This document shows positions 1-46,042 of a DNA stretch of 46,042 nucleotides, one piece after another. Under the pieces are notes generated by a model, which was not told where the DNA came from, did not search any database, and saw nothing but the letters and a program-made list of their open reading frames with translations. The DNA comes from Yinghuangia seranimata (lineage in GTDB: Bacteria; Actinomycetota; Actinomycetes; Streptomycetales; Streptomycetaceae). A program made the position numbers and the translations under genes. Within the stretch, counting starts at the first letter, position 1, and each line of letters opens with the position of its first letter. Location of the stretch: contig NZ_JASAOI010000016.1 in assembly GCF_029953285.1 (NCBI RefSeq), forward strand, positions 1-46,042. The letters run 5' to 3'.

Positions 1-115
1 ACGCGGGCGCGCCGCGGGGGCCGCGCGGGAACCCCCCCCCCCGGCCCCCCGGGGGGGGGGGGGCCCCCCCCCCCGGGGGGGCCCCCCGCCGCGCCCCGCG
101 CCCGCACGGGCCGGG
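1..115. other. Low-complexity G/C homopolymer end
   Basis: This stretch is alternating runs of C and G up to about 13 bases with no coding sense. It abuts the 3' end of mfd. It resembles a contig end spoiled by homopolymer base calling rather than biological sequence. No gene, terminator or repeat can be trusted here. Confidence 0.7.
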
Positions 116-123
116 TCCGCCGG

Positions 124-3672
<3,549 letters not shown>

Positions 3673-3984
3673 GAGATGCGCGGATCCTCCGGACGGGCGG
3701 CGCGCGGGCAACGCGGAACGCCCCGGCCTGAGAAGGACCGGGGTCTCCTCCAGACTACGCAACGCGCGGCGCTCGTGCCGGGTGGCGGTGTCGCGCCGGA
3801 ATCTCCAGGTGTGACGATCGCCGCTAGCCCCTTCCGCACTTGCCTCTTGGCAACGCACGGCGTAGGGGATCAAATGAGAGCCGGAGAAATCTGACGGCGC
3901 GTCGGATTACTCAGAGTCACATCTGACGATGCCGGTGGGCACTGGGTGTCACCGGGCGTACAGGGCGAGGGAGACGACACACAG
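3673..3984. promoter_or_regulatory. Divergent mfd / aldehyde dehydrogenase intergenic region
   Basis: These 312 bases separate two divergent starts and must hold both promoters. I see a short hairpin (CCCCGG at 3721-3726 with CCGGGG at 3738-3743) in the mfd leader. A somewhat AT-richer patch at about 3865-3935 repeats ATCTGACG. I cannot place a convincing -35/-10 pair. No small gene with a ribosome-binding site is visible. Confidence 0.3.
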
Positions 3985-5442
3985 ATGAGCGGCGAGGCGC
4001 AGAAGCTCTTCATTGGCGGCGAGTGGGTCGAGCCCGACCGCGGCCACTACGAGGTCATCAACCCGGCCACCGAAGAGGTCGTCGGCCTGGCGCCCGAGGC
4101 GTCGGTCGAGCAGGCGCACGCCGCCGCCGAGGCCGCCTCCCAGGCCTTCGAGACGTGGTCCCGGACCACCCCCGAGCAGCGCTCGGCGATCCTCGACCGG
4201 GCCGCCGACCTGCTGTGGAAGGGCGGCGACCTGCACGTCCTCGCCGCCGCCGAGTCCGGCGCGACCTCGCAGACCGCGATGATGATGCACGTCGGCACCG
4301 CGTACGCGCGCTTCAAGCGGTACGCCAAGGGCGCCCTCGAGCCCACCGAGTTCGCCATCAACCCGCAGGTCACCCCGGCGACCGCGCTCAGCAAGGCGGG
4401 CGTGTTCGGCGCCCTGGAGGTGCGCCAGCCGGTCGGCGTCGTCACCTGCATCACGTCGTACAACAACCCGCTCGCCAACACCGCGGGCAAGATCGCCCCG
4501 GCGCTCGCCATGGGCAACACCTGCGTCGTGAAGCCGGCGCCGCAGGACCCGCTGGCGGTGTACCGGATGGCCGCCGCGCTGGAGGAGGCCGGGCTGCCCA
4601 AGGGCGTCCTCAACATCGTCACCGGCTCGGCGCCCGACGTGGGCGAGGCGACCGTCGACTCGCCGTTCGTCGACATGGTCAGCTTCACCGGCTCGACGTT
4701 CGTCGGCCAGAAGATCGCCGAGGTCGCGGGCCGCGGCATGAAGCGCCAGCTCATGGAGCTCGGCGGCAAGGGCGCCTGCGTGGTCTTCGACGACGCCGAC
4801 GTCGCCGCGGCGGTGGCCGGCATCGGCACCGTGTGGAGCTTCTACTCCGGCCAGATCTGCACCGCGCCGACCCGCGTCATCGTGCAGCGCGGCGTCTACC
4901 AGCAGCTCGTCGCGGGCCTGGAGCAGTACGCCCGCGCGCTCAAGGTCGGCAACCCGGCCGACGAAGGCGTCGTGGTCGGCCCCGTCATCTCCGCCGTGCA
5001 GCGCGGCCGCGTCGAGGAGCTCATCGCCAAGGGCAAGGCCGAGGGCGCGCACTGCGTGGTCGGCGGCGACCGCCCCGACCTCGACAAGGGCTTCTTCGTC
5101 GCGCCGACGCTCTTCACCGAGGCGACGAACACGATGAGCATCGCGCGCGAGGAGTTCTTCGGCCCGGTCGTCACGGTCATCCCGTTCGACGACGAGGAGG
5201 AGGGCGTCAAGATCGCCAACGACTCCGACTACGGCCTGATCAGCTACGTCTTCTCCGGCGACGTGGAGCGCGCCTTCCGCGTCGCGCGCCGCATCCGCTC
5301 CGGCGGCGTCAGCATCAACACCGTCGGCCGCAACATGGAGGCGCCGTTCGGCGGCTTCAAGAAGTCCGGCGTCGGCCGCGACTGCGGTTCGTACGCGCTC
5401 CACGCGTACAGCGAGATCCAGTCCCTGGTCTGGCAGGGCTGA
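3985..5442 (+). CDS. NAD(P)-dependent aldehyde dehydrogenase
   Basis: This 485-residue protein is a full-length member of the aldehyde dehydrogenase superfamily, which oxidises aldehydes to acids. The general-base Glu is E258 (MELGGKG) and the nucleophile is C292 (GQICTAPTR). The late motif EEFFGPVVTV and the C-terminal PFGGFKKSG are present. The sequence resembles the betaine/benzaldehyde type, but the substrate cannot be read. The ATG at 3985 is preceded by GAGGGAGA at good spacing. A further in-frame start 13 codons upstream is less likely. A strong hairpin follows the stop, so the gene is probably monocistronic. Confidence 0.92.
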   Translation: MSGEAQKLFIGGEWVEPDRGHYEVINPATEEVVGLAPEASVEQAHAAAEAASQAFETWSRTTPEQRSAILDRAADLLWKGGDLHVLAAAESGATSQTAMMMHVGTAYARFKRYAKGALEPTEFAINPQVTPATALSKAGVFGALEVRQPVGVVTCITSYNNPLANTAGKIAPALAMGNTCVVKPAPQDPLAVYRMAAALEEAGLPKGVLNIVTGSAPDVGEATVDSPFVDMVSFTGSTFVGQKIAEVAGRGMKRQLMELGGKGACVVFDDADVAAAVAGIGTVWSFYSGQICTAPTRVIVQRGVYQQLVAGLEQYARALKVGNPADEGVVVGPVISAVQRGRVEELIAKGKAEGAHCVVGGDRPDLDKGFFVAPTLFTEATNTMSIAREEFFGPVVTVIPFDDEEEGVKIANDSDYGLISYVFSGDVERAFRVARRIRSGGVSINTVGRNMEAPFGGFKKSGVGRDCGSYALHAYSEIQSLVWQG

Positions 5443-5464
5443 CGCCCTCCCCGACCCGCTGACG

Positions 5465-5504
5465 AGCGGCGGCCGCCCCGGACCCCCTGGGCGGCCGCCG
5501 CTTT
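5465..5504 (+). terminator. Strong hairpin terminator after the aldehyde dehydrogenase
   Basis: A perfect 14-bp stem (5465-5478 with 5489-5502), a 10-nt loop and a short TTT tail begin 22 nt after the dehydrogenase stop. The next gene converges from the other strand, and the symmetrical stem could serve both directions. Confidence 0.85.
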
Positions 5505-5520
5505 CGCGTTCGCGGAACGG

Positions 5521-5970
5521 CTACAGCGTCTCGGTGGCGTACGCGGCGCGCAGGGCGGCGAGCCGGTCCGGGGCGAGGGGCTCGCCCGCTTCGAGGGCGC
5601 GGTGGATGTCGCGGAAGTAGCCCTCGTAGCCGGCCGGGGTCAGGAGGAACAGGCAACGGGCCCACGCGTCCGAGGTGTTGCGGAAGCCGTGCGCCGTGCC
5701 GATCGGGACGGAGACGGTGCCGCCCGCGCCGACGGTGGTCTCGCCGTCGGCGAGGTCGAACGTCACGTCGCCCTCCAGGATGTGGAAGTGCTCGGCGTGC
5801 CCACGGTGGATGTGCGGTGCCGCGCCGATCGCGCCCGGCGGGAAGGCGTACTCCACGACCGCCAGGGCCCCGCCCGTCTGTTCGCCCGAGAGATGCACGG
5901 TGTACGACGACCCGGCGGTGCCGCGCAGCCGCTCGCCCTCGCCCGGTCGGATCATGCGCACGTCTGTCAT
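5521..5970 (-). CDS. Cupin-domain protein
   Basis: A 149-residue single-domain cupin. Motif 1 is present with likely metal ligands H53, H55 and E60 (HIHRGHAEHFH), and motif 2 has PIGTAHGFRN with H94 and N98. The fold is a small beta-barrel binding a divalent metal; members act as isomerases, dioxygenases or small-ligand sensors, and nothing here picks one. The C-terminal 35 residues are helical. The ATG at 5970 fits the fold; an internal ATG five codons on is an alternative. It is convergent with the aldehyde dehydrogenase and divergent from the sugar island. Confidence 0.85.
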   Translation of the reverse strand: MTDVRMIRPGEGERLRGTAGSSYTVHLSGEQTGGALAVVEYAFPPGAIGAAPHIHRGHAEHFHILEGDVTFDLADGETTVGAGGTVSVPIGTAHGFRNTSDAWARCLFLLTPAGYEGYFRDIHRALEAGEPLAPDRLAALRAAYATETL

Positions 5971-6070
5971 GCCGGTGATTCTGCCGCCGCGGCGCGCCTG
6001 CGGTGCGGCCGCGCGGCGCGTTCCGGCGGTCAGCGGGCAAACCCTGTGATCCCTCCGGAAACCCGCCCCA

Positions 6071-6101
6071 CAGGTGCCTCGTTCGCATAGCCTGACACCT
6101 G
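6071..6101. promoter_or_regulatory. Inverted repeat at the probable promoter of the forward sugar operon
   Basis: CAGGTG (6071-6076) and CACCTG (6096-6101) form an inverted repeat with a 19-nt spacer. The spacer contains CATAGC, a possible -10. It sits 55 nt upstream of the first forward gene, in the space shared with the divergent cupin gene. It may be an operator; six-base arms can also occur by chance. Confidence 0.3.
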
Positions 6102-6155
6102 CGGCCGGGGGTGGCCGTCGGAGCGGTCGGGCTCGGTGGGGGGATGGGGATTCCC

Positions 6156-6665
6156 ATGCGCGATCTGCGCGCGGTCGTGGGCGGGGCGGCGGGCGCCGTC
6201 GCCGCGCAGTTCGACGCCGCCACGCGGGCCCGCAGGTGGGAGTTGTTCCGCGAGGCGTTCCCCGACATCGAACGGCTCGCCGTCGTCGACCTCGGCGGGA
6301 CGCCGGAGTTCTGGCTGCACGCGCCGGTCCGGCCGGCCCGCGTCGAGGTCGTACGGGCGGACGCCAAACCGCAGCGGGTGCTCGGCTGGCTGGCCGTCGC
6401 GGTCGGCGAGCCGGCCGCGTTCGGGTCGCCGGGCGACGAGGGCACGGCGTACGACCTGGCGGTCTGCGACGGCCTGCTGGACGCGACCCCGCCCGGCGCG
6501 CGCGGCGCGCTCGCCCGCACGGTCCGCGGCCTCGCGCCGCGCTACTGGGTGCGGTCCGAAGAGGCGCGGCCCGCCGAACTCGCCGGGCTGTTCCCGGACG
6601 CGGTGCGGCGCCGCGAGCGGCGGGGCGGGCTGACCTGCTCGTGGGTCGCCGCCAAGCCGGGCTGA
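6156..6665 (+). CDS. Methyltransferase-like protein, probably degenerate
   Basis: A 169-residue protein. The segment RRWELFREAFP followed by VVDLGGTPEFW looks like the first strand and glycine loop of class I SAM-dependent methyltransferases common in actinobacterial sugar clusters, and the late APRYWV also fits. It is shorter than the usual 230-250 residues. The acidic GDA-type motif and the NSVIEH-like segment of that group are not recognisable; in their place is DLAVCDGLL. It may have lost activity or play a binding role. The start at 6156 has GGGGA just upstream; ATG at 6144 is an alternative. It is first in the forward operon, 59 nt before the dehydrogenase. Confidence 0.7.
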   Translation: MRDLRAVVGGAAGAVAAQFDAATRARRWELFREAFPDIERLAVVDLGGTPEFWLHAPVRPARVEVVRADAKPQRVLGWLAVAVGEPAAFGSPGDEGTAYDLAVCDGLLDATPPGARGALARTVRGLAPRYWVRSEEARPAELAGLFPDAVRRRERRGGLTCSWVAAKPG

Positions 6666-6724
6666 CCGCGCCGAAGCGCGTCGGCCCACCGACACAGGCT
6701 GGTTCTTGGGGAGGGGAACGGGTC

Positions 6725-7990
6725 ATGGGCATGAGAGTGGTCATCGCCGGCCAGGGGTACGTGGGGCTGCCGCTCGCGGTGCGCGCCGCGCAGGTCGGGC
6801 ACGACGTGGTCGGGTACGACACCGACGAGCGCCGGGTCAAGCAGCTCGCCGCGGGCGAGTCGTACGTCGAGGACATCCCGGCCGCACAGGTCCGGGAGAT
6901 CCTGGACGCCGGCCGCTACAAACCGACCGCCGAACCGCGCGACCTCGGCGGGTTCGACATAGCGGTGATCACGGTTCCGACGCCGCTGCGCGAAGGCGTC
7001 CCGGACCTGACGTACATCGAGGACTGCGCACGCACCCTGTCGCGCTACCTGCGCCCGGGCGCGACGGTCGTCCTCGAGTCGACGACCTACCCGGGCACCA
7101 CCGAGGAGCTGGTGGGCCCGATCCTGGAGGAGGGCTCCGGCCTGGCCGCGGGCCGCGACTTCCACCTCGGCTACAGCCCCGAGCGCATCGACCCGGGCAA
7201 CCCCACCTGGAACCTGGTCAACACCCCGAAGGTGGTCTCCGGCATAGACGACGCGTCGCTCGCGCTCGTCGACGGCTTCTACGGCTCGCTCGTCGAACGC
7301 ACCGTGCCGGTCGGCTCGCCCAAGGAGGCCGAGCTGGTCAAGCTGATCGAGAACACCTTCCGGCACGTCAACATCGCGCTCGTCAACGAGGTCGCGATGT
7401 TCGCGCACGACCTCGGCATCGACGTGTGGGAGGCCATCGACGCCTGCTCCACCAAGCCGTTCGGCTTCCTGCGCTTCACCCCGGGCCCCGGCGTCGGCGG
7501 CCACTGCCTGCCGATCGACCCGTCCTACCTCTCCTGGCGGGTGCAGCGCGCGCTCGGCCAGAGCTTCCGGTTCGTCGAGCTCGCCAACGACGTCAACAAC
7601 CACATGCCGGACTACGTCGTCCGCCGCCTCACCGCCGCGTTCAACGCCCGCAAGCGCTCCGTCAACGGCTCGCGCGTCCTGCTGCTGGGCCTGGCCTACA
7701 AGAAGAACACCGGCGACGCACGCGAGTCGCCCTCGACCCGCATCGCCCGGCTGCTCCTCGACCTGGGCGCCGAGGTCACCGCCGTGGACCCGCACGTGGA
7801 CCTCGCCCAACGCGTCGACTCACGCCTCCTGCGCGCCGACCTGACCGCCGAAGCGGTCGCGGCCGCCGACGCCGTGGTCCTCGTGGTCGACCACGACGAC
7901 CTGGACCTGGAACTGGTCCGCACGCACGCCGCCTACATCCTGGACTGCCGGCGCGCGCTCGGACGCGCGGACAACGTGGAGGTGTTGTGA
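6725..7990 (+). CDS. UDP-N-acetylhexosamine 6-dehydrogenase (WbpA/WecC type)
   Basis: A 421-residue nucleotide-sugar dehydrogenase that should carry out the two-step NAD-dependent oxidation of C6 to a uronic acid. The N-terminal dinucleotide site is GQGYVGLP (residues 9-16). Catalytic candidates are K206 and N210 (KLIENTFRHVNIAL) and the nucleophile C261 in GVGGHCLPIDP. The GHCLPIDPSYLSW segment and the NAxR/K..N arrangement favour the UDP-GlcNAc or UDP-ManNAc group over UDP-glucose dehydrogenases. A strong GGGGAGGGGAA precedes the ATG at 6725. The stop overlaps the next GTG by 4 nt. In context it would supply UDP-HexNAc uronic acid as the first island intermediate. Confidence 0.9.
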   Translation: MGMRVVIAGQGYVGLPLAVRAAQVGHDVVGYDTDERRVKQLAAGESYVEDIPAAQVREILDAGRYKPTAEPRDLGGFDIAVITVPTPLREGVPDLTYIEDCARTLSRYLRPGATVVLESTTYPGTTEELVGPILEEGSGLAAGRDFHLGYSPERIDPGNPTWNLVNTPKVVSGIDDASLALVDGFYGSLVERTVPVGSPKEAELVKLIENTFRHVNIALVNEVAMFAHDLGIDVWEAIDACSTKPFGFLRFTPGPGVGGHCLPIDPSYLSWRVQRALGQSFRFVELANDVNNHMPDYVVRRLTAAFNARKRSVNGSRVLLLGLAYKKNTGDARESPSTRIARLLLDLGAEVTAVDPHVDLAQRVDSRLLRADLTAEAVAAADAVVLVVDHDDLDLELVRTHAAYILDCRRALGRADNVEVL

Positions 7991-9048
7991 CCGAAGGGCC
8001 CGGCCCGAGGCCCACGACGGGGGAATCGGGTACCACTGGAACGACGCTGCCCGGGTTCGCACCGGAGCGGCTGGCCAGGCTCGCGTTGCGGGCGGTGGCC
8101 GATCTGAAGCTCGACCTGACCGGGCGGACGGTGCTGACGGAGGCCGCGACCGGGGCGTATGCGGTGACGCCGGTGCTGGCGTCGCTCGCGGGGGCGCGGG
8201 TGATCGCGTTCACGCGGGACACGCGCTACGGGACGGCGGAGGAGGTGTCGTTCCTGACCGGCATGGTCGGGCTGTTCGCCGGGACGCGGCACCCGATCGA
8301 CATCGTCACCGAGCTGCTGCCCGAGCACGTCGAGGCGGCGGACATCGTGACGAACAGCGGCCATCTGCGGCCGATCGACGCGGCGTTCGTGGCACGGCTG
8401 AAGCCGACCGCGGTGGTGCCGCTGATGTTCGAGGCGTGGGAGGTCGGGCTCGGCCGGGACGACGTGGACCTGGCGGCGCTGCGGGCGCGCGGGATCGCGT
8501 TCGCCGGCACCAACGAACACCACGACCTGATCGGCGTGTTCGAGCACCACCGGGCGATGGTGGGGCGGCTGATGTCGGACTGCGGCATCGCGGTCTACGG
8601 CGCCAACTGCGTTGTGCTGTGCGACAACCCGTTCGAGCCGGAGATCGTCGACGGCCTGGTGCGCGCCGGCGCGCGCGTGCACTGCGCGGGCTCGCTCGAC
8701 CGGGTGAACACGCCGGAGGACGTCGACGCGGTGCTGATCGCGCTGCGGCCCGGCGCCAAGCCGGTCGTCGGCCCCGCCGAGGCGCGGCGGATCGCCGACC
8801 GGTGGCCGGGGGCCGTGGTCGTCCAGGTGTGGGGCGACGTCGACCGGGAGGCGCTGACCGCATACGGCGTGCCGTTCTGGCCGCCGGTCGGCCCGAAGCC
8901 GGGGCACATGGCGATCCTGCCGTCGGCGGTCGGCCCCGAACCGATCGTGCGACTCCAGGCCGGCGGCCTGAAGGTCGCTCAGATCCTGCTGACCAGGCCG
9001 GAGTTGCGGTCGGACGAGGACAAGGAGTACCTCGATGAGCTCAGCTGA
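7987..9048 (+). CDS. Unassigned two-domain Rossmann-like protein
   Basis: A 353-residue protein I cannot assign. It reads as two alpha/beta domains. The first (about 27-190) has LTGRTVLTEAATGAYAVTP and a run of conserved-looking strands ending AVVPLMFEAWE. The second (about 200-330) begins GIAVYGANCVVLCDNPFEP. The layout recalls 2-hydroxyacid dehydrogenases or the NAD domain of S-adenosylhomocysteine hydrolase, but no clean GxGxxG is present. The GTG at 7987 overlaps the previous stop (GTGA) and has GGAGG just upstream. The 3' end overlaps the formyltransferase by 14 nt. Tight coupling to both neighbours suggests an island-specific step or a regulatory role. Confidence 0.75.
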   Translation: MTEGPGPRPTTGESGTTGTTLPGFAPERLARLALRAVADLKLDLTGRTVLTEAATGAYAVTPVLASLAGARVIAFTRDTRYGTAEEVSFLTGMVGLFAGTRHPIDIVTELLPEHVEAADIVTNSGHLRPIDAAFVARLKPTAVVPLMFEAWEVGLGRDDVDLAALRARGIAFAGTNEHHDLIGVFEHHRAMVGRLMSDCGIAVYGANCVVLCDNPFEPEIVDGLVRAGARVHCAGSLDRVNTPEDVDAVLIALRPGAKPVVGPAEARRIADRWPGAVVVQVWGDVDREALTAYGVPFWPPVGPKPGHMAILPSAVGPEPIVRLQAGGLKVAQILLTRPELRSDEDKEYLDELS

Positions 9049-10024
9049 GGTCGGCCCCGTGCCGCGGGCGCGCGTCGTGCTGGTCGGCATCGGCCCGACC
9101 ACACTCGACGCACTCGACGCGCTCGCCGATCGGTGCGAGGTGGTCGCGCTGATCCGGCCCGGCGACGACGACACGACGGCGCGCGCCGCCAAGCTCGGCA
9201 TCCCGGTCGAACCGGGCACGCGCGTCGCCGACATCGAGGCGGTGGTGGAACGGCTGGCGCCGGACGCGGTGGTGGTGTCGTCGTACGACCGAATCCTGCC
9301 CGACCGCCTGCTGGCCCGCTGCCCGTTCGTCAACGTGCACTACTCGCCGCTGCCGCGCGGGCGCGGCCGGGCCAACGTCAACTGGGCGATCATCAACGGC
9401 GACACCGAGACCGCGATCACCGTGCACACCATGGCGCCGGGGCTCGACGCGGGCGGGATCCTCCACCAGGAGCCGGTGCCGATCGGGCCGCGCGACACCG
9501 TCACCGACCTGTACGACCGGCTGAACGCCCGGCAGCGGGCGGTCCTCGCCGACGCCGTCCTGCGCCGCCTGACCGGCGACGAGGGCGACCCGCAGGACCA
9601 CGGCCAGGCCACCTACGGCTGCACGCGCCTGCCGGAGGACGGCGAGATCGACTGGTCGGCCCCGACGGCGGACACCGACCGGCTCGTACGCTCGCTGACC
9701 CCGCCGTACCCGGGCGCCTTCACCCACCTCGGCCTGGAGCCGCTCCGGATCCTGCGGGCCGAACCGTCCCCCGACGCCCCGCGCTACACCGGCCGCGTCC
9801 CGGGCCGCGTGGTGCTCGTCGACCGCTCCGGCGAGGGCTGGGTAGAGGTGCTGACGGGCGACGGCGTGCTGCGCGTCCACGAGGTCGCGCAGGGGGACGG
9901 CCCGCCCGTCCCCGCGAACACGGTCGTGAAGTCGGTGAAGACCACCCTCGGCGTGCGCACCGCCGATCTGCTCGCCGCGCTCGCCGCGCTGCGGGCGTCC
10001 GGCACGGGCCCGGCGCAGGGCTGA
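9035..10024 (+). CDS. Sugar N-formyltransferase (methionyl-tRNA formyltransferase fold)
   Basis: A 329-residue protein of the formyltransferase family using N10-formyltetrahydrofolate. The catalytic triad as placed in ArnA and related sugar enzymes is present: N100 and H102 (VNVHYSPLPRGRG) and D138 (GLDAGGI). The loop RGRANVNWAIINGDTET matches sugar formyltransferases better than the housekeeping tRNA enzyme. A C-terminal OB-like domain follows from about residue 215. AAGGAG lies 7 nt before the ATG. In the island it would formylate an amino sugar made by one of the two DegT enzymes. It could in principle be a second tRNA formyltransferase, but context argues against that. Confidence 0.88.
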   Translation: MSSAEVGPVPRARVVLVGIGPTTLDALDALADRCEVVALIRPGDDDTTARAAKLGIPVEPGTRVADIEAVVERLAPDAVVVSSYDRILPDRLLARCPFVNVHYSPLPRGRGRANVNWAIINGDTETAITVHTMAPGLDAGGILHQEPVPIGPRDTVTDLYDRLNARQRAVLADAVLRRLTGDEGDPQDHGQATYGCTRLPEDGEIDWSAPTADTDRLVRSLTPPYPGAFTHLGLEPLRILRAEPSPDAPRYTGRVPGRVVLVDRSGEGWVEVLTGDGVLRVHEVAQGDGPPVPANTVVKSVKTTLGVRTADLLAALAALRASGTGPAQG

Positions 10025-10226
10025 ACGTGGGGCTGACGACGTACGGCTGACGACGCGGGGGGGGGGGGGGGGGGGGGGGGGGGGGCGGCCCCCCCGCCGC
10101 CGCGGCGCGGCGCCCGGCCGCCCCGGGGCGGCGGTCAAGGGGGGGCTGACGAGTTCGGGCGGACGAGGCGGGGGGGGGGGGGGGCGGGGCAGCCCCCCCC
10201 CCCCCACGCCTTTTCCGGCCGACCCG
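10025..10226. repeat. Homopolymer-rich convergent intergenic region (29-G run)
   Basis: Between two converging operons lie 29 consecutive G (10057-10085), a GC-rich patch, 15 G (10170-10184) and 13 C (10193-10205). The last G and C tracts are complementary and could fold. A natural bidirectional terminator may have been here. The long pure runs more probably reflect base-calling failure past a strong hairpin, or a join made across low-quality ends. No coding sense is visible. Confidence 0.6.
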
Positions 10227-11765
10227 TCAGCGCACGGGTTCCGACGGGTCGGTCCGACCGGCCGGCTCGACCCGGAGCGGGACGGTGCCGCCGGAGACGC
10301 ACTCGCCTGTCGCGAGGTCCCACTTCCAGTGGTGGCGCGGGCATTCCAGGACGCCCTCGCCGTCGATGTCGGCGAGCGCCAGGTCCTCGCCCGCGTGCGG
10401 GCAGAACCGCTGGAAGGCGTAGCCGCAGCGCTCGATCGTCTCGCCGCTCGCGGCCTCGGCGCGCTCCCGGACCATCTGCATGGTCTGGGCCGGATGGTTG
10501 CCGTAGCGCAGCAGGCTCATCAGGGTCAGGTCGAACACGTCGGGGTCTCGGTGCAGGCTCAGACGCAGCGAGAGCAGCGCCTCCTCCCAGCCGATCTTCC
10601 CGTCGACGATGGCGCGCAGCGCCCGCGGCGGGACGTGGATGGTGTACCCGGCGTCGACCGGGTCCTCCTCCAGGGCGCCACCCACCCGGCCGAGCCGCAC
10701 CGCCCAGGTCGTGCCGTCCGCGACGAGCCGCACATCGCGCTGGTAGTCGGCGAGGAAGCGCTTGTTGAAGCTGATCAGCTTCGAGAAGTAGGCGTCCAGC
10801 TCGACCGCGCCGACCGGTTCGAACGGCTCGTCGTGGTACGCCTGCCACTCCGCCTCGCGGCGGTCCCGGTACGCCGCAAGGTAGGCCTCCGGCTCGGTCC
10901 GCCACCGGCCCCGGTCGGGCGTGTTGGGCGGGAACACGCCCAACTCGCCGAGGGTGTCCCCCGGTTCCAGGCAGACCGTGGCGACGCCGGGGCAGGCCGC
11001 CGCGAAGTCCTCGGCCACGTCGTCCCACACCGGGAAGATCGTCGAGGAGCGGTCGTTGAAGCGGTCCAGCTCCGGGTCGAGGAAGCACGGCGGGCCCGCG
11101 GCCGGCAGGTACGTCGACGCGCCGGTCAGCCGCACCTTGCGCACCAGGGTGTCGAACAGGTCGCCCCGCACCTCGGCCGTCTTGCGCCGCTGCACCTCGT
11201 CCGGGTACGCGTAGCAGTTCGGATACCACATCGCGCCCGAGAACTGCGCCGACAACAGGTCGACGTCGCCGGGCAGTTCGGACAGCGGCGTGTTGCAGTC
11301 GTTGAGATCGAGGAACCGGAAGTCCCCGAGGTCGACGATTAGTCCGCTGTCCTCCTTGTGCGACGTGTCCAGCAGCATCGTCAGCACGAACCCGTCGGCG
11401 GCCTCGTAGCGCTCCTTGTGCCCGAGCTGGACGAGGTTCCGGAAACCGAGCGCGTGGAGCCGCTTGACCATCGACCTGGACCGGTAGTCGGGTATGACGA
11501 CCGTGATGTTGTCGCTGTCGAGCTGGGCCAGGACCCGCTCGTCGAAGTGGTCCTCGTGCTCGTGCGACAGGTACAGCAGGTCATAACGTGCCGTGGTGAC
11601 GCCCTGGAGCAGCGCGCGGTTGTCCGGGAACGGGAACCACGCTCCGAGGAACGCCGGGTGGAACCACGGGTCGATCAGCAGGCGCACGCCCGCGTGCGCG
11701 ACCTCGTAGCCGGCGTGCCCCAGCGCGCGGATCCGCGCGCCGGGCGGAAGTGAGCGCCCGGTCAT
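10227..11765 (-). CDS. MBL-fold / Rieske protein, predicted nucleotide-sugar N-acetyl hydroxylase (NamH/CMAH type)
   Basis: A 512-residue two-domain protein. The N-terminal metallo-beta-lactamase-like domain carries HxHxDH as H68-E-H70-E-D72-H73 (LSHEHEDHF). The C-terminal domain is a Rieske 2Fe-2S site with C455-P-H457 and, 17 residues on, C475-P-R-H478. This combination and length match the family of mycobacterial NamH (UDP-MurNAc hydroxylase) and animal CMAH (CMP-Neu5Ac hydroxylase), which convert N-acetyl to N-glycolyl on activated sugars. The ATG at 11765 overlaps the preceding stop (ATGA), so it is coupled to the aminotransferase. It is last in the reverse operon. No dedicated ferredoxin or reductase is nearby. 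The substrate (island sugar or UDP-MurNAc) is inferred, not shown. Confidence 0.85.
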   Translation of the reverse strand: MTGRSLPPGARIRALGHAGYEVAHAGVRLLIDPWFHPAFLGAWFPFPDNRALLQGVTTARYDLLYLSHEHEDHFDERVLAQLDSDNITVVIPDYRSRSMVKRLHALGFRNLVQLGHKERYEAADGFVLTMLLDTSHKEDSGLIVDLGDFRFLDLNDCNTPLSELPGDVDLLSAQFSGAMWYPNCYAYPDEVQRRKTAEVRGDLFDTLVRKVRLTGASTYLPAAGPPCFLDPELDRFNDRSSTIFPVWDDVAEDFAAACPGVATVCLEPGDTLGELGVFPPNTPDRGRWRTEPEAYLAAYRDRREAEWQAYHDEPFEPVGAVELDAYFSKLISFNKRFLADYQRDVRLVADGTTWAVRLGRVGGALEEDPVDAGYTIHVPPRALRAIVDGKIGWEEALLSLRLSLHRDPDVFDLTLMSLLRYGNHPAQTMQMVRERAEAASGETIERCGYAFQRFCPHAGEDLALADIDGEGVLECPRHHWKWDLATGECVSGGTVPLRVEPAGRTDPSEPVR

Positions 11766-12895
11766 GCGGCGTCCTGGTTCCGCAGCGCCTTGGCGAGCGC
11801 CTCGACGACGCGCACCTGCTGCTCCTCGGTGATCTGCGGGTAGAGCGGCAGCGTCAGGATCTCGGCTGCGGCGCGCTCGGCGACCGGGAAGTCGCCCGGC
11901 GCGTGCCCGAGCGCGCGGAACGCGGGCTGGAGGTGCACCGGGACGGGGTAGTGCACGCCCGCGCCGATCCCGGCCGCGTTGAGGTCGGCGAGGACGGCGT
12001 CGCGCCGGGCGACCCGGACCGCGTACAGGTGCCACACGTGGACGTTGCCGGGCGCGGTGCGCGGCAGCCGCACGCCCTCGACGTCCGCCAGCAGCGCGTC
12101 GTACCGCGCCGCGGCCTCCCGGCGGGCCTCGTTCCAGCCCGCGAGCCGCGCGAGCTTGGCGCGCAGCACGACGGCCTGGAGCGTGTCGAGCCGGGAGTTG
12201 AAGCCGAGCCGGTCGTGGACGTATTTGCGCGACGACCCGTGGTCGCCCAACTCGCGGACGATCCGGTCGAGGTCGGCGTCCCCGGTGAGCACCGCGCCGG
12301 CGTCGCCGTACGCACCGAGGTTCTTCCCGGGGTAGAAGCTGGTGCCCGCCGCACGTCCCCACGAGCCCGCGCCGCGTCCGTCCTGCGTCGCGCCCTGGCA
12401 CTGCGCGGCGTCCTCGAACAGCCGTGCACCGGTGGATGCGGCGAGCTCCATCAGCGGCGCCATCGGGGCGAGCTGGCCGTTGAGGTGCACCGGCAGCAGC
12501 CCCCAGACGCCGTCGGTGACCGCGCCGGCCGCCGCGGCCGGGTCCAGCAGCAGGTGCTCGTCGTCGACGTCGGCGAACACCGGGGTGCCGCCCGCCCGCA
12601 CGACCGCCTCGGCGGACGCGACGAAGGTGTTCGCCGGCATCACCACCCCGGCGCCTTCCGGCAGTTCGTCGGCGCGGAGCATCAGCTCCAGCGCGTCCGT
12701 GCCGTTCGCCACGCCCACGCAGTGCGCGACCCCGCTGAACTCCGCGAACTCGCTCTCGAAGGCCGCGACGTCGGGCCCCTTGATGAACGCACCGGAGGAG
12801 AGCACGCGCGCGAAGCCCGCCTCGACCTCGGCCGCCACCTCGGCGTGGCCCGCGAGCAGGTCGACCAGAGGGACGTTCGCCTGATCCGCCGTCAC
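11762..12895 (-). CDS. DegT/DnrJ/EryC1/StrS aminotransferase (first of two)
   Basis: A 377-residue PLP-dependent sugar aminotransferase. The Schiff-base lysine is K191 in FYPGKNLGAYGD; the cofactor-binding acid is in FEDAAQCQGA. The FYPGKNLGA motif and N-terminal VPLVDL resemble 3-aminotransferases of the WbpE, FdtB and DesV type acting on 3-keto sugars. The GTG at 12895 overlaps the upstream stop by 4 nt, and its own stop overlaps the Rieske gene start by 4 nt, so three genes are translationally chained. With the 6-dehydrogenase and the Gfo/Idh enzyme it could make a 3-amino-uronic sugar. The regiochemistry is inference. Confidence 0.9.
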   Translation of the reverse strand: MTADQANVPLVDLLAGHAEVAAEVEAGFARVLSSGAFIKGPDVAAFESEFAEFSGVAHCVGVANGTDALELMLRADELPEGAGVVMPANTFVASAEAVVRAGGTPVFADVDDEHLLLDPAAAAGAVTDGVWGLLPVHLNGQLAPMAPLMELAASTGARLFEDAAQCQGATQDGRGAGSWGRAAGTSFYPGKNLGAYGDAGAVLTGDADLDRIVRELGDHGSSRKYVHDRLGFNSRLDTLQAVVLRAKLARLAGWNEARREAAARYDALLADVEGVRLPRTAPGNVHVWHLYAVRVARRDAVLADLNAAGIGAGVHYPVPVHLQPAFRALGHAPGDFPVAERAAAEILTLPLYPQITEEQQVRVVEALAKALRNQDAA

Positions 12896-14070
12896 GACAG
12901 CACCCCCGCGGGCTCCGGCACCGTCAGGCCGGCCGCGGCGTACAACGCCCCGACGACCCGGTCGTGCTGCTCCTCGGTCATCTGGTGGAACAGCGGCAGG
13001 ATCAGCGAATCCCTGGTCAGCCGCTCGGTGTTGGGCAGCGGGACGTGCGCGACGTCCGCGTACGCGGGCTCCAGGTGGGCGGCCATGATGCCGCGCCGCC
13101 CCGAGATACCGGCCGCCGACATGCGGCCCAGCAGTTCGTCCCGCGCGACCGGGAAGTCCTCGTCGAGCAGCAGCCAGCAGGCCTGGAAGTTCGACTCGCC
13201 GAACGCGGGGTCCTCGACCAGGCGCGCGCCCGGCAGCCCGGACAGCGCCTTGCGGTAGCGCTCCGCGAAGCCGCGGCGCTTGGCGACCATCGCGTCCAGG
13301 CGGCCGAGCTGCACCAACCCGATGGCGGCCTGGACGTCGGTCATCCGGTAGTTGAAGCCGAGTTCGTCGTACGTCTCCAGGACCGGCGCCGCTCCCCCGC
13401 GGTCCGCCGCGTCCCGGTCCGCCGCGCTCACGCTCATGCCGTGCTCGCGCAGCCGGCGCAGCCGCGCGCCGACGTCCGCCCGGTCCACCGTGACCATGCC
13501 GCCCTCGCCGGTGGTCAGCAGCTTGCGCGGATGGAACGAGTACGTCGCGAACGACGCGCCCGCACCCGCCGGACGGCCGCGCAGCGTCGAACCCGCCGCG
13601 CACGCCGCGTCCTCGACCACCACGATGCCCAGCGGGTCGCACAGCCCGCGCATCGCGTCCAGGTCGGCCGGGACACCGCCCTGGTCGACCAGGATCACGG
13701 CGCGCGTGGCGGCGGTCCGCACCGCGTCCACCGTCTCCACCGTCAGGTTGCCCGACGCCAGGTCGACGTCGGCGAACACCGGCCGCGCGCCGACGTACCG
13801 CACCGCGTTCGCCGTCGCGATGAACGACAGCGACGGGACGACCACCTCGTCGCCCGGCCCCACCCCGGCCGCGATCAGCGCCAGGTGCAGCGCCGTCGTG
13901 CACGACGAGACCGCGACCGCGTCGGCCACCCCCAGCCGTTCCGCGAACGCCCGCTCGAAGGCGGCCACCCGCGGCCCCTGGGCCACCCACCCCGACGCGA
14001 CGGCCTCCGCCGCCGCCTCGGCCTCCTCAGGGCCGAACCACGGCTTCATGACCGGTATACGCTCGCTCAC
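12892..14070 (-). CDS. DegT/DnrJ/EryC1/StrS aminotransferase (second of two)
   Basis: A 392-residue sugar aminotransferase of the same superfamily but clearly different from its neighbour. The PLP lysine is K183 in SFHPRKLLTTGEGG, and the cofactor acid is in VVEDAACAAG. SFHPRK..TTGEGG is typical of the PglE, PseC and ArnB branch that often transaminates C4 of 4-keto sugars. The GTG at 14070 follows a GGGGGG tract at about 5 nt; ATG at 14049 is an alternative. There is a 119-nt gap after the epimerase gene. No 4,6-dehydratase is present here to make a 4-keto sugar, so its substrate is unclear. Confidence 0.9.
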   Translation of the reverse strand: MSERIPVMKPWFGPEEAEAAAEAVASGWVAQGPRVAAFERAFAERLGVADAVAVSSCTTALHLALIAAGVGPGDEVVVPSLSFIATANAVRYVGARPVFADVDLASGNLTVETVDAVRTAATRAVILVDQGGVPADLDAMRGLCDPLGIVVVEDAACAAGSTLRGRPAGAGASFATYSFHPRKLLTTGEGGMVTVDRADVGARLRRLREHGMSVSAADRDAADRGGAAPVLETYDELGFNYRMTDVQAAIGLVQLGRLDAMVAKRRGFAERYRKALSGLPGARLVEDPAFGESNFQACWLLLDEDFPVARDELLGRMSAAGISGRRGIMAAHLEPAYADVAHVPLPNTERLTRDSLILPLFHQMTEEQHDRVVGALYAAAGLTVPEPAGVLS

Positions 14071-14189
14071 CGAACCCCCCACACATGTGCCCCCACGTTG
14101 ATGTGCCTTGTGCCTGACGGCGGTTGACGACGGCGAACGGCGGCCGACGGTTCCCGCCGTGACCACCGCCCGCTCCGCGTCGGACGCGC

Positions 14190-15206
14190 CTACTTGCTGT
14201 CGGACCACCAGGCGACCAGTCGACGCAGCCCCTCGTCCAGGCCGACCGACGCCGTGAAACCCAGCTCCCGCTCGGCCTTCGAGGTGTCGGCGAGCCGCCG
14301 CGTCACCCCGTTGACCGCGCGCTCCGGGCCGTGCTCGACGCCCAGTTCGCTCCCCATCGCGACGAGCAGCCGCTCGGCGAGCTCCTTGAGCGACGTCTCG
14401 ACGCCGCACGCGATGTTGTAGACCTCGCCGCTGACCGGCGCGGCCGCCGCCAGCAGGTTGGCGCGCGCGATGTCGGCCGTGTAGACGAAGTCCATGGTCT
14501 GCAGGCCGTCGCCGAAGATCAGCGGCGGCTCGCCCTTGCTGATCCGCTCCATCCACCGGATCAGGACCTCGGTGTACAGGCCGTGGATGTCCATCCGCGG
14601 GCCGTACACGTTGAAGTAGCGCAGCGCGACGTAGTCCAGCCCGTACATCGCCTTGAAGCTGCGCAGCAGGCCCTCGTTGAACAGCTTGGCGGCGCCGTAG
14701 ATGGTGTCGTTGTCGTACGGGTGGTGCTTCTCGGTGGTCGGGAACTCCTCGGCGAGCCCGTACACCGACGCCGACGACGACGCCACGACCTTGCGCACCC
14801 CCGCGCGCTGCGCCGCCTCCAGCACGTCGAACGTGCCGTCGACCAGCACCTCCAGGGCCAGCCGCGGGTCCTCGACGCACTGCGTGATGCGGATCGCCGC
14901 GAGGTGGAACACCACGTCCGTGCCGGGCATCAGCTCGGCGAGCAGCGCCCGGTCGCGGATGTCGCCCTCGACCAGCCGGCAGCGGTCGCCCCGCGCGGGG
15001 TCGAGCGCGTACGCGAGGTTCTCGCGGCGTCCGCGGGTCAGGTCGTCGAGCACCACGACCTCGCGCGCGCCCGCGTCGAGGAGTTGGTCGACGATCGTCG
15101 AGCCGATGGTCCCCGCGCCGCCGGTGACCAGGCACCTGGTGCCGGCCAGCGCAACGGCGGGGGAGCCCCCGGAGGTCGCAGTCGCCTCGATCGGCAGGTC
15201 AGCCAT
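14190..15206 (-). CDS. NAD-dependent epimerase/dehydratase, NDP-sugar 4-epimerase-like
   Basis: A 338-residue extended short-chain dehydrogenase. The nucleotide site is TGGAGTIGS (28-36), the catalytic pair is Y170 and K174 (YGAAK), and the serine motif is SSSASVYG. The late segment LRYFNVYGPRMD is typical of UDP-hexose 4-epimerases. The sugar could be UDP-GlcNAc, UDP-GalNAc or a uronic derivative. The ATG at 15206 lies 6 nt after the stop of the Gfo/Idh gene, so the two are cotranscribed. The first 20 residues are an extra tail before the Rossmann fold. Confidence 0.88.
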   Translation of the reverse strand: MADLPIEATATSGGSPAVALAGTRCLVTGGAGTIGSTIVDQLLDAGAREVVVLDDLTRGRRENLAYALDPARGDRCRLVEGDIRDRALLAELMPGTDVVFHLAAIRITQCVEDPRLALEVLVDGTFDVLEAAQRAGVRKVVASSSASVYGLAEEFPTTEKHHPYDNDTIYGAAKLFNEGLLRSFKAMYGLDYVALRYFNVYGPRMDIHGLYTEVLIRWMERISKGEPPLIFGDGLQTMDFVYTADIARANLLAAAAPVSGEVYNIACGVETSLKELAERLLVAMGSELGVEHGPERAVNGVTRRLADTSKAERELGFTASVGLDEGLRRLVAWWSDSK

Positions 15207-15212
15207 GCTCGT

Positions 15213-16289
15213 TCAGCCCTCTCGCCCGGGAACGCTCCGCGCCGCCGGCACCCCGGGGCCGACCGGCACCGCGATGCCGCCGGCCTCCAGGCTGCGCGAC
15301 GCCGCCTCCAACATCTCCAACACCCGCAGTCCCGCGCGACCGTCGGTCAGCGCGGGCCGGGACTCCCTGATCGCCGAGGCGAACTCGGCCATGACGCCGC
15401 GCAGCGCCTCGGTCTGCGGCAGCGCCGGCGAGACGACGTCGCCGGTGCGGTAGGACACGAGCTTGGCGTGCCGCGCCTCGCGCCCCAGCGCGGCGTCCTG
15501 CGCGAGGTCGATGCCCTTGTCGTGGATGTGCAGCCGGGCCGCCGGGTTCATGTCGTCCCACACCAGCGTGCGCCGCGAGCCGCCGATGATGGTCGTGCGG
15601 ACCTTCGTCGGCGACAGCCAGTTGACGTGCACGTGCGCGATCGCGCCGGTGTTGAGGCGCAGCGTCAGGTAGGCGACGCACGCGCGCCCGGTGCCGATCG
15701 GGTCGGCGCCGTGCGCCGCGACCGAGATCGGGTGCACGCCGGGCGGCAGGATGAAGTCGAGGATCGACAGGTCGTGCGGCGCGAGGTCCCACAGCACGTC
15801 CACGTCGGGCTGGACGAGCCCGAGGTTGATGCGCACCGAGTCGATGAACTGGATGTCGCCCAACTCGCCGCCGTGCAGCATGTCGCGGATGGTGCGGACC
15901 ACCGGCATGTAGCAGAACGTGTGGTCGCACATCAGCGTGAGGCCGTTGCGTTCGGCCAGTTCGACGAGCTTGACGGCGTCCGCGCGGGTCGCCGTGATGG
16001 GCTTCTCGACGAGCACGTGGCGGCCGGACTCCAGTGCGGCGCGCACGAGTTCGAAGTGCGTCGCGGCGGGCGTCGCGATGGCGATCGCCTCCACCGCGGG
16101 GTCGTTCAGCAGTTCGTCGTACGACGTGCTCACCCGGACCGTGCTGTAGTCGCCCAGCACCGCCCGCGCGCGCTCCTCGTCGAGGTCGCACAGCGCCTCG
16201 ACCCGCAGGCCCGGCGTGGCCTGCGCGTTCCGTATCAGATTCGGCCCCCAGTACCCGGCGCCGACCACCGCGATACCCACTGACGACAT
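15213..16289 (-). CDS. Gfo/Idh/MocA oxidoreductase, predicted nucleotide-sugar 3-dehydrogenase
   Basis: A 358-residue protein. The N-terminal Rossmann domain has GAGYWGPN (10-17) and the family EKP at residues 95-97. The C-terminal sheet domain carries WDLAPHD, the position of the catalytic Asp/His in sugar dehydrogenases. GAGYWGPNL and WDLAPHD are shared with WlbA/WbpB-type enzymes that oxidise C3 of UDP-GlcNAc uronic acid. It is first in the reverse operon and would feed the 3-ketone to an aminotransferase. The ATG at 16289 is followed by a typical VGIAVVG strand. The substrate is inferred from context. Confidence 0.88.
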   Translation of the reverse strand: MSSVGIAVVGAGYWGPNLIRNAQATPGLRVEALCDLDEERARAVLGDYSTVRVSTSYDELLNDPAVEAIAIATPAATHFELVRAALESGRHVLVEKPITATRADAVKLVELAERNGLTLMCDHTFCYMPVVRTIRDMLHGGELGDIQFIDSVRINLGLVQPDVDVLWDLAPHDLSILDFILPPGVHPISVAAHGADPIGTGRACVAYLTLRLNTGAIAHVHVNWLSPTKVRTTIIGGSRRTLVWDDMNPAARLHIHDKGIDLAQDAALGREARHAKLVSYRTGDVVSPALPQTEALRGVMAEFASAIRESRPALTDGRAGLRVLEMLEAASRSLEAGGIAVPVGPGVPAARSVPGREG

Positions 16290-16719
16290 GACGAAGCGTC
16301 AACTCCTCGGCAGCCCCTGACGCAGGCCCAGCGGCCTGCGCCTCCCCACCCGCGGTGCCCGCGGCCACGGCGCGGCACGGCGCGGCACGCCCCGGCATGG
16401 ACCCCCCACCCCGGGCTCTGTGCGTGCCCACCACGCATCGCCTCCCCGACGCTAGCGCCCGGAACGCGCTGAGACTGCCCAACCGCAGAAATATCGGGTC
16501 GAGGCGCGCAGGTCGCACGTGTTGCGCCCGCGCATCCCGAGCACCTCGCACGCGGCCTGAAACACCTGCTGCGGCTGTGAAGACGATCACTTACGGTGAC
16601 CCTGGTTCGGTGGCTGTCCCCTGGGTTTGGCACCCTGTGACACACAGATGAACGCCTCACGAACCCAAGGCAGTACAGACAAGCCGTATCGACCGGAAGA
16701 ACAGAAAGGCCGGCGCACC
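16290..16719. promoter_or_regulatory. Divergent region between sugar operon and deaminase
   Basis: About 430 bases without a convincing gene. In the leader of the reverse sugar operon lies an 8-bp hairpin with a 4-nt loop (16321-16328 with 16333-16340). Farther on is a short tandem repeat of the decamer CGGCGCGGCA (about 16374-16395). An AT-richer spot at about 16486-16500 could hold the reverse promoter. No clear -35/-10 pair can be assigned. In-frame starts at 16648 and 16627 could lengthen the next gene into this region. Confidence 0.35.
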
Positions 16720-17199
16720 GTGCCCCCGCCCCACCCGACCCTGAGCCGGGAACCGCAGGAGACCACGACGCATCCCGAACTGATCACGGCGCGCGTACCT
16801 CGGGACAGCATCCTTCCCGCGGTCGCCGCGGCGCTGTTCGTCGGAAAGCAGGTCCGCACGCTGGCGGGCGCCAAGGGCGACGCGGTACCCCCCGCGCATC
16901 CGCTGGTACGCGAGGCGCTGGCCGCGCTCGCGCCGGAGCAGCGCGAACGCTGGGACGGCCGCTGCCCCGAGGTCGCGCTGCTGTCGGCGCACCTCGTCGA
17001 GACCGAGGCGGCGCGCAAGGGCCGGACCGCCAAGAAGGTGTTCACGCTGGCCGACGCGCGGCGCGCGCTCAAGGGCGCGCGGGTGACGGTGCGGCGCATC
17101 CGCGAGGAGGGCGACCCGGCGGACGGCGGCTACCAGCCGCCGTGCCGGTCGTGCGCCGCGCTGTTCACGCACTTCGGCGTCACCGCGACGGAGGGCTGA
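16720..17199 (+). CDS. YwqJ-like putative nucleoside/nucleic-acid deaminase
   Basis: A 159-residue protein with the zinc-deaminase signature of the YwqJ group. C82-P-E84 (GRCPEVALLS) gives one zinc ligand and the proton-shuttling Glu, and C142-R-S-C145 (PPCRSC) gives the other two. All core residues are present, so it should be active. YwqJ-type deaminases were described as toxin domains of polymorphic toxin systems (Zhang, Iyer and Aravind). Here the domain is free-standing, without signal peptide or secretion module. GTG at 16720 has AAAGG about 10 nt upstream; ATG at 16648 would add 24 low-complexity residues. The next gene starts 2 nt after the stop, and the pair looks like toxin and immunity or a domesticated derivative. 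Confidence 0.75.
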   Translation: MPPPHPTLSREPQETTTHPELITARVPRDSILPAVAAALFVGKQVRTLAGAKGDAVPPAHPLVREALAALAPEQRERWDGRCPEVALLSAHLVETEAARKGRTAKKVFTLADARRALKGARVTVRRIREEGDPADGGYQPPCRSCAALFTHFGVTATEG

Positions 17200-17201
17200 G
17201 C

Positions 17202-17687
17202 GTGTCGCGTTTCTCCACCGAGGTGGTGTACGAACTGGGGCGCGCGGGCTGGACGGTCGGCCGCAAGCGGCTCGCGCAGGCCGAGGCCTGGGCCAAGGAG
17301 ATCGCCGACCACGTCTCGCCCGACGGCCACCGGCACACGGTGTTCCCGGCCGCGCTCGAGGCGTGGACGGAGTTCGGCGGGCTGCGGATCGCCGTGGAGG
17401 GTCCGGGGGCGGCGGTCGCGCGCCGGCCGTTCTCCCTGGACCCGCGCTCCGGCCTGCACCTGCCGCGGACGCTGGCCGACGTGGGCCGCAGCATCGGGAC
17501 GCACCTGTGCCCGCTGGGCGAGGAGGACGGCGGCGCCGGGCACCTGGCGGTCGATCCGGGCGGGCGGGTGTTCGCGATCGACCACACCGGGGAGTGGTTC
17601 CTGGGCGGGTCGGTGGACGACGCGCTGACCACGCTGATCCTGGGCCGGGCGCCGGCCCGGGTGCGGGACGACGGGACGTGGGCCTGA
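17202..17687 (+). CDS. SUKH-3-like immunity-type protein
   Basis: A 161-residue cytoplasmic protein. W18 and R22 (GWTVGRKR), a central GGLRI strand, and a C-terminal VFAIDHTGEWFLGGSVDDAL segment fit the SUKH superfamily, subgroup 3. Members are usually immunity proteins paired with toxins, and the known partner of this subgroup is a YwqJ-type deaminase, the gene directly upstream. GTG at 17202 has GGAGGG 6 nt before it, partly inside the upstream coding end, so the pair is coupled. The gene converges on pth. Binding to the deaminase is inference. Confidence 0.75.
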   Translation: MSRFSTEVVYELGRAGWTVGRKRLAQAEAWAKEIADHVSPDGHRHTVFPAALEAWTEFGGLRIAVEGPGAAVARRPFSLDPRSGLHLPRTLADVGRSIGTHLCPLGEEDGGAGHLAVDPGGRVFAIDHTGEWFLGGSVDDALTTLILGRAPARVRDDGTWA

Positions 17688-17712
17688 GGTCGGACGGGAC
17701 GTACGCCCGAGG

Positions 17713-18312
17713 TCAGGAGTTGTAGGCGCTCTGCGCGCGTTCGAGGCCCTGCGACACGAGCGCCTCGACGGCGTCGGCGGCGCGGTCGACCTCGAAGTCG
17801 AGGCCCTTGCGCTCGGTGGCCGAGAAGTCCTTGAGCACGAACGCCGCGACGTCCATGCGGCCGGGCGGGCGACCGATGCCGAACCGCACCCGGTGGTAGT
17901 CCGGGCCGAGCGACTTGGTGATCGACTTGAGCCCGTTGTGGCCGTTGTCGCCGCCGCCGCGCTTGAGGCGCAGCACCGCGAAGTCGATGTCCAGTTCGTC
18001 GTGCACGACGACGATGCGCTCCAGCGGCACCTTGTAGAAGTCCCGCAGCGCGGTGACCGGTCCGCCGGACAGGTTCATGTACGACATCGGCTTGGCCAGC
18101 ACGACACGCCGCCCGGCCAGCCGGCCCTCGACGACCTGGGCGCGCGACTTGTGCGTCTTGAACCTGCCGCCGACCCGCTCCGCGAGCAGGTCGGCGACGA
18201 GGAACCCGATGTTGTGCCGGTTGCCGGCGTACTCGGGTCCGGGATTGCCGAGGCCCACGACCAGCCACGGACCGTTGTCGTCCGCGGTGGCGTGGGCCTG
18301 CGACGTCACCAT
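17713..18312 (-). CDS. pth: Peptidyl-tRNA hydrolase
   Basis: A 199-residue Pth enzyme that recycles tRNA by cleaving peptidyl-tRNA released from stalled ribosomes. The family start [15 protein letters not shown] carries the catalytic H33. [40 protein letters not shown] and [14 protein letters not shown] are all present. Some 14 residues precede the usual N-terminus. It lies 62 nt downstream of rplY on the same strand, the common actinobacterial rplY-pth order. Confidence 0.97.
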
Positions 18313-18374
18313 GATGCGTTTGTCCCCGTCTTCGGAGGTGCTTCGGAGTGGGGGTTCTGCGTGAAGCGCGAGGC

Positions 18375-18983
18375 TCAGGCCTCGGCGGCCTCGGTCTCCG
18401 CGGCCTCGGCCTCGGCGCCTTCCTCGGCGGCCTCAGCGGCCTCCTCGGCGGCCGGAACCAGGACGTTCAGGACGATCGTGTCGCCGTCGACCGCGAGGGT
18501 CGAGCCGGCGGGCAACGCGATCTCCTCCGCGCGGATGGCGTGACCGGCCTCCAGGCCCTCGACCGAGACCTCGATGGCCTCGGGGAGGTGGGTGGCCTCG
18601 GCCTCGACCGGCAGCGCGACCAGGACGGTCTCGAGCAGGCCGCCCGGCGCGACGGTGCCGGTCGCGACGACCGGGACCTCGACGACGACCTTCTCGCCGC
18701 GCTTGACCAGGATCAGGTCGACGTGCTCGAGGTGGCGCTTGATCGGGTGGCGCTGCACGTCCTTGGGAAGCGCGAGCTCCTTCTTGCCGTCGACCTCGAG
18801 CGACAGGAGGACGTTCGGCGTCTTGAGCGCGAGCATCAGGTCGTGGCCCGGCAGCGACAGGTGGACCGGGGCGGTGCCGTGGCCGTAAAGGACGGCGGGA
18901 ACCTTGCCCTCGCGGCGGGCCCGGCGCGCGGCACCCTTGCCGAACTCGGAACGCGACTCGGCGGCGATACGGACCTCGGACAC
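18375..18983 (-). CDS. rplY: 50S ribosomal protein L25 (general stress protein Ctc family)
   Basis: A 202-residue two-domain L25/TL5/Ctc protein that binds 5S rRNA. The N-terminal L25 domain (to about 95) starts with [30 protein letters not shown]. The TL5 beta domain follows. The last 30 residues are almost all Ala and Glu, an acidic tail typical of actinobacterial L25. It is followed by pth. The upstream 348-nt gap includes the prs terminator, so rplY probably has its own promoter. Confidence 0.96.
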
Positions 18984-19331
18984 GACGGGTACTCCTCGAA
19001 AAGCGACGCGGTGGCGAATGTGCGGGGTGGGATCCCCGTGGATGAGGCCCGACCGGAGCGACGCTGGGGAGCGGACGAACTCGATCGGATCCCGTGGTGC
19101 CCGAGTGGCACCGGGTTCCCTTGCGCCCGAGAGGAGCGTGCAAGCCGTCAGCTACCGCGTCGATCACGGAGCTGATCTCGCATCCCTCGCCGGGCAACCC
19201 CGTAAGCCTACCCACAACATCCGGTGAGCCTGAAATCGGGTACCCCCGAACAGCCGGACGCCGTTCGGCCCAGTGGGCCGAACGGCGTCCGAAGTTCCGC
19301 TGTACAGCGGGCGATCAGCGGTTTCCGCGGA
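18984..19331. promoter_or_regulatory. rplY upstream region and prs 3' region
   Basis: This 348-nt gap lies between two genes on the minus strand. The right part holds the strong prs terminator (19256-19290). The left part must contain the rplY promoter and leader, but I cannot pin a -35/-10 pair. No tRNA or small gene is visible. Confidence 0.35.
19256..19290 (-). terminator. Terminator after prs
   Basis: A perfect 16-bp stem (19256-19271 with 19275-19290) closed by a 3-nt loop, starting 41 nt past the prs stop. There is no T tract, which is common for terminators in high-GC actinomycetes. Confidence 0.85.
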
Positions 19332-20309
19332 TCAGCTGTGGCCCTCGAAGAGGCTCGTGACGGAGCCGTCCTCGAAGACCTCGGTGATCGCGCGGGCGAC
19401 CATCGGGGCGATCGAGAGCTCGGTCAGCTTGTCGAACCGGCGCTCGTTCGGGATCGGCAGCGAGTTGGTCACGATGACCTCGCTGATGCGCGAGTTCTTC
19501 AGGCGGTCCACGGCCGGGCCGGACAGCACGGCGTGGGTCGCGGCGACGATGACGTCGGCCGCGCCGTTCGCGAACAGCGCCTCGGCGGCCGCGCAGATCG
19601 TGCCGCCGGTGTCGATCATGTCGTCGACCAGCACGCAGGTGCGGCCCTCGACGTCACCGACGACCTCGTGGACCGAGACCTCGTTGGCGACGTTCGGGTC
19701 GCGGCGCTTGTGGATGATCGCCAGCGGCGCGCCGAGGCGGTCGGTCCACTGGTCGGCGACGCGCACGCGGCCGGCGTCCGGCGACACGACGGTCAGGCGG
19801 TCGCGGTCGACGCGCTTGCCCACGTGGTCGGCGAGCAGCGGCAGCGCGAACAGGTGGTCGACCGGGCCGTCGAAGAAGCCCTGGATCTGCGACGTGTGCA
19901 GGTCGACGCACATGAGGCGGTCGGCGCCCGCGGTCTTGAACAGGTCGGCCATCAGGCGCGCCGAGATCGGCTCGCGGCCGCGGTGCTTCTTGTCCTGCCG
20001 GGCGTAGCCGTAGAACGGGATGATCACGGTGATGCGCTTGGCGGAGGCCCGCTTCAGCGCGTCGATCATGATCAGCTGCTCCATGATCCAGTTGTTGATC
20101 GGAGCGGTGTGGCTCTGGATCACGAACGCGTCGGAGCCACGTACGGACTCCTCGAAGCGGACGTAGATCTCACCGTTCGCGAAGTCGAACGCCCTGGTGG
20201 GAACCAGCGCGGCACCGAGCTCGGAGGCCACTTCCTGCGCCAGTGCGGGGTGCGCCCGGCCGGTGAAGAGCATGAGCTTGCGCTCGGGCGCCAGTTTGAT
20301 CCCGGTCAC
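19332..20309 (-). CDS. prs: Ribose-phosphate pyrophosphokinase (PRPP synthase)
   Basis: A 325-residue class I PRPP synthase making PRPP from ribose 5-phosphate and ATP for purine, pyrimidine, His, Trp and NAD synthesis. Key segments are [33 protein letters not shown], the ATP/Mg segment [13 protein letters not shown] and the PRPP loop [12 protein letters not shown]. The GTG at 20309 overlaps the glmU stop (GTGA), so the two are translationally coupled. A strong terminator follows. Confidence 0.97.
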
Positions 20310-21841
20310 TGATCCGTCTCCTTGTTGCTCGCCTCGACCTGGCCGGCGGTCGGCCCTGCCGTCTCCTGCACGTCCCCGGCCGCGCCCTGCTGCGCCGTGC
20401 GGCGCTCGGCGGCCGCCGCGGCCTCGGCCGCGGGCGAGCCCGCCCGCCGCCGGGTCACCCATCCGGTGATGTTGCGCTGGCGCCCACGCGCCACCGCCAT
20501 CGCACCGTGGGGGACGTCTTCGGTGATCACCGACCCGGCCGCCGTGTACGCTCCGTCACCAATGGTGACCGGCGCGACCAGCATCGAATCGCTTCCCACA
20601 CGTACATGGTCGCCCACCGTCGTGTGGTGTTTGGCCACCCCGTCGTAATTCACGAAAATCGTAGCGGCACCGATATTGGCGCCCTCACCGATGGTCGCGT
20701 CGCCGACGTAGGACAGGTGCGGGACCTTGGACCCCTCGCCGACCTGCGCGTTCTTCATCTCGACGAAGCCGCCGGCCTTGGCGCGCGCGGCCAGCACGGT
20801 GCCCGGGCGCAGGTAGGTGTACGGGCCGACGGTGGCCTTGGGACCGATCACCGCGCCCTCGCACGTGGCGTTGTTCACCAGGGCGCCGGCCTCGACGCGG
20901 GTGTCACGCAGCGTGCAGTTCGGGCCGACCTCGGCCCCCGCCGCGACCGACGTACGGCCGTGCAGCTGGGTGTTGGGCAGCAGCACCGCGTCGGGCTCCA
21001 GCGTCACGTCGACGTCGACCCAGGTGGTCGCCGGGTCGACGACCGTGACACCGGCGCGCATCCAGGCCTCGAGCGTGCGCTCGTTGAACAGGCGACGCGC
21101 CTCGGCGAGTTGCACGCGGTCGTTGATCCCGAGGATCTCGCGGTGGTCCCCGGCGGCGACCGCCGCGACCCGGTGACCGGCCTCGCGCAGCAGCGTCAGG
21201 GTGTCGGTGAGGTACTCCTCGCCCTGGCTGTTGTCGGTGGTCAGGCCGCCGAGCGCCTCACGCAGCAGCTTGCCGTCGAACGCGTACACGCCGGAGTTGA
21301 TCTCGGCGATCGCGCGCTGCGCCTCAGAGGCGTCCTTGTGCTCGACGATCTGCTGGACGGTGTTGTCGCCGATGACCCGGACGATGCGGCCGTAGCCGGT
21401 CGGGTCCGGGACCACCGCGGACAGCACGGTGACCGCGTTGCCCTCGGCCTGGTGGGTGTCGACCAGCGCGGCGAGCGTCGCGGTGGTCAGCAGCGGGGTG
21501 TCACCGCACACGACGACGACCGTGCCGGAAGGCTCGCGGCCCTGCTCGGCCAGCGCGTCGACGGCGACCCGGACGGCGTGCCCGGTCCCGTTCTGCTGCT
21601 CCTGGACGACCGTGACCGCGGCCGGGTCGAGCTCGGAGAGGTGTGCCGTCACCTGGTCGCGGCCGTGGCCGACGACGACCACGAGCTCCTGCGGGTCGAG
21701 TCGGCGGGACGCTTCGACGACATGGCCGACCAGGCTGCGTCCGGCGAGGGTGTGCAGCACCTTGGGCGTGGTCGCCGACTTCATGCGGGTGCCCTCACCC
21801 GCAGCGAGAACGACGACGGCAGCGGGGCGGACGGGGCTCAC
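20306..21841 (-). CDS. glmU: Bifunctional GlmU (UDP-GlcNAc pyrophosphorylase / GlcN-1-P acetyltransferase)
   Basis: A 511-residue GlmU that makes UDP-GlcNAc, the precursor of peptidoglycan and the likely starting sugar of the island upstream. The N-terminal uridyltransferase has [11 protein letters not shown] and GDTPLLT. The C-terminal half is the left-handed beta-helix with hexapeptide repeats and the acetyltransferase segment [15 protein letters not shown] 45-residue Ala/Glu/Gln-rich tail follows. GTG at 21841 has GAGGAG upstream at about 8 nt. It lies 148 nt downstream of tRNA-Gln on the same strand. Confidence 0.97.
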
Positions 21842-21962
21842 GCGGGTGGCTCCTCGGCTCTGCTTGCGGGGGGACCGTCCGATGGCGACGCGGCGGCCGA
21901 CGGATGAACGAGGTCGGCGCACGGCGTGAAGACCGGACACAGTCGAGGATACCGGTGAAGTC

Positions 21963-21982
21963 GGGCGGGGTCGCCCCCGCCC
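21963..21982 (-). terminator. Hairpin after tRNA-Gln
   Basis: An 8-bp G/C stem (21963-21970 with 21975-21982) and a 4-nt loop begin 7 nt past the tRNA 3' end. It is likely the terminator or 3' processing boundary of the tRNA and separates it from glmU. Confidence 0.6.
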
Positions 21983-21989
21983 TGAAGGG

Positions 21990-22061
21990 CTCCGCTGCCA
22001 GGACTCGAACCTGGACATAGGGTTCCAAAGACCCCAGTGCTGCCGATTACACCACAGCGGA
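21990..22061 (-). tRNA. tRNA-Gln (UUG)
   Basis: A 72-nt cloverleaf on the minus strand. The acceptor TCCGCTG pairs with CAGCGGA, followed by discriminator G. The D stem is GTGT/GCAC, the anticodon stem GGGGT/ACCCT, and the loop CTTTGGA contains anticodon TTG, reading CAA. The T arm has GTTCGAATC. The CCA end is not encoded. It lies upstream of glmU, as is common in Streptomyces relatives. Confidence 0.96.
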
Positions 22062-22235
22062 CCGGACGGCCGGACCGCCCGGAACACACGTTCGGGAAGC
22101 CCGCTTTCGTCGGCTCCTACTATGCCAGTCCCGCCCCCTCGCATGCCGCGCCATAAAGGGCGTGAGCGCGTGCCGGAAAAACGGGTTGACGCACGGAGTC
22201 CTCACATTCCGCGAATCGGATGCCATACTGACCCC

Positions 22236-22255
22236 AACCTACGGACCCGTAGGTT
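22236..22255. promoter_or_regulatory. Palindromic operator upstream of the desaturase
   Basis: AACCTACGG and CCGTAGGTT are perfect 9-bp arms separated by 2 nt. The palindrome lies 7 nt after a possible -10 (CATACT, 22224-22229), so it would cover the transcription start. It is 52 nt before the desaturase ATG. The adjoining TetR gene is the obvious candidate ligand-responsive repressor. Confidence 0.8.
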
Positions 22256-22307
22256 ACGCGACCGTATACCCGGCTACGCCCCCGTCTCCGACGCGCGAGG
22301 GAACCTC

Positions 22308-23270
22308 ATGACACCGTCGTCCGGCACCGCCGTACTCGATACCGAGACCCCGACGCCGGCCCCCATAAAGGGCACGCTCGGCGGGGAACGCAAGCACTGG
22401 GCCGAGCAGTTCGCGCTCGCCCTCTTCATCGGAATCCCGTTCGTGGCGCTGGTCGCCGCCGTCCCCGTGATGTGGGGATGGGGCCTTTCGTGGCTCGACG
22501 TCGTCCTCGCCGTCGTCATGTACGCGATCACGGGGCACGGCATCACCATCGGCTTCCACCGCTATTTCACGCACGGCTCGTTCAAGGCCAACCGCGGCGT
22601 ACGCGTCGCGCTCGGCATCGCCGGGAACATGGCGGTGCAGGGGCCGCTGGTGCGCTGGGTCGCCGACCACCGCAAGCACCACAAGTTCTCCGACCAGGAG
22701 GGCGACCCGCACTCGCCGTGGAAGTACGGCTCGGGCGTCCGCTCGCTCGCCAAGGGCATGTGGTGGGCGCACATGGGCTGGCTGTTCGACACCGAGCAGA
22801 CCGACCAGAACAAGTACGCGCCCGACCTGCTCAAAGACCGGGACCTGGTCCGGGTCTCGCGGCAGTTCCCGTTCTGGGTCGCCGTCTCGCTGCTGGCCCC
22901 CGCGCTGGTCGGCGGGCTCGCCACGTGGTCGTGGCACGGCGCGCTGACCGCGTTCTTCTGGGCCGGACTGGTGCGCGTCGCGCTGCTGCACCACGTCACC
23001 TGGTCGATCAACTCGATCTGCCACGCGGTGGGCAACCAGCCGTTCCGCTCCCGCGACAAGTCCGGCAACGTGTGGTGGCTCGCCATCCCGTCGATGGGCG
23101 AGTCGTGGCACAACCTGCACCACGCCGACCAGACCGCGGCGCGCCACGGCGTCCTGCGCGGCCAGCTCGACTCCAGCGCGCGCACGATCCGCTGGATGGA
23201 GCAGCTCGGCTGGGTATGGGACGTGCGTTGGCCGGACCGCGCGCGAATCGAGTCGCGGCGCGCGGCATGA
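22308..23270 (+). CDS. Membrane acyl-CoA (delta-9 type) fatty acid desaturase
   Basis: A 320-residue integral membrane di-iron desaturase introducing a double bond into acyl chains. The three histidine boxes are H84RYFTH89, H121RKHH125 and H268NLHH272. Hydrophobic segments lie at about 36-57, 61-80 and 185-225. GAGGGAA lies about 7 nt before the ATG. It is followed after 7 nt by a TetR regulator, forming a self-regulated operon behind the palindrome at 22236-22255. It resembles the DesA3-like group; electrons would come from an oxidoreductase encoded elsewhere. Confidence 0.92.
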   Translation: MTPSSGTAVLDTETPTPAPIKGTLGGERKHWAEQFALALFIGIPFVALVAAVPVMWGWGLSWLDVVLAVVMYAITGHGITIGFHRYFTHGSFKANRGVRVALGIAGNMAVQGPLVRWVADHRKHHKFSDQEGDPHSPWKYGSGVRSLAKGMWWAHMGWLFDTEQTDQNKYAPDLLKDRDLVRVSRQFPFWVAVSLLAPALVGGLATWSWHGALTAFFWAGLVRVALLHHVTWSINSICHAVGNQPFRSRDKSGNVWWLAIPSMGESWHNLHHADQTAARHGVLRGQLDSSARTIRWMEQLGWVWDVRWPDRARIESRRAA

Positions 23271-23277
23271 TGGAGCG

Positions 23278-24069
23278 ATGACCGAGACCAGCAGACGCGG
23301 CGGGGCCGCGCGCGGCGGCGGTCGTGTTCGTATGACCGGCAAGGAGCGGCGCGAGCAGCTCATCGACATCGGTCGGACCCTGTTCGCTGAACGCGGGTTC
23401 GACGCGACGAGTGTCGAGGAGATCGCCGCCAAGGCAGGCGTCTCCAAGCCGGTGGTCTACGAGCACTTCGGCGGCAAGGAGGGGCTCTACGCGGTCGTCG
23501 TCGACCGTGAGATGCGGATCCTCCTGGACGGGGTGACCAGCGCTCTCACGGGCGGCCATCCGCGTGAACTTCTGGAGCAGGCGGCCTTCGGGCTGCTCGA
23601 CTACATCGAGCACTCGACCGACGGCTTCCAGATCCTGGTGCGGGATTCACCGGTCGCCCAGTCGACCGGCACCTTCGCCTCGCTGATCAGCGACATCGCC
23701 TCACAGGTCGAGCACATCCTCGGGCTGGAGTTCGCGTCCCGCGGGTACGACCCGAAGTTCGCGCCGATGTACGCGCAGATGCTGGTGGGCATGGTGGCGC
23801 TGACCGGCCAGTGGTGGCTGGACGTCCGCTCCCCCGCCAAGTCCGAGGTGGCCGCGCACCTGGTCAACCTCGCGTGGAACGGCCTGTCCGGGCTCGAGCA
23901 GAGCCCGCGCCTGGTCACCCGCCGCAAGCACGACAGGTCCGAGCCCGGGGCCGGCCGGCTCAGGCCAGGCTGCCGGTGGCCACCCAGTCCGGGACCGGCT
24001 CGGTCGCGGCGAGCCAGTGCCCGGGGACGCCGCCGGTGCCGGTGCGGGCCGCGACCACGCCGCCGGTGA
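23278..24069 (+). CDS. TetR-family regulator, probable repressor of the desaturase operon
   Basis: A 263-residue TetR protein. The DNA-binding domain has TLFAERGFDATSVEEIAAKAG then VSKPVVYEHFGGKEGLY (about 33-69). The ligand domain runs to about residue 222. The last 40 residues are Arg/Pro-rich and unlike the family. They extend 110 nt antisense into the ADP-ribosylglycohydrolase gene, so an original stop near 23945 was probably lost or a frameshift altered the end. ATG at 23278 follows GGAG at short spacing; ATG at 23332 is an alternative. It is cotranscribed with the desaturase and probably senses acyl-CoA, which is inference. Confidence 0.85.
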   Translation: MTETSRRGGAARGGGRVRMTGKERREQLIDIGRTLFAERGFDATSVEEIAAKAGVSKPVVYEHFGGKEGLYAVVVDREMRILLDGVTSALTGGHPRELLEQAAFGLLDYIEHSTDGFQILVRDSPVAQSTGTFASLISDIASQVEHILGLEFASRGYDPKFAPMYAQMLVGMVALTGQWWLDVRSPAKSEVAAHLVNLAWNGLSGLEQSPRLVTRRKHDRSEPGAGRLRPGCRWPPSPGPARSRRASARGRRRCRCGPRPRRR

Positions 24070-24877
24070 TGGCGCACGTGGTGTCGACGTCGCCGAGCCC
24101 GTTGGCGGTCAGCCAGAGCGCCTCGGTGAGGTCGTCGGGCTCCTGGGCGGCGGTCCACAGCGCGAACGGCACGGTGTCGGGGCACGAGATGCGGTGCCCG
24201 GTGCCGAGCACCTCGGCGGCGTGCCGCCACGACGTCGCCTCCGCGATGCCGGCGGCGGTCCGCAGGCCGCCGCGGACCTCGCTGAACGGGGTGCGGTCGG
24301 CCACCGCCGTGAGGAACGCCTCGGGCGCCATCGCGTCGTCGTCCTGGCCGGCCGTCATGAGCGCGGCCGCGACCGCGACGGCCACCGCGCCCGCGATCGC
24401 CTCGGGGTGCGCGTGGCTGGCCTCGGCGCTGAGCGCCGCCTGCTCGGCGACGAGGTCGAGGTCGTCCGCGAACCACGCGCCGAGCGGCGCGACCCGCATC
24501 GCGGAGCCGTTGCCCCACGAGCCCTGGCCGTCGAAGACCGCCGTGGTGACGTCGCGCCAGTCCGCGCCCGCGTGGACGGCGCGGAGCACGCCGTGCATCG
24601 ACGGGCCGTAGCCGCGCGACGGGTCGCCGACGTAGGTCGCGGCGAAGTGGTCGGCCAGGGCGTCCTGGTCGATGTGGCCGTGCAGGTGCAGGATCCGCAG
24701 GACGGACAGCGCCATCGCGGTGTCGTCCGTCCAGTTCCACGGGGTCTCTTCGGGGGTGCGGCGGCGCGAGAGGCTGTCGGTTCGTTCCGCGCCGCGGCGG
24801 AAGAACCAGCGTTGTCCGAACGAGTCTCCGAGGGCGAGGCCGCGCAGTGACCTGGCGGCGTTGAGGATGCGGTCCAT
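23960..24877 (-). CDS. ADP-ribosylglycohydrolase family protein
   Basis: A 305-residue member of the ADP-ribosylglycohydrolase (DraG/ARH) family, which removes ADP-ribose from proteins, DNA or small molecules with two Mg ions. Metal-binding motifs are present: GLALGDSFGQ (13-22), WTDDTAM (about 49-55) and, near the C-terminus, GDVDTTCAITGGVV. The internal GSWGNGSAMRVAPLG is also a family signature. The substrate is unknown. The ATG at 24877 gives the standard N-terminus. Its 3' end overlaps the tail of the TetR gene on the other strand. Confidence 0.92.
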   Translation of the reverse strand: MDRILNAARSLRGLALGDSFGQRWFFRRGAERTDSLSRRRTPEETPWNWTDDTAMALSVLRILHLHGHIDQDALADHFAATYVGDPSRGYGPSMHGVLRAVHAGADWRDVTTAVFDGQGSWGNGSAMRVAPLGAWFADDLDLVAEQAALSAEASHAHPEAIAGAVAVAVAAALMTAGQDDDAMAPEAFLTAVADRTPFSEVRGGLRTAAGIAEATSWRHAAEVLGTGHRISCPDTVPFALWTAAQEPDDLTEALWLTANGLGDVDTTCAITGGVVAARTGTGGVPGHWLAATEPVPDWVATGSLA

Positions 24878-24930
24878 CACGCCATCCTGCCGGTTCGCGA
24901 GCGGTGCCGGGTATCGGATTACCGTGCCGG

Positions 24931-25296
24931 TCAAGCTTCCTGACGGGCCATCAGTTCCAGGCGGTTGCCGACCGGGTCCTCGGTGTGGAAGCGCCGCACA
25001 CCGGGGATCTCGTCGCTCCACCGGACCGGCGCGCCGGCCGCCGCCAGCCGCTCGGCGAACCCGTCGAGGTCCTCCACGACGAACGCCGGGTGCGCCTTCG
25101 CGGACGGCCGGAAGTCCGGCTCGGCGCCGAGGTGCAGCTGCACCGCGCCGGACGCGAACCAGCAGCCGCCGCGCGCCGCGAGCACCGGCGGCTTGGGGAT
25201 CTCGGTCATCCCGAACGGGCCGGTGTAGAAGGCGCGCAGCAGGTCCTCGCTGCCGGTCGGGACGGCGAGCTGGACGTGGTCGATGGCGTGCAGCAT
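24931..25296 (-). CDS. VOC-family (glyoxalase/dioxygenase fold) protein
   Basis: A 121-residue vicinal-oxygen-chelate protein with two beta-alpha-beta-beta-beta units. It begins AIDHVQLAV with possible metal ligand H7 and ends FHTEDPVGNRLELM with E115, the usual metal positions. The function is open: glyoxalase-like isomerase, dioxygenase or binding protein. ATG at 25296 has AGGAG six nt upstream. A GTG at 25341 would overlap the tam stop (GTGA) and add 15 residues but lacks a ribosome-binding site. It is in the tam operon and so probably under TamR. Confidence 0.85.
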   Translation of the reverse strand: MLHAIDHVQLAVPTGSEDLLRAFYTGPFGMTEIPKPPVLAARGGCWFASGAVQLHLGAEPDFRPSAKAHPAFVVEDLDGFAERLAAAGAPVRWSDEIPGVRRFHTEDPVGNRLELMARQEA

Positions 25297-25337
25297 GCGG
25301 GCGGGCTCCTGGGCGGCGAGGGTGGCGGACGTCGGGC

Positions 25338-26108
25338 TCACGGTGTGCGGACCGCGACGGCGAACAGCCGCCGGAAGCGCAGCACCGTGCCGTACGACCG
25401 GGCCGGATAGGCGTCGCGCAGCAGTGCGCCGTACTCCGCCGTGAACTCGGCCTGTCCGGCGGCGTCGAGTGCGGCGAGCACGGGCCGCAGCGCGGTGCCC
25501 TTCACCCAGTTGAGCACCGGGTCGACCCCGCTCAGGACGTGCCGGTAGCTGGTCTCCCAGGCGTCGACGGTGAAGCCGGGCCGGGCGAGCGCGTCGAGGT
25601 AGACGTCGACGTCGGGGACGCCGCGGTTGAGCACGACCCCGTCCAGCCGCTCCTTCCAGCGCGCGGACTCGGCGAGTTCGCGCAGCAGGACGTGGGTGGC
25701 GTCGGCGTGGTTGCCGGGCACCTGGAGGGCGAGCGCGCCGCCGGTGGTCAGCGCGTCGGCCCACCGGGGCAGCCGGTCGAGGTGGCCGGGGACCCACTGG
25801 AGGGCGGCGTTGGTGACGACGACGTCGTACGACTCCTCGGGGCGCCACGCGCCGATGTCGGCGAGCCGGAAGTCGAGCCGGCCGGGCCGCGCGTACTCGA
25901 CGGTGGCGGCGATCATCGCGGGGTCGTTGTCGAGGCCGGTGATGTGCGCGTCGGGCCAGCGCGCGGCGAGTTCCGCGGTCGCGTTGCCGGGGCCGCAGCC
26001 GAGGTCGACGACGCGGCGGGGGCGCTCGGTGGGAACGCGGGCGAGGAGTTCGTGGAACGGGCGGGTGCGCTCGTCCGCGTAGCGCAGGTACTGGTCGGGG
26101 TCCCACAT
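25338..26108 (-). CDS. tam: Trans-aconitate 2-methyltransferase
   Basis: A 256-residue SAM-dependent methyltransferase. Motif I is VVDLGCGPGN (33-42), preceded by the family start MWDPDQYLRYADERTRPF. NAALQWVPGH and LALQVPGNHADATH are typical of Tam. The enzyme esterifies trans-aconitate, a spontaneous inhibitor of aconitase. It is divergent from a MarR regulator with shared palindromes between, the arrangement described for Streptomyces tam and tamR. Confidence 0.93.
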   Translation of the reverse strand: MWDPDQYLRYADERTRPFHELLARVPTERPRRVVDLGCGPGNATAELAARWPDAHITGLDNDPAMIAATVEYARPGRLDFRLADIGAWRPEESYDVVVTNAALQWVPGHLDRLPRWADALTTGGALALQVPGNHADATHVLLRELAESARWKERLDGVVLNRGVPDVDVYLDALARPGFTVDAWETSYRHVLSGVDPVLNWVKGTALRPVLAALDAAGQAEFTAEYGALLRDAYPARSYGTVLRFRRLFAVAVRTP

Positions 26109-26132
26109 GACGCCTCCCGCGGCGGGCCGATT

Positions 26133-26150
26133 TATCTTGACATCAAGATA
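26133..26150. promoter_or_regulatory. TamR operator 1
   Basis: TATCTTGA and TCAAGATA are perfect 8-bp arms with a 2-nt centre. The site lies 25 nt upstream of tam. Centre-to-centre distance to operator 2 is about 38 nt. Confidence 0.85.
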
Positions 26151-26172
26151 GTACCCCGCCCGCGGGCGTTTG

Positions 26173-26186
26173 TCTTGACATCAAGA
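26173..26186. promoter_or_regulatory. TamR operator 2
   Basis: TCTTGA and TCAAGA flank a 2-nt centre, the same core as operator 1. The site lies 36 nt upstream of tamR, so binding would autoregulate the gene. A weaker copy (TCTTGATGTCGAG, 26275-26287) lies inside the tamR coding region. Confidence 0.8.
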
Positions 26187-26221
26187 GGCTTGGCATCGAA
26201 AGACTCGCTAGACTTGCGACC

Positions 26222-26725
26222 ATGAAGGACGAGGTCGACCGACTGATCGAAGCGTGGCAGCGCGAGCGCCCCGATCTTGATGTCGAGCCCCTTGAGGTGC
26301 TCAGCCGGGTGACCCGGCTCGCGCGGCACCTCGATCGCGCGCGCCGACTCGCCTTCGCCGCGCGCGACCTCGAACCGTGGGAGTTCGACGTACTGTCCGC
26401 GCTGCGCCGCGCCGGCGCGCCGTACCAGCTCTCCCCCGGCCAGCTGCTCACGCAGACGCTGGTCACCTCCGGCACGATGACCAACCGCATCGACCGGCTC
26501 GCCGCCAAGGGCCTCGTGCTGCGCCAGCCCGACCCCGGCGACCGGCGCGGCGTCCTGGTCCGCCTCACCGAGGACGGCCGCGACCGGGTCGACGCCGCGA
26601 TGGCCGAACTGCTCGAGCACGAGCGCGACATCCTCGCGGGCCTCGACCGCGACCAGCGCGCGGCCCTCGCCGGGCTGCTGCGCTCGGTGGTCGCGCCGTT
26701 CGACAACCACGCCCAGTCGCACTGA
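26222..26725 (+). CDS. tamR: MarR-family regulator TamR
   Basis: A 167-residue MarR protein of the UrtR/TamR subgroup, with the extra N-terminal helix (residues 1-20) before the dimer domain. The winged helix has LVTSGTMTNRIDRLAAKGLVLRQPDPGDRRG. In Streptomyces, TamR represses tam and aconitase-linked genes and is released by citrate, aconitate and related ligands. Divergence from tam, two strong palindromes between them and one weak site inside the gene fit this role. Confidence 0.93.
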   Translation: MKDEVDRLIEAWQRERPDLDVEPLEVLSRVTRLARHLDRARRLAFAARDLEPWEFDVLSALRRAGAPYQLSPGQLLTQTLVTSGTMTNRIDRLAAKGLVLRQPDPGDRRGVLVRLTEDGRDRVDAAMAELLEHERDILAGLDRDQRAALAGLLRSVVAPFDNHAQSH

Positions 26726-26798
26726 CCGGTCGCCCCGCGTCCCGAACGGGGCTGCCGGAAACGGAATTTCGTCGCCGACATCTGGTGCCTCCCGCACC

Positions 26799-26821
26799 GT
26801 GGCGCCCACTATGGGCGCCAC
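26799..26821 (+). terminator. Hairpin between tamR and the SGNH hydrolase gene
   Basis: A perfect 10-bp stem (26799-26808 with 26812-26821) with a 3-nt loop, 73 nt past tamR. It probably ends tamR transcription. A second small hairpin (26824-26841) follows just before the hydrolase ribosome-binding site. Confidence 0.65.
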
Positions 26822-26855
26822 GTGACCGCCGCACGGCGGTCCAGCGGGAGGGACA

Positions 26856-27710
26856 ATGCGCACCAGACCACGCACACTTCTCGTCGCCCTCTTCAGCGCC
26901 GCCCTGCTCCTCGTGGGCGGCGCGACGTCTGCCGGCGCCGCGGCGGGCGGCCAGGGCCCGACGTACTACGTCTCGCTCGGCGACTCGCTCGCGCGGGGCT
27001 ACATGCCGGGCCAGGGGGACACCGACCAGGGCTACACCGACCTGCTCTACAACGCCCTCAAGGCGAAGGACCCGGGGCTCCAGCACGTCAAGCTCGGCTG
27101 CAGCGGCGCCACCACGAGCACGCTGCTCAACGGCGGCGGACGCTGCGCGTACCCCGAGGGCACGCAGCTCGCCGCCGCCGAGAAGTTCCTGCGCGAACAC
27201 CGCGGCAAGGTACGGTTCGTGACGCTCGACATCGGCGCCAACGACGTCGCGCGCTGTGCGGCGCCGTCCGGCATCGACATGCGGTGTGCGAGCGACAGCC
27301 TGCACACCGTCGGGACCAACCTCACGGCGATCCTCAAGCGGCTGCGCGCCGCCGGCGGCGCCGGCCCGCAGTACGCGGGCATGACGTACTACGACCCGTT
27401 CCTGGCGGCGTGGCTCACCGGCGCCAACGGGCAGCAGCTGGCCTACCTCTCGGAGTTCGTGCAGGAGCTCCTGAACGGTGTGATCAGCACCGACCTGCGG
27501 ACGCGCGGCTTCGCCGTGGCGGACGTCGCGGGGGCGTTCTCGACCCGCGCGTTCACCCCGACGGTGCCGCTGCCTGGCGTCGGACAGGTGCCGCTGAACG
27601 TCGCGCGCATCTGCCAGTGGACGTTCATGTGCACGCGCCAGGACATCCACGCGAACCCGGTCGGCTACCAGGTGCTGGCCGACACGTTCGCCGGGGTGCT
27701 CACGCCGTAG
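26856..27710 (+). CDS. Secreted SGNH/GDSL-type hydrolase
   Basis: A 284-residue exported esterase-like protein. The signal peptide is MRTRPRTLLVALFSAALLL, with cleavage likely near A28-A30. Block I is SLGDSLARG with nucleophile S44, the oxyanion Gly is in KLGCSGATT, block III is DIGANDV, and block V is DIHANPVGY with H265. Six cysteines after cleavage suggest disulfides, as in actinobacterial extracellular lipases and esterases. GGGAGGGAC precedes the ATG. The substrate (lipid or polysaccharide ester) is unknown. It converges on gdhA with a 48-nt gap. Confidence 0.9.
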   Translation: MRTRPRTLLVALFSAALLLVGGATSAGAAAGGQGPTYYVSLGDSLARGYMPGQGDTDQGYTDLLYNALKAKDPGLQHVKLGCSGATTSTLLNGGGRCAYPEGTQLAAAEKFLREHRGKVRFVTLDIGANDVARCAAPSGIDMRCASDSLHTVGTNLTAILKRLRAAGGAGPQYAGMTYYDPFLAAWLTGANGQQLAYLSEFVQELLNGVISTDLRTRGFAVADVAGAFSTRAFTPTVPLPGVGQVPLNVARICQWTFMCTRQDIHANPVGYQVLADTFAGVLTP

Positions 27711-27758
27711 CGCGTCCCGGAAGCACGACCCGGTAGCGCGTCCGCGCTCCTTCGTGCG

Positions 27759-29105
<1,347 letters not shown>

Positions 29106-29136
29106 TCACCCGTGCCGAGCAATTATTCCTAAACGT

Positions 29137-29169
29137 CTTGTGTGCGTTCGCTCACGCGGGGTACACAAG
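29137..29169. promoter_or_regulatory. Inverted repeat upstream of gdhA
   Basis: CTTGTGT (29137-29143) and ACACAAG (29163-29169) are perfect 7-bp arms around a 19-nt spacer. AT-rich sequence between the repeat and the gene (about 29121-29133) reads TAGGAATAAT on the minus strand and may contain the -10. This could be an operator for a nitrogen regulator, but it does not clearly match the GlnR consensus. Confidence 0.45.
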
Positions 29170-29252
29170 ATCTCGACGGCGCGGGGACGCCGGGGCGCCC
29201 GGATCGGGGAAAACCGGGCGGACGGGGGCAGGGGGTGGGGCGGGGCGGGCAC

Positions 29253-29273
29253 GCCGGATCTCGGGGATCCGGC
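29253..29273 (-). terminator. Hairpin after the P450 gene
   Basis: An 8-bp stem (29253-29260 with 29266-29273), 5-nt loop, about 31 nt past the P450 stop. It separates the P450 transcript from gdhA, which is on the same strand downstream. Confidence 0.6.
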
Positions 29274-29304
29274 GGCCCGGCCCGGCGGTCCGCGCCGGCC
29301 GTGG

Positions 29305-30612
29305 TCAGAGCGCGCGGCCCGCTTCGGGGGTGAACGCGACCGGCAGCCGCTGCAGGCCGCGCATGATCAGCCCGCCGCGCCAGCGCAGTTCGGCCGCGGG
29401 CTCGGCGAGTTCCAGATCGGGCAGGCGGCGCAGCAGCGTGCCGATGGCGATCCGGCCTTCCAGCCGGGCCAGCGGTGCGCCGATGCAGTAGTGGATGCCG
29501 TGGCCGAACGCGAGGTGCGCGTTGTCGGCGCGGTCCGGGTCGAAGGTGTCGGCGTCGGGGAAGCGGTCGGCGTCACGGTCGGCGGACGCGAGAACCACCA
29601 GAACGGGCTCCCCCGAGGGGATGACCGTTCCGCCGATCGGGGTATCGCAGGTCGTGAACCGCCAGGTCGCCAGCTCCACCGGACCGTCGTAGCGGAGCAG
29701 TTCCTCGACCGTCGGGGCGATCCGCCCGTCGAGGTCGCGCTGCAGCCCGGCGCGCGCCTCGGGGTGGGTGAGCAGCGTCAGCAGCCCGTTGCCGATCAGG
29801 TTGACGGTGGTCTCGAAGCCGGCGAACAACAGGATGAACGCCATCGCCGCGGCCTCGTCCTCGGTGAGGTGTTCGCCGTGGTCGCTCGCCCGGATCAGCC
29901 CCGAGATCAGGTCGTCGCCGAGGTCGCCGCGCTTGCGGTGGATGAGCTCCTTCAGGTAGCCGCGCATGTGCCGCACGGCGCGCGCCACGCCGCCGCGCGG
30001 GCCCGAGCCGTGCCGGATCATCATCCCGGCCCAGGTGCGGAAGTCGTCCTGGTCGGCCTCGGGCACGCCGAGCAGGTCGCACACGGCGTAGATGGGCAGC
30101 GGGAACGCGAACTCGTGGATGAGGTCCGCGGTGCCGTTCCCGGCGAAGCCGTCGATGAGCCGGTCGGCCAGCTCCTGCACCCGAGGCCGGAACTCCTCGG
30201 CGCGCCGGGGCGTGAACGCCTTGGAGACCAGGCGGCGCAGCCGCGTGTGGTCGGGCGGGTCCAGGTTCAGCAGGTGCGCGCCGATCCCGGAGCGCTGCTC
30301 ACCGGGCACCCCGACCTTGCCCTGCTTCCACGCCTGTTCGCTGTGCCGCGGGTTCTTGCTGAGCCGCTGGTCGGCGAGCGCCTGCCGGGCGTCGGCGTAC
30401 CGCGTGACGAGCCACGCCTCGACGCCGCTGGGCAGCGTCGTGCGGTGCACGGGGGCGTGCTCCCGCAGATACGCGTACGCGGGGTACGGGTCGGCGATGA
30501 ACTCACGCGTGAACAGCCCGGGCCCGTCCGGCACCGCCGCGTGCGGACACGCCGACTCCGCGGACTTCCCCGACTCCCCCGGCACTTCCGACACTTCCGA
30601 CTTTTCAGACAC
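29305..30612 (-). CDS. Cytochrome P450
   Basis: A 435-residue soluble bacterial P450, resembling the CYP107/CYP105 area. The heme ligand is C376 in FGHGIHYCIGAPLAR. The I-helix oxygen-binding motif is AGFETT, the K-helix ExxR is in EELLRYDGPV, and the helix C segment is DPPDHTRLRRLVSKAFTPRR. The first 30 residues are a Ser/Glu-rich irregular leader made of short repeats. GTG at 30612 lies 3 nt past the stop of the SCO4848-like gene, so translation is coupled. No ferredoxin, reductase or biosynthetic genes are adjacent, so the substrate is unknown. Confidence 0.93.
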   Translation of the reverse strand: MSEKSEVSEVPGESGKSAESACPHAAVPDGPGLFTREFIADPYPAYAYLREHAPVHRTTLPSGVEAWLVTRYADARQALADQRLSKNPRHSEQAWKQGKVGVPGEQRSGIGAHLLNLDPPDHTRLRRLVSKAFTPRRAEEFRPRVQELADRLIDGFAGNGTADLIHEFAFPLPIYAVCDLLGVPEADQDDFRTWAGMMIRHGSGPRGGVARAVRHMRGYLKELIHRKRGDLGDDLISGLIRASDHGEHLTEDEAAAMAFILLFAGFETTVNLIGNGLLTLLTHPEARAGLQRDLDGRIAPTVEELLRYDGPVELATWRFTTCDTPIGGTVIPSGEPVLVVLASADRDADRFPDADTFDPDRADNAHLAFGHGIHYCIGAPLARLEGRIAIGTLLRRLPDLELAEPAAELRWRGGLIMRGLQRLPVAFTPEAGRAL

Positions 30613-30615
30613 AGC

Positions 30616-30846
30616 TCAGGCAGCGGTACGCGACGCGCGCAGGCCCTTGAGCCCCAGCCAGCCGATGACGTTCCCCGCCGCGAACGACACCACGGTCAAC
30701 GCCAGGTGCACCAGGAAGAACGCGGTCGGCCCGTCGTTCCAGGACCTGTCGTCCTTCCAGATGTTGCGGAGGAAGTTCGGCCAGAGGATCCAGGTCCACA
30801 GGCCGAAGACGAGCAGGAAGGCGGAGGTCTTGCGGCCGATCCGCAT
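30616..30846 (-). CDS. SCO4848-family small membrane protein
   Basis: A 76-residue integral membrane protein. Two hydrophobic stretches (about 8-23 and 43-66) flank a charged loop NIWKDDRSWNDGPT. It matches my memory of the Streptomyces SCO4848 family, which lies divergently next to a D-Ala-D-Ala carboxypeptidase as here. The function is unknown; a link to cell-wall synthesis is suggested by the conserved neighbour. It probably shares a transcript with the P450. Confidence 0.8.
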   Translation of the reverse strand: MRIGRKTSAFLLVFGLWTWILWPNFLRNIWKDDRSWNDGPTAFFLVHLALTVVSFAAGNVIGWLGLKGLRASRTAA

Positions 30847-30972
30847 GGGGGTGCACCTACTTCTGGGAGACGCTTTCGAGGGGCGCGCTAGGCCGTTTGG
30901 TCACAGTCGCGTCCTTGTCCAGTATGCGGCGCGTCCTGGTCGGCACCGCAGGCAGGGGCCGCCGTTACTCTC

Positions 30973-32250
30973 ATGTGCATGTCATACAGGTCTGGACCGG
31001 CGACACCTTTTGTCGTCGTCGGCGCGGTTGTGATCGCGGGTGTGCTCGGGGGAGCTCCATGCGCCGTGGCGGAGGTTCCGCACGGACCTGAGGCGGCGAA
31101 GGCGCCGTCCGCCTCTCCCTCGCCGACGACGACGCCCGAACCCCCGCCCCCCGCGGGCATGTCCGGGCTCGGCGGCCCGCGGCTCGGGCAGCCCGGGGTG
31201 CAGGCCGACCTGCCGCCCGGGACGCCGGCGCTGCCGCCCGTCGAGGCGTACTCGTGGCTGGTCGCCGACATGACGACCGGTCAGGTCATCGCGGCGAAGA
31301 ATCCGCACTGGCAGCTGGCGCCCGCCAGCACGCTGAAGATGCTCTTCGCCGACACGGTGCTGCCCAAGCTCGACAAGAACGCGACACACGTGGTCGACCC
31401 CAAGGAACTCCAGGGGCTCGGCGAGGGCAGCAGCGCGGTCGGGGTCAAGGAGAACCTCACCTACAAGGTCGAGGACCTGTGGAACGGGGTGTTCCTCCGC
31501 TCCGGCAACGACGCCGTGCACGTGCTGTGCGCGATGAACGGCGGCGTCGACGCGACCGTGGCGCAGATGAACGAGCGGGCCAAGGCGCTGCACGCCGACG
31601 ACACGCACGTGGTGTCGCCCGACGGCTACGACATGCCCGGGCAGGTGTCGTCCGCGTACGACCTGGCGCTGTTCGCGCGCGAGGGGATGAAGAACCCGGA
31701 CTTCCGCGGCTACGTGTCCACCAAGGACGCGAAGTTCCCGGGCAAGGACGGCACGACCTTCGCCATCCAGAACACCAACCAGATGCTGTCGACGTACCCC
31801 GGGATGATAGGAGTCAAGAACGGCTACACGACGAACGCGGAGAACACGTTCGTCGGCGCGGCCACCCGGGACGGGCGCACGCTGATGGTCAGCATCATGC
31901 ACGTGCGGCCCGGCAAGACGTACGAGCAGACCAAGATGCTGCTCGACTGGGGCTTCGCCGCGGCGGGCACCGCCAAGCCGGTCGGGTCCCTGGTCGACCC
32001 GGGCGGCAAGCCCGGCGGCACCCCGTCGGGCACGACGGCCTCGGGGCAGACGCTGCCCGGGCAGGCCGCCGCGGTGCCGGGCGGCGCGCAGGCCGTCGGG
32101 TCGTCCTCCGGCGACGGCGTCTCGTGGGGCCTGTGGGCGGGCATCGGCGTGCCGGCGGTGCTGCTCGGCGGCGGCGGTCTGCTGTTCTTCCTGCGCCGGC
32201 GCGGCCTGACGCGGCCGACCGTGCACTTCGAGGACGACATCCTGCCCTGA
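30973..32250 (+). CDS. D-alanyl-D-alanine carboxypeptidase (S11 family, membrane-anchored)
   Basis: A 425-residue low-molecular-weight penicillin-binding protein trimming the terminal D-Ala of peptidoglycan stems. Active-site motifs are S119-T-L-K122, S177-G-N179 and K282-N-G284. An N-terminal hydrophobic signal (about 12-33) is followed by a Pro/Ser/Thr-rich linker to residue 80. The C-terminus has a Gly/Ala-rich linker, one transmembrane helix (about 384-406) and a short RRRG cytoplasmic tail, so the enzyme is anchored at both ends or only C-terminally after cleavage. ATG at 30979 is a near alternative start. Confidence 0.93.
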   Translation: MCMSYRSGPATPFVVVGAVVIAGVLGGAPCAVAEVPHGPEAAKAPSASPSPTTTPEPPPPAGMSGLGGPRLGQPGVQADLPPGTPALPPVEAYSWLVADMTTGQVIAAKNPHWQLAPASTLKMLFADTVLPKLDKNATHVVDPKELQGLGEGSSAVGVKENLTYKVEDLWNGVFLRSGNDAVHVLCAMNGGVDATVAQMNERAKALHADDTHVVSPDGYDMPGQVSSAYDLALFAREGMKNPDFRGYVSTKDAKFPGKDGTTFAIQNTNQMLSTYPGMIGVKNGYTTNAENTFVGAATRDGRTLMVSIMHVRPGKTYEQTKMLLDWGFAAAGTAKPVGSLVDPGGKPGGTPSGTTASGQTLPGQAAAVPGGAQAVGSSSGDGVSWGLWAGIGVPAVLLGGGGLLFFLRRRGLTRPTVHFEDDILP

Positions 32251-32280
32251 GTCGAAGGCGGACCGCTCTCGGGGCGGGCC

Positions 32281-33246
32281 CTACGCGGAACCGTCCGCGT
32301 CCGCCCGGTCGGAGGCGGCGGCGGCCCGCCACTCCGCGGCGGTGTCCGGGTCCTTCGAAGTGCCGCCCGGGTTCTTCGCGGTGGTGTCCGGGTTCTTCGC
32401 CGCGGCGCGCTCGTCGGTCGCCGTCCACGCCGCGCAGAACAGCAGCAGCCGGGTCACGAAGTAGATCCACAGCAGCAGCGCGACCGGCACGCCGAACGCG
32501 CCGTACATGCTCTTGCTCGCGACGCCGGAGATGTAGGCGGCGACCAGCAGCTTGAGCAGTTCGAAGCCGATCGCGCCGATCAGCGCGCCGAGGATCGCCG
32601 TGCGGCGCGGCATGGTCAGCCGCGGCATCCCCACCAGCAGGTAGACGAACAGCACGAGGCTCGCGAACACCGCGACGGCGAACGCCGCGATCTGCAGGAA
32701 GATCCGGCCGACCGGCTGGTCCTGCAGGCCGATCGAGTTGGAGATCCGGCCGATCACACTGGTCGCGAACGTAGACGCGCCGACCGACAGCGCCATCGCG
32801 AGGCCGAGGCCGACCAGCGTTCCGGCGTCCTTCGCCTTCGCCGCGACGGTCGCCTTGACGCCCTCCGGCTTGGTCTCGTCCTCGAACCACATCCTGCGGA
32901 TCGACGGGCGCAGCGCCTCCACCCAGCCGAGGCCCGAGATGAGCAGCAGCACACCGCCGATGACGCCGACCGCGCCGGCGTTGTCCACCAGCGCGCCGAG
33001 GTTGATCTTGTCGGCGATGCCGGGGATCTGGTCGGAGATCTTGTCCTGGAGCTCCTGCACGCGGCCGGGGCTCAGCGCGGCCGCGACCACCGCGGCGGCG
33101 AGGAGCAGCAGCGGGAACAGCGACAGGAACCCATAGAACGTCACCGCCGCCGACGCGAAGTTGCCGTCGCGGTCCGTGTAACGCTCGTACGCGGTCATCG
33201 TGCGCCCGATGACCGGCATCGTGCCTAGTTTGTCCTTGATCGCCAC
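32281..33246 (-). CDS. YihY/BrkB-family inner membrane protein
   Basis: A 321-residue polytopic membrane protein of the YihY/UPF0761 family, with about six helices. The family N-terminal signature FASAAVTFYGFLSLFPLLLL is present, and the last 50 residues form a charged cytoplasmic tail. Its function is unproven; older annotation as ribonuclease BN is wrong for the family. I chose GTG at 33246; GTG at 33282 would add 12 residues. It is third in a minus-strand operon after trpS and the 2H phosphoesterase. Confidence 0.88.
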   Translation of the reverse strand: MAIKDKLGTMPVIGRTMTAYERYTDRDGNFASAAVTFYGFLSLFPLLLLAAAVVAAALSPGRVQELQDKISDQIPGIADKINLGALVDNAGAVGVIGGVLLLISGLGWVEALRPSIRRMWFEDETKPEGVKATVAAKAKDAGTLVGLGLAMALSVGASTFATSVIGRISNSIGLQDQPVGRIFLQIAAFAVAVFASLVLFVYLLVGMPRLTMPRRTAILGALIGAIGFELLKLLVAAYISGVASKSMYGAFGVPVALLLWIYFVTRLLLFCAAWTATDERAAAKNPDTTAKNPGGTSKDPDTAAEWRAAAASDRADADGSA

Positions 33247-33307
33247 GCTTGCACGTCTGCCCCGAAGCGGGGGTTTCCACACGTGGCGACCAGGGCGGCG
33301 AGCCGGT

Positions 33308-33832
33308 TCACGCCGCCGGGCCGCCGCCGAACGGGAACGCCCGGCGCGGCCGCCAGATCTCGTCCGCGCCGTGCTCGTAGAGGCTGAAACCGCCGACCTG
33401 GAACCGCGCCTCGTAGCCGGACAGCTTGTCGAACGCCCGGTCGAGCACGTCGTCGGGCAGGTGGTGTGCCACCGTGACGTGCGGGTGGTACGGGAAGTGC
33501 AGCCCGCGCAGCAACGGCCCCGAGCGCACCGCCTGTTCGAGCCGCTCGCAGTCCGTGATGCCGCGCGCGACCTGGATGAACACCACCGGAGAGGTCGGCC
33601 GGAACGTGCCGGTCCCGCGCAGCAGCATCGGGAAGGCCCGCTCCGCGGCGGCGACCGCCGCGAGGTGCCCCTCGACCTCGGCGATCGCGGTGTCCTCGAC
33701 CTCGGTCGGGGGCAGCAGCGTCACATGCGTCGGGATGGCGCGCGCCAGCGGATCACCGAACCCGTCCCGCAGGTCCTGGAGCTGGCTGCCCCAGGGTTCC
33801 GGGATCGCGATGGAGACGCCGATGGTGCGCAT
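33308..33832 (-). CDS. 2'-5' RNA ligase / 2H phosphoesterase family protein
   Basis: A 174-residue protein with the two HxT motifs of 2H phosphoesterases: H36-V-T38 (PTHVTLLPP) and H118-V-T120 (YHPHVTVAHH). Members cut or form 2',5' or cyclic phosphodiesters. It starts 18 nt after trpS on the same strand, suggesting a shared transcript and perhaps an RNA-related role. The real substrate is unknown. Confidence 0.88.
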   Translation of the reverse strand: MRTIGVSIAIPEPWGSQLQDLRDGFGDPLARAIPTHVTLLPPTEVEDTAIAEVEGHLAAVAAAERAFPMLLRGTGTFRPTSPVVFIQVARGITDCERLEQAVRSGPLLRGLHFPYHPHVTVAHHLPDDVLDRAFDKLSGYEARFQVGGFSLYEHGADEIWRPRRAFPFGGGPAA

Positions 33833-33850
33833 GTCGGTCCGATCCGGTTC

Positions 33851-35255
<1,405 letters not shown>

Positions 35256-36230
35256 GTGCGCCTGACATTCGCCGCGCCCGCGGCCGGGTCCGGAGCGCTC
35301 TGGCTCCCCTCCGCACCACGGGTGACGCGGGGTCAGATCCGGCTGCCGCGACCACGCCGCCGACGTGAGGCCGCCGGGCGGCGCGCCTCGGCGCGCCACT
35401 ACGTGATGTGCCCGCCGACCCATCTGCCCAGCCGGCCGCCGGCCGGCTTCCCGCTCGGCCCGGCCGACCCCGCGCTCGCGCACGCCACGGTCGGCGCCGA
35501 CGCGCCGGGGGTGCGCGTGGACCCGTCCGCGATGGAGCAGTGGGAGCTGCTGCGCGAGACGCTGCTGCGGCTCGGCCACCGGGTCAGCCTGATCCCGCCG
35601 CGCAGCGGCCTGCCCGGCATGGTCTTCGCGGCGCACGCCGCCACGGTCGTCGACGGCCGGGTGCTGGGCGCGCGCTTCCGCTCCAGCGCGCGCCAGCCCG
35701 AGGCGCCCGCGTACCTGCGCTGGTTCGCCGAACGCGGCTACGGCACGCGCCTGGAACCGGTGTTCGCGCACGAGGGCGAGATCGACCTGGTGCCCGCCGG
35801 GCGTTTCCTGCTGGCGGCGTACGGCCCGCACACCGAGGCCCGCGCGCACCTGGAGGCCGGCTCGTTCCTCGGCCTGCCGGTCGTGCCGCTGGAGCTGGCC
35901 GGCCCGCGGTTCGCCCGGCTCGGCAGCGCGATAGCCGTGCTGACCGACCGCGCCGTCGCGTACCACCCGGCGGCGTTCTCGGTCGCGGCGCGCGAGCGGC
36001 TCGCGAGGCTGTTCCCCGAGCGCATCGCGGTCGGCGAGGCGGACGCCCTGGCCGGCGGCCTGGACGCGATCTGCGACGGCCGCACCGTGGTGCTCACGGA
36101 CCGGGCGCCGGGGCTCGCCCAGCAGTTGGCCAGGCACGGTTTCCACACCGTGCCGCTGGACATGTCGCGCTTCGCGGGTTTCGGCATCGGCGTCCGCAGC
36201 TGCGTGCTGGAATTGCGCGACAATCGTTGA
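35256..36230 (+). CDS. DDAH/arginine-deiminase-fold protein, probably non-catalytic
   Basis: A 324-residue protein resembling dimethylargininases that Streptomyces encode next to rocD. The MCPPTHL start of the fold, HEGEID, the YHPAAFS block and the C-terminal ..LELR end are clear. Positions normally catalytic appear changed compared with the family as I remember it. LPDMVF..N is LPGMVFAAH (G121, H127). The FYHLDT His/Asp are R221 and G223. The terminal nucleophile in VKCC is S315, followed by C316. GTG at 35256 has AAGGGGAG upstream and adds about 50 basic residues before the fold. It lies 55 nt before rocD. It may be regulatory or structural. Confidence 0.75.
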   Translation: MRLTFAAPAAGSGALWLPSAPRVTRGQIRLPRPRRRREAAGRRASARHYVMCPPTHLPSRPPAGFPLGPADPALAHATVGADAPGVRVDPSAMEQWELLRETLLRLGHRVSLIPPRSGLPGMVFAAHAATVVDGRVLGARFRSSARQPEAPAYLRWFAERGYGTRLEPVFAHEGEIDLVPAGRFLLAAYGPHTEARAHLEAGSFLGLPVVPLELAGPRFARLGSAIAVLTDRAVAYHPAAFSVAARERLARLFPERIAVGEADALAGGLDAICDGRTVVLTDRAPGLAQQLARHGFHTVPLDMSRFAGFGIGVRSCVLELRDNR

Positions 36231-36285
36231 AAGTCCGGAATTTCCCTGTTTTCCGAGACTGCTCGATGTCGGGCGGAAGGACGTC

Positions 36286-37497
36286 ATGATCAAGCACGAC
36301 GAAGAACTGATCGCGCTCTCCGACACGTACAGCGCGCACAACTACCACCCCCTGCCGGTCGTCATCGCGCACGCCGAGGGCGCGTGGATGACCGACGTCG
36401 AGGGCCGCCGCTACCTCGACATGCTGGCCGGGTACTCGGCACTCAACTTCGGGCACCGCAACGAGCGGCTGATCGAGGCGGCGAAGCGGCAGCTCGACCG
36501 CGTGACGCTGACCAGCCGTGCGTTCCACAACGACAAGTTCGCGCCGTTCTGCCAACAGCTCGCGGACCTGTGCGGCATGGACATGGTGCTCGCCATGAAC
36601 ACCGGCGCCGAGGCCGTCGAGACCGCCGTGAAGACCGCCCGCAAGTGGGGCTACGAGGTCAAGGGCGTGCCGGACGGCCGCGCGAAGATCGTGGTCGCCA
36701 CCGACAACTTCCACGGGCGCACCACGACGATCGTCAGCTTCTCCACCGACGAGGAGGCGCGGCGGCATTTCGGGCCGTACACGCCGGGCTTCGAGGTCCT
36801 GCCGTACGGCGACATCGAGACGATGCGCAACGTGCTCGAGGCCGACCCGGAGATCGTGGCGGTGCTGGTCGAGCCGATCCAGGGCGAGGCCGGCGTGCTC
36901 GTGCCGCCGCCGGGCTACCTGGCCGAGGTGCGCCGGGTGTGCACCGAGCGGAACGTGTTGTTCATCGCGGACGAGATCCAGTCGGGGCTGGGCCGCACCG
37001 GGCGGACGTTCGCGTGCGAGCACGAGGGCGTCGTGCCGGACATGTACGTGCTGGGCAAGGCGCTCGGCGGCGGCGTGCTGCCGGTGTCGGCGGTCGTGTC
37101 GTCCCGCGAAGTGCTCGGCGTGTTCAAGCCGGGCGAGCACGGGTCGACGTTCGGCGGCAACCCGCTGGCGTGCGCGGTCGGCCTGGAGGTGCTGGCGATG
37201 CTGCGCACCGGCGAGTTCCAGCAGCGCTCGGCCGAGCTGGGCGAGCACCTGCACCACGAGCTGAACACACTGGTCGGCGGCCCGGTGACGGCGGTACGCG
37301 GCCGCGGGCTGTGGGCGGGCGTCGACATCGACCCGTCGCACGGCACCGGGCGGGACGTGTCGCGGGCGCTGATGGCGCGCGGCGTGCTGGTCAAGGACAC
37401 GCACGGCTCGACGATCCGGATCGCGCCGCCGCTGGTGATCTCGAAGGACGACCTGGACTGGGGGCTCGAGCAGCTGCGCGCGGTCCTGGAGGCCTGA
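36286..37497 (+). CDS. rocD: Ornithine--oxo-acid transaminase
   Basis: A 403-residue class III PLP aminotransferase converting ornithine to glutamate-5-semialdehyde. The PLP lysine is K258 in VLGKALGGG. MNTGAEAVETAVKTAR, the cofactor-acid motif FIADEIQSGLGRTG and GEHGSTFGGNPLA are typical of RocD. GGAAGGA precedes the ATG. It is likely cotranscribed with the DDAH-like gene and followed by a strong hairpin. The role is arginine and ornithine catabolism. Confidence 0.95.
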   Translation: MIKHDEELIALSDTYSAHNYHPLPVVIAHAEGAWMTDVEGRRYLDMLAGYSALNFGHRNERLIEAAKRQLDRVTLTSRAFHNDKFAPFCQQLADLCGMDMVLAMNTGAEAVETAVKTARKWGYEVKGVPDGRAKIVVATDNFHGRTTTIVSFSTDEEARRHFGPYTPGFEVLPYGDIETMRNVLEADPEIVAVLVEPIQGEAGVLVPPPGYLAEVRRVCTERNVLFIADEIQSGLGRTGRTFACEHEGVVPDMYVLGKALGGGVLPVSAVVSSREVLGVFKPGEHGSTFGGNPLACAVGLEVLAMLRTGEFQQRSAELGEHLHHELNTLVGGPVTAVRGRGLWAGVDIDPSHGTGRDVSRALMARGVLVKDTHGSTIRIAPPLVISKDDLDWGLEQLRAVLEA

Positions 37498-37536
37498 GGC
37501 CCGTACGCGAGCCGTGGCAGAGGGGGCAGAGGAGAG

Positions 37537-37562
37537 GGGCGGGATCCGTCCGGGTCCCGCCC
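37537..37562 (+). terminator. Terminator after rocD
   Basis: An 11-bp stem with one G-U pair (37537-37547 with 37552-37562) and a 4-nt loop, 40 nt past the rocD stop. It lies between converging rocD and the small membrane-protein gene. Confidence 0.75.
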
Positions 37563-37580
37563 TCGCCGTGCCGCGCGGCG

Positions 37581-37691
37581 TCAGCCGTCCGACTTGCGGC
37601 GCTTCTCGGCGGCCACGGCGACCGCCACGGCACCGAGGCCGAGGAAGGTCAGGCAGGTGACGAGCAGCGCGATGGTGTCGGCGGGGGACAT
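37581..37691 (-). CDS. Small single-span membrane protein (36 residues)
   Basis: A 36-residue reading frame reads MSPADTIALLVT then a hydrophobic stretch to about residue 28 and ends in a charged EKRRKSDG tail. The composition (one helix, positive-inside tail) and a GAAGG six nt before the ATG support it as a real gene. No family is recognised. It is isolated between rocD and the Lrp gene and converges on rocD. Confidence 0.6.
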   Translation of the reverse strand: MSPADTIALLVTCLTFLGLGAVAVAVAAEKRRKSDG

Positions 37692-37788
37692 CGGGGGCCT
37701 TCGGTCGATCGGCGGTAAACCACACCAACCCTAAACGGGGGCTTGAATACATATCAGCCGAATAGTGCACTTGTGAGGCATCTCATCA

Positions 37789-37814
37789 GCGGTCCGCCCG
37801 GCCCGGCGGACCGC
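37789..37814. promoter_or_regulatory. Hairpin in the leader of the Lrp gene
   Basis: A perfect 10-bp stem (37789-37798 with 37805-37814) with a 6-nt loop, 54 nt before the Lrp gene. To its left is an unusually AT-rich stretch (about 37733-37775), suited to promoters for both flanking genes and to Lrp autoregulation. Whether it acts as attenuator or operator is not clear. Confidence 0.4.
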
Positions 37815-37868
37815 ACATCGGGGTGCTAAATGGCCGAATCGCCACGCCCGCGGCGCGCATGAACGACC

Positions 37869-38324
37869 ATGGGACGCGTGCCACTGGACGACCTCGACGA
37901 GCAGATCGTCGCGCACCTGATACGGGACGCCCGCGCCAGCTACGCCGAGATCGGCACCGGCGTGGGCCTGTCCGCGCCCGCCGTCAAGCGCCGCGTCGAC
38001 CGGCTGCGCGGCACCGGCGTCATCAAGGGCTTCACCGCGCGCGTCGACCCGCACGCGCTCGGCTGGACCACCGAGGCCCACGTCGAGGTCTTCTGCGCGC
38101 CGCGCACCTCCCCCGCGGCGCTGCTCAGCTGCCTGGAGCGGTTCCCCGAGGTGGTGCGCGCCGACACCGTCACCGGCAAGGCCGACGCGGTCGTGCGGCT
38201 GCTCGCGTCCGACATCCGGCACCTGGAGGCGGTGCTCGAGCGGCTGCGGGAGGAACCCGTCGTGCTCAGCACGCGCAGCACCGTCGTCCTCAACCGGCTC
38301 CTCGAACGGCCCGGCGACCACTGA
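37869..38324 (+). CDS. Lrp/AsnC-family transcriptional regulator
   Basis: A 151-residue protein. The N-terminal helix-turn-helix (LDEQIVAHLIRDARASYAEI, then GLSAPAVKRRVDRL, residues 7-47) and the C-terminal ligand-sensing RAM domain (about 68-145) are standard. Nearness to rocD suggests control of arginine/ornithine catabolism, as in similar Streptomyces loci; this is inference. ATG at 37869 is used; a GTG four codons on is possible. A bidirectional hairpin follows. Confidence 0.9.
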   Translation: MGRVPLDDLDEQIVAHLIRDARASYAEIGTGVGLSAPAVKRRVDRLRGTGVIKGFTARVDPHALGWTTEAHVEVFCAPRTSPAALLSCLERFPEVVRADTVTGKADAVVRLLASDIRHLEAVLERLREEPVVLSTRSTVVLNRLLERPGDH

Positions 38325-38345
38325 CAGGAGCCGCGCGGGACACGG

Positions 38346-38390
38346 CGGAGGGCGCCGCCCCCGCGCACCGCGCGGGGCCGACGCCCTCCG
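38346..38390. terminator. Bidirectional terminator between Lrp and mdh
   Basis: A two-part hairpin. The outer 9-bp stem (38346-38354 with 38382-38390) encloses an 8-bp stem (38359-38366 with 38370-38377) with a 3-nt loop. It lies between the two converging genes, 21 nt past Lrp and 39 nt past mdh. Confidence 0.8.
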
Positions 38391-38429
38391 AAGTCCCGTG
38401 CCGAGGCCGGGTCGGATCGGTCGGATCCG

Positions 38430-39434
<1,005 letters not shown>

Positions 39435-39578
39435 CTACCTGGCGGGTGAGGGTTCCCGAAGGGTGATATCTCGTGATCGAGATAGTTCCACGGCCACCCT
39501 ACTCCGCCCGCGATGCCCCGATGACCGCTCCCGCGCGCCATGTGGGAAACGCCACCGCAGCGCCGCGGAGGCGGCGTG

Positions 39579-39926
39579 TCAGCCGGTCCTCTTCGGCACC
39601 CACGGCAGGTCGACCACGGGCGGCGGGATCGCGAGGCCGAGCAGCACCACGGCGCCGCCCAGCACGATCATCACCATCACGTCCGTGAACCGGCTGCGCA
39701 CCGCGAGGATCCCGACGTCGCGCACGAACGTGCGCAGCAGCGCGGCCACCAGGAACGTCGCGCCGATCATCAGCGTCGCCGGCCGGAACCCCCACAGCGC
39801 GGCCGTCACCAGTGCCCCCGCGAGCAGCGCGAGGACCAGCACGGCGGGCCACTCGCGCAGGCCGCCGGGGCCGCGCGGCGACGCGCCGCCCTCGGGCACA
39901 TAGGTACTGGCGGACTTGCCGGCCAT
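39579..39926 (-). CDS. DUF3017 membrane protein
   Basis: A 115-residue protein with three hydrophobic helices (about 26-46, 48-66 and 81-101) and short polar ends. Its length, topology and place between folD and mdh match the actinobacterial DUF3017 family. The function is unknown. GGAGGCG lies 7 nt before the ATG. Confidence 0.85.
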   Translation of the reverse strand: MAGKSASTYVPEGGASPRGPGGLREWPAVLVLALLAGALVTAALWGFRPATLMIGATFLVAALLRTFVRDVGILAVRSRFTDVMVMIVLGGAVVLLGLAIPPPVVDLPWVPKRTG

Positions 39927-40036
39927 CGCCTGTCGCCTCCTGCGGATGCCGAGTCCCCGTACGTTCGGAAGCCGTCACTCTAGTCGGGGCGCGCCCAACG
40001 CCGCGGGTGTGCGGACGCCGGGCGCACCCGGGCGGA

Positions 40037-40894
40037 TCAGCGGGCGGCGAGCTGCCGTTCGGCCGCCTCGACGACGTTGGTCAGCAGCATCGCGCGCGTC
40101 ATCGGGCCCACGCCGCCCGGCATCGGCGCGACCCACGCGGCCTTCTCGAACACCTCGGGGTGCACGTCGCCGACCAGGCCCTGCTCGGTGCGGGTGATGC
40201 CGACGTCGAGCACGACCGCGCCCGGCTTGACGATGTCGGCGCTCACCAGGCCCGCGACGCCGGCCGCGGCGACGACGATGTCGGCCTCCAGCACGTGCCG
40301 GGTCAGGTCCTTCGTGCCGGTGTGGCACAGCGTCACGGTGGCGTTCTCGGTGCGGCGGGTCAGCAGCAGGCCGATCGGGCGGCCGACGGTGACGCCGCGG
40401 CCGATGACGCACACGTCGGCGCCGTTGATCGGGATGTCGTGGCGGTGCAGCAGCTCGACGATGCCGCGCGGCGTGCACGGCAGCGGGGCGTCCTGGCCGA
40501 GCACGAGGCGGCCGAGGTTCATCGGGTGCAGGCCGTCGGCGTCCTTGTCCGGGTCCATCAGCTCGAGCACGCGGTTGGCGTCGAGACCGCGCGGCAGCGG
40601 GAGCTGGACGATGTAGCCGGTGCAGGCCGGGTCCTCGTTGAGCTCGCGGACGACCGCCTCGACCTCCTCCTGCGTCGCGGTCGCCGGAAGCTCGCGCTGG
40701 ATGCTCGCGATGCCGACCTGCGCGCAGTCGCGGTGCTTGCCCGCCACGTACGAGTGGCTGCCCGGGTCGTCGCCCACCAGCACGGTGCCCAGGCCCGGGT
40801 TGATCCCGGCGGCCTTGAGGGCATCGACCCGGACCTTCAGCTCGTCCTTGATCTGAGCGGCGGTCGCCTTGCCGTCGAGCTTCTGCGCCTTCAA
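40037..40894 (-). CDS. folD: Bifunctional methylene-THF dehydrogenase/cyclohydrolase FolD
   Basis: A 285-residue FolD interconverting 5,10-methylene-THF and 10-formyl-THF, the formyl donor also used by the island formyltransferase. Catalytic Y49 and K53 ([10 protein letters not shown]), QLPLP, the [11 protein letters not shown] nucleotide loop and [10 protein letters not shown] are present. I chose TTG at 40894 because AGGAGAG lies just upstream and the protein then begins [11 protein letters not shown]; a GTG at 40912 is possible. It lies 57 nt after the FUSC gene. Confidence 0.95.
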
Positions 40895-40951
40895 GGTTCT
40901 CTCCTGATCCACCGGGCGGTCACGGGTGCCGGCCGTTGTCGGGGCGGGGTG

Positions 40952-43099
40952 TCACCTCGATTGTCCCGTACGCGGCATCTCCGCCTCACGCACCCTGTGC
41001 GGCGGCTCGGACAGCTGCGCGAGCAGCTCCGTCGCGATGCCGGGCGGCGGGCGCCGCGCCCCGTCGTCGAGTGCCTCGGTCAGCCGCTTGAGGTGCTGGC
41101 GCAGCACCGGGTGGCCCCACATCTCGGGCAGTTCGGGCGGCACCGGCGGGCTCTTGTGCTCGGCGGCGGTGGCCAGCGCGTCGACGTACTCGTCCAGTTC
41201 CTCCGCGTCGTCGCCCGGCAGCGCCTCCTCGGGCGGCACGGCCGGCTTGAGCGGCGCCGCCATCAGCCGGAACCCGAGGCGCTGCACGACCAGGAGGGCG
41301 GGCCACAGCGCCTCGACGCCCTCGCGGCGCCCGGCCAGTTCGCCGAGCGAGGACTCGTACACGTTCCACAGGCTGATGAGCTCGCGGCGTACGGAGGTAC
41401 GGGTGCGCTGCCACGCCGCGGCGTCGTCCCCGGCCTTGCCGCCGACGACGGTGCGCAGCATCAGCCCCTCGGCGCGGATCGCCCGTCCGAGCGCGGCGGG
41501 CAGCCGGTACGTCGAGGCGCGGCGCCACAGCAGGAAGCTGGTGAGCAGCCCGATGCCGAGCCCGAGCAGCATGTCGAGCAGCCGGGTCGAGGCGAGGTCG
41601 CCGACGTGGTGGCCGGGCAGCCCGGCGCCGACCAGCACCAGCGGCACCGGCGTGATGAACGCGGTGCCCACGACGAGGTTGCGGCGCATGACGGTCTGCG
41701 CGGCGCCGTAGAGCAGCGCGACGGTGACCACGGTCTCCCACGGCCCCGGCGAGAGGTCGTGGAGGAACACCACGACCACGGCCACGCCGATGAACGTGCC
41801 GATCGCGCGTTGCAGCGCGCTGCCGAAGTCGAGCACCGCGTTGCCGCCCTGCAGCGCGGCGGCGGCGCCGATGGCGACCCACGACGGGTGCACGACCGGC
41901 AGGATCTCGGCGGCGCCCGTGGCGGCGCCCACCGCGAGCCCGGTGCGCACGGCGATGGGCGGCAGCAGCGAGGCCCCGCCGCCCGCCGTCTCGATGAGCT
42001 CCAGCACGCCGGGCCGGTCGCCCTTCAGCGGCGCGCCGGTCGGGATGGCGGGCGAGGCGGCGGCCTGCACCGAGCCGCGCAGCGCGGCCCGCAGCCGGCG
42101 CTCGCCGTTCGTCTGCGGATCGACCACCAGCGGCGGCAGGTGCGCGACGGCGCCGGGGCGGCCGACGGCGGCGGCGATCTCGCGCACGGTGTCGGCGGTT
42201 TCGGGCGGGAGCGGGTCGGAGCGTTCCTCCGCGACGAGTTCGGCCGCGTGGAACAGGTCCAGCGCACGCCGGACGAGCACCTGGAGGCGGCGCTCGTCGC
42301 CGGACATGCGCGACCGGCGGCCGTCGGCGCGGATGACGGTGACCCAGGCGTCGTACAGCGCGTGGGACGCCTGGTGCCGCGCCGCGTCCACCTCGCGCGT
42401 GCCGATCGCGTCGAGGAACCCGGCGATCGCCTGGAACGCCTCGTCGATCGCGAGGTGTTCGGGATAGTGCGGTCTGACGAGCCAGCCGGACATCGACACG
42501 AGCCATGCGCTCGCGGCCCCGACGAGCAGCAGGGCGACCGAGGTCGCGATGTGGCCGCTGACGGCGGGCAGGAAGGTGCCCATCGCGCAGGTCAGCGTGA
42601 ACATGTAGCCGCCGGGGCGGCCGACGCGCAGCGCACCGCACAGGAAGGTGGCGGTGCCGGCGACGATCGTGATGACGAGCGCGCCGACCCAGGGCCGGCC
42701 GGCGGTCACGGCGCCGGCGGCGTACGCGGCGGCCAGCCCGAGGCCGACCGCGGCGAGCACGCGGGCGCGGCGGCCGTACGGCTCGGTGGACGCGTACAGC
42801 ACGGCGTAGCCGCCGATCGCCGCCGACGAGCCGTCCGCCACCCCGCTGACCGCGGTCACCAAGGCGAACGGCAGGCCGACGCCGAGCGCTGCGCGCGTCC
42901 CGTTCGCCCACGCGAAGCGGTCGCCCGACAGCGTGACGATCGGCCGCAGCGGATGGTCCGGCTCGATGTGCGGCGGGTGCTCGGCCGGGAACGGGGGCAG
43001 CGTGCCGCCGCCGGGGGCGCTCGCCGGGGCGGACCCGGGCGGGAGGGCGCGCGGCTGCTCCGCGGGGGCGGGAGGTTCCGGCTTCGCGTCCTCGGTCAT
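40952..43099 (-). CDS. FUSC-family membrane protein (aromatic-acid-exporter-like)
   Basis: A 715-residue polytopic protein with two membrane blocks (about 70-205 and 375-525) separated by a soluble helical domain, the layout of FUSC/YccS-type transporters. The N-terminal 45 residues are Pro-rich and cytoplasmic, and the C-terminal about 190 residues are soluble. It probably exports aromatic or other anionic compounds; the substrate is unknown. GAGGGAG precedes the ATG. It is the first gene of the minus-strand row and divergent from the RDD gene. Confidence 0.88.
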   Translation of the reverse strand: MTEDAKPEPPAPAEQPRALPPGSAPASAPGGGTLPPFPAEHPPHIEPDHPLRPIVTLSGDRFAWANGTRAALGVGLPFALVTAVSGVADGSSAAIGGYAVLYASTEPYGRRARVLAAVGLGLAAAYAAGAVTAGRPWVGALVITIVAGTATFLCGALRVGRPGGYMFTLTCAMGTFLPAVSGHIATSVALLLVGAASAWLVSMSGWLVRPHYPEHLAIDEAFQAIAGFLDAIGTREVDAARHQASHALYDAWVTVIRADGRRSRMSGDERRLQVLVRRALDLFHAAELVAEERSDPLPPETADTVREIAAAVGRPGAVAHLPPLVVDPQTNGERRLRAALRGSVQAAASPAIPTGAPLKGDRPGVLELIETAGGGASLLPPIAVRTGLAVGAATGAAEILPVVHPSWVAIGAAAALQGGNAVLDFGSALQRAIGTFIGVAVVVVFLHDLSPGPWETVVTVALLYGAAQTVMRRNLVVGTAFITPVPLVLVGAGLPGHHVGDLASTRLLDMLLGLGIGLLTSFLLWRRASTYRLPAALGRAIRAEGLMLRTVVGGKAGDDAAAWQRTRTSVRRELISLWNVYESSLGELAGRREGVEALWPALLVVQRLGFRLMAAPLKPAVPPEEALPGDDAEELDEYVDALATAAEHKSPPVPPELPEMWGHPVLRQHLKRLTEALDDGARRPPPGIATELLAQLSEPPHRVREAEMPRTGQSR

Positions 43100-43300
43100 G
43101 CGGCTCCCTCGGCACCAGATCCGGCGAACACCAACAAAGAGTAGTAAATCGCCGTGCCCAGGCCCTGCGGTCGCTTACCTGTCACCGACTCGTTGGCTGT
43201 TGTGGATACCCGCGCGTCCCCGCGTGCCGCTACGTTCGCTTTCCCACCGCCGGCAACCCGTCGACGGAGCATGCGCGAACACGCGGAAAGGCAGGACGTG

Positions 43301-43975
43301 ATGGGCCAGCCGCCTGGACCCGAGTACCCCTACGGACAGCAGCCGGGCTACGGGCAACAGCCGCCCGGCTACGGGCCGCAGGCGGGATACGGAGGCCAGC
43401 CCGGATACGGCGCCCCGGGCTACGGCCCGCAGCCCGGGTACGGCCCGCAGCCGGGTTACGGCGCGCCGCCCTACGGCGCTCCCCCGGCGTACGGCTACGG
43501 CCCGCCGCGCGAGTTGCTCGCCCCGTGGGGCTCGCGCGCGGGCGCGAGCCTGCTCGACGGGCTGTACGGCCTGCTGGTCGGCAGCGTGGCGATCGCAGGG
43601 TGGATCTGGATCGTCGCCAGCACGAAGGACACCGACCAGGTCGACTCCGACGGCTACTACAAGCAGGACTACACGGGCGGCTCGGCCCCGATCGCGATGG
43701 CGGTCATAGGCGGCCTGCTGTTGGCCGCCTTCCTCATATGGCAGCTGTACCAGCAGGGCAAGACCGGCCAGACGCTCGGCAAGAAGCACGTCGGCATCCG
43801 CGTGCTGCGCGAACGCGACGGCCAGCCACAGGGCTTCTGGATGGCGGCGCTGCGCTACCTGTGCCACTTCGCCGACAGCTTCATCTGCTACATCGGCTAC
43901 CTGTGGCCGCTGTGGGACGAGAAGAAGCAGACCTTCGCCGACAAGATCGTCGGCACCGTGGTCATCCGCGGCTGA
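43301..43975 (+). CDS. RDD-family membrane protein with a PGYG-repeat N-terminus
   Basis: A 224-residue protein. Residues 10-67 are a disordered run of PGYG/QQ/AP repeats. The RDD domain follows, with the first helix region SRAGASLLDGLYGLLVGSV, a second helix (about 126-146) and the GKTGQTLGKKHVGIRVL segment. The function of RDD proteins is mostly unknown; some act in ion exchange or transport. I use ATG at 43301; ATG at 43271 is possible. A strong terminator follows. Confidence 0.88.
   Translation: MGQPPGPEYPYGQQPGYGQQPPGYGPQAGYGGQPGYGAPGYGPQPGYGPQPGYGAPPYGAPPAYGYGPPRELLAPWGSRAGASLLDGLYGLLVGSVAIAGWIWIVASTKDTDQVDSDGYYKQDYTGGSAPIAMAVIGGLLLAAFLIWQLYQQGKTGQTLGKKHVGIRVLRERDGQPQGFWMAALRYLCHFADSFICYIGYLWPLWDEKKQTFADKIVGTVVIRG
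43328..43501 (+). repeat. Coding tandem repeat (PGYG-type)
   Basis: Degenerate 9-21 bp units encode repeated PGYG, GQQ and GAP motifs in the RDD protein N-terminus. Such tyrosine- and glycine-rich tails are common on actinobacterial membrane proteins and vary in length between strains. Confidence 0.8.
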
Positions 43976-43989
43976 CCGCGGCGATGTGA

Positions 43990-44038
43990 GGCGCGGCACT
44001 CCCGGACCCGGTCCGGCGGGTGCCGCGCCTTCATTTTC
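43990..44038 (+). terminator. Terminator after the RDD gene
   Basis: An outer 10-bp stem (43990-43999 with 44020-44029) encloses a 6-bp stem (44002-44007 with 44011-44016). It is followed by TTCATTTT, a rare T-rich tail in this sequence. It starts 15 nt past the RDD stop and insulates the glycosyltransferase promoter. Confidence 0.9.
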
Positions 44039-44075
44039 ACGGTGGATTTCCGATTTGCCGGAAAAACTCCTCACC

Positions 44076-44090
44076 CACCGCAATGCGGTG
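44076..44090. repeat. Small inverted repeat upstream of the Crp-type site
   Basis: CACCGC and GCGGTG flank AAT, 31 nt upstream of the Crp-like site. It may be a second regulator site or a weak hairpin. The region around it (44038-44110) is unusually AT-rich. Confidence 0.3.
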
Positions 44091-44120
44091 ATGACCAACC
44101 AAATATTCGCCCGCCCTTCC

Positions 44121-44164
44121 GTGATCCCGGTCACCTTTACACCTCCCTTAAGGTGATCCATGAT
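44121..44164 (+). promoter_or_regulatory. Crp-type site and promoter of the glycosyltransferase gene
   Basis: GTGATCCCGGTCAC (44121-44134) is an exact match to the Streptomyces Crp consensus GTG-N6-GNCAC. CATGAT (44159-44164) is a possible -10, giving a start near 44170 and placing the site centre about 42 nt upstream, as in class II activation. TCACCTT/AAGGTGA (44131-44137, 44150-44156) forms a further inverted repeat in the spacer. Confidence 0.6.
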
Positions 44165-44170
44165 TTAGCC

Positions 44171-44272
44171 GCTGGTATGCCGCCCGGGGAGGGCCGAGTT
44201 TTTCGGGGTGGCGGCGCGTCGGCGATGACTTGCGTTGGGGAGCGACACGAGTCAGCACCGTTTTTCGCCAGC
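44171..44272 (+). ncRNA. Candidate structured leader RNA, possibly ydaO-like (c-di-AMP) riboswitch
   Basis: GCTGG (44171-44175) can pair with CCAGC (44268-44272), closing a 102-nt element that starts at the predicted transcription start and ends about 90 nt before the glycosyltransferase ATG. Inside, CGGGGA..CCGAGTTTTTCGGGGTG and, later, GAGTCAGCACCG resemble ydaO core segments. The usual GAA after GGGGTG and the TAGGG block are not clear. It could be a divergent riboswitch, another RNA, or chance. Confidence 0.35.
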
Positions 44273-44360
44273 ATGGACGCAGTTGTCCGAATTCTCCCGC
44301 AGATCCGCATTCCGGGCGGCCGTCTAAACACGCCCCCGGCCAGTCGAACGCGACGGAGAA

Positions 44361-45806
44361 ATGGACCAGATCAGCGAACCGGTCGCGACTGACGCGTACC
44401 CGGACGCCTGGTTCCGCGAGGGCGAAGCGACGCCCCGTCCCGCCCGGTACCCCGGCTTCGACGACACCTCCACCGCGATCCTGGTCCGCCCCGTCGACGT
44501 CATGGCCGCCGAACGCCGGCGCGCCCGGCGCAGCGGCACGGCGCCCACCGGCCCGGCGGCCGGGCCCGCCACGTTCGGCGCGCGCCCCGACGACACCATC
44601 ACGAACCTGCTCGTCGGCCCGCCGATCGAACCGCCGTCCGTCGAGCCCGTCGACCGCGCCACCAACGGCCGCGGCAAGCACGCGCCGCGCAAGGCCGCGC
44701 CGTTCCGCCTCGGCACCAAGCGCCGCCGGCGCCGCTCGCTGCCCGCGCACGACCCGGCGACGATGCGAATAACGGCCCTGGTCCCCGCGCACAACGAGGA
44801 AGACCAGATCGGCGACACGATCGACTCGCTGCTCGCGCAGAAGCGCCCGCCCGAGCGCATCATCGTCATCGCCGACAACTGCTCCGACAGCACGGTCGAG
44901 ATCGCCCGCGGCAGGGGCGTGGACGTCTTCGAGACGGTCGGCAACCAGCACAAGAAGGCCGGCGGGCTCAACCAGGTCCTCGACCGGCTGCTGCCCGTCC
45001 TCGGCCCGCGCGACGCCGTCCTGGTGATGGACGCCGACTCCACGCTCGGCCCCGAGTTCCTCAGCCACGGCCTGGAGCGCCTCGCCACCGGCGAGTTCGG
45101 CGGCGTGGGCGGCACGTTCACCGGCAAGCCGGGCGGCGGCTTCGTCGGCATGCTGCAGCGCAACGAGTACGCGCGCTACGTCCGTGATGTCCAGCGCCTG
45201 CAGGGCAAGGCCCTCGTCCTCACCGGAACCGCGACGCTCTTCCGCGCGCTCGCGCTCCAGGAGGTCGTCGAGGCCCGCCGCACCCGCGTCCTCCCCGGTC
45301 TCCCCCAGGTCTACGACACCCGGGTGCTGACCGAGGACAACGAGCTGACCCTCGCGATCCTGCACCTCGGGCTGCGCATCATCTGCCCGCCCAAGTGCAC
45401 GCTCGAGACCGAGGTCATGCTCACCTGGCGCGACCTGTTCAACCAGCGGCTGCGCTGGAAGCGCGGCGCGCTGGAGAACCTGACCGACTACGGCTGGACC
45501 CGGGTCACCCGGTCCTACTGGGGACGCCAGGTGCTGTCCCTCATCGGCCTGTTGGTCATCGTGATCTACCTGTCCTCGCTGCTCTTCTCGCTGATCGTCA
45601 CCGGCAGCGTCGTCGTGCAGCCCGTGTGGATGGCGGTCACCCTCGTCTTCGCTCTGGAGCGCGCGGTCACCGTGCGCTCGCGCGGCCCGGTCCAGATGGT
45701 CCTGGGCGCGCTCATCGTGGTCGAGATGGCTTTCGACCTATTCCTCCAAGCCGCCCAGGCGAAAGCGTTCTGGGATGCGATCCGCAACAAGGAAAGGAAG
45801 TGGTGA
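44361..45806 (+). CDS. Processive family 2 glycosyltransferase
   Basis: A 481-residue membrane-associated GT2 enzyme. The catalytic domain (from about 135) has PAHNEEDQI, D224-A-D226-S for metal/UDP-sugar, TED with D326 as likely base, and Q362-R-L-R-W366, the QxxRW motif of processive synthases such as cellulose, chitin and hyaluronan types. Two to three C-terminal helices (about 391-460) anchor it. The first 134 residues are disordered and Arg-rich (RRARR, KRRRRR), which is unusual. GGAG lies just before the ATG; an internal ATG at 44764 would yield only the catalytic part. It is probably Crp-controlled and is followed after 1 nt by the LAMTG protein. The polymer product is unknown. Confidence 0.88.
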   Translation: MDQISEPVATDAYPDAWFREGEATPRPARYPGFDDTSTAILVRPVDVMAAERRRARRSGTAPTGPAAGPATFGARPDDTITNLLVGPPIEPPSVEPVDRATNGRGKHAPRKAAPFRLGTKRRRRRSLPAHDPATMRITALVPAHNEEDQIGDTIDSLLAQKRPPERIIVIADNCSDSTVEIARGRGVDVFETVGNQHKKAGGLNQVLDRLLPVLGPRDAVLVMDADSTLGPEFLSHGLERLATGEFGGVGGTFTGKPGGGFVGMLQRNEYARYVRDVQRLQGKALVLTGTATLFRALALQEVVEARRTRVLPGLPQVYDTRVLTEDNELTLAILHLGLRIICPPKCTLETEVMLTWRDLFNQRLRWKRGALENLTDYGWTRVTRSYWGRQVLSLIGLLVIVIYLSSLLFSLIVTGSVVVQPVWMAVTLVFALERAVTVRSRGPVQMVLGALIVVEMAFDLFLQAAQAKAFWDAIRNKERKW

Positions 45807-45807
45807 C

Positions 45808-45963
45808 GTGTACAACGTGAGCACTGGGGCCGCGGCCGCCGGTACCGGCGGTGTGCTGGCCATGACTGGCGCCGTCAACGTGGTGTGGGCGCTGGTGGCG
45901 GCGTTCACGCTGTTCAGCGCCGGCCTCGCGCTCAAGCGGATCATGCCCGCGCGCACCCGCTGA
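45808..45963 (+). CDS. 51-residue membrane protein with sortase-like LAMTG tail
   Basis: GTG at 45808 starts 1 nt after the glycosyltransferase stop and is preceded by GGAAAGGAAG. The product has an Ala/Gly/Thr-rich head of about 17 residues, then LAMTG (residues 18-22), one hydrophobic helix (about 24-42) and a basic end KRIMPARTR. That order is a cell-wall sorting signal of the LAxTG type used by Streptomyces class E sortases. There is no separate signal peptide, so the helix may simply be a membrane anchor. No known family is recognised. Its coupling suggests a subunit or regulator of the glycosyltransferase. Confidence 0.7.
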   Translation: MYNVSTGAAAAGTGGVLAMTGAVNVVWALVAAFTLFSAGLALKRIMPARTR

Positions 45964-45974
45964 CCCCGAGCGGC

Positions 45975-46042
45975 GGGGGCCGCGGGGGCCCCCCCCCCCC
46001 GCCCCCCCCCCCCCCGGGGGCCCCCCCCCCCCCCCCCCCCCC
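45975..46042. other. Low-complexity C/G homopolymer end
   Basis: The last about 68 bases are runs of C with short G runs, like the left end. They are most likely a contig-end artefact. Nothing can be annotated here. Confidence 0.7.

Follow-up and report, generated by a model that had tools for sequence, protein, structure and literature searches.

The Wbp/Wlb pathway of P. aeruginosa leads to UDP-ManNAc3NAcA and the PglF/PglE/PglD route to diacetamido-bacillosamine, and routes of the VioA/VioB type are known besides. NamH (Rv3818) is a UDP-MurNAc hydroxylase, while CMAH is a vertebrate protein. Formyl- and glycolyl-capped sugars are rare. Here, we describe an island of nine open reading frames within a 46,042-nucleotide stretch of DNA (the window) from Yinghuangia, a soil actinobacterium; in the open-licence literature, no title or abstract opening was found that describes this gene set. 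The most likely product is a sugar derived from UDP-HexNAc that carries amino groups at positions 3 and 4 and is destined for a surface polymer, with the formyl group probably at N4 and N-glycolylation possibly carried out by a NamH paralogue.

The initial annotation named seven gene classes, all of which are present as long open reading frames and match family models (Table 1). It omitted the gene g3unk, and the position it gave for the start of the island, 6156, is the start of the u184 ORF, outside the named classes. As it had proposed, two operons converge; their meeting point has a run of 29 G residues and a G/C hairpin, perhaps a terminator shared by both. A consensus terminator scan of positions 9900-10400 found no terminator. 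The overlap coupling claimed for the operons holds for udh/g3unk/fmt, where g3unk shares 4 bases with the dehydrogenase gene and 14 with the formyltransferase gene, and for AT1/AT2/rieske, but not for gfo and sdr, which lie 6 bases apart, or for sdr and AT1, where the gap is 107 or 119 bases depending on the start chosen.

Table 1 Features of the Yinghuangia island, with positions in the window.
Feature	Position	Strand	Description	Family match or remark
u184	6156..6665	+	169-aa protein	No match in Pfam/NCBIfam
udh	6725..7990	+	Nucleotide-sugar 6-dehydrogenase, UDP-HexNAc (UDP-ManNAc/GlcNAc) type	TIGR03026
g3unk	7987..9048	+	353-aa two-domain Rossmann-like protein	Start codon assumed
fmt	9035..10024	+	Predicted sugar N-formyltransferase, ArnA formyltransferase domain nearest	PF00551 + PF02911
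Intergenic	10057..10208		29-G run and G/C hairpin with T4 (by eye), between the convergent operons	
rieske	10227..11765	-	MBL-fold protein with C-terminal Rieske [2Fe-2S] domain, NamH/Rv3818 paralogue	PF13483 + PF00355
AT2	11762..12898	-	DegT aminotransferase, sugar-3-aminotransferase type	PF01041
AT1	12892..14082	-	DegT aminotransferase, sugar-4-aminotransferase type	PF01041; start 14082 or 14070
sdr	14190..15206	-	Extended SDR with epimerase-type motif SSSASVYG	PF01370
gfo	15213..16289	-	Gfo/Idh/MocA dehydrogenase, predicted C3 oxidation	PF01408

All nine ORFs stand in identical order in the 3/3 Yinghuangia genomes compared and are 59-92% identical to their counterparts in both other genomes, so the island is not a chance product of reading frames. 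Homologues of u184 (59-60%) occupy the same place in both; others were found in one g3unk locus (L029, 36%) and near Wzx/udh in another locus (L143, 35% over 115 aa). Our guess from its sequence is that u184 is perhaps SAM-methyltransferase-like.

Domain families and active-site motifs were established for the island enzymes, and no island protein reached an NCBIfam equivalog cut-off. Udh scored 400 bits against TIGR03026 (cut-off 190); UDP-ManNAc dehydrogenase models outscored UDP-glucose models, all of these staying below their own cut-offs, and the best PDB match was 4r16 (E 1e-73). For gfo, in which EKP95-97 and H172-D173 are conserved, the best NCBIfam model was the archaeal UDP-GlcNAc 3-dehydrogenase at 128 bits (cut-off 450). 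The best PDB matches of AT1 were ArnB, followed by perosamine synthetase and TlmJ, and the PseC model gave 288 bits, below its cut-off. AT2 matched 2oga (named only Transaminase), QdtB, a glutamine--scyllo-inositol transaminase (7b0d) and WbpE. Both K187 of AT1 and the PLP lysine K192 of AT2 are conserved. We take the enzymes matching AT2 to be 3-aminotransferases and those matching AT1 to be 4-aminotransferases; as both types are conserved, a diamino sugar is probable. At the sdr motif, Glu is absent in 50 of 64 aligned rows and present in the other 14, whose motif is dehydratase-like. Glu at this position is presumably the catalytic residue of dehydratases and of ArnA/UXS-type decarboxylases. 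The acidic residue before VYG is missing in sdr, which was therefore rejected as a 4,6-dehydratase or ArnA-type decarboxylase.

Sugar N-formyltransferases of the ArnA/VioF/QdtF kind are recognized by Formyl_trans_N with an N-x-H...D site, which fmt contains. N100, H102 and D138, which we take to be the catalytic residues, are each kept in 93% or more of the 26 aligned rows. The best PDB match was ArnA (117 bits), and the methionyl-tRNA formyltransferase model reached 136.6, below its cut-off of 201.5. Gene context points to an amino-sugar as the putative substrate. Two distant formyltransferase-like matches lie elsewhere in the genome, on contigs C98 and C108.

The Rieske protein shares with NamH (Rv3818 type) an architecture of MBL fold and Rieske CxH/CxxH motifs, and its metal motifs C455-x-H457, C475-x2-H478 and H68-x-H70-x-D72-H73 are invariant in four sequences. 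It is 33-36% identical to the genome's own Rv3818/NamH-type protein. PF25451, the Rv3818-like SCP2 domain, matched the paralogue on contig C21 (E 3e-13), but neither the island protein (E up to 0.001) nor two Amycolatopsis homologues (E up to 0.01). Identity with NamH was thus rejected: the PF25451-bearing homologue sits on C21, and the island protein is a paralogue, not an orthologue. With this amendment, the NamH/CMAH-type Rieske protein belongs to the set as annotated, likewise in two Amycolatopsis clusters with homologues of 59% identity. Its gene occurs in only 3/72 g3unk loci, all actinobacterial.

G3unk matched no family in Pfam or NCBIfam. An AlphaFold2 model built from 56 sequences (pLDDT 92.9, confident), used in place of an earlier three-sequence model that was too poor (pLDDT 67.7), shows a two-domain protein. 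Its Foldseek neighbours are D-2-hydroxyacid dehydrogenases and dipicolinate synthase A, with TM scores of up to 0.62 by target and, among the 50 matches listed, of 0.33-0.53 by query. The fold resembles an NAD-dependent D-2-hydroxyacid dehydrogenase; no full GxGxxG was seen by eye in the alignments.

A search for the gene set in other genomes, as proposed with the initial annotation, was run with g3unk as bait and with SDR orthologues. The g3unk-baited scan yielded 72 loci, their phylum labels being many. Two marginal g3unk matches, with E values of 2e-4 and 1e-3 and about 30% identity across some 130 aa, were dropped before counting. In the 48 loci with full flanks, i.e., at least 7.5 kb on each side of g3unk, raw tblastn counts (1e-6) were 48/48 for sdr, 46/48 for AT1, 44/48 for gfo, 38/48 for AT2 and 25/48 for fmt, SDR, DegT and hexapeptide genes being common in polysaccharide loci anyway. 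Automatic gene calls in high-GC loci were confused by shadow ORFs, hence the reliance on tblastn, and the promiscuous hexapeptide ('wlbB') counts were given no weight. Of the 56 g3unk loci that carry both sdr and AT1, 50 have the two on the same strand and no more than 400 bases apart; fmt is present in 29/72 loci, and in 27 of the 29 it directly follows g3unk. In G245 (L016) and Pedococcus (L067), gfo-sdr lies apart from g3unk-fmt, with no AT1/AT2 within the stretch examined.

A close SDR orthologue was found in 36/394 class genomes, a 44% match in G503 having been dropped (36 of 37 used). G3unk occurs in 3/36, and all three g3unk-positive class genomes, our own included, are SDR-positive; both searches used a seemingly identical draw of 394 genomes. 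We fetched 20 loci from the 33 SDR-positive genomes without a g3unk match (G094 was fetched later, outside these 20). None of the 20 held g3unk or fmt; all four core genes were present in 18, the exceptions being a 4.2-kb contig (L123) and a locus with AT2 cut at the edge (L125), and a PglD-type acetyltransferase lay between AT1 and AT2 in 13. A Wzx-like gene was found in 12/20, glycosyltransferases were also present, and Wzy was found in those scanned. Independent occurrence of the two operons, which had been named as grounds for refutation, thus turned out asymmetric: SDR occurs without a g3unk match in 33/36 genomes, whereas g3unk is nearly always accompanied by the core.

The core order gfo-sdr-AT1-AT2 is common to the window and its relatives, and what fills the slot between AT1 and AT2 varies. 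In Nocardioides currus and two Actinoplanes, a single operon reads gfo-sdr-AT1-g3unk-fmt-AT2; on this arrangement, the reading of two unrelated operons was rejected. The earlier claim of one nucleotide-sugar system is supported. G3unk-fmt fills the slot in L020, L023 and L024, and g3unk occupies it without fmt in three Amycolatopsis (L036, L039, L047). In the window the slot is empty, the two aminotransferase genes overlapping, and g3unk-fmt lies on the converging strand. Fmt and pglD co-occur in 1/72 g3unk loci. The window's single hexapeptide match falls within a GlmU-like ORF at 20.3-22.1 kb, and another such match lies on contig C68 of the genome. These comparisons establish the slot replacement along with gene content, order and conservation. 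The island is a variant of a Gfo-SDR-AT1-[acyltransferase]-AT2 core found in many actinobacterial polysaccharide loci, with the PglD-type gene replaced by g3unk and the formyltransferase. A formyltransferase in the place of an acetyltransferase had been annotated, and is found exactly so in three related genomes; the gene replaced, however, is of PglD type and adjoins the ArnB/PseC-like aminotransferase, which makes formylation at N4 more likely than at the 3-amine of the Wbp route.

The uronic-acid step is less general. Udh is linked to the set in Yinghuangia and in 3/3 SDR-positive genomes of one further genus, probably Streptomyces, and in G055, G094 and G147 a distance of 17-19 kb separates sdr from the best orthologue (71-72%), but a close orthologue is absent from 16/36 SDR-positive genomes. 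Of these 16, 14 have a weaker (30-46%) nucleotide-sugar dehydrogenase. The step is plausible for the Yinghuangia island.

From these data we infer the substrates, the pathway order, the amine and formyl positions, the product and the polymer. We give even odds to a single activated amino-sugar as the island's product, built stepwise from UDP-HexNAc and destined for a cell-surface polymer. Udh would oxidize C6 of UDP-HexNAc; gfo would then oxidize C3 and AT2 aminate it. The sdr would open the way to a ketone at C4, to be aminated by AT1; as its motif is of the epimerase type, the released 4-ketone is an assumption. Fmt would transfer a formyl group from N10-formyl-THF to the new amine, and the MBL-Rieske protein may convert N-acetyl to N-glycolyl by hydroxylation. 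G3unk would carry out a conserved step on the same intermediate.

The same genes may instead make two sugars of one polymer, a 3-amino type by gfo/AT2 and a 4-formamido type by sdr/AT1/fmt, with the Rieske protein acting on one of them. We consider this possible, with some reserve: Bacteroidetes loci hold gfo-hexapeptide transferase-AT2 and sdr-AT1 as separate blocks, and flavobacterial-type loci (L069, L071-L073, L075, L076) contain gfo, g3unk, sdr and, in 5/6, AT1, all without AT2. The actinobacterial genes, in contrast, are interleaved, with all four in 18/20 of the fetched SDR loci. An Arn-like role, in which a transient formyl group aids transfer of a pentose or hexose to polyprenyl phosphate and is removed later, en route to lipids or proteins, appears unlikely. 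Its appeal lies in ArnA and ArnB being nearest to fmt and AT1, in Bacteroidetes loci that encode a PMT_2 protein along with a GT2 protein scoring with PgfS and ArnC models and a small EamA-like one, the latter two without reaching the model cut-offs, and in the 2,3,4-triacetamido-2,3,4-trideoxy-L-arabinose known in Psychrobacter (PMC8040287). The sdr, however, lacks the Glu that we take to mark ArnA/UXS-type decarboxylases, and no GT2 homologue of the PgfS/ArnC kind was found in the window.

That the island follows the Wbp route to a 3-amino uronic sugar with formyl replacing acetyl at N3, as initially annotated, seems quite improbable. In its favour, udh, gfo and AT2 belong to the classes used by Wbp, and overlaps join udh to g3unk and g3unk to fmt. 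Against it, sdr and AT1 would have nothing to do; g3unk-fmt in relatives replace a PglD-type gene adjoining AT1, and the same genome carries a separate Wbp-like set on contig C68 (dehydrogenase, 2-epimerase, Gfo, aminotransferase and acetyltransferase). That the island serves a small molecule bearing an amino-sugar or an aminocyclitol, and not a surface polymer, we regard as very improbable. Searches with Wzx, Wzy, Wzz, GT and PglD proteins found no homologue in the window, and thus no flippase or glycosyltransferase of these kinds, and the 7b0d match of AT2 carries a scyllo-inositol name; yet no NRPS or PKS was found in nine flanking ORFs scanned, relatives lie in Wzx/Wzy polysaccharide loci, and the island is conserved in all the Yinghuangia genomes compared.

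A single activated diamino sugar for the cell surface would have consequences beyond Yinghuangia. Surface sugars determine phage and toxin binding; in Streptomyces, a teichuronic-acid-like polymer with ManNAc3NAcA or GlcNAc3NAcA is reported to be a receptor for umbrella toxins (PMC13274773). The order gfo-sdr-AT1-acyl slot-AT2 is a recognizable signature in actinobacterial genomes, and the slot content predicts formylating versus acetylating strains. The g3unk family is conserved and directly assayable. Tentatively, the loci may represent a widespread undescribed pathway to 2,3,4-triamino-2,3,4-trideoxy sugars for surface polymers, in Yinghuangia a hexuronic acid with N-formyl and N-glycolyl groups, with g3unk as founder of a new enzyme family whose step would be obligatory under non-standard acyl groups.

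Compared with Wbp/Wlb, the island has in common the classes of 6-dehydrogenase, Gfo/Idh and 3-type DegT aminotransferase, at scores below equivalog cut-offs; it adds the SDR, the 4-type aminotransferase, g3unk, the formyltransferase and the Rieske protein, and lacks a WbpD-type acetyltransferase and a 2-epimerase. Its actinobacterial relatives resemble PglF/PglE/PglD and VioA/VioB in combining an SDR, an ArnB/PseC-like aminotransferase and a PglD-type acetyltransferase. Unlike in these routes, the SDR is without the dehydratase Glu, g3unk and the formyltransferase take the place of PglD, and Gfo and AT2 are extra. The Arn pathway to UDP-L-Ara4FN is matched by the ArnB-like aminotransferase and the ArnA-like formyltransferase, and in Bacteroidetes relatives by ArnC-, EamA- and PMT_2-like partners, whereas the island has a separate SDR without the decarboxylase Glu, a UDP-HexNAc-type dehydrogenase, a second aminotransferase and g3unk. 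The Rieske protein, finally, is NamH/CMAH-like in its MBL-fold and Rieske architecture and its metal motifs, and departs from NamH in its unmatched PF25451, its distance from the genome's own Rv3818-type protein and its location in a sugar-nucleotide cluster.

All seven gene classes that the initial annotation had named in the window (contig C107 of a 9.8 Mb source genome in 113 contigs) were present among the nine ORFs composing the island stretch and matched family models: a nucleotide-sugar 6-dehydrogenase (udh), a predicted sugar N-formyltransferase (fmt), an MBL-Rieske protein, 3-type and 4-type DegT aminotransferases (AT2 and AT1), an extended SDR (sdr) and a Gfo/Idh dehydrogenase (gfo). 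The two ORFs left unnamed, u184 and the 353-aa protein g3unk, have no match in Pfam or NCBIfam. The proposed overlap-coupled operons hold for udh/g3unk/fmt on the plus strand and for AT1/AT2/Rieske on the minus strand, but gfo-sdr and sdr-AT1 do not overlap. The island is flanked by mfd and an aldehyde dehydrogenase gene on one side and by a toxin/immunity-like pair made up of a YwqJ-like deaminase and a SUKH-3 immunity protein, situated between island and pth, followed by pth and rplY on the other; mfd, pth and rplY are presumptive names from reading of their sequences. At the position of the spacer between the convergent operons, two other Yinghuangia genomes carry 1.2-2.0 kb with different ORFs, and the spacer is thus a variable or hard-to-sequence spot.

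Positions of features in the window and on two further contigs of the same genome
Feature	Contig	Position	Strand	Content
u184	C107	6156-6665		Island ORF
g3unk	C107	7987-9048	+	Island ORF
Spacer	C107	10057-10208		29-G run and G/C hairpin
YwqJ-like deaminase	C107	16627-17199	+	PF14431
SUKH-3 immunity protein	C107	17142-17687	+	PF14433
L147	C68	7.4-13.2 kb of locus L147		Compact set: acetyltransferase, aminotransferase, Gfo, 2-epimerase, 6-dehydrogenase
L010	C21	7.7-10.7 kb of locus L010		Rv3818-type/NamH-type MBL-Rieske gene divergent from second UDP-HexNAc-type dehydrogenase

All nine ORFs are kept in order in both other Yinghuangia genomes examined (59-92% identity). Among 200 genomes of the family, g3unk was found in the three of Yinghuangia, two further marginal matches being left out, and among 394 genomes of the class in three. 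Scanning a species-genome collection with a five-sequence alignment yielded 72 g3unk loci, a lower bound since the two peptide patterns used miss some of the family. Their labels span Actinobacteria, Bacteroidetes, Chloroflexi, Cyanobacteria, Acidobacteria, Planctomycetes, Proteobacteria, Thermodesulfovibrio and others, and are to be taken cautiously because many are MAGs.

Forty-eight of the 72 loci had at least 7.5 kb on either side. Raw neighbour counts in this subset (g3unk-baited, tblastn 1e-6, no random-locus baseline) were sdr 48, AT1 46, gfo 44, AT2 38, fmt 25, a PglD-type gene 6, udh 4 and Rieske 3. Across all 72 loci, 29 contained fmt; in 27 it directly followed g3unk, and in one (L061) it occurred together with pglD. 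Chitinophagaceae loci commonly run gfo-hexapeptide transferase-AT2-g3unk-fmt-GT2-EamA-like-sdr-AT1, in some cases with an added 6-dehydrogenase; this GT2 scores best, below cut-off, with the PgfS and ArnC models. Elsewhere NeuD/PglD-type, other hexapeptide, GNAT or FemAB-like genes occupy the position after g3unk. Hence, g3unk is probably a companion of the acyltransferase rather than the acyltransferase itself. Six flavobacterial-type loci (L069, L071-L073, L075, L076) carry gfo, g3unk, a methyltransferase, a NeuD/PglD-type transferase, a FemAB-like gene, GT2, an EamA-like protein and an SDR with the Glu motif, and lack AT2.

The AF2 model of g3unk (56 sequences) reached a pLDDT of 92.9 and a pTM of 0.90. 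In a Foldseek comparison, the best 50 rows had 9-18% identity and a TM by target of up to 0.62, with D-2-hydroxyacid dehydrogenases and dipicolinate synthase A among them. Forty positions are conserved in at least 90% of rows, 32 of them before residue 190, i.e., in the first domain, and no canonical GxGxxG was seen in g3unk by eye.

Using sdr as bait instead, a close orthologue was found in 36/394 class genomes (65-77% identity, the window's own excepted; a 37th match at 44% was dropped), and all three g3unk-positive genomes fall among these. The other 33 gave no g3unk match. Twenty loci fetched from them (L120-L139) contained gfo (20/20), AT1 (20/20) and AT2 (18/20), and neither g3unk nor fmt (0/20). 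The slot between AT1 and AT2 held a PglD-type gene in 13/20; of four such genes scanned, all matched Hexapep and three PglD_N. A Wzx-like protein was present in 12/20. A giant DMFA2_C/Ig-like (Big)/DUF4082 protein lies alongside the gfo-sdr-AT1-AT2 core in 15/20 loci, and was noted for L036 and L039 as well.

In three other genomes g3unk and fmt occupy the same slot, namely those of Nocardioides currus (L024/L014), Actinoplanes aureus (L020) and A. solisilvae (L023), and this is the strongest support for the proposal that a formyltransferase stands in place of an acetyltransferase. The replacement is not uniform, however: three Amycolatopsis loci (L036, L039, L047) have g3unk without fmt in the slot, and g3unk-fmt lies outside it in the window itself and in actinobacterial L016, L019, L022, L028, L067 and L078.

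As to the proposed uronic-acid step, orthologues of udh (E up to 1e-100) occur in 152/394 class genomes and, by hand count, in 20/36 SDR-positive ones; of the remaining 16, 14 have a 30-46% dehydrogenase and two none at 1e-30. Genus g9, probably Streptomyces, has three SDR-positive genomes; in these, 17-19 kb separate the best udh (71-72%) from sdr, and a Wzx-like protein, a WlbB-like transferase and a 2-epimerase resembling WecB are encoded nearby. Therefore, udh is a plausible, but not universal, pathway member in this family.

NamH and CMAH convert N-acetyl to N-glycolyl groups, and by analogy the island Rieske protein probably makes N-glycolyl. Homologues with 59% identity adjoin sdr in two Amycolatopsis clusters; neither these nor the island protein matched PF25451. 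The second udh on C21 is 79% identical to that of the window, and the divergent Rieske/udh pair is also present in Y. soli; in genome G001 neither a second Rieske match nor a second close udh was found. The C68 set, comprising a dehydrogenase (32%), 2-epimerase (PF02350), gfo (30%), aminotransferase (43%) and hexapeptide transferase, is a separate Wbp-like route in the same genome, perhaps serving a teichuronic-acid-like polymer. Contig C28 encodes a DMFA2/DUF4082 protein, a PglD-like protein and an SDR, as well as what by eye is an initiating sugar transferase.

Signatures that we take to be catalytic are intact: GGHCLPIDP in udh (by eye), N-x-H...D in fmt, EKP and HD in gfo, the PLP lysines of AT1 and AT2, and CxH/CxxH in the Rieske protein. 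The sdr motif is SASVYG-type, and the dehydratase Glu is absent from 50/64 aligned rows. Structures matched by AT2 are 2oga, QdtB, WbpE and a scyllo-inositol transaminase, and those matched by AT1 are ArnB, TlmJ and perosamine synthetase; QdtB and WbpE aminate C3, ArnB and perosamine synthetase C4. The nearest relative of fmt is ArnA. On the simplest reading, the predicted product is a diamino, formylated UDP-HexNAc derivative, oxidised at C6 in Yinghuangia.

Literature searches covering open-licence papers listed none that describes this gene set. Psychrobacter contains a 2,3,4-triacetamido pentose, for which the pathway was stated to be unknown in 2021 (PMC8040287). The predicted chemistry belongs to a known type; the gene combination and g3unk look new.
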